The notes under the pieces were generated by a model, which saw nothing but the letters and a program-made list of their open reading frames with translations, ran no database searches and had not been told where the DNA came from. The position numbers and the translations under genes are program-made. A stretch of 64,000 nt of DNA from Capitulum mitella (lineage: Eukaryota; Arthropoda; Thecostraca; Pollicipedomorpha; Pollicipedidae), in contig CP099840.1 of NCBI GenBank assembly GCA_030062745.1, positions 9,677,533 to 9,741,532 on the forward strand. The letters run 5' to 3'. Positions within the stretch are counted from its first letter, which is position 1; the number at the start of each line of letters is the position of its first letter. Below, piece by piece: positions 1-64,000 of the stretch.

Positions 1-1940
1 CGAGGAGAAAGAAGAGGGGATGTAAATGCGCTTTAAGACAGCTACCTGCGACCCGAAGATCCGGTTTCCTCGGAAGATCGGAAGATCACGACATGGCATG
101 GAGATGGTGTCTAATAAATTCTTCCGCTAAACCCTGCTTCGGTAGGAGGAGATGTCTACGGTGAAGAAGGTACCAAGAAAGAATCATACCTTCCTTCAAT
201 AGACATTACCACAGGGATGGTCATATGTGGCTACGTGTTGAAGTTGGACCTCGACATATGCCACTACGCCACCAAAACAAAAAGGTCGTTTCGAAGCACA
301 GGAATCCCGTGCCTTCCACGTCGTAATTATAAACGCCCCCATCGACTGCACAATGAGAACATGCGGGACATGAGAAAGGTCACTATATTCAAAGGTGACT
401 GTGAGGTCGAGTCGGGAGCACTCCTAAAGTGCAGGTTTGCGAAGGGCATCAAATTCCTGAGCAATGTAGGTTGAACGGAAAATCACGAAGGAAGTTAGCG
501 CGCGCCTACTCCGGAGGTACAGCAGGGACCCAGAGTACCATGTGTGTGCTGAGTGTATGCGAGAGTAGAATGTGTGGATCCGTCACTGTGAAACCCGCAA
601 GACGTTCGGGAAATACATTTGAACTCATGTGGGTTCAAACTCACTCTCATTCGCTTGTGCTCACCCGTTACTTCAAATATTCATGAGTACAGACACTATT
701 TTATGCCCGTTTTCTCGTCCTTAAGGCTGCAATGGGTTTTCAGCACGCCACTAATCGCTGCGTGGCGGAGGACAGTGGGCCTTAGTTGAAACCAGATAGC
801 TAAGAATAGCGTTTAAAACCACCACCAACATTTAAATCGTAATCCAGGTGCGCAGTGTTAACCGCCGCCACCAGTCCGATTCAAATATTTGTAAAAAACG
901 AGATTGCTTTTTGCTGAAAAAAATGAGAGCTACGTTTGTTCGACATAAGTACGAGTTGCAAGTCGGGAGGCGCTTTGCCTTCTTTACGACCCTGACACCG
1001 GATTTCAGCCATGGAAGCCATCAACTGATTGTTGTCAATAATGATATGTGTTCATACATGGACCACGTGGTTGCTACATATGCAACCTAGAAAAATGTCG
1101 AGGATCTCAGGCAAAAAGCTCAGCATGTGTGAGTATATTTACATCAAAACTGAAGAAAACGAGAAACGAAATGGCATTTGAAAGGGGTTCAACGAAACTG
1201 GTGCAGGCTTTTTGGAAATGCTCAAATCGAAACACCTGTTTTCTGTTAGTTATGCCTGCTCTCCACGGCACAGGGTTGGGCCATGCGACCAAGCAGTCCT
1301 CTGGCACTGGACAGAACCCACGTGTGTGTGGACAGAATCCCCCCCCACACACACACATATACACGTGCGGCGCGCGCGCAGGAGAGCGTGATGGCGGCCG
1401 GCTGCGCGTGCCGTTCCCCTTGTCGGGTCTGCCGTGCCGCCTCCGCCTGGCACGTGGTTGAGAGCCCTCTTCGGCGCACACTCAGCACCGGCATGTAATC
1501 TGGGTGACCGTGTCTGGCCAGTGTGCGCAGCTGCTCGGACCTAACCTTGCAGCACTTCTGAGCCTTCCTGGACATGTAGCGCACTGTGCAGCAGCAACAC
1601 TGAACAAAGTTTCCAAATCCGTTTCGATCTGTATCCGTTTCACCCTACTGGGTATCCGAAACGCTGATGCTCCGAATAAACTGTGATAAATTGGCTGTTT
1701 TTTAATGCTATTAAATTCCGTAATGGAGATGTCAAGGGGAAAATCTAAGTCTATCCGTAACAGGTACCATCACTGTAATTAAAAAAGGTCAAAAATGACA
1801 TTTCTTGACAGTGCGACCACGTAAATTCCTGTGGAAAGGCTAAAAGAAATGATTGCTGAATATGAACCTTGGTTTAGTTTATAATATGGATATGATTTAA
1901 GCATAATCAATCAACGGAGAAAGCTTCAGCGTATAAGAGA
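1..1940. other. Non-coding stretch, no gene seen
   Basis: Only short, overlapping open frames with no recognisable domain are present on either strand. A small CA/TG-rich patch lies around 1320-1370. I see no exon with coherent splice signals and no complete repeat, and read this as intergenic. Confidence 0.5.
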
Positions 1941-1954
1941 TATTTAAGTCTTCA

Positions 1955-2760
1955 GGTATAAAATATTGTTATCGGCATACCACTGTACAAAACTGTCAGA
2001 AAAAGCCTTCGTTTTAACCCACCCCGACTGGGGGGCTGTTGACCCCCCTGAGGTTTTTCTAGGACTGCGAGAGAACGAACAAACACAACACCATGAAACT
2101 TCGTGTACCTTTTGCATGATCGTTTTTTCACCTTGTGTCAACGTTTTGACCTCAGGTCAAGTCAGGTGTCTGACCTAGGTCAGGTCAAACGAACCCATAT
2201 CCAAAAAAGCTTAGCGCCCTGTAACTTTTTCGCAAAACAAGATATCTCAGTAGTACTGTCAGGTATTAGTGACCATGGTAGATGCAACAAGTCTGCTATC
2301 TGAGATTTTTCGGAATTTTCCGGGTCATTGACCTAAGGTCAAGCCCATTTTTAAGACATGTCGTTTTTTCGGAAATTGACGGAATATTTCATAACATTTT
2401 TAGTGTGGGGTGAAGCAGACATCTAGTTACCGTCATCGGACAAAGTATCAATGACTTCAAGGCTTTGACCTGACTTCAGGTCACGAATAACTGTTATGAA
2501 TGCACCACCGAATGTACCACCGCCAAAATCAGCGATGAATTACTCAGAATGGGTAGAAAATGACAGAACTGGCTTGCACTGACGTAAGTAATACCATGAA
2601 CCTCAAAAAGTTAAAAAATTGCATATTTTGGAAATAAACAGGCTCTCGTGAATAAAGCTCCGCCAATTGTGTACATTGGTAACAGACGGATTTTTCCAAA
2701 ATTTAAGCACAAGAAACCATCACAAGGACCACTAAGATCAATAAATTTTACATGGATAGG
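1955..2760 (+). repeat. Interspersed repeat, family A, copy 1
   Basis: This stretch aligns by eye, over several hundred bases, with the reverse complement of 60330-61100. Shared landmarks in the same order include TTGTGTCAACGTTTTG, AAAACAAGATATC, TTGACCTAAGGTCAAG-like and AATAACTGTT. The two copies are clearly related but diverged (I estimate about two thirds identity), so it is an old family. Both copies are dense in GGTCA/TGACC half-sites. I see no protein, terminal inverted repeats or target duplication, so the class of element is unknown. Confidence 0.7.
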
Positions 2761-3775
2761 CTTATGTCGCGAACATGGAGAAACACTAAAATTAGTTTCC
2801 GTTAATTTCTTACTGCGTACGGTTGCGGCGCCCGCCGACAACCGGCGTGAAAATTGTCGTGTCTTTAACTCAACGTTTCGCCGTATATATTGAACAAATC
2901 TGAGAAATTATCCGTGTATCGGCATCTACGGACCTTTACTTGTGCGTTGTCGCATTTACTTCCGCGTTATTTGTCACAGCCCTTGAGATCCAGGCCGTTT
3001 CTCGGTCTCATGCAGTCGGCTAAGAGAAAATATATATAGGACGTAAATTGCTTATATATTATCTAAAACTAAAAATGAGACCAGTTTCCAGCTCTAGTCG
3101 TCACAAGGTTTCTTCGAACGGTGTGCTTATTTTTATCGTGTGACCAACCGTCCTAGTTAGAGGGGGCGGTCAACCGCCCCCCCCCCCCCAGTCGGGCGTT
3201 ATCGTCGCCGACCGAAGGTCGTGCGCGGGTTAAGCAAGCACTCGTTTACGATTGTCAGTCAGAGAAGATTCACGGTGTGTTGTAACAGACATGTAAGTTT
3301 TTAAGTTTTTCCAGCAACACGCACAGTATGATACAGTACGAATAAGGCTACTGAATATTTCTTTTTTATCGATGAACGTCGCTGAACCTCGACAAATGAT
3401 ATGTATCCCAGTGGCCAGCGTAGCCCGGGTGGCAGGTGTAAGCACTATCCTATTGCGGCCGTTACTAATACCTGCCGCTTTAAAGCCCTGTCCACTCACT
3501 CTGCCTGTACTACGCAAGCGGATTACTGCGTTGACTGCGTGCTTTCCTGCCGCCGGCTTGCACTCACGGCCACCGAGTGTCGTCGTTTAAGAATGTTCGT
3601 GCTGCGTGCGGTGCGTGTAGTGTTCTGACCGCTCGTATCTGTGAATCAGCAGGCCTCCAGGCCCCCATGATGTGTCACGCCCAGCTCACGGGGCCCGGCT
3701 CCGGCTGTCGCCACACCCTCAAACGGTGCCCTGTTATCGGGGCGATCTGGCACCGCGGCCGGACAGCCCCGTGAG
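2761..3775. other. Non-coding stretch with a poly-C run
   Basis: No gene is seen. A C-rich homopolymer tract lies at about 3176-3190. Copy 1 of repeat family A may extend a little into the start of this stretch, where similarity fades. Confidence 0.4.
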
Positions 3776-3834
3776 TTTGCAGCGACCCGGACGACGTAGG
3801 ATCCACGTGACGTCGTCGCCGTCAACGTCATCTA

Positions 3835-3842
3835 TGACGTCA
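3835..3842. promoter_or_regulatory. CRE-like palindrome TGACGTCA
   Basis: This is a perfect 8-base cAMP-response-element palindrome inside the longer palindrome TATGACGTCATA (3833-3844). CREB/ATF-family bZIP proteins bind this sequence. It lies about 2.4 kb upstream of the exon at 6216. Its function is inferred only from sequence. Confidence 0.45.
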
Positions 3843-3900
3843 TACCCCGAAGATTCTGCGCGTTTTGGTTTTCGCAGCGACCCGGACGACAGATTCTACG

Positions 3901-3908
3901 TGACGTCA
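3901..3908. promoter_or_regulatory. CRE-like palindrome TGACGTCA
   Basis: A second perfect CRE palindrome, in the context ACGTGACGTCACG. It sits in the second copy of the local duplication at 3776-3940. Confidence 0.45.
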
Positions 3909-3940
3909 CGAAGAATCTTTGTCGAACGCGCAGATTATTT

Positions 3941-6215
3941 TTCCGTTACTTGGTCAAAGTCAGACAAAAAAGCACAACGGGTTCATTTACAAAATGGTGA
4001 GGCTATGCTCAGTTCCCATTGTTACGGCGCATGCAGAGTACGGTCGGAACAAGGCTATCAAATCATCGTGCGTATAAGGCAATAGCGGTGACTAATAGGT
4101 TAATTAGTTTTGTGACGGTGACGTTGCCATTGTCTGAAGGGGCAGGCCAAGAAAAATAGGAACGGAAGAGGACAGAAATTGTAATGTTATTTCACCCGGC
4201 AGCCAGTAAATGTATCTGAACAATGTGTGTTCTTTAAACTCTTTGTCTGTCCGACCTTGTGAAATACAGCAGGTTCGTAAGCGATTCACTGCTGATTTAC
4301 GATGTTCTTTTTCCGATGTCAGTTACTGATAGACACGGTGATGTCTTGCATGCAGTTGTTGTCATCAACCTAGTAAAACTATAAACAAAAAACTGGCACG
4401 CTGTGACCACGTCCGTGAAAGATTCCACTTGACGTCACACAGAATAGAATATTCTACGCGCGCTCGAATACACCCCTCATCTCCGGTGCCGATCCTGGCG
4501 ATGAGCGCTCAGACTGTCGGACCGGTTTTGCGCGTGCGGGGCCGGGTTCAGATCGTCGCGGACGACTGTCTCGGTCGGCGGGGGTGGAGAAGCCGGGTGA
4601 GGCGTCAGCCCCCACCGCCGGGTCGGCGACGGCACCAGGCTGAAATTGGGTGTGAGCGCGGCGGCCAGGCCGGGGCAACTGAACCTTCGCCCGGTCCGCA
4701 CCGGCCGCTCAGCTCGGTCAGACGGGCCGCAGCGCGGTCAAGGTGCCGCCATCGCGATAACGTATCGCGGCGCGGCCAAACGTCTGACTTGTTCAGACAC
4801 GCTGAACAGCAAAGCCCGACACATGTATGCAACGGGGGTTTAGGTAATGCCGAGTTTTCCACGATGCCGCTGCTCATCGAAAAAAAACGTGGGTACACAT
4901 ATGCATACATGGCATAGAGACACTAACAATCAAAACTGAATGAAATGCACATTGCGGTGCAGATAAACGCGACATGTTTCACACAAGCCGAAACTTTTTT
5001 TACGGCTTTACGGCACAGACAGGCGTACCGAATATTTGCAGGCAGAACGGAATGCCGCTGGGCTGCAGGCAGCCAGCGTGTCGCGCAGCTCTTCGGTTGT
5101 CCTCGCCCCGTCTGTATCAGACATTGTCCAGCAGTCCGTGGCGGTCCGTCCGTGGCTCGATCTGTCCGGAAACTATTCCGGTCTCTCCTGCACGGGACAA
5201 GTGAACGGGGGTCTGGGACCGTCACTACAGAACCACGCGGCAGCGTCCCGTACGAACGCGAATACTGCCGTCTTCCTGATGAGGCATGATGTCACGAAGA
5301 TCCTGCTTGGACGCATGTGACATCCAGTCCCGACGTCTTTGCTGTCGCGAGATATCCCCGACCGGTGTCTTTTGACGCACAAGGACATCCAAGTTTTGTC
5401 AAGAAAGGACACGGAACTGCCTGCTGGAGCGGAGGAAACGTGTGCTTCTTGACAAAGGCTAGCACGCTGCTAACCGGAACAGCTGCCATCCGGAGACAAC
5501 GACTGGACTGGAGGCTGGATAGCGGGCACATCCGCGAGCGCGCAAGAACTGGACGACAAAACCTCGCCATCGGCAGTCGCGCGTCTTTATTCGTGTGCAT
5601 GTTCACTCGGAAAGAAGCGATGGTGCATAACCGGCCTGCAACGCGCCGCGAGGCGCCGAAGGTCACCGGCCACCCGTTCCCTGAACCACTCGGCATGTCG
5701 CCGGTAAAAACTGGGTCCACGACACCGCGGCCGTCGCGTAGGCACCGCGCGTTGGGCAATGCCCGGAACTGCGGACAGTGACGGCGTTCGCTCGAGTCCG
5801 CTCAGGTAAATCACACCAGCGACATGACTCACTGGCCTCGATCTCGGATTGCACCGGCGCCAGACACCAGTCGGCGCACGAGCGGCGGCCAGCTGCGGCT
5901 TTGTTGCCGGACGACGCCCCCGCTGGGAGCGGGGAACGCCACGCTCCCCGAGACGCGGCGGCCGCCGGCCGGGACAGGTGCACGTGGAGTCCGCTCCCTT
6001 TGTCCCCTGGCCGCCTGCCGGCCGTTGTACCCGGCCGTTGCGTCACGGCGCGCCTAACGGAAGCGCGGCCGGTCGGGCCGGTCCGGGCGGCGGGCCGGCC
6101 GGCGCGCGGCCGCCCAGTCCGCCGGCGAGGCGAGCGCAGCGCGGACGCACCAGTCCGCCGTCCGGCGCCTACGCCAGCCGACTCCCGTCAGCTGACTGCC
6201 GTCGCGGAGTGCGCC
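3941..6215. other. GC-rich upstream region of the 6216 exon, possible promoter/5' UTR
   Basis: From about 5.7 kb the sequence is strongly GC- and CpG-rich and leads into the coding exon at 6216. The reading frame of that exon stays open back to 5778, but the peptide before residue M(6216) is Arg/Pro/Ala-rich in the way expected of translated CpG-rich UTR. I see no convincing TATA box. Confidence 0.4.
4430..4437. promoter_or_regulatory. CRE-like palindrome TGACGTCA
   Basis: A third perfect CRE palindrome, in a sequence related to the 3.8-3.9 kb duplication. Three such 8-mers within about 600 bases is far above chance expectation and suggests, without proving, a cAMP- or stress-responsive element. 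Confidence 0.4.
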
Positions 6216-7063
6216 ATGACCATTTCGCAGATTCAGCGCAGCGCTATCGGCGCGCGCGGATCGGCCAAGCGTCCGCAGCCGTTGGAAGCCGACGGCAGGT
6301 TCTGCGGCAGCAGCAAGCCGCCGAGCTGTGCCGTCGTGTTCAAGACGACCGCCCCGCTGGAGCCGACGCCGCGCCCGGCACTCAACGCCAACATGCTGTC
6401 GCGTGTCGAGCACGACACCAGACGGCCGTACGCGGGCCGTGATTCGCCGCTGCACAAGACGAGCCTCGAGCTGGCCAACTGCCGGCTATCCAAGAAGGGC
6501 GGCTTGTGCGGGCTAGAGTCCTGCCTCTGTCAGAAGGCATGCCGAGAGAACAACAACGCCAAGCCGTCCTGGAGCCAGCCAAGCTGCACGGGCAGCCTGT
6601 CCAACGGGTCCAAGCTGGGCTTCTCCCGGACCAGCTCTGGCTACGGCTCGCTCCGTTCGCGGAGTGACGCCGACTGCGGCCTGCGCATCCTGGACGTCAA
6701 GTCCGAGTACGGCATCCGAGACCCGGCGAGCAAGTCCACCGCGTCGTCCAAATCGAAGGACTCCTGGGGTTCGGACGTCTCGCTGAGCTCGGTCGATTCC
6801 GTCAAGCTTCTGCGCGAGCACGACTGGACCGACAGCAAGATCTGGAAAGACGCCACCTGGGACATCAGCCCTGTGAAGGACGACCGATGGAAGGACTCGA
6901 TCACGTCCTGGCGCAACAGCGCTCTGTACTCGTGGCGCAAGGAGTCGGACGTCGCCGACGAGGTGTGGAAGAAGCCTAAGGCGACGCCGAAGCCGAGCGG
7001 CTCGAGTGTTGCGCCCAAGTCCTTCACCGTCACGGCACGCACCCTGCAAAGCTCTTTCGATCG
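6216..7063 (+). CDS. First coding exon of an unresolved gene, possibly a distal Doa 5' exon
   Basis: This exon has 282 codons plus two bases (phase 2), opens with GCGCCATGA and closes at a strong donor, GATCG|GTGAGT. From the start methionine the composition changes from Arg/Pro-rich to a normal hydrophilic protein. A Cys-rich patch (GLCGLESCLCQKAC) lies near residues 99-112, followed by Ser-rich segments, a DSWGSDVSLSSVDS stretch and several Trp residues (for example DDRWKDSITSWRNS). I recognise no domain. The exon does not end in a stop, so the transcript must continue. Its phase does not fit the first shared Doa exon (phase 0). A join to an acceptor at 29320/29321 (CTCCAG|A) would keep frame into the 845-codon Doa-associated exon, but about one candidate AG in three would do so by chance. 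It could equally be a separate gene. Confidence 0.6.
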
Positions 7064-8410
7064 GTGAGTACGGAACTATCGTCGCCCAGTTCGCGAGTCT
7101 GGTGTTTGCTTCAATTTATACAGGATTTCATTACTGGCAGGCATCTGGACTGCATTCGCAGACGATTGACGTCGCTGTTAAATGGCGTGTATTGGAACAT
7201 CATCATAACCATGTGCTGCTAACCAGTCACAGGAGGAAACAACTTACGGTTCCCATACAGTTTGCCCCAGAACGGTGTGGCGCACAAATCGTGTGGCGGA
7301 AAAGGTCGGACTCGTGTGAATTCGTCGTGCTCTGTGGCGCCGTATGGACAGGTTAGCTTCACCCCTTGTTTGGACGTCTCAGCGCCCGGTCAGGGCCGGC
7401 ACAGGAAAGGCCACGGAGCCGGCCGACCTTTGGGGACCAGACCTATCTCGCCAGTGTCCTGCGGCAGCGGACCTGTCTCCGTGACCTCTGACGGGTGTCC
7501 GGACCTCTCGGGGCCCAGATCTGTCTCGCCAGTGTCCTGCGGCGCCGCGCGCTGCCGCCTCGCCACTCCGAAGGCCACAAGGAAGTCGTCATAGTCAGCA
7601 GTCCGACACTCACGAGCCGCGGGGTGCCTTAAATCGGGCGAGTTTAACGCGGACGCGGCCTTTTGGTTAGCGGGGAGCGGGACATATCCGCCTTCACCTG
7701 GACCAGAGTGGCAGGCGGGTCTGGCGGCGGTCGGCCACACTGGCACGGACCGGCGGTCCACGAAACAGAGAGCGTGCGCCGCCGGCAACGTACGCGGCGT
7801 GGGATGTAATGGCCGCCACACGTGTGGTGTTGTGGGCTTCCTCGGATTCGGCCAGCGCCCGCCGGGCGTCGGCCAGGTGATGTTTCATTCCCCGCGTCTG
7901 GGAAATTATCTCAGGGTGAGAGTGGGCGGACGCTACAAACACGGAGGCCGGACGGAACGGAGCGCCACCGTCGTCTCCGTGGGGCAGGGCACCGGAGGCA
8001 TTGTCCGTGTTGGCCGGCCCTGAAATCGCGCGCCGATAAACGTCCTGACGCCCAGCCAGCAAAACGAGGCCAGCAGGCAGACGCGGCTGACGCAATCACG
8101 GATCGCGGTGTTGCACGGAGCAACTAATTACTTCATGCTTCGTCGCTGGGTGCCAGGTGTCTTCTCGGTCTCGTCTTATCTCGTTTTAGCAGGCAGGATT
8201 TGCAAAGGCGCGTGTTTTCCTGATATCCTGGAACGAACTTAGGTTTCTTTCAGCGAATTAAAAGTATGTTATCACAACATGCAGCTCTAGAACTGATCCT
8301 GGAGGCCCGGCCTCCAATAAATGTAGCAGCGAGATGCATGATCGCTCCCAAGACACGGCATGAAATCATTGCGATGCCGCGTTCCCCACCTTCCGGCACG
8401 GAACAACGGA
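7064..8410. other. Intron or intergenic, no gene seen
   Basis: The stretch follows the splice donor of the 6216 exon. It contains GC-rich short open frames on both strands without domain signatures, and one local imperfect duplication around CCAGTGTCCTGCGGC (about 7452 and 7531). Confidence 0.4.
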
Positions 8411-8420
8411 GAGCAAGAGA

Positions 8421-8490
<70 letters not shown>

Positions 8491-8620
8491 GAGAGAGAGA
8501 GAGAGAGAGAGAGGGGGGAGAGAGAATGAGAAAGGGGAGGGAGGGAGAGAGTGAGAGGGGGGAGAAAAAATGGAAATGGTGGGAGAGCGGAGAGAAGAGA
8601 GAGAGAGGGAAGAGCAATCG
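8411..8620. repeat. AG/GA microsatellite and purine-rich tract
   Basis: A long GA dinucleotide run (about 8425-8520) broken by short G runs is followed by degenerate GGGAGAGA sequence. It opens reading frames on both strands that are repeat artefacts. Confidence 0.9.
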
Positions 8621-9717
8621 GGCTCGAATGCGAGAGAGTTTGTGTCCCCAAAGATGTTCACAGGACAGCACACGGTCTGTGTTCAGGGTGTGTGTACCGA
8701 TGGACTGTGGCCGCAGCCACAGCCACTTCACCGCCTGAGTCCCGCTAACCTGGAATGTCGCTGCCATACCACGCATGGCCTCTGTAGGCTGTTTAGTTCT
8801 CGAGCATATTCATATCAGTCCGAATCTTAATCACCTGGGCTCAAGCAACGGTAGCGGGCACTCTGCACTGTTTGCGTATGATAATAATTACGTAAATAAT
8901 ACGACAGACGCATTACCATTTTTCTCCCGTTTGGTCGGCTTCCCAAGGCGTGGCCGTGCTGGGCAGATCCGGTACATAATGGTTCTAACTTGTTCATCAG
9001 GCCGGGATCTCCATACAACATTCATTAGTTGTGTTGCAATACCTGCGTGACGCTGGCAGGCCGCCGTGGATCGGCAGTCGCCGCTCGCCGATCCCGAGTC
9101 CCGCACGTGGCGTGAGGCCCGAGTCTGCGCCGGCTCCACGGCGCCCGACCGCCGCGCGTGGCTGCCTGTTGTCTGACCGGCCTGTTGTGGTGGAGCCGGT
9201 CAGGCGGCACACCGGCCATTGCCCCCTCCCCCCTCTGCAGCTCACCCCTGCCCCTGGAGAGCTCTCCTCTGTTTGGGCTGCTCACTGGACCGTCCCGCTG
9301 TGGCGCGTCCGGCCAGAGTACCTGGGTATGGGCCCTGTACACAGGCCAGGCTTGGGTGTCCGTCCGCGAGTATGTGTGCGTTAGGGCGTCTGCCTGTTGT
9401 TCCGGCCGTGCCTCTCACCGTGCGCCAGCAGGGTGAGAGGCACTGTATGTACGTAAGGGTGCGACTGTGTTCTCTTTCTCCTGAGAGGTGGCCGAATGAA
9501 CTCCCGGTGCGTCCACGAAAGTAGCCGAGTCGTGTGTATCTGGGAACCCAGACAGTCTGTGAATATGGTCAGCTTGTTTCTGCTTTAGATGACCACTGGA
9601 GCTGTTTGTTCTTGTCCAGATGTCGGTATCATTATCGGTGGCTGTGGCTCATCCGTGTCCTGTACACCGGCCGAGGACTTGAGGCTCGTACTCCACTCCA
9701 GCAGCCCGGCCGGCGCC
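8621..9717. other. Non-coding stretch, no gene seen
   Basis: Mixed composition without recognisable exons. Overlapping short frames are present on both strands in the GC-rich part (9.05-9.5 kb). Confidence 0.4.
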
Positions 9718-10210
9718 GGTGGGTCCCAGAGGCCCTCATGGGTCCCGGTCCGGTCCCGGAGGTCCTCACGGGTCCCAGTCTGGTCCCAGAGGTTCTCACG
9801 GGTCCCGGTCCGATCCCAGACATCCTCACGGGTCCCGGTCCGGTCCCAGAGGTCTTCAGGGGTCCCGGTCCGGCCCCAGAAATCCTCACAGGGCCCGGTC
9901 CGATCCCAGACATCCTCACGGGTCCCGGTCCGGTCCCAGACATCCTCACGGGTCCCGATCCGGTCTCAGAGGTTCTCACGGGTCCCGGTCCGATCCCAGA
10001 CATCCTCACGGGTCCCGGTCCGGTCTCAGAGGTCTTCACGGATCCCGGTCCGGTCCCAGAGGCCCTCACGGGGCCCGGTCCGGCCCCAGAAATCCTCACG
10101 GGTCCGGTCCGATCCCAGACATCCTCACGGATCCCGGTCCGGTCCCAGAGGTCTTCACGGGTCCCGGTCCGGTCCCAGAGGCCCTCACGAATCCCGGTCC
10201 GATGTGACGT
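9718..10210. repeat. 30-bp minisatellite, about 16 copies
   Basis: The unit resembles GGTCCCAGAGGTCCTCACGG plus GTCCCGGTCC, 30 bases. Variants alternate (GAGGTCCTCACGG versus GACATCCTCACGG), suggesting internal unit classes. Because the period is a multiple of three and the unit lacks stops in most frames, it creates long open frames on both strands, such as repeated GPGPVPEVLT. I do not regard these as genes: the frames have no domain, no conserved start and no splice logic. Confidence 0.9.
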
Positions 10211-11984
10211 CCCCGGCTCGGGTAAGGGGACGGTGCCGGCGGCTGCGAGGTGAGGTCGACCCTGCGACACGCCACAGGGCCAGGGCCCGGTGTCAGGGGC
10301 GCCTTGCTGGTCCGCCAGACCATAGCCAAGCGGCATTCTTCATCAGGGCCGGTCAACTCTGTCCGTGCACTCCGTTGCAGACGAGTCAGGCGGAACCACA
10401 GCTCGCAGGGCTCAGGCACTCGAGATTCACAGACGCTGACTAATGGGGAAATATCAGCCGTGCGTCACGGCTTACAGCGATACGCCAGCAATTATCTTTT
10501 CATGGCAGTGAGATGTACCCCAGGCTAACAAGGCACCAGAGGACTGCTGAGGTGCAGTCAACCATTGATGGTTCCGTACGCTGAATACAGATTAATGCGC
10601 TCTTTCCAGAATATACAGCGTGACGTGTAGTTTTATCCTGGTGACTGTTCTACGAAGACTCGTGTTAGTATTACAGCCGGAATTACTAATATTGTGCGGC
10701 AAAATTGTCTTATAATAAGACATGCTTTTGATGTGGTCTTTCCGTGCTTAATGGCTGACCAGGCACTGATCAGAGCAACGGCTCACACTGATGGCCTGAC
10801 ATAAGCCCGTAGTGCTGCCGGTCTGCGTATCAAAACCTGTGCATACATTAGGTTCAGACAACCATGGAGCCATTTTCCAGCAGACCGTTGTGGGAACCGA
10901 GGCGGAATACGAGGGGAGAGATAGCGCTGCCGACGCCCACAGCTCGGCCGACCAGCCCATTGTGAGGACCTAATTAAACAATGCGTGGCCTTCCCGACAC
11001 GGCCCATGTGTTGAGCAGGCCTACTGCGGCCCTGGCCACTGCGGCGGGCAGTCTGGAGGACGCGCCTCCATACTGGGAGAGCGGCACACATCGGAGGTCG
11101 CCGCGGCGCGCTGACGCCGCGCCGTCGTACCTCTCCGCTCAGGGACGGCGCGCTCGGCCGTCACAGCGCCGGCCGGCTGCGCCGCCGGCCCCTGGTCCTG
11201 CTCCGCCGCTCAGTGGGCCCGACCGACGGCTCAGGCGGTCGCACTCTCCGGACCGTCCGGCCACGGCAGAGCGCCTCCGGCTGTCCGCAGGCCGCACTCG
11301 GAATCCGCGGACTCTGACGCGGCGGCGCGAACTCCACCTGGCCAGAGGGCCGGGAAGCAGGGGTTCACGGCTTCTGCTTTCCGTCCTGCACAGGTGACGT
11401 CTGCGAGGTTTCTCCAGCAGCGGAAGGCAATGCCGCCCGCCGCGATCGTCTCGCCTCGGCAGGGCGCCCTGCTCGGGTGCGCCTGGCCACCGGCGCTCGT
11501 CCCCGCCGTCCGATTACCGATTCAAGGCTGTTATCAGTGTCACTAGCGGCGTCCGAATTTCCAATCACTTCCTGCCGGCGCGGCGGGCTGCGGGCCGGCC
11601 GGGCTCATCTGTGCGAGTGTCTGGCGGTCAGGGTCACACCGGGCCGTCTGGCTGCCATGAGCCTCTGCTGACCGGGCTGTCTGGCCTCTGTGCTCCTCTG
11701 CTGACTGGGCTATCTGGCGTCTGTAAGTCTTTACGGACCGGATTATCGGGCCGATATGAACCTCTGCTGGCCGGGTTACCGGATCGCCATGTCTGGAGGC
11801 CGGTGGCAGCAAGGGTTGGCTGGCATCAGGAGGCCGCGCTTGTCGGGCTCTGCGCTAGACCTTGAACCCCGTGCTGGACTCGGGGGTCGGACTGCGCGCC
11901 ATCCGAAGCCTGGGACACGGCCCGCCATCACTTCCGGGAGGGACTGAACGCGGCCTCCCGGCAGGCGTCTAGCGTCCAGTTGGA
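10211..11984. other. Non-coding GC-rich stretch
   Basis: No exon is recognised. A degenerate short repeat of the type CTCTGCTGACNGGGCTNTCTGG lies at about 11650-11790. Other open frames are short and Arg/Ala/Pro-rich, as expected from GC-rich DNA. Confidence 0.4.
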
Positions 11985-12168
11985 GGACGGACGCAGTCAA
12001 CCGACGTCCAGCTCAGGGACAGAAGCTCAGTGCTCATTCTATCAACATCCAGTTCAGGAGCAAAAGCTCAGTGTCCAGTCCACCGACGTCCAGTTCAGGG
12101 GCAGAATCTCACTGTTCAGTCCGCTGACATTCATTTCGGGAGAAAACGCTCACTGCTCGGCCCGCCGA
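11985..12168. repeat. 41-bp tandem repeat, about 4 copies
   Basis: Units begin CGTCCAGTTCAGGGGCAGAA-like and recur every 41 bases, diverging towards the right (CATTCATTTCGGGAGAAAAC). Confidence 0.7.
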
Positions 12169-15100
12169 CGACACGGTACGCAGACGGGTCGAGGCAGGGC
12201 TTCTGGCCGATCGCTGACGAAAGACGCTCCCTGACAGACGAACTGGAGGTGTACTTACACACAATTCCGCAGTACCGTTCCGGAGGGTCAACGCGTTGGC
12301 TGGTTGAAGAGCGAGCTGACTCCGTTCCGTCGACCCGTATGGGAAGGGCGTCCGCTTTGCGGCTTGCCCAAAGGGCCAACGAGGCGAATGAATGACAAAA
12401 CCAACGGTCCCGAACTGTAAACACTCGTGAAGAACACGGGCAACTGTCGACAACAAATGTTTGACGTCTGACAAGATCATCATAGATCAGGTAATCTGAC
12501 GTTATAACCTGAATCACGGATTCGGTTTTACGGCACTGTCTGACGTCCCTATCCGACGCCACAACCTGGGAAAACTCATCGGGACGCCATAAGTGACCAG
12601 CGTAAGGCCATGTAAGTCACACGACCTGGCGTGACCTCAGCTGACATTTGCCACGATCTCTGGTGCAGCTCGCAGCGCTGATGAGGTTGTGATAGAGAAA
12701 GCACGGTGTTACGGATGAAAATAGTTAATTTACGCGCTTCCAGTGAAATTCTACGCCGGTGACATTTCAAAGGCGAATGATCATCCTAAATTTCATTTGA
12801 CCTGACGGCTTACGTTGATCTTGGGAAATTTTTTGCGATGATATCCGTTATTACAGCAAACAACATTCATTTCGTAATACAGTTCGCTTCTTTTGGCTAT
12901 TCGTATACCGTTGATATGTTTCTGAAGCGGTCGGTATAATTCTGTCTTTACAGCGGTCTTTTTGTTTTGACCTGGCATGTGACTATCATTTCCGCCGAGG
13001 TCATTATTTGGGACACTTAACGGCTTGCAGGGCTGCTAACAATCGATTTCCGTCCGAACGTTTGAATTCCTTCTTTTTTGTGGAGGGAGACGGGTTGGGG
13101 CAAAAAGTGCTCCCAGTGACTGGTGGGTAGCGTTACACCTTATTCGGCGCCTGAATAAAACCCCTTCGATCATGTGCCGGTGTAAAGAATTCCAATGCGT
13201 GGCCGCCGTTCGTCGACCGATGCGGCTGTCGCCGGCTGTCGACACTGGCAAATGACGCCACCGGATGTGGGTCCGGCGCGATCGCCAGGTCATCTGCGGC
13301 CGGCCGGCGCGCCGTCAGACCGGGATCGGAGAGTCGGAGCCGCCGCGGACCGCTTAAGGCGGGCTGGCCTCTCTCAGGGTCTGCGGGCCATGGTGATGAC
13401 GGCGGCCGGCTTTGATGGAGACGATAGCATCGGACAAGGTATTCACGGATTCATGTCTGGTAAAAGCGCGCTCCGGGGCCGGGATGGTAGGGGAATGCGT
13501 GGGCATGTGATCGGTGGAGACAAACACACGCCGCAGACATCGTCCGCGGGCATCCAGCGGGTCGGGTGAATTCAGCACGTTTGGAATTCCAGCCGTTTTC
13601 GATCGACGTCGGACATTTTTGCTCTTTTCTATTGTTATCCCTCGCACGGAGGTGCGGCTAGGGGCCAGTGACTGATGTCACATGTTGCCCCTGAGGCGGC
13701 CTGGCGGTAACCGGGACCGGAGGGCGTGGCTCCGGAGCGTGTTCGGAGCCGGCGCCGAAATCGTCCCGGCTGCCACTCGAGCCCATCGGTGGTCCTGGCG
13801 ACCGGCTGTCACGGGTTCGGCAACAAAGGCCGGCGCCTTATGCGGCGCGACTCGGAAACTGTCTGGATCGGGTGACCGAACCGCTGGCAGGGCCCCGGAG
13901 AAATCGACGGCCGATATTGTCGCTCCCCCTCTCCCCAAGCCGCTGACCCCGCTTCCTTACCGACCGCTCTCCGAACCTCTGGTCTGAGTCATTCCCTTCT
14001 GCGCTTCCACTCCAAGGACGCTAAATCGGGCCATGTTCGGTGTGCTAGCAAAGTGAGAGGCAAGGTGACCGACGGTGTAATGAGGACGTTGTGAATTGGA
14101 TGGCGCACGATTTGTAGCGATATAAACAAAAACTTTTTCAAAGTTGCGCGGCACTGTAGGATCGCACGAGCCCGCAGCCCGGCACACCGACCTGGGTAAA
14201 AGCATTCGGAAGCGCAGCAAACCGTACCAAAGACAACAGCACCGTAACGTCGCCGTAGGCGGCGGCTGATTGTGACCAGATTGGGACATCGGCCGGCGCC
14301 AGGGAGGTTCTGGGTGCGGCCCCAAAACGCAGCGGACCTGCGGCATCCACTTCCGTGGGTGCAGTTGCCCAGCCCGAGCGGGCGTCACGCAACTCTGGTG
14401 GACGGCGGGCTCCGCCCAGCCGGCAGCGGCGGCGGCGCCCCGTCTCCGACAGCGGGTTCGGCCGGTCGCGTCCGGCGGCCGATGTGTGCCCGGCGTCACG
14501 GCTGAGCCGCAGCTCGTCGACCAGGGGAACGGACTCGGTGCCCGGGGCTTTGTTTGCTGCAGGCTCGTGATTGCGGTACTGCAGCAGACGGTCGCCGGCC
14601 GGCCGCCGTCCCTGGACGGGCCCTGGTTGCCAGGACCGAGGGGAGGGGAAGGGAGCAGCGACCAGCCCGGCGTCCTTGAGTGCAGACCGGCCGGCGGCAG
14701 GCACCGTTCGAATAGGATCCGCTCTAGCGGGCTCCGGCAGCGGCGCGGCCGGGTGTTAAAGCCCGTCCCGCCGAACAGCCCACAGGGGCCCGCTTAACAA
14801 CCCACGGCGGCCCCCTGCACGGCCAGACAACGACCCGCTGAACGGCGTAACAGCGGCCCCTGTCCCGACGCGTCCGCCATAACCACGTCGCACGGTGCGG
14901 TGACAACCAACAGCTGACGCCAAGGAACGCGATTACAGGACACCGATTTGTCCGCGAAGGCGTCGAGCTGAACAAACATTAGTCACCGATTTGTGCGGCG
15001 TGGTACTCATGCGTGCCCAGTTCAGATGAGTGCAAGATATTCTAAGACACTTCAGGCAAGTTCGCAAGGTCGGTGCTGACGTGGCTATAGGGTTTGGCGG

Positions 15101-15841
15101 GCACTCGTTTGCCTAATGGTTTCGACTGTACTACGCACCGTTATTGAGTGGACGTACTTTTATCGTTATAGTGAGCCTTTCCTTTGGAGTCGAATATGAC
15201 GCTTGTTTGGGAATCTGATACGGACTTATCAGCAGCTACGGTATGTTGAAGCTGATGATGCACTTGGACCAGAAAAAAAACGTAATGTTGCTTTGTGCCG
15301 AATTCAGTCGATGCAGGCGGAAAGGTCGCACGGCAGGCGATCGGTCTCAGCTCGCTGTGGTTGCTGGCGCCGCGTAGTGCCTGAATAGGGCTGCTCCCGA
15401 TGTTGTGTAATGGAGACATACAAAGACCGCAGGACGCTCTCCATTTAGGAGTCAGCCACAAAACCCTGGAAGCATTCCGCCGCCGAACTGTGCACCGCGC
15501 CTCGGCGGTGTGGAGATGTGGCACAAGTCGTCTCTGGACGCCACCGCTGCGCAATGTCCGGCGGCAGCCGGAAACCAGAGCGCCGCCGCCGATAGTGGCT
15601 GGTAAGATTCGTCACGACGGCGCTAGCTGGACGGATGCGTCCGCGGCCGACGCGTCTCTCTAGTCAGCCCGTGCAGTCGTGACGCGTCCGGCGGCGCGAC
15701 ATGGGCCTGGTGACGTGCTGTATGCCGCTTGAACGCCTCTCGCCCGTGCTGCTGGGCTACACGTCAGCGCCGGAGTGGGCCCGTCGCAGGTGAGCCGCCG
15801 TCGGCGCGGCTCAGCCCGCCTCATTGCTGTCTCCCTCCGCC
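12169..15841. other. Non-coding stretch, no gene seen
   Basis: Alternating AT-richer (12.4-13.1 kb, 15.0-15.3 kb) and GC-rich parts. I checked the longer open frames at 13.7-14.8 kb on both strands and found no domain signature or splice structure. Confidence 0.4.
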
Positions 15842-16115
15842 CTCCGTCCGTCCCGTTCTCCCCCCTGTCTCCCACCCTCCTATGTCCCTCCCTATTCTCT
15901 TCCCCTGTCTCCCCCGCCCTCAGTCCCTCCCGTTCCCCCCTGTCTCCCACCCTCCTATGTCCCTTCCGTCCTCCCCCTCCCTGTCTCCCACCCTCCTATG
16001 TCCCTCCCACTCTCTCCCCCTGTCTCCCCCCGCCCTCTGTCCCTCCCACTCTCTCCCCCTGTCTCCCACCCTCCTCTCTCTCCCCCCTCTCTCTCTCTCC
16101 CTCTCGCAGGATAGA
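15842..16115. repeat. CT-rich minisatellite
   Basis: The array is pyrimidine-rich and built of units like CCTGTCTCCCACCCTCCTAT followed by GTCCCTCCCACTCTCTCCCC, about 40 bases, in several imperfect copies. Its reading frames (Pro/Ser/Leu on +, Arg/Glu/Gly on -) are repeat artefacts. Confidence 0.85.
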
Positions 16116-18376
16116 CTGAGTATGAGGATCGCCCCTCTGGAACACTGCACCCAGTTGGACAATATTGCTCTACGTGTGGTAATGTTCTGAGGCTTGGTAG
16201 CAGGATCAATGGGCCAGTCTTGAACTCCTTTGTGTCCCGTCTTTGTGCCAAGCGCACGTGTCGGTTGTGAGACAGAATTCCTGGAGACACCATGTGTTAT
16301 CATTACTGGTTCTCGGCAGATAGAGGCATGATCCGATGATTCATTTGGCTGCCCATGCATAATCTGCTCTGCAGTTACCAGGAGCACGGTGGGGTTGTCT
16401 TTGTTCAGGACTTGAAACAAACCCCAGGTCGGCGATATCACAAATCCTGTGCTTGGCAGGAAAACCCAGGCATGCTGAGATGATGAGGAGTGATCGGTGG
16501 TATAAAGATAAAAGATGTAGGAGGAGGGGGTCGCCTTGATGGGCGGCAAGTAATGGGAAGCTTTCTGGCCATCTTCGTACGAGTGCTCATGATGCCAACT
16601 GGGCCAGTTCAAAGCCTATGGATGACACCGCGATGTGCACGCCGTAGCAGATTGGGCCGCACGGTCGGTGCCGGCGTCTCCTGCGTCCCCACAACTGCCA
16701 GCGATAGGCCTGCCGTCAGCCCCGCTTCAGGCTGCTCGCTGCGTCGGCCGCGGATCGTTGTAAGGCGCAAACCTGTCTTTATCTTGTCTGACGTCCGCGT
16801 GACATTGTTGACCCGAGGGCTTGAGGTCCGACCCCGACTGGCAGATTGGATGGGCCTGCTTTTAGGTGGAAAACAGTTTTGAATCGCCGAATGCCATTTT
16901 GGGGTCATTTTCTCGCATTGTTCCTGAAAACCCTTGAAGCGAAACATCGTTATCTCCCAGATCGTGATATAACGTTATACAACGTATACCATATCGTTCA
17001 ATAAAATATTTGGGCTCCGTAACGTACAGAAACCATGCCAAAGCGATCACGTTCATTGTCAATTGTTGCATTTCATTCCGCAGTCCTTTGTCGAGGAAGA
17101 CCACGGCGATTCGTGCAGTTCCTGTCGGTATTCGTATCGGCCCATCCTCTCAGGGCCGCTGGAGCCCGGCCATGAACGGCTGGCCGAAGGCGAGCCTAGC
17201 GGTCCGGACCACTCCCACTGCGCTGAAGCTCCCGCTCATATCGATTGGCGTGCACAAATCCGTGTCAAAGTCAAGGCGGACCCGACCTGTTGCATTGGTA
17301 CATACGGCGCAGTGCGCTACCTTCCCCGATATGGCCTGCAAACAATGGCGATTTGTGTCAAGGTCTTCTGACTGGCCGCAGCGGGCCGGCAGGCACCGAC
17401 CGGGCTGGGGAGGGTGTGGGTCAGACTGGGGACGGCACAGGCCCCACTGACGATCCGGAGAACGGTACGGGGCGTTATAGTCTGACTGAGGTCGATACAG
17501 GTCGGCGGGACTGTGGACGGTACGAGCCGGCCTGGGGACATCTCAGGCCGGACGAGGACGCCACAGGCTGGACTGGGCTCGCTGCATGGTGAGACGTGGC
17601 TGATTGGTCCGGGGCCAGCGTGAGACTGCTGGACGAGGTCCGACCCTGAGCGGCGGCGTCCGTCCGGCGATCGGGCGGCTCCAGCTCCGGCGGTCGGCGG
17701 TCGCAGCTGGCGGCGGCCCGGGGCCCGGCGCGCCCTTGACGCCGCGCCGCCGTATATGGCAGGCCGGAATCTGCGGCCCGGCGGCCGCGTATCGCGCCTG
17801 TTCCGCCCCAAGACGCCGCCGTGTGGGATGATCAATCGCGCTCGACCTTCCGCACGCAGCGAACCTACCACTCACCGTCTCGACCGATGAAAGCGAGAGT
17901 GGAGGAAGCGGTGTTCGGTCGCCGCTCGTCCGCGCCGCGTGGCCCGAGTCAGCAGCTAGTAGTCTCCTCGTCCTACTCAGAGTCACGCTGACCTGACTCA
18001 GCGGCTAGTAGCCTCCCCGACCTATTCAGAGTCACATTGGTCCGAGGGGTCATCGTCGCTGAATCTCTCGTGTCCGCTGCGCAGGGAAGGCTTATGACTC
18101 GGCCGATATGTGGGCCATGCCGAGAGCGCCGGACCCAGCGGTCACGGCACGTCGGAAGCGCCGGATACCGAACACCGACGCCATTGGCGAGACCACCTGT
18201 GACGGTCGCCCTGCCGGGAGTGCAGCTGGCGGAGCCCGGGGTCCACCTGCGGCAGCCGAACGGTCACTTGTGTCCACACGTGTTGGTCGGCCGGCCGGCC
18301 GGCCGAAGGTGTCACGGTCGGCAGCCGTCGGCCCGCCGGCATTGGCACCGCGCCGCGCGCGACGGCGGCGGCCGCC
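16116..18376. other. Non-coding, becoming CpG-rich towards the 18377 exon
   Basis: No gene is recognised in 16.1-17.6 kb. From about 17.6 kb the sequence is very GC- and CpG-rich up to the start codon at 18377, consistent with a promoter/5' UTR for the short Doa form. A palindromic GGCCGGCCGGCCGGCC run lies at about 18290-18305. Confidence 0.4.
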
Positions 18377-18586
18377 ATGCACGTGTTTGTGTACCTGCGC
18401 CGCCTGCGGCTGAGGTCGGTGTTTCTGCCCGGCAGCTCGGAGCGCTACGACCGCTTCGGCAGCGGCGAGAGACGCCACCAGCCGCGCTCCGGCCGGCGGC
18501 GGCACTCGTCCAGCCCCTCTTCGGCCGGCCGCCGCCACCGACCGAGACTGAACCGGCGCGCCAAAGGCGACAGCTACGACAGCCAG
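18377..18586 (+). CDS. Doa: Candidate alternative first coding exon of Doa, short form
   Basis: The exon has 70 codons. It opens in an ideal context, GCCGCCATGC, and ends at AGCCAG|GTGAGT in phase 0. The peptide starts MHVFVYLRRLRLRSVFLPGS and becomes basic and Ser-rich (RRHSSSPSSAGRRHRPRLNRRAK, shown here only to name its character). CLK/Doa kinases typically carry such an Arg/Ser-rich N-terminus, used for nuclear location and binding SR proteins. Its phase matches the shared exon at 33798, giving a predicted 430-residue kinase, close to usual short CLK/DOA sizes. Assignment to Doa rests on composition, strand and phase, not on a recognised homologous peptide. Confidence 0.6.
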
Positions 18587-18639
18587 GTGAGTCCCGCCAG
18601 CCGGAGTCGCCGGTATCCCGGGTCACGGCGGCTCATCAC

Positions 18640-18812
18640 CGCTGGCTGGTGATCAGCGCTCAGTCTTTGGCGCCGGGTACTGGAGACCGTTCACCGCCCT
18701 GTGGGACCGGGTGTTTCAGTGCTTGGTCGCCAGTCGGTGGGGACTGATGGTGGGTACTGTTCCCCGCACGGTGGGACCGGGCACTAAGCGTTGATCACCA
18801 GTCAGTGGGGAC
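18640..18812. repeat. GGTGGGACCGGG-type minisatellite block 1
   Basis: Imperfect units of about 34-60 bases contain CGGTGGGACCGGGCACTAAG and TGATCACCAGTCAGTGGGGA. Related units recur at 20755-20842 and 21640-21745. Confidence 0.55.
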
Positions 18813-18823
18813 AGGAAGGGGGT

Positions 18824-19112
18824 CAGGAGCGGATCCGGTATTCTGCCGAGGAAAGGGGGGGGGGTGAATGGCTAGCGCGGGGTCCCCTCCCGGGCGGGCC
18901 CCTCCACCATTTTTCCCCTTCAGATATGAAAAAAACGTTGATATGCTGGGGCCCAGGGGAAGCATTTCATACAATTTTGCGTTTTCACCGTATAAAGTAA
19001 TCGAACAAAATTCAAGCCCGTCCCTTATTGCGGAAAATTTTGCGTTTTGTTCCCCTAAAAAGTGGCCGAAATACGACAACGGCAGGATTTTAGGCAGCTG
19101 CGTCCCTCCCTG
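18824..19112. mobile_element. Possible short hAT-like non-autonomous element
   Basis: The left end CAGGAGCGGATCCGG has the look of hAT-type termini. The interior has GGGGTCCCC...GGGGCCCAGGGG hairpin-like sequence, and the right side ends GCGTCCCTCCCTG, a weak inverted match. The flanks show no target duplication, so the boundaries and even the identity are uncertain. Confidence 0.25.
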
Positions 19113-19129
19113 TATTTGAAATGTCGGGT

Positions 19130-20640
19130 CTGTGTCTGGTTCAAGAACCCTCTACCCCGTTCTAGTTTCTGGAGACTTTTTTGCTAAGGTCATGTTCCCT
19201 CTTGCACTTACAGGGGCACTTTTGGTGGTCTCAGGCCGTCTGCCGTGTCAGAGCCCCCTAGTGGTGTTAGGTTCCTTTTACAGTTTCGCGTGTCTCTAGG
19301 GACGTCTCAGGAGCTCTTCTGGTACTTTGATGAGCACCTCGGGCAGTTTCATGGACCCAGCTGGCAGTTTCGGGGGTACTTCAGACATCTCAGGTTCCCT
19401 CCTGTCGTCCCTGGGGAATTTTGGCCGTCTAAGGAGCCCCTCAGGCAGCAACAAGGGCCCTCTACAAATCTCTTCCTGCCGTTAGAGTCGCCTCTGTCAT
19501 TGCTGTAGGTCCTTTGGCTGGTTCATGAGCTGTCTGGACGTCTCAAAGTTTAGTAGTTTCAGGGGACCCTTTGCTCGTTTCAGGGGCCCATGTTGCTAGA
19601 GACTTCTAGTTAGCAGTCTGTAAGGCCCCTCTTTTGCAGTCTCAGTGGACCCCCTGCTGCCCTAGGTTTCTCTCTTGTTGTTTCTGGGGAACATTTTTGC
19701 CGTCTCATGGACCCTGTAGTACCTACCAAAGACCTTTTGGCGATTTCAGGACCCCTGTCCGGTGTTGTGGGTCCTCTGAACATGTCCGATGGTCTCCATG
19801 GCTGTATTCCTCCGTTGCATGGGATGTATCTGGCAGTCTAAGGACCCCTCTAGCGGTTCAGGTGCCTTTGCTGGTGCTTCAGGAGTCTCACTCATGTCAC
19901 TCACGCAGTCTCATGAGGACGTTTTTCGTGCCAGGAGCCCGCCTAACACACTCGGGGGCACTCTGGCCATCCAGGGTCCCCATACTGCCTTAGGTCCTCT
20001 TATCATCTTTGCCTTTTTGGCCTTTTTGGCGTCTCTATTTGGCGGTCTCAGGGGCTATCTGCCGTGTCCATCTTGTCGTCTCAGGACCCACCTGGCCTTC
20101 CCGGGGCCCCCCTGACTGCATCAAGAACTCCTCAGGATATTCAGCCCGTCTGGCTGGCCTAGGTCTCCTCATGCCGTGCTAAGCACCCTCTTAGTTCTTG
20201 CCGTCTCAGGGACTTCTCTGGCACTTTTAGCGGTCTCATGAACCCTTTCCGTGTTGGGCCCCTCTTGCGGTCCCGGGGGCCCTTGGAAAGTTTTAGGGGC
20301 CCTTCTGTTCATCTTAGGGAACATATTGCCGACTTGAGGTCTCATTAACGCTTCCGGAGGACCTCTGACTGCATCAGGAACCTTTACTTTCACACAGTTC
20401 CATGAAACTTTTTTGGGGTCCCAATGCCGTCCTAGGGACTCAGTCCTCATCTTGGCCGTCTCAAGGGTCCTGTGACCCCTCTGGCGGTCTCGGGGGCAAT
20501 CTTGTTTTCCAACAGGGCCGTGTTGGAGCCCTGTTGTGGTTTCGGCCTCTTTGGGAACTTCAGTTGCCCTTCTATGCGTCTCAGGAATCATCTAACCCTC
20601 CCAGGGGCCCCCTGACTGGATCAAGAACCCACCACGTTTT
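19130..20640. repeat. Old degenerate minisatellite
   Basis: Across 1.5 kb, phrases such as GCCGTCTCAGGGACC, GGCGGTCTCGGGGGC, AGGGGCCC and CCCCTCTGGCGGTCTC recur every 30-35 bases or so with heavy divergence and phase slips. The pattern is best explained by a decayed tandem array. I see no coding signal, although some long open frames result. Confidence 0.55.
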
Positions 20641-20754
20641 CACAGAGACGCCGTGGTGACAGATACCGCTCATACGGGCCGCTTCGGGGCCGCCGTGGGG
20701 CCCGTTTAAGGCGGGGGGGGGGCGGTCCCCATCCCCCTTGGGTCGGCGCCTGGA

Positions 20755-20842
20755 CTTTCACCGTCCGGTGGGGCCGGGCAGTAAGTGCTCATCACCACCC
20801 GTTGGGCCGAGTAGGAAGTGCTCATCACCGCCAGCGGCGGCT
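20755..20842. repeat. GGTGGGGCCGGGCAG minisatellite block 2
   Basis: Two to three units like CCGGTGGGGCCGGGCAGTAA followed by GTGCTCATCACCA are present, related to the blocks at 18640-18812 and 21640-21745. Confidence 0.6.
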
Positions 20843-21639
20843 CTTCATTAGATGCAAGTGAGGAAGTAGCTCACTGAAAATATCGTGAAATGTGGAATTA
20901 AAACCTGCGTGTAAAAACATCGTTTAGAAAATTTAATGCATGAATAAGCTGGAATAATGTGCTCATTTTGTTCCGCATTCATCAACATAGCAGGGAACAT
21001 GCCCACAAAGATGCTTATGCCCCACGCCATGCCGCATCCCCCGTTGACCCTTGCTGCTCCCTTAAGCATACAGCGCAAGGCGGCCGTAGAATTACATATC
21101 TGCATTTCATATTAATTCAGAATGTTAGATACAGGAGCGTAGGAATATTCTGAAAAGTGGAGAGGGCGGAAGAGACGTTTTTCCCTTAGGGTTAATGTTA
21201 AATTTCCTAAAAGGTGCGGGGCATGGCCCCTGGCCCCATCTGTTCCTACGTCTTTGGTGAGATATACGTTTTGGAGCTGTGCACAAATGATTCAATAATA
21301 TGATTGTATGTCCTCAATAGCGACGATCATTTACGCGCCCTTGAAACGGGAGAGAACTTTCCACCTGAGGCGCTGGACGTGAGCGTATTGTGATTTTCTT
21401 TCTTTGCGCAGACTTGCGTGGATGCCCAGTTTGCTCTAGCTTTCTTCGCAAATGCAGACAAAACACGGACAGTGGCCATGTAACATGTCATTTCTTTTGT
21501 ATGTGTCGACCTGAACAGGGTCGGATAGCATATGCGGTTTAATAGTGAGACAACGTACATAAGGACAGCTGTATATAAGGCGGTTTGGTGTCACATTTGC
21601 GCTGTACCTCGTGTGTTTGTGAGACCACGAGCCGCCGCT
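20843..21639. other. AT-richer spacer, no gene seen
   Basis: The stretch lies between two blocks of the same minisatellite. No exon or complete repeat is recognised. Confidence 0.4.
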
Positions 21640-21745
21640 GAACACCACCCGGTGGGGCGGAGCAGTAAGAACTGCTCATCACCCGGTGGGGCCGGCCAGT
21701 ATGTGCTGATCACCAGCCGGTGGGGCCGGCAGTGAGTCAGCTCGT
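21640..21745. repeat. GGTGGGGCCGGCCAG minisatellite block 3
   Basis: Three units are seen, for example CCCGGTGGGGCGGAGCAGTA and CCGGTGGGGCCGGCCAGTAT, each followed by a GCTCATCACC- or GCTGATCACC-type tail. Confidence 0.6.
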
Positions 21746-23328
21746 GCGGCCGGTGGCCAGCGTGCCTGGTCTGGCGCCGTTCGCCGACAGAGACGGCCAG
21801 TGCGGCGCCCGGCGCGGTCGGCCGCCACCGAGTGACTGACCTCTGACTAGTGGCGCCGGCGTGGGTGACTAACCCTGCCCGCCGGCTGCCGGCCACAGAG
21901 CGGCCGTTGGCAGTGCCGACTCGGCCGGCCGCCGAGACCCGCCAGCTGGGAACCTGGCGGCGCGAGGGGGAGGGGTTGGGGGGGGTTCCAGCCGGCTGAC
22001 GGCGGGAGTCCGCCTGCAGTCGGCCTCTGAAAGAATTGCACGTCTTCTGAGCATTTCCAGTGGGTTCAGTGGCGTGGCCGTGTGAGAAGAGAACCTGGTA
22101 ACCTGTCTGCTTCCTTCGAGCATGCCAAAATGGTCGGCTGCCCGTTCGCCATTCCAATGCCCTTCGTCCTTGGAGTCCTTTTCTTTTTCCCCTCTTTTCA
22201 TTTCGTCCCCGTGTTTATTTCTGCACGTGTGCATGTGAGCCCGACTGTGAACTCACACGAGCGTGAATCGTCTGGTTTGGCGGAGTGAGCGGTCAGGCGC
22301 GGTAGCCGCCCAGCGCTGTGACACGTCAGACCGGCCCTGGACAGGCCGGGCCGGCCAGCCGGCTGACTCATCGAGTCAGGACCAGGTCCAGTCGCTGAGG
22401 TCGGCGCTTAGCACGGACGGCCAGGCGGAGGTCAGACGGGCCGCGCCGCACACGCCGCTGAATATTTCGGCAGTTGGTCACGGTTTTCACGTCCGGGGCA
22501 TCGCCGGCGACTCTGTGTTTTGGCCGACCCGCGAAGGCGTGCCGCGTTCGGCAAGGGCCGGCGTCGTCGCCATATTTGGCGCAGTCGGCCGTTGGAGTGG
22601 GGACGCCGGCCAGGTATGCGCGTCTGGGCGGCGGCCGCACATCCTTCAACCGTTTTTTGTTATCTCCCAACACCTGGCCAATGCACACTGCGTGGCCCCG
22701 ATTCCCTGGGAAAGCGACTGCTTCCTTTTGTACTGTATCCATCCAACGTGCACCACTCGCTCTGTTGTCGACTGTCTGCACTGGTGCTCGGCTGCCACTG
22801 AAGACAGCAGTCGCTGCAACAGCCGCCGCCCGCCCAGATGGACTCCCACGTTGTCCGAGAACTATCGGTCTCAGTTGCCCCGACGTTGCACTGCACACTC
22901 TCCCCACATTTCACTTACGCCGAGGGTCATCGCGTCAGCACGGAGCTGCTGGTCTCGTCCAGAAATGGTCTCGTCCAGAAAATCCAGACATCTCGTCCAG
23001 GACGTCCTGCACCAGCGCTCCGTTGGCGAACATGTGCGACCTCAGAATCGTCACCAGACGTGTTCGGTGCGCGGCCTCTGCCCGGTCGTCTGCCGGAACT
23101 GCCGGACGACGGAGGGCTCGGACTATCAGAGGACTCGGACCGGCGCCGCCGCACGCCCGCCCTGACGGCGGCGCGCCGCACCTGCTGCTGCGCGTCGCTG
23201 CCGTCGGGTGCCGCTGGCGGCGCGTCGGCCTCGACGATGCGGCGGCGCTCCTGGCAGCCGGCGCCGGTCTAATTTTACAGGCGGCTCGTGATAGATGGGG
23301 GCCGGTGGCAACTGGTGACGAGACCGGG
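21746..23328. other. Non-coding GC-rich stretch
   Basis: Long overlapping open frames occur on both strands at 22.3-23.5 kb. They are open in several frames at once, lack domains and end in a GCC repeat, so I treat them as a consequence of high GC. Confidence 0.4.

Positions 23329-23368
<40 letters not shown>
23329..23368. repeat. GCC trinucleotide repeat, about 13 units
   Basis: A pure GCC/GGC run. It encodes poly-Ala, poly-Pro or poly-Arg (or poly-Gly on -) depending on frame, but no gene is supported here. Confidence 0.95.
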
Positions 23369-25230
23369 AGCACAGGGCAGATGGACTCGCCGGCCGTTAC
23401 AGCGCCGACCCAACAGCGCGCGACCCTAGTGCAGCCGGGCCAGGCGCCTCGCCGGTGTGGCTGAATTGCTAGCACAGTGCTGTTGCGCCAGATTTCTCGC
23501 AGTCACGAGCCGGTCGGGTGGTTGTGGCAGTTGACGGGCCAATGAACAACGGGTAAACTGCACACAGCGAGAAGCATCGAGTCTTCCGTGGCTTCAGCTC
23601 TGGAGACGTCCTGAGGAGGTGTGATCTTTCTAAAAAAAAAAAAAACGAAACAAAATGAGACGAACAACACGTATGGAAAAAAGCTCGCTCCAAGGTCCGA
23701 TGAGCACCAAGAAAATGTGGGCTTCAACTGACTTCTGGCAAGAAAATGAGATTTTCCTCAAAATAACGTGACAACAGGTGTTCGGGGCGATGACTCCAAA
23801 CATGCCATTCAGTGGTATTTTCGTTCATTCCTCAGTTAATAAAACTGAACTCAAGCTTAGGGATTCCCACTATTTTTTTGAAACGGACATGTACTTCTTG
23901 GTTTCGAAAATTTTCACGTCACAGGCAGATAGACAATTCCCATAATAATGCGAATCACCTTTATCATTTCCGCTACTTTGCTGTCCACCTAACATGGGCA
24001 AGTTTTCATATGGCACGTCTGTCTGTGTGTCAACCAGTTTTTGTAAGCCGTTAATGGTAACGCAAAGTACGCAGTGGGATAATTCGTGAATGGGATAAGC
24101 CAGTCGATGGTATGGGCTTGGTTACACTGTTTACGGCGGTGACAGTACCACTATGGTATTGTCATATTGCCATATGGTAGCACGCTGCATGTAAATTGAC
24201 ATGTGGATTAGAGTATTGTCACTGTCTGCGCTTGCAGGTGTGCCAAAGAGTGGGTTTTTGAATAAAATCTTTTGGGTGGGCAATTTTTCATTGAGTTTCA
24301 CTCGAAGCATTGTGGATGAAGGGAACATTAACGCCATCCTTACGTTACGAATGTTTACCAAAGTCCGTGAAAAGATGTTGTGAAGAAAGCCACAGGTGTC
24401 TAACATTTGAAATGCCGGCGGCGTCATGCGCGGTGTTCAGAAAATTACTTAAAAGAATAGAATACCATTTAAGAAGAGGAGGGAACTCCAGAAGGGTGTT
24501 TGACTTGTTTACCCGTTTCCAAGGCCCCAGCGCCGTCCCCGCTTTTCTAAACACCCGCAGCTAAGATCTGTTGAAAAAGCCAAGGCTAATCCGTCCCTTG
24601 CACATTTTGCGTGGACAAGAATCGGCCATACTTTTCCGAGACAACAGAGCCCGTCGGTGGGCGGCTTTCGTCTGACGAACTGGTGTTGATCCCAGTCCGT
24701 CAGACCACGATCGGTCCCGATGGCGAAGTCCGAGTGAAACCACCAGGGCCTGTCATCGGTCGCCACCGCTCAAGGCCTCGTGACGAGCGGCTCTGCCATA
24801 AAAGGTGCACTTCGCCGCAATCTAGGTGTGGTGGCCGAAAAGAAAATTCCGCAAAACTGCCACGATTCGGCCCAAACCGCACGGTAGCGGCCCGATTTGG
24901 ACGGTGGCCGGCGGGTCCGTGACTGGGGGTGCATAGCAGCGGCTCGACGTGGTGCCGCCACTGACGATGACTGGCCGTCGGCCGCCTCCGTGCGCCGCTA
25001 TCGCCGGCTGACGCCGCTATCCGCTGCGGCATGCAGCCGGGTTGGCGCCGCTGTACCGCGTGCAGCGCCCAAATCCTGTTAGCCTTGGTTTTTCTGGCCT
25101 GTCCGGCCGGGCCGTGTATCTGATGCCGCCGTCGCCGCCGTCACCATTGCCGGACGGTCTCCGCACCAGACGGGCTCGCTGCCGGGGCCGGCCTGCAAAG
25201 GCGCCGGCTGCTGCCGTGACGGACTGTCAC
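23369..25230. other. Non-coding stretch, no gene seen
   Basis: AT-rich from about 23.6 to 24.5 kb with an A run at 23633-23645, then GC-rich. No exon is recognised. Confidence 0.4.
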
Positions 25231-25420
25231 CAGGGGTCTGCTCCCTGCCCGGCCGCCAGCCAGGGGTCCGCTCCCTGCCCGGCCGCCAGCCGGGGGTGCG
25301 CTCCCTGCCCGGCCGCCAGCCAGGGTCCGCTCCCTGCCCGGCCGCCAGCCGGGGGTGAGCTCCCTGCCCGGCCGCCAGCCGGGGGTGCGCTCCCTGCCCG
25401 GCCGCCGGCCGAGGGTGGTT
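25231..25420. repeat. 30-bp minisatellite, about 6 copies
   Basis: The unit is GCTCCCTGCCCGGCCGCCAG plus CCAGGGGTCC, 30 bases, with one copy a base shorter. It opens frames on both strands (for example repeated AGQGAHPRLA on -) that I reject as genes. Confidence 0.9.
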
Positions 25421-28400
25421 TGCCGAACAAAGGGCCGGCCAGGGGCGAGACATTCCTGCAATGGCCGCCGGCAGGCGGGAGCACCTGGGCCGCTCGACTG
25501 ACTGGGGCTGCGGACGCTGCCGGGGCGGCCCGGCCGGGGTCCGGCCCGGGGAGCTGTCTCGGCGACGGCCTGCTAACGGGGCCGCAGATCAGCCGGCCTT
25601 GGCTGGCCGGCGGTGAGACGGAGCCGGCGCTGCCAGCCGGACCTGTGCGGAGCATTTCGTGGGCTGACGACACCGCAGCCAGGCCGCAAACCCGCACCTG
25701 AACCGGCACAAGTCCGTCTGAGGACTTGCAGCCGGCACACGGCACAAGCAGGGCCCCAACAGAAACACTCTTCTGAAAGCGAACTGATTTCAGCGAACTC
25801 CAATATCTCGGAGAGTGCTCTGACCGATATAACTCCCTTTCAGAGACGTGCTGTAGCCAAGAAAACTAAAACTAAAGGGTACCGGCACTTGTAAAAGTAC
25901 GACATGCATTCTGTATACTCCCGAGTTTCTTCCGCAGGATTCGCGGTACCTCGGGCAAGGCGGGGTTCTTTTGGTGAAAGCTCCAGCGGTTGTAACGTTC
26001 CGGAAACACTGCTCACCCGAACCTTGGTATCACGCTCTCTTGTCAGTCTACAGTCTAAAATTCAACACCCGTGTGCAGCGTTTGCGCACTCACAAACGCG
26101 CATACCTCTCCAGACGGGCTGAACTGCGTGTTCCGCGTATCCGTTTTCTGCATGCGCAATGAGCTCTGCACCGTTCTGGCGGGGCGGTGACGCAGCTGCG
26201 CGGGCCCGGTCTGGCCGAGTGCCCACTGAGCCGGACAAGCGCTGTCGGCCGGGCAGCGCCAGCTGAACTGGACAGGCACGGCCGAACGGCCGGTGGCCCA
26301 CCTGCGGCCGCTCCGCCCGGACCATTCGGCGGCCGAGCGGCGTCCAGCGGAGCGCGGCAGCCTTCAGCCAGACTGCGGCCCGGAGTCTGGCAGGAGGGCC
26401 GCTCGGACGGGCGGGGCCCGGCGCGGCCCGGCGTCACGCAGCCGAGGTCAGCTCGCGACGGGCCCGGACAGAGCCAGCCGCGCCACTGGCCAGCGCTGAC
26501 GCGGCGGCCCGGCTGCGGTCGCAGTTGGTCGTACTTGCAGGCAGCGCAGGGCGTAATAACGGCAGCCTGTGGACGCGTCGGCCGCTCGGTCGTCGTCTTC
26601 GCCGGAGCGCGGTCGTTGTCGGTCACAGTGGCGCGTTCAGGAGACATGCGTGCCTGATAAGGCCGTCTGGTAGGATGTCACCTGGCTAGTTTCTTTCACC
26701 TGGCTAGCCTCAAGAGTCCCTTTTCAGCGCCACCTACGTAAGTCAGGCTTTCTTTTTTACTTTTATACCGCTTTTCAGCCACACAGAAGCCTTGCCTATC
26801 GAAGTTTTTCGCCGAATATGTCAACAGGGTGATGTGACGCAGGATGATCTCTGATGAACTTAATATTGACCTCATTTGAAAAAAATCTAACCTTTTTTTC
26901 TAGTTTCGCCAAAGGATTTACAACGGTGTTTAACTTTTTCTGTTGAACATAGCTTTCGAGATCTGGGGGGGGGGGGGTTCTCGTAAATCTCCCTGGCCCG
27001 GCGAAGGTAAATCTAGAGATCGGCCCGGTGAGGGTTAACAGGCCGCGACAGGTGTCAGGCGCGTAGCGTTAGGTTGTATTGCGATCACGCTCCTGACTCC
27101 GCCAGTCTCCAGGCAGCTGTCGACCTCTCGTGCGGGATTTTGTTGACGCTCGCCGGACGACTGCACATCCCGAGCCGTGGTGGGACGACAGACAGCCTCA
27201 GTGGCTGTGAGATGGGACGATGCATCTGTGACGGGCCGGTGGCCGTTGCCGTCAGCCCCGGAGCTCAGGGAGCGTCCACTGGTCCGCCGCCAGACGCCGG
27301 CGCCGCGGCCGCCGCCAGTCACGCACTGACTCATCCGGCGGCGGCGGCGGCCAACGGCGCGGCTCTGGCGCGACACGTGCCGACGCCGCGTGCGTCACCG
27401 ACGCCGGCCCGCGCCGAGTCTGCCCGGGCCGCCGCGAACTGCACGCACGTGCGTGCAGCGAGAGTCACTGACCCCGCAGAATCCGGCTCTGCTGCACGGA
27501 CGATATTTGCATGTACACGACACCCAGCGGTGGGGACTATTGTCGCATCGCGAGCGGGGACAGGCACGTAGCCTGGATTTTTTCTCGGCCGCGGCCGATA
27601 ATTATTTTTCCCGGGGATGTCAAATTTTGTCATACACCAGTGGCATATGACAAAATTTGACTTAAAGGAAAAGGCAGCAATCTTATGTAAGTAACCTTAT
27701 ACGTAGCGCACAGGAAAACATATGTTCCCTTTTGTAGCATATATATGATAGCTATTTCGTATTTATGCGAAATCGCTAAATATCCAGTGTAGACCACTTG
27801 GCTCGGGGAGGGGAGCCATTGCCCTCATTCCCCCCCCCCTCCCCCATTAGCTACGTCCTGCGCGAGGGACATAATGGGAACATCTAACGGGATGTTTTAT
27901 GAAGATGTATTCTTTGGTCGCGGTTTGCGAGGGGACGAGAGTCGGTGAGTCCCAGACTTCGCTTAACCCAGACAAACACAAACTAATGATGTATTTAAGC
28001 AACACCGCAGAAAGCCCAGCATCTGGTTTTTTCAGACGAAACCGAACGCATGCGCATTTGTCTACTTCCTCAGGAGGCAAAGCCACTGACTGGTCAATAC
28101 TTACGACAAGTGTACGAATTCCGCACGGGAGAAATTACGAAATCACCACTGACCCAGTTTACAAATATTAGCGGACCTTGTGGACGTCAAGGTGCCGCAT
28201 AATCGAACTTCCCGAGTGCGTGTCGCCGAGGCGGGCGCAAACGTCCGCCGACTGTCGGCCGCCGTCTGATCTGTCCTAGTAAAAGGGAAGAGGTCGCCAG
28301 CTCATCACTGACGGCGTGGCGTTGCAGCGCACTGGAGAACGATAAAAAGTTGTCCGGCGTGCGTACACCTCTCTGCGTCGATGCATGTATGCTTGTAGAG

Positions 28401-29303
28401 CGCCGGTTGAACAAGTGACGTAGTCGCACCGAGGCGCCGCCGCTACAGCCGCACGAGCAGCCGGCAGGGTGTGAAGTGCCGTCTGTCGCCAGCGGCCCGG
28501 GCCGGAGACGCCCGACCTTCCGCCGGCCCGAGCGCGGCCGTTACGCCATTGCCTGGTTCCCGGAAAGGCGCCAGAAGTGCCGAGCTGCGAGGCAAGGTCG
28601 GGCGCCAGCCTTGTTCGCGTTGCAGCCTGCTGGCGGTCCGCTGCGGCCAGGCCGCGCCGCCGGCGCCAGGGCTGACCCGTCCGAGACGGCCGGCGCCGCC
28701 TGCCGGGCACGCGCAGCGAGGGGCCCGGCCGGCACGCGGCCGCCCCCGGAGCGCGGTAAATTTAGCCGGCCGGGCAGGAGTTTCGGGCCGGGCCGGGCGG
28801 CGCCACTCGTCCCAGCTGAGACCAGCCGCGGTCAGCGCACCGCCGGCCGGTCGACCCCGCCCGGTCAGCCGCGCCGTGATGTCCGGCCGCTCCGGTCGCG
28901 GCGTCGGCCGGGCTGGAGAGCGCCAGCGAGTCGGCACTGGCCGTCGACGCTGACGACCCCGGCGCGCGGCTGGCCCGCGTCGCCTTCCAACTGGGGCGCT
29001 CGCCGCTGGCACCGGTCAGAGCGGGCCAAGAGCGGCCCGGCCGGCGGTCGGCCGGGCGACCGCCAGTGCTGCGCCGATGTCGGCAGGCGCCCGGCTGCCG
29101 GCTCGACGGTGTGCTGTGCTCGGCGTTGCCGCCACACGCGGGCGCGACCGGCCGCGCTGCCAGCTCGGCCGCCGCCGGCGCTGACCAGCGCTATTTCGAT
29201 CGCTCTCGGCGTGCCAGCGCCGCCGGCGCCGCCGCGTATTGTTCGCCGCGCGCCGCTGTGTTGATCTTGGTGGCGGTCGCGTCTCGGCCCGGCCGACGGC
29301 GGC
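25421..29303. other. Non-coding; CpG-rich upstream region of the long Doa-associated exon
   Basis: 25.4-28.4 kb shows no exon. It has a G run near 26967-26977, a C run near 27831-27840, and an inverted repeat at about 27620-27660 (TGTCAAATTTTGTCATA against TATGACAAAATTTGACT). From about 28.44 kb the DNA is extremely CpG-rich and open in several frames. An in-frame stop at 29262-29264 separates the upstream open frame from the ATG at 29304, so 28.44-29.30 kb is best read as promoter/5' UTR. Confidence 0.4.
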
Positions 29304-31838
29304 ATGTCGAGCCGCTCCAGACGTGCGTACGGGCGCTCTCGCACCACCGCCCTGGGCGGCGCGATGGAGGCGAGCAAGCCGCGCAGCGGCGCCGACCGTG
29401 CGGACGCCGGCGGCGAGTCCGGCGCCGGCGGCGTGCTCAAGAGCGGTCTGAACCTGTTGCACCAGCTGACGTCGCGAGTGCGGGCGATCTCCACGGCGGA
29501 CGGCGAGGAGAAGCCGGCAGCGCCGGCGGCGGCCGCCAGGCAGCGGCCCGAGTTCCGTTCCGATGTCGCCTACCACCCGCTCGTGTACAAGTACGCCAAG
29601 CTGGACCGCCTCGGCCTGGAGGCGACCGGCAGCAAGCTGGCGCACTGGGAGGAGAAGTACAAGCGAAAGCCGGCCGAGGAGCAGGCCCACGAGGACGGCG
29701 GCCGGCCGGGCCACGCGCCGCCGCGCTCCGGCCGCAACAACGACAGGTACGGCTCGCCGGCGGCCGGCTCCAGGACCGGCCAGGACGCTCTGCGCGCGCC
29801 TCAGCGCTCCTCCGTCTACCTGTATGACCCGCACGACCGGCCGTCTTCGCGCCAAATGCACCGCGAAGACGAGCGGCGAGCACAGCACCAGGATGATCGG
29901 CCGTCCTCTCGGCTGGCGCATCGCGAGGACCTCGCGCGCGCCGAGGAGCGGCCGGCGTCTCGGCAGGAGGCGGAGCGGCCCGGCTCGCGCCAGGCAAACC
30001 ACTGTGATAGAGCTCAGAGAGACTCCGGTCCGACGCCGCGGTGGTACGAGAGCGCCGTGCTCGACTCGCACCAGACCGGCCACCTGGGCTCGTTCTCTGA
30101 CCCGCGCCTGGGTCACAGCTACCTGACTCGCGCCGGCTGCGACAGTGGGCGGCGCTACGGCGGCTGGTACGGTGCGGCGGCCAGCAACGGCCATCTGGGA
30201 CCGGCGGAAACGCGCACCAGCGGCGGCGGGTATCACCTCAGAGACGACAGCGCGACGGCAGGAGCCGGCCCGGCCGGGCGCGCCGCCGCCCTGGACGTGC
30301 CCGACCACCAGCGCCCGCCGGCCAGCGATCACTGTTCGCGGCTGGGTCCCCGCGCCAGCGACTACAGGGGCTCCGACACCAGCCTTGGCTTCGTTCCGGC
30401 CGCTGAAGGCAAGCCGCCGCCACCGCCGAAGGTAGGACTCGGCCGCTCATCCAGCTGGAAGCTGAGCGCCAAGGAGCTGGAGAAGGAGCCGCATCGCAGG
30501 TTCCGGAGCCGCTTCCTGACGCAGACGGTGCCGGAGGGCCTGGACGACCGGGCGCCGGCGGCGGCGGACGAGAAGCCGAGTCCGGTGCCGTCCAGTCCGC
30601 GGCTCAGGAGGCGGCTGGCGGCACTCAGTCCCGGCCTGTCGCGGCCGGCGGAGGCCAGCGCCGCCCAGAAGTCCTCAGGATTATCCGGCAAAAACTCCAA
30701 AACGACCGGCGTCGGCGAGAAGATGACCCTGAAGAGCCGCCTCTTCAGTCCGTTCGCATCGAAGAAAAAACAGGAGGAAGCAGATGCTGATAAGGGTGTG
30801 GATGGTGCCAAGAACGTGCAAGACAATACGGATGACAAAATGTCGAAGGCGAGTGCAGAAGAGGGGGCCGAATATGCCGCCGTCGAATTCCCGACAGTAA
30901 TCGGAAATGCACACTCTAGTAAACTGGAAACAGAAGGGGTAATTGCATTAGACGATGACGATGACGATGACGATGAGGAGATTCCCATCCTCATTCCTAG
31001 CGACGAGAAGATGGAAACTGTGTGTGAAAGCAGAGTGGAAAACATCAAACGCTCCGAGTCCCACGAGACCGCAGCCGACAAAATCCTGAATCAGCTGAAG
31101 ATAGAAGAAGAAATTGATCTTAAAAACCTTGAGGATAAACTGGACGAAGGGAACAAAGTGAGCAAGACCGAAGCGGACGAATTAAAGAAAGCGGAGGAAG
31201 AAAAGCGCCTCCAGGAGAAAGAGGAGCGCAAGAGAAAGGTGTTCCGCACACGTCCGCTGTTGTTCAGCCCTGCGGAGGATGACAGTGACCTGCTGGCGGC
31301 GGGTGGCCTGCACCCCAGCTGCAGCGACAGCCTGCTGGCCCGGGACTCGGGAGTGCCGAAGCCCGACGGCGCGCTCGAAACCAACAACAACGAGCTAGGC
31401 TCGCGCCGGGCCGCCTTCAACACCCGGCACCCGGTGCTGGCGCTGCAGAAGTCGGCGTCGGCCATCATCAAGCCGGCGCCGACCGACTGCGCCTCCGCCG
31501 TCCGAACACGGCTCAACGACTACGAACCCGTGTTCGGCATCTACTCGCGGCTGGACGGCGCGCGCACGCCGCGCTACTCGGCCACGTCGACCAGTCGGGG
31601 CGACCTGGGCGGCGCCACCTCCAGCTCCAAACTGGACGACATCTACTTCGGTTCGGCGTCGGCGCGCCGCTACAAACGCATCCGCGAAGAGGCCAAGACG
31701 CGCTCGATAAACCCGAGTCGCAAGGGCGAAGCCAAGCCGGAGCCGAAGGTAGACGAGGTGCCGTCGGCCTGTTGTGGTCCCGTCCTGAGTGCGCGTAGAG
31801 CCCGTTTGCTCAGGGCTAACAGTCCGTTCGGTCGCCAT
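29304..31838 (+). CDS. Doa: Giant alternative N-terminal coding exon of Doa, long form
   Basis: The exon has 845 codons from ATG at 29304 (a second ATG at 29364, in the better context GCGCGATGG, is equally possible) to an excellent donor, CGCCAT|GTGAGT, in phase 0. The frame runs on to a stop at 31923-31925 if unspliced. The peptide is hydrophilic and low-complexity: an Ala/Gly-rich start, GLNLLHQLTSRVRA near residue 52, many HREDERR/RPSSR-type Arg/Ser segments, an acidic DDDDDDDDEE run near residue 553, a Lys/Glu-rich probable coiled coil at about 600-650, and a conserved-looking tail (RLNDYEPVFGIYSRLDG). Joined to the shared exons at 33798 it gives about 1,205 residues. Insect Doa is known to make large isoforms with long N-terminal extensions; assignment here is by strand, phase and position. 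Confidence 0.65.
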
Positions 31839-33797
31839 GTGAGTAGTCTTTGGGATCCGCCCGGGGACGCTTATGAGCTGGCGCCGCGGCGCACGGCTCG
31901 TGTGGAGTTCCGAGCACGCCACTAACCCGCTGACGGCAGCGCCGACCACGCGCCAGCGGCTGCCTGACCGGGCGACGAGCCGCGCCAGCCGGCGGCGCCT
32001 CCGCGGCAGGCCGGCGCGCGGCACGCCGCGCTCGTCGACGCCGGTGAGTGCCGGCGGCTCGGGCCGCGTGGCGCGCCGACGGACGGAATGCCGCGGCCGT
32101 CTGTGCGGCTGCGTCCGGCGCGCCCGGTCTGCCGCCGCCGGCGAGCTCTGCAGCCGCCGGAGGGAGGCTAACACGGCCTGGTGTCTCACTCACTGCCGGC
32201 TCTCGCAGAGAAAATCGTAGCCGCGACCCCACGCAGAGGCCAATCTGAGCCGACGACGCTGACGCTCTAGACCAGTCCGACCTGATCTGACGACGCTGGC
32301 GCGCTAGGCCGTCTGGTCGCTTTCGCCGAGGCGCGCCTTTGTCATTTGACATGATTTGGTGAAGAATCCGCGAATCAGAACGTAAAGCTGTCTCTTGGAT
32401 AATCGTGTTGAGTAAGCTATTCAGGTCTGCATGTACACACAGCATTCAGGGGGCTTTGATCGCATCCTGCGGCCCTTTGAAACAGAGGAGGCTCTGCGCA
32501 ATTTTCGGAATTGTCCCTCCTCAAAATCAGCATTTCTGTAAAAGTTTCACCAGTTTTGGATATGCCTTAGAAATATCCATTAGCGTACCAGAGTGGCTCA
32601 TGAGAGTCAATTGTACTCCCCTTGTGATAAAAAATTTACAAAAATCGGGTACATGACAAATGTTTCGTTTAAGTCAAAAATGCTTTGAAATTATGAGGGA
32701 ACGTACTATTTTTTTTTTTCAAAGTCTCCATGTGGACTTTCTCGTAGGGGCAGTTTACCCCTGGTGGCAACACAATGGCAAGACCAATATCAATTTTTTT
32801 TCATTTTAGCCCTGATCCCCTCCCCTCTTGCAAAAGTCTTGACTTCGCTACTGGAAATGTCGCCAAAACTTAGTCGCGAAACCTATTTACTGCCGACCGT
32901 TGTTCACTGTCGAAACCCTATGCCTGGGTCGTAAATGACTGAAGTGCAAACCCCATTGGAACTCATTCTGGTTTTTAGCAATATCAAACCATTTTTTATT
33001 GTTTCCAGACGGCAATAGTTATACATAAACAAACAGCAAACAGCGTTAATAATTAAAATGGAAATGCGAAGTAATGAAGCACATAGAAGTTATGTGAACC
33101 AGACGAAAAGTAAAAAGCCTCGCACATTTTTCTGGTGGCAGACTTAAGTTATTGGTATTTTAATGTTTCAGTATGTTTGGTGTGGACGACCGATACCATG
33201 TCGGGTTGCACCAGGATTAGATGTTTCCGAATTTATATCTCTGTGACTTGTGACCCCTAAAGACAGAATCGAGAGTTCTCCCCATGAAAGGAGTGTGAAC
33301 CGGCGGAGACACTGTCGAGAATAGGGGAGACCCATTATTTTCAGCCCCTTTTTTATTCCATTACCTTGTCTATCTTTATCCCATTTCCAAACGCATAGGG
33401 GTCCTCTGGCATCGTGGCACCCCTCGCCTGATGGAGCCGCACCCGGCGGCCCGATAATGATTGACTGGCTTTTGGTCTGATGCATGTTTGTCTGCTGCAT
33501 GCTGTTGATAGTCTTTTGTATCAACAATCCAAATGCTTTTTTAATTTCGCTCCCCCGTGTCGATGTATTTTACAAACGATCGTCATCAGTCATCCGCGTT
33601 CCGGACGCCTCGTGTGTAACTGTGCTTCCGATTTTTCGGGTTCTGTTGAGGCCGCCAAGTGTGACAGGTGCTGTTCGTACTCTAGTGATTTAGGACGGCC
33701 TGGCGGTGGTCGTTATCGGCTGACCTCTGGAGCACACAGAAGCGTGCCCTCCCCCCGTCCTCTGGCTGCACCCGTGACCACTCTCCGGTGCCCACAG
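31839..33797 (+). other. Doa: Doa intron between long N-terminal exon and shared exons
   Basis: 1,959 bases from GTGAGT to CCCACAG. The middle part (32.4-33.6 kb) is AT-richer, with T runs near 32711. I recognise no exon or complete mobile element in it. Confidence 0.55.
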
Positions 33798-33876
33798 ACC
33801 TCGCACGAGCCCTCGGTGGAGGACGACGAGGATGGACACCTGATCTACCGGAGCGGAGACGTTCTGCAGAGCAGAT
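33798..33876 (+). CDS. Doa: Doa shared exon 1, pre-kinase segment
   Basis: Preceded by CCCACAG and followed by GTGAGT. It encodes [20 protein letters not shown] and the six residues that follow, plus one base. The [11 protein letters not shown]...GDVL signature directly precedes the kinase domain in CLK/Doa proteins. Its phase-0 start accepts both candidate N-terminal exons (18586 and 31838). Confidence 0.92.
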
Positions 33877-36800
33877 GTGAGTACTTCTGCCTCCTGCTCT
33901 CCTCGCGACTCGCTCGCTTTTTGCGATGGGTCTTGGAGACACCCGCCTTGGTGAAGAGTGCTCAAAAGACAGCATAGGATGCTAGACTTTTAATTTGCTC
34001 TTCAGACATCAGCTCTCTTACATTCACAGCTTGTTATAGGAAATGCATATGCCTGTTCTTTCGCATCGCATCGCATAAAAATTGCTCTACATGTTGAAAT
34101 TATGCGTCACGTTGGATGTCACTCCAAAGTGCATTTGCGTTCCTTATGCGTCCTGCGGCTATCAAACTCATGCAAAGCGGCGGCCAGCCAACGGGCAGCA
34201 GCGGAGGGCCAGCGGCCGGCCAGGAGCGGGCGGCCAGTAATGGACGGTCTGTAGCGAACGGCCGGCAGCGGACATCAGGCGATTGCCAGCAGCGTGAGGC
34301 CAGCGGATGGTCAGCGGCGGACGGCCAGCAGCGGACGGCCTGCAGCGGATGGCCAGCTGCCGACGGTCAACGGACAGCCAGCAGTGGACAGTCAGCCGTG
34401 GACAGTCAACAGCGGACAGTCAGCCGTGGACAGTCAGTAGCGGACAGCCAGCAGTGGACGGCCAGTAGCGGACAGCCAGCAGCGGACAGCCAGCAGTGGA
34501 CAGCCAGCAGCGGACAGCCTGCAGCGCGCGGATCCTGGCCACTCCTCTGCGCGCGTCGTCTCTCCAGCGGTTGCGTGACTCTGGCAGCCGTCTCACTCCG
34601 TGCCCAGCCGGCAGCTGTTTGTGACTGGGTAACGGTCCCGGACTCGTTAGGCCGCCGGCTCGATTATCCGCGGGCCTGGCCGATACCGAGCACCAGATAG
34701 CCATCGCCCGGCGAGCTGCCCGGCGCTGGCCGCCTCATGAATACCTGCTCGGTGCCGTGTGTACCACCTGCTAACGGTCATGGGAACAGGCCGCGGGTGC
34801 GCCCCGCAGTACAGGCCGTCCGGCGCGGCAGACCCGACTCTGGTCTCGTTGTGGCCGCCGTGCGCTCCACAGATTCATATCAGAGATAGCTCACGAGAAG
34901 AGACCAGCACCGTCTCGCCACCTCCGTCACGACCCCTGAACTACATACGGCGCCGCTGAGTGGCTGCCTCAGCCGGTGCGAACCCGGAGGCTGGCTTCAG
35001 GCTGGACCGTCCCGATAGTGAGACTCGGCCGGCTCCCGCTCCCAGCCGACCGATGTGAGGTCGGCGGTTCGAGTTTCTCATCAAACGGCGAGTCATCTTA
35101 CAGGCACCGGCGCGTGCTCACCTTCAGCGACTCGTCCACCTTAAGCATGTGGCAGACCGGCACGGGGAAAGCCATGCACTTAAACCGTGAATTCTAAGCG
35201 TGCAGTTCAACCATGAAGTTTCGAAGCCACCAGCGCTTGAACTGTAGTGAGGATGACCTTTATCAACTCCATCCTGGACGATTAGCGTCGACCTCTGGGA
35301 ACATCAGCCCAATCTAACCGCCCTGACCAAACAACTGAGGACGTCAGCCGGACCTGACCATTAAGGGCCCCCCCTGACCGGAACACTGGTAACACATCAG
35401 TTTACCGGACCACTGGTGACGTCAGCCGGACCTGACCACCGAGAATGTCACCCAGGCTTGATCGCGAGGGGCGCCACCCTGACCTGACCACTGGAGAAGT
35501 CACCTTGACCGGATTACTGAGGACGTCGCCCTGACCTGACCACCGACAACGCCACCCTGACCTGACCACTAAGGACTTTACCATGACCGGGCTGCTACCA
35601 CTAGTGACGCCAGCTGGACCTGACCACCGAGGCCACGCTGACCTGACCTTTGGCGAGGTCGCCTCGGCTGGACGGGCACGTTAGCCTGACCGGGAAGATG
35701 TGCGATCAGCAGGCCGCAGTCCAGTCCCGGCCGGGAATGTGGCCAGGATCAGATGGACGGTTGGCATCCCCTGGGGAGGGCAGCGTCGCCGGCCGCGCTG
35801 GTGCCTTCCGAGCTGACTTAGATCATGACTTGACGTGGTCATGGTCCGGGTCGCATGGGCCGGATTAGCAGCGCGTGCAACAAAGTCACCCTCAGACGAG
35901 AGGGCATGTCTGACCTGCGGTGGTCCGTCACGCCACAGTGTGACCGACACAACTCTCCTGCCTTCGCAGATCGCGTCATGTCCACACTGGGCGAGGGCAC
36001 ATTCGGCAAAGTCGTCAAAGTCAAGGACCTTGACAGGTAAGGACAAGGCGTCCGCCCCTGACAGTAACACTGTGACTCGCCATCTTTCATCGGGCGGGCG
36101 CGTTGCGTGACGCTGCCCAGTCCCAGGTGCTCTCGTTGTTTGCCGTTCGCTCACTTCACGTCAGAGTCTCATTAGCCAGCACGGGACGCGACGCCATCAT
36201 CAAACCATCGCGACGACAAACCATCACGGTGTCGGCTGGTGCCCCTCCGACGCCGGACCGGCTATTCGTGCGCCACGTATCACTACACGTACATGTACGT
36301 ACGTGTGCCGTGTACGTACCACAACGGTACATCCGCTGCAGGCGGCGCGGCCGCGGGACACATCCCGGCGGCAGGCCGCGACCGGTCCGGTCCGGTCCCA
36401 GTCAGCCGGTCCGGTCCGGTCCGGTCCCAGTCAGCCGGTCCAGCTCGGTCCGGTCCCGGTCAGCCGGTCCCGGTCCTGTCCCAGTCAGCCGGTCCAGCCC
36501 GGTCCCGGTCAGCCGCCTCAGCTCGGTACTATTCAGTCGACCTGACGGCAGGGCGTGTCTTTATATCAGTAACTTCAGTTGGCTTACCATCAGCCTGACC
36601 CACTGGGCAACCGTTTTTCTCAAAGTGAGGAGAGGGGGGAGGGTCGTATGGTCGGCTTTCAATGTGTCCACACTGTTCTGACTTTCCTCGCATTTAAGAC
36701 CAAAATCTCTGGCGGTGCTGAGAGTATGTGGATACACACCAGCGTGCCGCATGTAACCATTCTCTTTGCATGCACGCCGATCAACGGCTTTTACGTTAAC

Positions 36801-39800
36801 ATCGACGGTCTGTTTCAGAGACGAGATGATCGCGCTGAAAATCATCAAGAATGTGGAAAAGTACCGGGAAGCAGCCAAGCTAGAGATAAACGTCCTTGAA
36901 AAGCTGAACGAAAAGGACCCGCATGGAAAGAAGTGAGTGCGTTTGGAGTCGCTGGTGCACATTACACCGCGGGCCGGTCCAAAACTGTTCAGGTCGGCAG
37001 GCGTGCGCTGCGCAGCCCCGGCGAGACGCCCGACTCGGCAGCCGGCTGCCAGGCAGTTGCGCGCTCGGCTGTTCAGCCGGCTGGGTCGTGGTCTCCGGCC
37101 CGATGTCCGCGGCCGCCGGCCGGCAACAAAGGCCGGCGCCGGCCCTTTGTGCCGCGGCGCGACGCCAAAACAGAACGCGGCGGCGACAATCGGTCGATCT
37201 CGGCGCCGCAGCGGCTCGAACGCGGGCATCCATTCAGTGCCCTTGAGGAGCGAGACGAACGGGAAGCCGGCGCGAGAAGCCAGCCTTGGGGTGACTCCTC
37301 ACAAAAAAGCCGTGTAATCGAATCATAAAAGCGTTTCGCGGAAGTAGTCGGCGGCCGTTACGCTGACGGGACACTTGCGGCCAGCGGCGCACGAGGCGGC
37401 CGTGCGGCCGGCGCTGACCGCTGCTCTCGGTTCAGGGTCGCGCTGTCCGGAGAGACGCGCGCGGGCAGCGCGGTCGCCGGCTGTCGAGGTGTCGACCCCG
37501 GTTCGGCCGGCACTATTCCGTGTATGTCCGTCGCCGAGTTGGCTCCGCCTCACGTCCTCCTGTTTCCGGCCATTACAGTTTGTGTGTCCAGATGCTCGAC
37601 TGGTTTGACTACCATGGCCACATCTGCATCGCCTTCGAAATGCTCGGGCTGAGCGTGTTCGACTTCCTGGTGAGTGCCCTTCGACTGATGCGAACTGTCC
37701 TGTAGTTGCAACGGACAGCTATCAGTTGACGAGGCCGGAGAGCAGTGTACCGAACTCTCCGTCATGTTGCCGGGGATCTGGTGTGGCGACGAACGCACAT
37801 CAGTGCCAAACGCTACCGTGCGTACTTTGTACTGTGCTTTGTACTTAGCTTATTTCTTACTTTATACTTGTACGTACTAACCATACTTTGTACTTTGCTT
37901 GTAATCGGGCAGTGCACAGTTAAAGACACCTTGTCCATGTAGCGAGGTTCTTGGCTCCGCCTACCAAATCCCCAGTGGAATGAGTGGATCTGACGAAGTC
38001 ATCTGAAGTCGCGCCGAAATATTTGGGCTTTTGAGAGGACCATACCCGTCTTTTTAGTTTTCAGCGACCATTTGACACCTTTCTCGCGTTGTCGAGAGCG
38101 ACTTCACCATCCTCTCGAAACTCCGTGCTAATTTTTGCCTCGTGCACGTCTTCGCAGAAGGAGAACAACTACCAGCCATATCCGTTAGAGCAGGTGCGTC
38201 ACATAGGCCACCAGCTCTGCAGCTCGGTCAGCTTCATGCACAGCACCAAGCTGACCCACACCGATCTCAAGCCAGAGAACATCCTGTTCGTTAGCTCCGA
38301 CTACGACATAGAATACAGCACCAAAAAGGTGAGCCGCCCGCTCACCGAGGCCCGTTCTGGTGACGCCTGCGCAGCACCGACGCTGCACCACCCGAAACGT
38401 TCTGTCGGCGACCACACAAACCTGCTCTCCAGAGCGTGACAGCAGCGCAATCCCGTCCATCTGACGCCTCTGGCTTCCGTCGCTGCTGATAAAACACTAC
38501 CTTAGCTGAACACGCACGGACACCCGAGCCGTGGTGTTCAGCTGTAATGAATGCGGAACGCAACAGAACATTTGCGACTGACGTTTTCTTACCAAGGTTA
38601 GCCCTTTTTGCCGAATTTCAGCGGACATCTATAATTTTAGTGCTACGCGACGCCACCGCTTCTTCAAAAGGCACGATCGTCATCGAGTTTGGCGGTCTCG
38701 CTCCTTTCACGTTATCGGTTGATGTAACCGATCCGTCGAGAGTCGCCGCAACCAGTTGGGCGGACTCGTGGGAACCAGCGAAGGTGTTTCCAAAGTAGGC
38801 CGAAACTTTTGCTAGTCTCGAGCGATGGGAGTCGAGAGCCAATTCCTGTTTAGCCGGGCTCAGCAGGAAATGCCCTTGGACTGGTGGAGAAGCCTCCTCT
38901 CTACGAGTCCAGCGACGGTGATCCCACCTGAGACGGCGCAAGGGATGTGTGGACGGCACCGGGACTGGTGCAGACTAGCGGACTGGTGCGGAGGGTGTGC
39001 ACTGTGCAGGCGGCGCCAGAACTGGTGCAGGTGGGCGTGCGGACGACGCCAGGTGATGGCCACCGGCCGCGGTTGGGGCGCCGTGATTATGAGCTTCTCG
39101 CGGCGGGAGGAGATAATTAGCCAGAGCGGGCCGGCCGGTGCCGGCGGGGTCGGGGCCGCTTGCCGGGCCGGAGCCGAGTGGCAGCCACTGCCGGCAGGGC
39201 CGAGTCACAGCGGCACCGACACCCCTCCGGTCGGTGCCGGACCGGCCAACCTGCTCTGTACCGAACTGCATCTGCCTGACAAGCCCGAACGGCCGGCCCC
39301 ACTCCTACCGGCAGAGCTGCTGACAGTCGGCCTCTGCCAGACGCACCGGTGCTTGCTGCTGACGTATCGCGACGTCGTTCCAGAAACGCGACCTGCGGGT
39401 GGTGAAGGACTCGGAGATCCGTCTGATTGACTTCGGCAGTGCGACATTCGACCACGAGCACCACAGCACGGTGGTCTCAACCCGGCACTACCGGGCGCCC
39501 GAGGTCCTTCTCGGTAAGCTCACTCGGACGGGCTGATCAGTGACCGAATTTACTAGGGGGTGGTGCCGGCTCAGGACATGTAACGCCGCGGCCCCTGTGC
39601 GGCGGCCGGAGGCGTGGATAACTGAAGAATGCGTAACCTTGCCTTCCTTGAGGTATGACAAGTCAGTACATGGCACTGAAGGACATACGTAAATGTGTGC
39701 TGCACGAAATATTTTTGCATTGGCGTTGCAACAATTAAATGTCTTTTTAACACTGAGATTTTACGTCAGACGGGAAGCTTTCTGGAGCATCCTAAAAAGG

Positions 39801-40124
39801 AAATAAGAGATTCTGCACGGCATTCGTCATATGCGTAACTAATTTTTTGTCCATGCCACTGCACAGAGAATTCCGCGCGTGGAAGGTTTCATTATCCTTC
39901 ATTGGCTAACGAAATTGCGCTTGCACAACCTCACCTCAGGGCCCATTGCTCATTGCCGGGAATTTCACGGCACCTCATTGTTAGCTAATTCAGGCGCAAG
40001 TGAAATTCTGTCAAGAAACTTTCGAGCTGTTCCGGAGGCATCGCTCATGGCCAGATGTTACCTAGACGGTAGAGTTTCAGGTGGCTGTTATCTAGTTGAA
40101 GTTCAGTTTATCACATAACAACTG

Positions 40125-40161
<37 letters not shown>

Positions 40162-43100
40162 AACCCCGGCCGGGTTTCGCTCGTCCCGTCAGTACTCGAC
40201 ATGGAGTCGGGCATCGCTGAACTGCTCTCAATTGGCGCTTGTCTCCGCCCGGCTCACAGCTGCCATCTGTTGGCCTGTGCATGTGCTCGCTCTCTTGCAG
40301 CCCGTTCAAAGTTGGCCTGATTTCGACTGAACGTATGGGCCCCTTTCGTCGGCAGGCAGTCACGGACGGGGTCGGACGGGGTCGGTCTCTCGCCGCCCGG
40401 GTCTCTTAGATCGGCTCCGTGTAAGGACCCGTCGCGCACTGGCATTTATCAGTTAAATAACACAGAGAGATTGATCGTGAGTTGAATGAGGAGAATAGAC
40501 CGTCCTTTATTTCTCGTTTCATTTTTTTCGTGGTAAGGTAGGACTGCCTGCGGTCTGCAGCTATTCTCATCCGCCCTCGAAAACGTCCAGAAAAACGACC
40601 ATGACGTTGCCAGGGTGTATAAGACCATGGGCTTAGTAGGACTGCTGCCCTACCAGCTTTGAGAAAAAAATGCATTGTTCCAATGAGAAGAAATAATCTG
40701 AGAATGGCTCTTGCCCTACCAACTTGAGAAATGCTCCTACGCATACGGCCGTCACTCAGGACAATGGTTGTCCTCACGGGCTTGCTTCATGTGAATGCTG
40801 TTTCGGTAGTGATACATCCATGAGCTTAGCTGCCGGATAGGACACCACCGCGTCAAAAATAACAAGAAAGTCCCTGTTGACTCCTGCTCCTCTGATGGCG
40901 AAATGACCTTGACCTGTTCGGGACCGGGCGGGCCACGCGGTCCGCCAAAGTCGGCCGGCCGGGAGAGATCACGTGACCTGCACCGGCGGCTGAGGCCAGT
41001 AAGAGGCGAGATCTGCCGAGACTGGATACGGCCGGGGTGACTCCGAACAGTCGCACTCGCCGTCGCTCCCCCCTCCAGAGCCCTACGTCGCTCCACTGGG
41101 ATCATGCGCTGTCAAAGCGACGGATAAAGACGCTAGCTGTGGAAGAGATGACGCTTAATGTCTAAAGCGAAGATCCTGGATGAACTCCGAGGAGAAGTTT
41201 AGCTATATCTGGCGTCTGTCCGACCAAAATGGTCAGCGTCGCGATATCAGCCATGAGTTTTGTTTATCGTGACTTTTGACACGTCTCGCCTCCCCTCGAA
41301 GCTTCTCGCGGTGTGCCTCTGCCTCGCCGTGAGACATTTCACTCGCAGCCCGCTGCGGTGTTTGAATTGTCAGCAGTGCGGCCACGTGTTCCGGATCTCT
41401 CGCTGTTATCAACGGGGAGAGCGTTCACACGAGGACTGTCCATGTCCAAAACTGCGCTGTCTGGCTGAAAGAGAGAGAAAAACATATCGATCTCTGGCTA
41501 CAGATTGTACTTGATGGCAGGGGCGCAGCCAGGGTTTTCCCAAGAGGGAGTCCGGAGCTCAGTGTGCACTGAAATCATATGAAAACCGCCTGCTGGGAAG
41601 ACCAAGTGCAATGGTTTTCGCAAAAATAAGGACCTAAAGGGAGGGACCGGGCCCCCCTGGGCCCCATTTGGCTGTACCGGTGCTTGATGGTGATCATTGG
41701 GAGGTTTGTAACCATGTGTTTACATGTGAGGAGCATGTAAATTGACTAGAAAAGCTGCAAAGACGTACGCATGAATAACATACGATTAACTGAGCAGTAG
41801 TTACGTACATGACATGGAGAAACTGCATGGGATGAAATGCCCTGACAACCAACAAACAAGACTATTCCAAGGGAGCTCGGCGCGATTCAGTCTTCATACG
41901 CTTGGCTAACAGGGACAGCGTGCGTGTCAGTTCACCGCGATGGACATACGGTGGCCCATGCACCGTAATTATTGGACCTGGCCAGAGAGCAATCCGGCCT
42001 TCCTGCGTCACTCCGTGATGAAGTTAGCGGCAGACCGGTGAGCACAGCGGCCGTCTCCGGGAACATAGTCCGGCCGCGCTGACCTGGGCCGTCTCCGGGG
42101 ACATAGTCCGGCCGCTCTGAACCGGTCCGTCTCCGGGGTCCTGGTCGGGCCGCGCTGACCTGGACCTTCTCCGGGGTCCCGGTCGGACTCCGCTGACCTG
42201 GGCCGTCTCCGGGGTCCTGGTCGGACTCCGCTGACCTGGGCCGTCTCCGGGGTCCTGGTCGGGCCGCGCTGACCTGGGCAGTCTCCGGGTTCCTGGTTGG
42301 GTCGCGCTGACCTGGGCCGTCTCCGGGGTCCTGGTCTGGTCGCGCTGACCTAGGCCGTCTCCGGGGTCCTGGGCCGACCGCGCTGACTTGGACCGTCTCC
42401 GGGGTTCTGGTCTGGCCGCGCTGACCTGAGCCGTCTCCGGGGTTCTGGTCGGACCGCGCTGACTTGGAACGTCTCCGGGGTCCTGGTCGGACTCCGCTGA
42501 CCTGGGCCGTCTCCGGGGTCCTGGTCGGACTCCGCTGACCTGGGCCGTCTCCGGGGTCCTGGTCGGGCCGCGCTGACCTGGGCAGTCTCCGGGTTCCTGG
42601 TCGGGTCGCGCTGACCTGGGCCGTCTCCGGGGTCCTGGTCTGGTCGCGCTGACCTAGGCCGTCTCCGGGGTCCTGGGCCGACCGCGCTGACTTGGACCGT
42701 CTCCGGGGTTCTGGTCTGGCGGCGCTGACCTGAGCCGTCTCCGGGGTTCTGGTCGGACCGCGCTGACTTGGAACGTCTCCGGGGTCCTGGTCGGACTCCG
42801 CTGACCTGGTCCGTCTCCGGGGTCCTGGTCGGACTCCGCTGACCTGGGCCGTTTCCGGGGTCCTGGTCGGACCGCGCTGACCTGGTTTGTCTTCGGCGGG
42901 GCCACGGTTGCCGACTCGGCGCCCAGGCCACACCCTGTACCGAGGCGGCCGGCCAGGGGACGACCGGCTAGAGCGCCGCCCGCCGCCGCGAACGGGGCAG
43001 CCCCACGGCAACGATGCCGAGATGGGGCTGACCTGCAAGGGCGGCAGCCACGTGCATGCCGCTACATACCGCTGCAAGTGGCGACATTGTCAACGGGCCG

Positions 43101-46100
43101 GTGCTGTCGGCCACTCAAGAAGTGGCCCAGCATGTAAGCGGCGGGTGGCGGCCGCGTCAGCTGGGGTGGTGATGGGTGTCGGCCGTCAGCTGGGGTAGTG
43201 GCGGGTGCCGGCCGTGTCAGCTGGGGTGGTGGCAGGTGTCGGCTTCATACGCTGGGATGGTGACAGGTGTCGGCCTGTCAGATAGGGTGGTGGCGGTTGT
43301 CGGCCGTGTCAGCTGGGGTGGTGGCGGTTGCCGGCCGTGTCAGGCGGAGTGGTGACAGGTGTCGGCCGTGTCAGCTGGGGTGGTGGCGGGTGTTGGCCGT
43401 GTCATCCGGGGTGGCGCTCGTGGCCGGAAGCTAGGAACCAGCAAGCATTTAGCGGCGGCCCCGCCGCCGACATCCGGTCGGCCGGCAGCTCCGATATGAC
43501 GGATTGCTCGCGTCAGCCGCGGATGTCCATAACGCCCAGTCGACCTCGCGCCTAAACTGCTGCCGGCAATGACACCGCCGTCCTCTGATTTAGCCATGGC
43601 CGCGTAGTGACGTCACTCTGTCACGTCACTGCCGGTACAGGCGCGCCACGCAGGACTGGTGCTGGCGCTGATGAGGGGCTGCCGGAGGTTCGGCGGGACC
43701 GGGGGGGGGGGAGCGGGACGTCGCTTGCGGCCGAACGTCCGGCAGCGGCGCGTTATCAGCGACTGGCAGCCTCCGGCGTCCTGTCGCGGCCGCCCGCCAG
43801 TGGACCGCCGCGACGGCACGATGGAGGGCGCCGGCTTGGTGCAGCGTCTCCGGCAGCGGTACGAAGATCTGGAGACGGGGACGGCGGCGGCCGGCCGCGG
43901 TCGGTCCGGAGCGGACGCCGCCGGATCGCCACCGCACCGCGCGCAGCCCTGCCAGGGCTCCGGCCCGCCGGCTCAGACTCCTCCGGCCGGCCGGCGAGAC
44001 GCGCTGTCGGCCCGGGACGGGACCGAGCACAACGACCAAACCGACTGCCGGCCGCATCAGCCGCACGAGCGCGACCAGCTGCAGCGACAGCCGCAGCAGC
44101 CGACGGGCGCTGAGGTCGTCTGCGGCTCCGGATCGTCCTCAGAGACGGACTACGAGGACCTGGCGGAGGAGAGCCCTCAGCGTTCTCTGGGATCTGCCAG
44201 TGAAGGGGAGCTTGCAGTGGCGTCGCCCCAGCCGTGTTCGCCCCGTCCACATTCAGAGGAGAGGGCACGCCAGCCTCCGTCTGGCCTTGAGAGTGCGCCG
44301 CCGGAGGAGCCGCCGCCGCTGCCGCCGCCGCTGCGGCTATCGACACGTCCGCCGCCGATGCGCTGGTCGGATCGTCCGCTGCCGCCGCCGCCGCCGCCGC
44401 CGTCGGTCGACTCGGTCCCCAGCCAGCGCCATCAGCCGCCTCCTCCGGGCGCCGAGCCGCACCGGCCCGCCTGGTTTCAAAACGTGGACCGGGCCGGCGC
44501 GCGCCGTCTGCTACAGCGCCGCGGCAACGGCGCGTTCGTGGTGCGGCCGTCGCGCGGCGGCGGCCCGGCGGCGCCGTACGCGCTCACGCTGCTGCACGAC
44601 GGCCGCGACTACAACCTCATCGTGCGCCAGCGCAGCGACGGACACTTCGCGCTCGGCTCCGCCAAGCCAGAGGAGCGTTGTTTTCCGTCGGTGTCGGACC
44701 TGGTGCGGTACCACCAGCGCGAACCCATTCTGCTGACCGATGATGCCCGCACTTGCCTAACCTGGTACCCGAGCGGACCCGTGTGAGACTCCCACCCTCC
44801 GTCTGGTGTCGGGGATGGTTGGTGGCCGCACCCGGCTGCGACGAGGGAGCCAGGAACTTGAGGCTGACGGACGCCGTCCGACGGAAGTGGCCTCACGACG
44901 AACGATGACGACGCTGTACGCAGAACAGAGGCCTATCTGACCGGAGCGATTGAGAAACTGGGACGCCTACCGTGACGTGAACATGCGACGGGGATTAACG
45001 AGTGACAAGAGCTGTCGGCGCGACAAACTGTTCGGTTTTTGATAGTATCCAGGCCAAGTTAATCGTGATTTTTATGGGCTCATTGACTTTTGTCAACAAA
45101 GGCAAAAGTTGTTTTTTTCCTCATATGCGAAATGAGTTCTGTGGTACACTATCGGTACGTTATTGATTGGTCTGCTTCCTTTCGCAGATTTTGACCATTT
45201 TTGGCACATCTCTGTTCCATTCCTTTCTCACACGACATACTGGTGTGTCCCTTCACGATTTAGACAACGCAGAACGTCTCTTAGCGACTTGACGAGTTGC
45301 AGCAATGCTTGGGCCAACCATCTGTTTTTTCTTTCGAGTTCTTCAGCGGAATTTTAGACTGCTCCTACGGGGCCTGTCGGCCTGAGCTTGCCCAGTGCCC
45401 TCTGTGCACCAGCTGCCTCTTGACTGGCTCACTGTGGCGAGTGTCCTCCTGTGTCATGTCTCGGCTTACATCTGGCTTCTGTTTACGTCACTGGTGGATT
45501 CGCTTTCGCGGCTGATTTCTCGTAAGATTTGGCGTCAGAAAGCCTTCACAACAAAAATTAAACTCCCGTTTGAATTGCATGGCGCAGTTGCAATAAAAGC
45601 AGCCATTTCGCAGCGCACTGCTTTTGGAGGAGTCTCTGAAAAAGGTACAAGCTCTGGGAACAGAAAAATGGACAAGGATGAAGCCAAAGCCAGACAGTGA
45701 GACTTATACGTTATCCTGTTCTGACTTCATTTTACATGAGCACTTTCGGTTGGAAGCTAAAAATTGAACAGAGGCGCTCACAAGTAGATCCAGAGGGTGA
45801 GGAAACTGCAACCCGGCGCTAATGCATTTCAAGCAGCAGGAGAATTCTTGTCGCACTCGAAGTGCTATAAAGGAACGGTTCACGAACAATGAAATTCTCT
45901 TAGTTAATGACTAGGTATACAGATGCTCTGAGAAATCGAGACCATTTTTATTTCTGGCTGCGAGCTAGCGCATGGGGGACCAAAAGTAAACAGCATTTCG
46001 TTGCCTGGTAACGATCTTTTCTTCGCGTCGTGCACCATCAGCAGCGGCGTGCAACCCTGCGATCCTCTGACGCACTGGGTGTCTGCGTTTCTGGCGTGTT

Positions 46101-47579
46101 TGGATACGCGGCCATTGACTGCTGTCTGCAGTGCGTTGGCGTATAAAATGACGATATGTACATCAGCCGGGCATGAGAAGAAAAGTTTTCTTCATCGAAT
46201 GATCATTATCAACATTTTGGGCCATAACAGATCTTTGTTTATTGCGTGTTGACACTGGAGAGGCTTTATGGGTGCGGGTCTTGCCATAACTTGGAGCGCA
46301 GAAAGTAAGTGCGGGATACTAATGCTAGGAGACCCAGAGGACCTTCACTCTTTTGGCTCACTAGGAGTCTTAGCGTGGCTCGGACGACATGACGACTTGG
46401 AGTCGTAACGGTGACTGGTTGGGACTGTCACCGAAGGCCTGTCTTATGGGGCGCGTGTCTTCCAGAACTGGGCTGGTCACAGCCCTGCGACGTCTGGAGT
46501 ATCGGCTGCATCCTGTTCGAGCTCTACCTGGGCTTCACGCTTTTCCAGACGCACGACAATCGCGAGCACCTGGCCATGATGGAGCGGATCCTTGGTCCGG
46601 TGCCTTACAGGTGAGAACGGAGACACCACTTGTTTGCCACAGCTGTTCCGTTGCTTGTAAGCCAAGCGAAGCCACTAGCGTTTTTGGTCATGCTGAGACG
46701 GACTAGCGCGTTACGCATTCTGCCACTCAGAAGCGCGCGTTTTGCATGACGTAACGTTTTTACCATCGTCTTTGTCAAACGGCTCCACCACGGTTTTTTT
46801 GTGAGTGCACACACTGGCAGATCCAGTCGTAACCTAGCCAGCCCTATTTTACCCTGATGCGTCGCCAGTAAATACGAACACATTTTCTCCTTGCTGAGGA
46901 GAAAGTATACGTAATTTTGAAGAGGGACGTGCTAGGTCAGTTCGTATGAACAAGTTTTCCCACATGCGGCAAATGCTACGCGACTTTCATATGTCGACAG
47001 TAGATGCGAACGAGACCGAAGCCCGAGTGAGACTTACTTCAGCTATCTGAAAAAAGCTCATATAGAGCGGCCCGGCCCGGCCAGGACGGTTTCTGGAGGC
47101 GAATAACTTCGTAACCACTGGACACAAAATCATGAAATTATCACCAGAACACCATTTCTTCTAATTTTGTGTAGCTGCATTCCAACTGCATGAGCTTGCA
47201 AACTCTTTTTACCGCATAGCTATTCCGGGAGTAATGTTTTCACTCCCAGGCCTATTTTCCATGCCTGTTTGTGGACCGTTCAATAAGGGCAAAGAACAAC
47301 ATCAAGGGTTTAACACCATCAACATCATCAATAACACCACTAAGTTTAAACTTGCAGTTCTTCGGATGAATGTTTCGTATTGTCGCACCGCGAAATGCAT
47401 GAAGGAAATGCCTTTCGTATCGCGGAATGCATGAACGAAAAGCATCCATGCGCACCGCAACAAGAAAAACCTTGCTTGTCGGCCGCCCAACAAAGCGTCT
47501 TACTGTTCACCATCAGTCCCTTCGGACCAAAAATAGTGTGTAGATTTTCCAAAAGTCATCGATATCGTCTGTCTTTGTA

Positions 47580-47636
<57 letters not shown>

Positions 47637-47637
47637 G

Positions 47638-47731
<94 letters not shown>

Positions 47732-50253
47732 TATAGTTGTTCATTGCGCTGTTCCTGTGCGTTTTAAACCGAACAAAGCTTATCTTTTGACTCCCACCCC
47801 CTGATAGGAGCGACAGCCGGTCAAAGCCCACGTGCTATCTCTTGGCGGTGCAGGGCATTCAGAACCACGTCATGAGCAGAGAGCCAATGGCACGACCGTG
47901 TTGATGGTTTCACGGGCAACAGCAGCGGCCCGGACCCCATCGCAGTCATAACGGATCGATTCGGCCGGCCTAATGGGGTGTTCACCATCACGGATACTCG
48001 CGGCTCGGCCAGGGGTAGGGTAACCGGTCCGACTTCACGTGCATTGTATCGGTCGGCCGATCTGCCGCCGGCCGGGCCGCATTCCGCTTCTGGCGGCGTC
48101 GGCCGTCGGCCGCACCGGCCGGCGGCGACCTCCGCCTGCTGACTGACGCTCCTCGGCGTCGTTCCAGGATGAGTCAGAAAACCAAGACAAAGTACTTCCA
48201 CCGCGGTCGGCTCGACTGGGACGAGAAGACATCAGCTGCGCGCTACGTGCGCGACAACTGTAAACCGCTAAAGGTCGGCTCCGAGGCACAGGCGGTGGGC
48301 GCCCGTTGGTATTGTGGGATTGATGGTGTGTTAGGCCCCCCATATATTTAGACATGCCATGGTTGCTGTTGGCTGCATGACTGAATACCGTGCAAAAGTT
48401 GAAAGGGTCTAGACCTGCCCCCTCCCCTCTCCCCGCTTTTCAGAGATTTCAACATTGGGCCCGTATGGCCGTGGCTCGGAAAAACGGCCTGAATGCCTGT
48501 TCATGGCCCCGATGATTTTGGGTTATTTAGCTGTTTTGCTGCCGATCGGCTTAGACGTTGCCGTTCGTCGCTTGCGCTCACATTTCTGCTTATTGATTAT
48601 CGTGACGGGTATGATGAGATGCAAAGGGACGAGGTGCGAGTTCTGTTTACTCGGAGTCTAGAGGCCACAGCTCTGCCCCCACCTCCCCTCGTTTATAGAA
48701 GTGATCTCGGTCGCCACCTCGCGTCCCCTCTTTTCTGGACTTGTTCTCTGCGTCGGCGTATGTTTAGACAGCGTGACCTTTTGGCGAGAGACGGGGTCAA
48801 GTGTCGCTGGCAGGACTTCCTGTCTCACCCGTGCTCATGACCTTGCAGCGCTACATGCAGTGCAGTGACACGGACCACGTGCACCTGTTTGATCTCATCC
48901 AGAGGATGCTCGAGTACGAGCCGACCCAGCGCATCACGCTCAAGGAAGCGCTCAGGTGAGCTGCGCAGGGGCCTTCACCCGAAGTCGGGGAGCTTCAAAG
49001 CTGGTGGGGCCATGCCACTTCTCCTTCAGCCAACAACGGCTGACTGATTGGTGGCAGATGGTGACAGATGGCAGATGGTCTGCCGGCACTACCTGGCATG
49101 ACGGCAGTCCTCAAGAGCCAAGCCGGCAGAACCACATTCGCGCGATGCACCCGAGCTAGCTTAACGTCTTCTGGTTTTCATCGTGATTCACGATGATGAT
49201 CCCATCGAGAGCGACGGTGTGTTGAGATTACCTTGACGGTTGCAGACGGTCATGTGTGCAGACTACTTTCACTAGTCACGAGGTGAACCGTCATCGACTA
49301 AGCTAAGCGACATGTTGCTTCGGTGCTTGGTCATGCCATCGTCAATTCATTCCCTCTGCACAAGCAGATGTCCCTTAGATTCGCCGCAGTCATGGATGCG
49401 CTATATGCGACCAGGAGGATCTCAAAACTAGACGACGGTGGTCGAAAAGCAAACAAACTTGCACCCTAAATAAACCACAAATGCTCCAAAATGATAGTAA
49501 ATGATGCCACATCCCATTGGGCATGACGTCATCCAGCCTTGAAAAAAGAGGTGTGTGCCGCAGTTACCCTTGGAGCGTCATTCAGATGCCGTGATTAGCA
49601 TTTGTATTGGGGGGAGGGGTGTCAAAATCAAGTTCCGCAGACCAGCAAGCCTTTTATCAAAACACAAATACGAACATAGACCCTAATGTGGATAACATCA
49701 AAGGGATCGTTCGGCCTTTAACATGCGTTACGAGATTGCCCCTTTGCATAACCTAGGCATAGATATTTCTTGATAACATTACCTTATCTGCCGTGACTAT
49801 AATGCAAAAACGCCCCCTCCAATTCTGTTTCATTTTACAATTTTATTCATGGAGCGTTTGACATATATTGTTGCTTTCCTGCATGTCCCCACGTCCCTGA
49901 CTTTGTGCTCAAGCCACGTGAGCCCTTTCATCAGGCAATATTTCCTCGCAGTAATTTTATCTCATGATGAAATGCTTATTACATGTTGTAGCTTACATAG
50001 ATATGTCGCACCTTGTTGGTTTGTGATACAGTTGCACTGCATCTCTGTATTTTTCCCCATGTGACTGTACATGTGAGCATATCTGTATGTGTGTGTGTGA
50101 GGGAGGTGACCGGACATTGTCTCGGGAGTGACTGCTGCGACGCTTCACTGTCAGCGGCTGACGCTGCGCCTTGTTCGCAGACACCCATTCTTCCGCAAGC
50201 TGTCCAAGTCGGCGGACGGGGCGCAGGACCGCAGCCACAGCCTTTCGCGGTGA
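33798..50253 (+). CDS. Doa: Doa LAMMER-type dual-specificity kinase, shared core of ten exons
   Basis: The joined exons are 33798-33876, 35970-36036, 36819-36932, 37579-37669, 38158-38328, 39384-39513, 46466-46610, 48168-48273, 48849-48955 and 50181-50253: 1,083 bases, 360 residues and a stop, with every phase consistent. Core motifs are the Gly loop GEGTFGKV (34-41), the ATP-binding Lys56 in IALKI, the helix-C Glu71, HTDLKPEN (151-158; catalytic Asp153), DFG (190-192), RHYRAPE and the family signature [12 protein letters not shown] (251-262). It ends SHSLSR, which I recall as the Drosophila Doa terminus. LAMMER kinases phosphorylate SR splicing factors in nucleus and cytoplasm. All catalytic residues are present, so the enzyme should be active. 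CLK is the vertebrate name for the family. Confidence 0.95.
34185..34535. repeat. 14-bp minisatellite
   Basis: The unit is GGACAGCCAGCAGC with G/T, A/G and CAG/CGG variants. The array is most regular at 34380-34525 and degenerate to the left. It lies within a Doa intron. Confidence 0.85.
35340..35650. repeat. Degenerate TGACC-type minisatellite
   Basis: Phrases of the type CCTGACCACTGGTGACGTCA, CCTGACCACCGAGAATGTCA and CCTGACCACCGACAACGCCA recur every 26-30 bases or so. Within the intron this multiplies TGACC and GACGTC motifs. Confidence 0.7.
35970..36036 (+). CDS. Doa: Doa shared exon 2, glycine loop
   Basis: Bounded by TTCGCAG and GTAAGG. With the preceding base it encodes [20 protein letters not shown] then LD, the nucleotide-binding Gly-rich loop. 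It starts in phase 1 and ends in phase 2. Confidence 0.93.
36385..36530. repeat. CCGGTCCGGTCCCAGTCAG tandem repeat
   Basis: Imperfect units of GGTCCCAGTCAGCCGGTCCAG with internal CCGGT pentamer repeats, within the Doa intron at 36037-36818. An alternating ACGTAC palindromic patch lies just upstream at 36289-36318. Confidence 0.75.
36819..36932 (+). CDS. Doa: Doa shared exon 3, catalytic lysine and helix C
   Basis: Bounded by TGTTTCAG and GTGAGT, phase 2 to phase 2. It encodes [20 protein letters not shown] and the sequence through LNEKDPHGK. The Lys of IALKI and the Glu of KLEI form the conserved salt bridge. Confidence 0.94.
36933..37578 (+). other. Doa: Doa intron, GC-rich with a large palindrome
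   Basis: 646 bases. It contains an inverted repeat, AAAGGCCGGCGCCGGCCCTTT, at about 37128-37148 that could form a strong hairpin. No other feature is seen. Confidence 0.5.
37579..37669 (+). CDS. Doa: Doa shared exon 4
   Basis: Bounded by CATTACAG and GTGAGT, phase 2 to phase 0. It encodes [20 protein letters not shown] followed by [10 protein letters not shown], the hinge/N-lobe end, very close to CLK and Doa. Confidence 0.95.
38158..38328 (+). CDS. Doa: Doa shared exon 5, catalytic loop
   Basis: Bounded by TTCGCAG and GTGAGC, phase 0 to phase 0, 57 codons. It carries [20 protein letters not shown] and [18 protein letters not shown] in place of HRD is normal for LAMMER kinases. Confidence 0.96.
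38329..39383 (+). other. Doa: Doa intron, no other feature recognised
   Basis: 1,055 bases from GTGAGC to GTTCCAG. The right part (38.9-39.3 kb) has GC-rich, locally repetitive GACTGGTGC and GGTGCAG phrases; no other exon is seen. Confidence 0.5.
39384..39513 (+). CDS. Doa: Doa shared exon 6, DFG and activation segment
   Basis: Bounded by GTTCCAG and GTAAGC, phase 0 to phase 1. It encodes [20 protein letters not shown], then [20 protein letters not shown] and VLL. The activation segment is that of the LAMMER family. Confidence 0.96.
40128..40160. repeat. GA dinucleotide microsatellite
   Basis: About 15 GA units following TGGTATG. Intronic. Confidence 0.9.
41510..41517. repeat. Target-site duplication, left copy
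   Basis: CTTGATGG, repeated exactly at 41683-41690 on the other side of the hAT-like element. Eight bases is the hallmark hAT duplication length. Confidence 0.75.
41518..41682. mobile_element. Non-autonomous hAT-like transposon (MITE), 165 bp
   Basis: The ends are CAGGGGCGCAGCCA and TGGCTGTACCGGTG, imperfect inverted repeats (10 of 14 bases pair). The element is flanked by the exact 8-bp duplication CTTGATGG. The interior holds a CCGGGCCCCCCTGGGCCCC hairpin-like tract seen in many animal elements of this type. It has no coding capacity, so it would have needed a transposase from elsewhere. The intact duplication with moderately diverged termini suggests intermediate age. It lies in the Doa intron. 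Confidence 0.75.
41683..41690. repeat. Target-site duplication, right copy
   Basis: CTTGATGG, identical to 41510-41517. Confidence 0.75.
42047..42893. repeat. 38-bp minisatellite with 304-bp higher-order repeat, about 22 copies
   Basis: The unit is GACCTGGGCCGTCTCCGGGG followed by TCCTGGTCGGACTCCGCT, 38 bases. A block of variant units (GCAGTCTCCGGGTTCC, then CTAGGCCGTC, then TCCTGGGCCGACC) seen from 42278 recurs from 42582, exactly 304 bases (8 units) later, so an eight-unit block was duplicated recently. Since 38 is not a multiple of three, successive units are read in rotating frames; the minus strand lacks stops in the unit, giving a 381-codon frame that I regard as an artefact. It lies in the Doa intron 0.9 kb upstream of the SH2 gene. 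Confidence 0.92.
43150..43417. repeat. 31-bp minisatellite, about 8 copies
   Basis: The unit is GTGTCAGCTGGGGTGGTGGC followed by GGGTGTCGGCC, about 31 bases, with small length variants. It lies between the 38-bp array and the SH2 gene. Confidence 0.85.
43608..43628. promoter_or_regulatory. CRE-like pair upstream of SH2 gene
   Basis: TGACGTCA at 43608-43615 and TCACGTCA at 43621-43628, about 200 bases upstream of the preferred SH2 start codon. Such spacing fits a proximal promoter bound by bZIP factors. No TATA box is seen; the region is CpG-rich. Confidence 0.45.
43821..44786 (+). CDS. SH2-domain adaptor, SLP-76/BLNK-like, nested in Doa intron
   Basis: 321 residues in one exon, ending GTG TGA. 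The ATG at 43821 (GCACGATGG) is preferred; an in-frame ATG at 43671 would add 50 Arg-rich residues. Order: a charged N-terminus ([15 protein letters not shown]), a disordered Ser/Pro-rich middle with an acidic Tyr site [12 protein letters not shown] (about 108-119), poly-Pro tracts ([16 protein letters not shown]) suited to SH3 binding, and an SH2 domain at 218-321 ([16 protein letters not shown] with the phosphotyrosine-binding Arg242; [25 protein letters not shown]). The C-terminal SH2 after a Tyr- and Pro-rich region, and the [17 protein letters not shown] stretch, resemble SLP-76/BLNK adaptors, which link activated tyrosine kinases to effectors. An upstream exon cannot be excluded. Confidence 0.85.
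   Translation: MEGAGLVQRLRQRYEDLETGTAAAGRGRSGADAAGSPPHRAQPCQGSGPPAQTPPAGRRDALSARDGTEHNDQTDCRPHQPHERDQLQRQPQQPTGAEVVCGSGSSSETDYEDLAEESPQRSLGSASEGELAVASPQPCSPRPHSEERARQPPSGLESAPPEEPPPLPPPLRLSTRPPPMRWSDRPLPPPPPPPSVDSVPSQRHQPPPPGAEPHRPAWFQNVDRAGARRLLQRRGNGAFVVRPSRGGGPAAPYALTLLHDGRDYNLIVRQRSDGHFALGSAKPEERCFPSVSDLVRYHQREPILLTDDARTCLTWYPSGPV
45592..45597 (+). terminator. Candidate poly(A) signal AATAAA for the SH2 gene
   Basis: The first clear AATAAA that I see after the SH2 stop, about 0.8 kb downstream, on the same strand. The distance is plausible for a 3' UTR; unverified. Confidence 0.35.
46466..46610 (+). CDS. Doa: Doa shared exon 7, LAMMER signature
   Basis: Bounded by CTTCCAG and GTGAGA, phase 1 to phase 2. 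It encodes [20 protein letters not shown], then [20 protein letters not shown] and [20 protein letters not shown] is the defining motif of the family. Confidence 0.97.
47000..47330 (+). repeat. Interspersed repeat, family B, copy 1
   Basis: It aligns with 51710-52000 in direct orientation: ACGAGACCGAAGCCCGAGTG versus ACGACCGAGGCCCACGGTCG, AGCTTGCAAACTCTTT versus AGCTTGCAAGCCCTTT, and GGGAGTAATGTTTTCACTC in both. Diverged; class unknown. Confidence 0.6.
47582..47735. repeat. AT dinucleotide microsatellite
   Basis: About 150 bases of AT/TA repeats interrupted once by GTTGT and once by a phase slip, in a Doa intron. Confidence 0.95.
48168..48273 (+). CDS. Doa: Doa shared exon 8, with a weak splice donor
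   Basis: Bounded by GTTCCAG and AAG|GTCGGC, phase 2 to phase 0. It encodes [20 protein letters not shown] and the sequence through VRDNCKPLK, the LAMMER-specific insert region. The donor departs from GTRAGT at positions +3, +5 and +6. It is nonetheless the right junction: the joined peptide CKPLK-RYMQ...LFDL keeps exactly the spacing seen in CLK1. Read-through would reach a stop after about 26 codons (48349-48351) and lose the last part of the kinase. Confidence 0.93.
48849..48955 (+). CDS. Doa: Doa shared exon 9
   Basis: Bounded by CCTTGCAG and GTGAGC, phase 0 to phase 2. It encodes [20 protein letters not shown] followed by [15 protein letters not shown], the conserved C-lobe ending. Confidence 0.96.
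48956..50180 (+). other. Doa: Last Doa intron, no other feature recognised
   Basis: 1,225 bases from GTGAGC to GTTCGCAG, AT-richer than neighbouring introns. An AATAAA at about 49469 is intronic and probably unused. Confidence 0.55.
50181..50253 (+). CDS. Doa: Doa terminal coding exon
   Basis: Preceded by GTTCGCAG, phase 2. It encodes [20 protein letters not shown] then LSR and TGA. HPFF closes the kinase domain. The short tail ending SHSLSR matches my memory of the Drosophila Doa C-terminus. Confidence 0.95.
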
Positions 50254-50339
50254 ACAGAGCACTGGAGCCACGTCTGGCCCCATTAGCCGGAAGCCTTGTG
50301 ATGACAGCTGTGACCTGGTGATGGCTGTGAGCGACGCAG

Positions 50340-50365
50340 CGCCGCCGCCGCCGCCGCCGCCGCCC
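50340..50365. repeat. GCC trinucleotide repeat in Doa 3' UTR
   Basis: About eight GCC units, 87 bases after the Doa stop codon. Length polymorphism is likely. Confidence 0.9.
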
Positions 50366-51600
50366 GGTGCCAGCCGACTATCGGGCCGGTGAATCCGCCC
50401 CTAGAGCTGCCGACCAGCGGCCGGCCAGCACGTCTCCGACCAGCGGCCGGCGAGCACGCTCATGAGTCGCCGACCGATGCGCTTGGCCCCGGCAAAGCCA
50501 GGCTCTTGTGATTTAACTGTGTAGTCACCGGCTATTGTACTACCCCGGCATATTTTTGTGAACGCCAAATTGACAAGTGGCATTAGTAATGGAGTTCACA
50601 CGACGGCCGGTTCTCCAGTTTCGCATACGCTCGTGCCCACGGAGCCCTCGTCTAACAAACATGACATCAGAAGCGCTTTCATGGAGATACATGCACACAC
50701 AAAGAAACAATCTCACACATCCATAATACTTACATATTAGGCATGAGATGAAAAAATGCATCTGAACAATACGCAGCGTCCACAAGATTTTCATCTGGCC
50801 GGTACCATAATCCCGATACAGTGCACTTGATTATTTATATCGACTAACCATGGCTGTTGGTAAACATGTCCGGCGCCTCACGTGCGATCTGCCGACACGT
50901 TCGAAGCGCTGTGTCGCGCCTCTGCGTCACCCTTGTGTCAGCGGCAAGAGCGGGGAGCGTCCCCCGCTCCGAATGACCGCTCCGACTAACCCGTCATGAC
51001 TCGTGCGTTGTGTGTGATATGGTTGGTGCTGAGTTTCTACAATATACCTACCACTTACATGGTCGTCGGTAGCCGGGCGTTTGTGGCAACGGTTGCGAGA
51101 CGCGCCTCAGAATTGTCGGCCCAGGCCGCAGGTCACGCAGCATCCGGTCACAGTCGGAGTGGTAGCGTTCTTCCTGTTCGCCGCCACGCTCTACCGAGAC
51201 GCCGGGCAGCCGGCCAGCCGACCAGCACCACACGACGGTGACGACAGCTGGGCCGCTTTGAACCAGGCCAGGTAACGCTGAAGGGGCCTCGATTTCCCGG
51301 CAGCCGGTTACGCTGCCAAGGCCGCGCCAGACCGGTCGCTGCGTCTGGCTCGTGGCGAGCCGTTCGGCCACTGGTCACGGCCCGACCGCGAGGGCATGGT
51401 CGGCCCAATCAGACTCGCGGCTGCCGTCAGAGGCGACGCGGAGGAGACCGTGTCGTCGGCATCCCCGCCCTCATTGGGTTCCCCGGCTTTGTTGTAAGGG
51501 CTTTCTCATGGTGACAGTGAGCTTGGGTACCAGCGAGGCCGTAAGTCGGTCTTACTTCAACTTGCCAAAAAACAAAGCAAAGTTAAACAGAACAGGATCA

Positions 51601-51606
51601 AATAAA
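51601..51606 (+). terminator. Doa: Candidate Doa poly(A) signal AATAAA
   Basis: AATAAA in an A-rich context about 1.35 kb after the Doa stop. No upstream AATAAA was noticed in the putative 3' UTR. Confidence 0.35.
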
Positions 51607-51709
51607 CTGAGCGTCCCCACTTAGTCCAGCCTGGAATATTGCTTTTTGTGGTAAGGACAGTTATAGTTAGCTGGGCGGGCTGGTCCCTCCACTGTGTTTT
51701 TTTCCACTA

Positions 51710-52000
51710 GTTACGACCGAGGCCCACGGTCGAGTGAGTTACTTCAGCTGGCAGGAAAAATTGAACGACTCGCTTCGACCCAGCCATACCGTTCTCTGCA
51801 CGCTGATAACTTGCAAGGTCTTTTTAAATGTCATGCATTTGCATTTCCCGCCCGTTAGCTTGCAAGCCCTTTCTTCCGTGTCACTGTTTTGGGAGTAATG
51901 TTTTCACTCTTAGAACTGTTTGTCCAAGGATGTTTTAACTGCTCAGCAATGGCAGCGAAGAACATCACGGGAGCACGAAACTTCTAAACTTGCAATGCCT
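51710..52000 (+). repeat. Interspersed repeat, family B, copy 2
   Basis: Related to 47000-47330 (shared GGGAGTAATGTTTTCACTC). Its tail, ACTGCTCAGCAATGGCAGCG, has another relative at 52200-52290. Confidence 0.6.
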
Positions 52001-52194
52001 GAGATGCAAACTACTGAATCGATCAATTTCATCCTACACTGCAACTCGTGTGGGACAAAATTAATGAAACAGTCAGCAACGAAGTAGGCATCGCTCGCCA
52101 GGCACATCACAAGGCGTCCTACAGGTTGACGTAAGATTCGCCCAGTTTTCCGTTTCGCTGGGAACTTTTCCGTCGGGATGAGAGTTTGTTTTTG

Positions 52195-52295
52195 CTCTTG
52201 ACCCTCTTTCTACCAATGGTTTGAAACCGCTCAGCGATGACAGCGAACACTTCATGGGCGCGCATGACGTTAAAAATTGCGATTCCTCGGGTTCC
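52195..52295 (+). repeat. Interspersed repeat, family B, partial copy 3
   Basis: GAAACCGCTCAGCGATGACAGCGAA and the following bases match 51930-51995 in order, so the tail of the family is present twice in quick succession. Confidence 0.5.
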
Positions 52296-56104
<3,809 letters not shown>

Positions 56105-56371
56105 TCACGTGCTGGCCGGTACCGGCTGACCTGAGCGCAGAGTCATCCGCCGCCGACTCTGCACCATGCCGTAGACCACCGAGGCCAGGTTCCGACGCGT
56201 GCTGCCCTGGCGCGACACCACCGCCGGATCTTCGGCGTCCACAGGCGGGCACAGCCGCCTCAGGCTGCACGTGCCCGTGTAGCCGTTGACGAAGTACGTC
56301 TCCATTTCGCCCTTGCCTTTCACCTGGATCGTACCGCGAGACTCGATGGCGAAGCCCTGGCACTCGAGGAT
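56105..56371 (-). CDS. Adenylyl cyclase, terminal coding exon
   Basis: 88 codons and a stop, read right to left. It is preceded on the - strand by TTCGCCAG, starts in phase 0 and ends GCACGTGA. It encodes ILECQGFAIESRGTIQVKGK then GEMETYFVNG, the last strands of the C2 catalytic domain; the Lys of VKGKG is the ATP-phosphate-binding residue. Joined to the 61826-61971 exon it restores exactly the usual 16 residues between IQVT and RG. A 58-residue tail follows, with NLASVVYGMVQSRRRM, which resembles the C2b segment of vertebrate ADCY8 (AAVVLGLVQS in my memory) where calmodulin binds an IQ-like motif. The subtype is not settled. Confidence 0.92.
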   Translation of the reverse strand: MLECQGFAIESRGTIQVKGKGEMETYFVNGYTGTCSLRRLCPPVDAEDPAVVSRQGSTRRNLASVVYGMVQSRRRMTLRSGQPVPAST

Positions 56372-56697
56372 CTGGCGAAAGCGTTAGCAGTGTCGATTTG
56401 CATGTCACTCTGGGACTCCCTGCGACTATGGAAACAGCAGGCGTGGGTCAGGTAAACGTGCTGCAGGAACACAGATGCGGGTTCGGGGACAAGGTTTTGC
56501 TCACAGCAAGCCTTAGAACAGCACAATCGGACATTTCCTACAGTTCTATCCCGCGAGGAAGTCTTAGATTTTTACCCAGGGACAAACCCATTACAACAAT
56601 GTGCGATCCACGTATACGCGCGTTTAAAATGCGCGTTTAACCCGGCACCGTCTGGGGAGTGTCAAAAAGGGCACCCCTCGGTTTTTCGTCAATAATT

Positions 56698-56746
56698 TCT
56701 GAACCACAAGAGACCAACCAACCAACCAACCACCAGCCCAACCAAC
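56698..56746. repeat. CCAA tetranucleotide repeat
   Basis: An ACCAACCAACCAACCAACCA run with a degenerate tail, in the cyclase intron. Confidence 0.85.
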
Positions 56747-57475
56747 CTTTCAGTACTTGTTGATCAATCAGTTCTGCATATTTTGACATCAAAACCATTT
56801 CCGCGTTAGGTCAGGTCATGGAGATATGACGTCATACGTGAACTTTTGCATGGATGCTTTCGCCTCTTAAGGCAGTGGCGCGAACATGCTTCGTTTCTTT
56901 TTTTTATAATACTCACGAATATAATTCATGGATTATTTGGACTTACATATGACATGGTCTCCAAAAAGACACAAAGCCATGGCACATCAACATTAGATGC
57001 CATGCTAGTTCACACAGATGAAGACAACTGAACTGATTTGTATTGCGGGTGCTAGAAGTGGTTGCCGTTGACCTTCCCCATCGCTAAAGCCAGACAAGCA
57101 AATCTATATGCGCCTCTTAGCAAGGACCACCAAATGCAAGGTGAGATCGTGTCAGGTCACGTCATAGGTTGATGCCAAAACGAAATAAAATACAACACTG
57201 TCTGTGGAAGGTCGTTCAGTAGCATCAGAGAGCAGTTATTGTTCCTAATCAGAAAATGAAAAATGACAATCTGTTTTGACCTAGCTTTACCTTAACCCGA
57301 TAAAGAGCCGACAGAGCGGATTTCATTATCACGAGACGTCATTTCAGTTCTGTACTGGATGCAGTGAAGAATCCCAGCGAGTTATTATTGCTCTTTGTCA
57401 GGAACAGTAATAAAATCTTATCTGACCTGACCTAGAATGATCTTGACTGGATGGAAAGCAGGTAATGCGTAACTC

Positions 57476-57492
57476 ATCATCAGATGAGTACA

Positions 57493-57547
<55 letters not shown>

Positions 57548-57650
57548 CTAACTTACCATCAGATGAGTAAATCTATACATGATATATATATATATATATA
57601 TATAACTAACTCATCATGAGATGAGTATATATATATATATATATATATTT
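57476..57650. repeat. Compound AT microsatellite with an ATCAGATGAGTA spacer
   Basis: Three AT runs are separated by near-identical spacers, TAACTAACTTACCATCAGAT/GAGTA and TAACTAACTCATCATGAGAT/GAGTA. The larger unit is duplicated, so it is a minisatellite built from a microsatellite. TCATCAGATGAGT-type segments are themselves near-palindromes. Confidence 0.85.
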
Positions 57651-60329
57651 GAGTGGCCCATATAATCTCATACATGTGTCAACGGCTCTCACAAGAATAA
57701 CAAAAGGGATGAAAAACTAAAAGTTATGTTTTAGCATTTTTCAAATAGTTATCCTATAAAGAACCTTAGAAAGAGTTATTAGAGTCAAATCTGTGTTTTG
57801 GGAACACGGGATGAAAGCGCCCACTAATAGCGATGCTACGAAGGAAAAATGACAGGGCTGCAACTCTCGTTAATTTATACCGTAAGCAGAAGCGTCTAAG
57901 CTGGTGCTCACGACGACATTGTATACGCTTGGGACCCAAGAGTCTGACATCATGCTGACAAAGTGGTAACACATTGTCACACACATCACATACATAGCTT
58001 GGAGCACCACACTGGAAGCTACCCCGTACATTTGTTGTCTTTCTACATTTGTTCTTTTACGTACCTCTAGGATCTAACACGAACCACAGATAGTTATTGT
58101 GATCCAATATGTTTTTCTTCAACATGGCGATTACCAATGGCGGTGCCACGGGCCGAAAAAGATAAAATGTTGAAATAGAAATAATAAAATATAGAAATGA
58201 ATAAATAAATAGGTAAATAACGAAAAGAAAATTAAAAAATACGAAAAAGAGTAAAACATTTTTGTCTTAAGATGTTTACCATGTTCCTTGTTTATACTAT
58301 GAACAGTACCGTGGTATTAAGTGGAATATCGTAATATTATGGGCGCAAGCGAAGGCTCCCCTGTGTCCGCCCATAGCAATATCCTCCTTAGTGTGGGCAT
58401 GTGTAAAAAACATACGCTGTACGGACACAACATACAACGCTGCAAAGTCGTACTCGTCATCGCGTTATATGTAAATTATGTAGTTTCGTAACACGGTCTA
58501 CCAATGCTAAATTCTGGTCTACCGGATCCGCCGCCGCCGCCGTCATGCTTCCTGTGCGTGGCCTAACATATGTCGTGGAGACCCAGTGAGGACATAATAC
58601 ACAAAAGTTGCGATTATATCAGTTCGCGATGTGACAAGATGTTGCAGTTGATTCTCTATATACAATGTCATAAGCACTCCTTTCCGCTTCCATTGATCTG
58701 TCACTGCCGCCATCTTATGTTACAAATATGCAGCAAGGTATAAAATAAACAGGTACATCGCGCAATGGTTATATGGTTCTCAAGAACTTCCGCAGAATTC
58801 ACAGAGTGCTGCCTCCAAGGTTACGAACAACAGCCAACCTTGCGGAAAAAAGTCCTGAACTCGCATCTAATAAGACTAACAAAGCTACCTTTTACAGAAT
58901 AAACGTTGGGAATGCTTACACAGAAAATTAGGGAACGGTACCATGTTCTTTGGTCTTTATCTTAGACCTGTCGTCAGAAACGGCACACGAAAAACCCCAG
59001 AAAGGGCCAATGAGCCCCCCACCTCTCCACCCGGCCGAGAAGAAGATTTATGAATCCTACATGACAGCTTTATGAGATAAAACGCCTCATAATGCGTATG
59101 GACCGACCAGAATGCTGCAGCAGCACCTAGCAGTAGCATGACAAATACTTAGTATGAGTTTTCATACTTGGGACCTGAAAGAATAAGCATGATTCGGAAC
59201 CCTCAAGATAATGAAAGTCTGGGTGATTTCAGTTCATTGGAAAATACAGCATGCCTATTGCATGCAACGACTATTTTCCTGAAATATTGGCGAGGTTTAT
59301 GATCAAATCACGCACAAAGGCCAAAGCGGATTTCGTCGGCAGCTAAAAAAGAACATGTGCTGGCCACCGCGCCACGTTTGGGATTTAAACAAGGAAGCGG
59401 TCGAGTGAGCACGCAAGCATTCCTCGTCGGCTCACCGTCCTAGAAAGGGTGCGTCCAGACATATGCCGACGCTGTGCTATCGAGAACGGGAGCGGCGGGC
59501 CGCGAGGGTGAATCAGCCAGCCAAAGGCTAGCTGAGTCCTACACGCCGAGTGCTCCCAGCACTCGGCAAATGCGCTGTCGGAAAACCGCCACCTGGTATT
59601 TCCGCTCAGAACGCTTCATGTACGGGAACAGGGCTACCATTCGCCACGCCAGCCACGCGCTGCAAACTGGAAACAAAGGGCCACGGTTTGGCATCAGACC
59701 TGTAATCCGCTGCCTGCTACTGCGTTGCAAACCAGAACGAGTAACGTAGGGGTCAGAGGGGTCAGCGGATCCCTTCCCTTCATGGTCATAGGTTTCCAAA
59801 AATTGCATTTTATCAGAAATAATTCGTTTAAAGACAAACATATTTAATCCGCGCACGACTGGCGGTCGGCGCCATGCACGCTGCACTGGGGGCTGTTGAT
59901 ACCCCTCTGACTCGCGAACGGTTGGTCGCACAATAAAAAAGCATACCGTTGTTAAGCTCGTCACAAGCAGAGTTCGAAACTGGCCTCATTTTTGCCTTTG
60001 AGTGATACGTAAGACATTTGCGCCCTATACATGCTTTCTTAAAGCCGAATTAGCCCTCTGAAGGCCGACTCTCAAAGCCCGAGACATGGTCTGGATCTCA
60101 ATGGCTGTGATTTATCAAGGTTCGACGGACAGGCGCCAACGAAAGGGTAAAAGTCCGCATATGCCGATGTCCGCCTTATTTCTCTGATTTGTTTACTATT
60201 TACGCCGAAACGTTGAGCTAGACACAGCGATTTTCGTGCCAGTGTACCGCGGACGCCAGTGCACGCGGGGTGGAATTAACGGGCATAAATTTTAGCGTTT
60301 TATTACTTTGGCAAAATAAACCTCCCGAA
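57651..60329. other. AT-rich intronic stretch, no gene seen
   Basis: A small minus-strand frame (57766-57984) has a retroelement-like feel (Cys/Arg-rich LRRFCLRYKLTR) but too little to call. The rest, including 58.2-59.2 kb, shows nothing recognisable. Confidence 0.4.
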
Positions 60330-61100
60330 ACGGTGTTTTTTTTTGACGTTAGGGATTCGTGCTTTGGTTTTCCACGTTCAAGTGTTAAAACAATTCAGCA
60401 AGTCTTAATATACGCCATTTGCGAACTTTGTTCGCGAAAGCCTGTTCGTTTTCAAAACACGCATTCCTTTACCTTTTGAACTTCTTGGTATCATTGCAAC
60501 TGTGAAAGCCAGTTCTGCTTTTTTCTATCCGTTCTCAGTCACTTGTCGCCGACTTTGACGGTGGTGCATTTTGGCTCACAACAGTTATTGGTGGCCTGAC
60601 CTCAGGTCAATGGTTGGAGGTCATTGACCCTTTGCCCAGTGACAACAGTTGGATGTCCGCATCACCTCATACTCAATGCTTTTTAAAAATAACCCTCAAT
60701 TTCCGAAAAACGACAACATGTAACTGGCTTGACATTAGGTCAATAGCCAAGAAGCTTCTAAAAAAACCTGAGCTTTCAGATTTGTTGCACTTATCCAGAT
60801 CTCTAATCCCTGGGTGCTTTATTCCGATATCTTGTTTTCGTAAAAAAATGCGAGAAGCTTAATCTTTTTGCACATAGGCTCACTTGAACTGGTCTTGGGC
60901 AGAGACGTGACTCGACCTGAGGCCAAAACGTTGACACAAGACGTGAATCGTGGCACTGTGTTTGTTAATTCTCATGCAATCTTTCGAATACCTCGGTGAG
61001 GGAGGCTGTCAACTGGCCCTACCCCAGTCGAGGTCAGGGGTATGAATTAAAAAGCAATGTCCTTTTTCAAAACCTACAGGTGTGGTATTTTGATACGAGC
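60330..61100 (-). repeat. Interspersed repeat, family A, copy 2 (inverted)
   Basis: Read on the - strand it follows 1955-2760 landmark by landmark: ACCCCAGTCG-like left part, TTGTGTCAACGTTTTGGCCT, AAAACAAGATATC, ATTGACCTAATGTCAAGCC, GTCGTTTTTCGGAAATTGA, AATAACTGTT and AGAACTGGCTT. No coding sequence or clean ends are visible. Confidence 0.7.
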
Positions 61101-61528
61101 AGTCTCCCAATGCTGCAATAAAATGGTAAGAGTACTATCAAACATTTCCATATAAGGCTTGACTCTCGTGACAAAAATCCTGGCCACGTTACTGACCAGA
61201 ATAATTCTATATCAATACCAAACGGAGTTAATGTGTTCATCAAAGGCATTCCTCAGTCCACTCGCATGAAGTGGACAGACGATCCACAGTTTGAACGTTG
61301 ACAAAACAACCGTTGAAAACCAACGATAGGCTAGTATTTTCCAAAATATTTGCCCAGCAACCTAAACGAGGCATGTCTGACTCCAGTAAATCCGCCACAA
61401 CAGCAACGAAAGATCACGTCGCATCGTCGCAAAGGCAAATGACCTCCGCAAGATTACCGCAGCAAACGTTTGTAAGCTGGCGTCAGAATGGCAGGTGATC
61501 ATCTACATGAAAGTTGCCCATTCCCTAT

Positions 61529-61856
61529 AATGATCTGACCCGGCACCTGCGTGAAGTTCCACTAAACTGAACTGACTCAGCACCTACGTGACCTGTCACC
61601 ACACTGATCTGAGTCACGATCTGCGTGACCTGTCACTATACTGACCTGAGCCAGCATCTGAGTGACCTGTTGCCATACTGGCTTGAGCCAGCAACTGAGT
61701 GACCTGTCACCATACTGACCTGAGCCATCATCTGAGTGACCTGTCACCATACTGACCCGAGCCAGCATCTGAGTGGCCTGTCACCATACTGAGCCATCAT
61801 CTGAGTGACCTGTCACTATACTGACCTGAGCCAGCACCTGCGTGACCTGTATCCTG
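61529..61856. repeat. 37-bp tandem array overlapping an exon end and splice donor
   Basis: Nine units on the + strand, for example ACTGACCTGAGCCAGCATCT followed by GAGTGACCTGTCACCAT, start near 61529, 61566, 61603, 61640, 61677, 61714, 61751, 61788 (5 bases shorter) and 61820. The last unit contains the real exon end. On the gene's strand each unit reads CAGGTCACTCAGATGCTGGC TCAG|GTCAGT..., that is, the last 24 exon bases plus 13 intron bases. Confidence 0.9.
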
Positions 61857-61971
61857 TCCGCCACGCCCGTCGTGTCCATGCGGCTCGCCTGGTTGACAGT
61901 GTCCGACCAGATGTCGAATACGGGCTTCTTGGCTCCGATCACGCCGCCCACAAGAGGACCGCAGCTGGCAC
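61826..61971 (-). CDS. Adenylyl cyclase, penultimate coding exon (C2 domain)
   Basis: 146 bases read right to left, entered from TTGCCACCAG in phase 1 and left at GCTCAG|GTCAGT in phase 0. It encodes (G)[20 protein letters not shown], then [20 protein letters not shown] and QVTQVLAQ. The Asp of FDIW and the Asn and Arg of TVNQASRM are the known purine- and phosphate-contacting residues of the mammalian C2 domain, and all are kept. WSDTVNQ differs from the usual WGNTVNV. The last eight residues are encoded by sequence that also forms the repeat unit of the adjoining array. Confidence 0.92.
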
Positions 61972-62149
61972 CTGGTGGCAAACGATTCAGCCCTGTCTTT
62001 CAATAGCTCCGCTAGATGTAGCAGACAACGGCGACAGGTGATGCTGGAAGAGGCAGGTCTGGCGATCACCAACGTCCTCCGCGCGAGAAAATTTACAGGG
62101 ACATGTCGCATGTCACTGTCAACAGTCCCATCACAGTTCTAGTTCACTG

Positions 62150-62450
62150 GACATTTTTTCAGCCGGAGCATCACTTTAATATGCAGTTAATAAATATATA
62201 AATAATCTGTTGATAATTTCCTCCTAATTATGACATCCAAAAATGGAAGCTTTCCGTCTTTTTCTCTCTCTCTGCCATGAACTAGATCGATTGCTCAACG
62301 CTATTTATCTTCTTAAGTATTCTATCCAAGTCGGTAAAACAGTGTCATCAACATACCTTAGCCATATCGAGTCCTCGCCCAAAATTTGCTTGAAGAAACC
62401 TCCCTCTAAGGTCTCCATATACAGAGTAGCCAAGACTGCGCTTCACCGTA
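62150..62450 (-). mobile_element. Fossil reverse-transcriptase fragment, Penelope-like
   Basis: On the - strand a short stretch carries AVLATLYMETLEGG and the polymerase catalytic signature YVDD, with a downstream KLPFLDVIIRRK motif. This order is typical of Penelope-like elements and related retroelements. Only a piece of the polymerase is present; it is broken by at least two interruptions and looks old. No ends or repeats belonging to the element are visible. Confidence 0.7.
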
Positions 62451-62596
62451 TTCCCGGCAGGGGGCGGCTGTATACGTTCCCTTCGGTTTTTTGCTTGCCA
62501 ATTCCAGGCTTTTTGATGCAGCTTCACGAAACTTGCTGACGTTTTCTAGGTATTCTTTCTACGTACTGTGACAAAATTTCGTAATTCTATTTTGCT

Positions 62597-63167
62597 CAGG
62601 GGCGAAGCCAGGCAACGTTTTTGGGAGACACCTCAGGCCATTTTTGGCCATGTGGAGGATAGAAGGAAAATGACTGTCAAAAGTAACGTTTTTCAGACAG
62701 AACTTAAGCATTTAAATGGATGTATAGGTGAATACCAGGACAACATACATATGCAATTTTGTTCATCTGAGGTCACTTTGCAAGGTCAGTTGAAAGTCAC
62801 AAGTCAAAATTTGGTTTTAAAGTCAATATTTCGGCGGTATTTTTTCAAATGCCAGGGCAGGAATATATATGACGAAGAAGGGTGTTCCCTACTTGTGTAC
62901 CAAGTTTCAGCTTGATATCAGATGGGGTCACGGAGCTATGACCTAAAATGTAAGTCGCGTACCCTATATCATAACAGACGTAAAATGAAATTTCAGAAAT
63001 AGAGTGAATTCAAATGACTGGAAACGTTTTCAGATCATATTAAATGCAAACGAGTAAAGTAATTCTAAGGTCACTGGAAGTCATTTAAGGTCAAAGGTCA
63101 TAGGATGATCTGAATAACGTGTGACCATGACACTTCCCCCTTTTTCATGTCCCTGGCACCGCCTATG
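62597..63167. mobile_element. Possible non-autonomous inverted-repeat element
   Basis: The left end CAGGGGCGAAGCCAGG and right end CCCTGGCACCGCCTATG are imperfect inverted repeats (about 12 of 16). The left end resembles that of the 41518 element. The 8-base flanks do not match, so the boundaries or identity may be wrong. The interior has AAGGTCA-type repeats and no protein. Confidence 0.35.
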
Positions 63168-64000
63168 CTAACATTATACAAACTGCGATACAATTTGCAC
63201 TTCTTCAGCATAACATGACTAGAAGAAGCCAAAAAAGTGCTTTTAACTTTTTTGTTAAACCAGTTTTTGAAAAATTAGTCCTCCTATTTTTGAAACCCTA
63301 TAAACGTCTATGAGTTTCCTCAAAATTTCAAATGTATGAACCAATGGTAAAAGTCCCATCCATAATCTCTCGATTCATGACAATTTCATCAAAATCGGCC
63401 CACAAACAATGGAGTTAAAGACGTCCAAAAATATCCCCCATTTTGACTTTTTGCCCCTGCATCCACCCCTTTCAAAATTTTGGAAACTTTTTTTTTATAA
63501 AAATGTAGTTTACGTCATGGCAAATCGATTACCGTTTGTTGCGACGAAATCGGACGAGTAATTCTCGAGACTTCAGGGGGGGCCGTGTCCGCCCCCCTGC
63601 CGGGAATCGGCCATACCGCTAGCCCTCCGGAATAGGGTTAAGGGAGATTCCATAGTCAAACAGTAACCATGCAGACACGATCACCTCCCAGACTGGACCG
63701 GATTAGCCATTTTGCATGGTGGCTTAAATAAAAGAAGAAGGAGGGCTGCAGAGGCCGCCTATATTGCAACAGGACATAACATAAACTTGTCGCAAGGGTT
63801 TCTCAAACTATGGATGTTAGTAACGTAATTGGTAAAAAATGAATTCTAAAATTGGTATCTTAGGAACGGGAGCGGGAGGACAGGGACAGGGTGGATGTGT
63901 GCAACTGCGTCTGCACGGCACTGCGCTATATTAAACTTACTGGTCTGTAATCTTCATGTCGAGGTGTGATGTTCTTCACGTGCTGTGATCACATTTTTGT

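Follow-up and report, generated by a model that had tools for sequence, protein, structure and literature searches.

The window analysed here, a stretch of 64,000 nucleotides of the Capitulum mitella genome (contig C2:9677533-9741532; the analysed genome comprises 477 Mb in 16 contigs), contains a 37-bp tandem array whose unit carries the 5' splice site of an adenylyl cyclase exon. The array is a junction-spanning minisatellite of the type found in the human CBS and F7 genes, an architecture that was already known, and it is probably a tolerated one, grown from the junction into the intron while the exon-proximal donor is the one used. Arrays of the same kind at other exons of this genome support this reading, so that the window array looks like one member of a large set of repeats that copy junctions and not like a dedicated switch.

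On the minus strand the exon ends in ...CAGGTCACGCAGGTGCTGGCTCAG|GTCAGT, and the repeat unit consists of 24 exon bases, CAGGTCACGCAGGTGCTGGCTCAG (61849-61826), followed by 13 intron bases, GTCAGTATAGTGA. TRF detects the array at 61531-61850 with period 37, 8.8 copies and a score of 234, as well as at multiples of this period, namely 74 (61560-61850, score 358) and 111 (61588-61850, score 369). As described in the initial annotation, the array starts inside the coding end of the exon, whose last base is 61826, and runs into the intron, and the composition of the unit as the last 24 exon bases plus 13 intron bases can be seen both in the sequence and in the alignment of the copies (Table 1). A dispersed repeat was also considered and found no support, as the array, when searched against the genome at the DNA level by a method that skips very common words, matched only itself and its own exon neighbour.

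Table 1. Features of the cyclase exon, its array and the following intron and exon (positions in the window)
Feature	Positions	Strand	Basis
Adenylyl cyclase C2 domain coding exon, 3' part	61826..61972	-	PF00211 match at contig C2:9739361-9739504; 55 bits for window 61826-61999; aligns to AC5/AC9 chains
Last 24 exon bases, exon part of the first repeat unit	61826..61849	-	Sequence; copy alignment
GT of the inferred true 5' splice site, CAG|GTCAGT (donor 61826|61825)	61824..61825	-	Gapless protein join; best U1 pairing at 61500-61875, equalled by two copies
37-bp minisatellite, ~9 copies, mostly intronic	61531..61850	-	TRF; alignment of 9 copies
Intact GT of copy 3 (exon side ends at 61757), CGG|GTCAGT	61755..61756	-	Donor-site scan
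Intact GT of copy 4 (exon side ends at 61720), CAG|GTCAGT	61718..61719	-	Donor-site scan
Intact GT of copy 6 (exon side ends at 61646), CAG|GTCAGT	61644..61645	-	Donor-site scan
First in-frame TGA on read-through of the true donor	61781..61783	-	Sequence; ORF 61781-61999 ends there
Intron, 5454 bp, phase 0, GT-AG, acceptor ...CGCCAG|ATCCTC	56372..61825	-	Sequence
Next coding exon (ILECQGFAIESRGTIQVKGKG...), last one by its in-frame TGA	56105..56371	-	ORF 56105-56383; PF00211 profile 154-183

The position of the true donor, which the initial annotation had placed at 61826|61825, is supported by two protein comparisons. The 58-aa piece encoded by the exon matches the PF00211 profile with 55 bits, its residues 10-54 falling on positions 105-149. 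The piece encoded by the next exon, which starts at 56371, enters the profile at position 154 with its residue 1, in a match of 20.8 bits that falls just below the cut-off of 21.9. Since position 149 plus the four remaining residues meets position 154, the predicted join at 61826/56371 is gapless. In the same line, the joined peptide runs without gaps through the five alignments shown, with one AC5 and four AC9 chain sequences (E 3.6e-32 for AC5 and 4e-28 for AC9), and the resulting protein length fits the upstream-most donor. Pairing with the 5' end of U1 was estimated for GT and GC sites over 61500-61875 and gave -7.5 kcal/mol for the true donor, the same value for each of two intronic copies and a slightly weaker one (-6.8 kcal/mol) for a third. 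The exon itself carries CAG|GTCACG (61847|61846, -5.6 kcal/mol) and CAG|GTGCTG (61838|61837, -6.8 kcal/mol), and six of the eight intronic units begin with a weaker CAG|GTCAC site.

Two human genes offer precedents for such an arrangement. In CBS, a 31-bp VNTR, c.1444_1467+7(16_21), has a unit that combines the 24 bases at the coding end with 7 intron bases, so that, as far as the consulted part of the report goes (PMC2630376), it resembles the window array in joining 24 terminal coding bases to the beginning of the intron and in having a 5' splice site within each copy. The CBS array, with 31 bp, 7 intron bases and 16-21 copies, varies among people, whereas the window array has 37 bp, 13 intron bases and ~9 degenerate copies in one assembly. 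In intron 7 of F7 (IVS7) the repeats are also of 37 bp, and the consulted part of the source (PMC6627357) indicates that splicing normally takes place at the most upstream donor alone, cryptic downstream donors being activated when it is mutated. The likeness to F7 noted here is one of layout: in both cases the first of the 37-bp repeats holds the true 5' splice site and further donors follow downstream, with the difference that use of the upstream-most donor was shown by test in F7, whereas it is predicted for the window. Three features that characterize junction-spanning VNTRs of the CBS and F7 type are present in the window array, as its unit holds the last coding and the first intron bases (24 + 13), the array enters the intron with its first unit fused to the exon (61531-61850, exon end 61826), and donors occur in downstream units (GT in 3/8 intronic copies). 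Taken singly, a minisatellite across a splice junction is a curiosity for which human genes already provide precedents.

The relations among the copies were examined in an alignment of nine of them, the exon-fused copy and eight intronic ones. At column 6, a G is common to the exon copy and to the far-edge copies c7-c9, with a T in c2-c6, whereas at column 10 a G is common to the exon copy, c8 and c9. This pattern, as expected of an array that grew out of an exon-like unit and whose middle was homogenised afterwards, suggests that the exon-like sequence is the ancestral unit. Regarding the donors, the intact GT copies ending at 61757, 61720 and 61646 were found where the initial annotation had located them, and the GT is gone from the other five intronic copies, in one through a deletion of 5 nt and in the others through the substitutions T>C, G>A, G>T and G>A. 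Together with the overlapping GG, this dinucleotide is tied lowest among 36 (mean intact 74%), a low retention for which a binomial test gave P=0.03, with the caveat that it concerns one array and was chosen after seeing the initial annotation. An array of selected decoy donors would keep its donors better than the rest of the unit, and here the GT stands at 3/8 against that mean of 74%.

The initial annotation had offered two possibilities, a tolerated accident or a set of decoys competing with the true donor. Working decoys would turn a share of the transcripts into stop-containing, degraded forms, and the length of the array would then tune cyclase output. As U1 pairing is equally strong for the true donor and for two intronic copies (and slightly weaker for one more), such a competition is possible in principle; moreover, the in-frame TGA at 61783-61781, also pointed out initially, lies before all three intact downstream donors and would be included by the use of any downstream copy. 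The F7 gene can be read either way, since mutation of its first donor activates the cryptic ones downstream but the first donor alone is used normally, at least in the consulted part of the source (PMC6627357). The poor GT retention in the window weighs against decoys, whereas the array of the paralogue on contig C8 has kept the GT in 10/12 junction copies within its first 360 intron bases, in a comparison confined to the GT of its unit, and the decay of donors is consequently not general. Altogether, tolerance is favoured as the simplest reading and working decoys, weakened by the GT retention and by the F7 analogy, are quite unlikely despite the C8 array.

For the tolerated minisatellite, we infer a history that would start with the tandem duplication of a segment straddling the 5' splice site, followed by growth of the array downstream into the intron, where it would be free of constraint, while the exon-fused copy would be held by coding selection. 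The exon-proximal donor would most likely be the one spliced; with this first donor in use the protein would remain unchanged, and the array would therefore be close to neutral. Occasional splicing at a downstream copy would include the TGA at 61783-61781 and produce a dead or degraded transcript.

Each unit could also be regarded as a potential symmetric micro-exon of 21 nt (ACAG|GTCACTCAGATGCTGGCTCAG|GTCAGT), which would turn the array into a bank of optional 7-residue inserts for the C2 domain. Copies 4 and 6 do have phase 0 on both sides, 21 nt and CAG|...|GT boundaries, but the would-be acceptors are not preceded by a pyrimidine tract (GTATGGTGACAG) and the GT is absent from 5/8 intronic copies, which makes optional inserts of this kind very improbable.

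In the AGGT model of intron gain, the duplication supplies both ends of the new intron. The acceptor of the window intron, by contrast, lies 5.4 kb off and bears no likeness to the exon end: the last 21 intron bases, considered as a possible copy of the donor sequence, match the exon end at 6/21 positions (P=0.52). What the window shares with this model, intron gain through tandem duplication of an AGGT segment as presented in the consulted part of the source (PMC4974935), is the tandem duplication of a segment with AG|GT at a coding boundary.

Comparison with other cyclase genes of the same genome revealed that the intron is displaced. The paralogues on contigs C6, C8, C11 and C13 have IQ as the last residues of the exon, with GT donors in three of them and CAG|GC in C11, and seven codons open the next exon before I-L: VTERTAQ (C8), VTEELYH (C6), VTEEVYH (C11) and CIGETKD (C13). 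In the window gene, seven codons (VTQVLAQ) end the upstream exon and the next exon opens at I-L. Because VTQVLAQ sits on the upstream exon, the intron of the window gene is shifted by 21 nt in the downstream direction relative to the four paralogues examined that have the intron, while the protein retains its length. Two further paralogues, on contigs C4 and C5, lack an intron at that place, a single open frame containing the entire domain; in these two genes each catalytic domain lies in one long open frame, unlike the many-exon cyclases.

Since the same 21 nt form the exon part of the repeat unit, the array and the shift of the intron may be connected. The array might even have come first, standing at an ancestral donor after ...RIQ; the exon would then have acquired the 21 nt (VTQVLAQ) from it as the donor shifted downstream by one step, and the next exon would have lost seven codons in return. 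This order of events is unlikely, although several observations point to it: the seven codons begin the next exon in the four intron-bearing paralogues but end the upstream exon in the window gene, the C8 paralogue carries a junction array at the donor after IQ, and the beginning of the C8 intron is similar to the 21 nt (P=0.03 in a comparison with shuffled cores). Their similarity to the start of the next exon of C6 is closer, however (14/21, P=0.0035), the corresponding values being 13/21 (P=0.10) for C8 and 11/21 (P=0.17) for C11. Both the C6 and the C8 intron likenesses are weak, and the better one, to the C6 exon, favours a slide of the intron with the codons kept. The similarity between the window and C8 arrays (local score 42-45) is likewise hard to judge. 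Their shared ancestry is not claimed: the local alignment gave z=17.5, but the score is indecisive as an unrelated myosin array reached 37 against C8. Seven other pairs of arrays gave z values from -0.3 to 2.0 in six cases and 3.7 in one (C9/C13, where the exon ends do not match). If the window and C8 arrays do share an origin, an old and persisting array would fit pure neutrality less well.

The initial annotation had held that relatives with the array but without this exon end in its unit would speak against its description. The C8 paralogue complicates this criterion with a junction-copying array of its own, at a donor seven codons further upstream in protein terms, which is why the exon end within the unit differs between the paralogues. 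In detail, at C8:19110499-19110654 (minus strand) successive copies of the exon end GGACGGATACAG|GTCAGT continue into the intron.

The minisatellite of the window is accompanied by others, and this wider pattern of junction copying in the genome is more interesting than the window array alone. Other cyclase exons have an array that begins within the exon end and repeats the donor (C8:19110499, C13:5488933, C13:18768497, C9:26023302 and C14:14226207), a decayed one is found at C14:2755891, and two myosin exons carry junction-copying arrays as well (C2:10684129, and C10:6465350, a short one of 2.1 copies). Like the window array, those of the C8, C9, C13 and C14 cyclases and of the C2 and C10 myosins repeat exon end and donor into the intron; unlike it, they have TRF periods that, multiples aside, range over 18-45 bp, each has a distinct sequence, and several are strongly decayed. 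On contig C12, a 30-bp array of ~45 copies (C12:15921590-15923192) starts 15 bases past a cyclase donor, and its unit resembles by eye the exon end CGGCTGCAGATCAG. The paired paralogue exons C4:20080440 and C5:8642715 have unlike introns, and downstream of each lie decayed copies of its exon end, which suggests that such copies arose more than once, or were renewed, at one and the same donor. Four cyclase exon pairs on C13/C14 and C4/C5 have 49/60 exon bases alike and introns unlike. Such paired exons, together with the 16 contigs and 477 Mb, fit the pattern of thoracican barnacles, which are reported in the consulted part of the source (PMC11331182) to have 16 chromosomes and to have undergone an ancient whole-genome duplication.

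The frequency of junction copies was surveyed in 193 exons with PF00211 (78, from 88/94 listed rows), PF00063 (67, from 84/86) or PF00520 (48 chosen by hand out of 126), with donors and acceptors called by hand-written weight matrices; 190 were scored, three being dropped for a short exon or flank. TRF arrays span 8/193 donors, that of the window included, vs 2/193 acceptors. Array coverage downstream of donors reaches 17/193 at +80 and +100 and lies at 5-8 of 176-192 from +240 to +400, with 4-9 of 181-193 throughout upstream of acceptors. Copies of the junction sequence nearby (score >=12, that is, at least 12) occur at 17/190 donors vs 7/190 acceptors (P=0.056). By segment, this threshold was reached by the exon end against the downstream intron in 13/190 exons, by the donor junction in 14/190, by the acceptor junction in 6/190 and by the exon start against the upstream intron in 3/190, in comparison with 1 to 2 of 190 for each of four crossed or mid-exon control segments and 0 or 1 of 570 shuffles per segment (1/570 for the exon end against the downstream intron, 0/570 for the donor junction).

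A donor-specific origin as a rule was nevertheless discarded. The first cyclase loci gave 10/50 donors vs 1/50 acceptors, and the loci elsewhere 7 vs 6 of 140, distributed at threshold 12 as 2 vs 0 of 25 for later cyclase exons, 5 vs 6 of 67 for myosin and 0 vs 0 of 48 for ion channel exons. Over all 190 exons, P for the donor excess ranges from 0.023 to 0.22 across thresholds 11, 12, 13, 14 and 16. No donor bias is claimed from this survey because the excess came from the loci where it was first noticed; the junction-copying repeats are real and fairly common at donors and acceptors alike, and a preference for donors is not shown by the survey. A C at position +3 (GTCAGT) is not claimed as a mark of array-bearing donors either, with 7/31 donors with C vs 11/125 without it (Fisher P=0.054), in a test with another donor matrix that found junction copies at 18/156 donors (12 cyclase, 5 myosin and 1 ion channel). 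Similarly, a general excess of sense-strand AGGTNAG downstream of donors was unsupported, with 24 sense vs 23 antisense matches (cyclase 16 vs 5, myosin 4 vs 11, ion channel 4 vs 7).

At the genome scale, three CAGGTNAGT motifs spaced 12-42 bases apart gave 388 + 432 = 820 matches vs 61 + 30 = 91 for the backwards pattern, in overlapping counts made irrespective of the position of exons and with this backwards pattern, which differs in dinucleotide make-up, as the sole control. Among the matches listed, 31 separate places were distinguished by eye after merging rows within ~1.5 kb, and the units differ between places where their letters were printed. When motifs were ranked in 330 kb, CAGGTNAGT stood for one locus only, a number too small for a judgement. 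The sequence AGGTCA is also a nuclear-receptor half-site. This 9-fold excess of donor-consensus arrays over the backwards control is not obviously predicted by a plain random placement of minisatellites. It is conceivable, but we regard it as doubtful, that the genome holds hundreds of minisatellites with a 5' splice site in the unit, born repeatedly at donors, including the same donor in paralogues, and acting as a lasting force that multiplies donors and is able to move the ends of exons, for which the 7-codon displacement would be an example. In the literature searched, which leaves most subscription journals outside, no paper was found on junction-spanning arrays as a genome-wide class. 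If these arrays were truly common at donors, they would provide many natural tests of how the spliceosome chooses among near-identical neighbouring donors and of whether repeat expansion moves exon boundaries. Moreover, gene annotation may misplace exon ends in such genomes, where several good donors stand 30-40 bases apart.

Two further observations concern the window itself. A 38-bp array of 22 copies (TRF) at 42049-42886 contains 15 matches to (C/A)AGGT(A/C/G)AG on the minus strand and 0 on the plus strand. Upstream of the cyclase exon, at 62305-62442 on the minus strand, a frame with RYVDD is perhaps a retroelement remnant, its weak match to the reverse-transcriptase family PF00078 (E 0.13) being under the cut-off.
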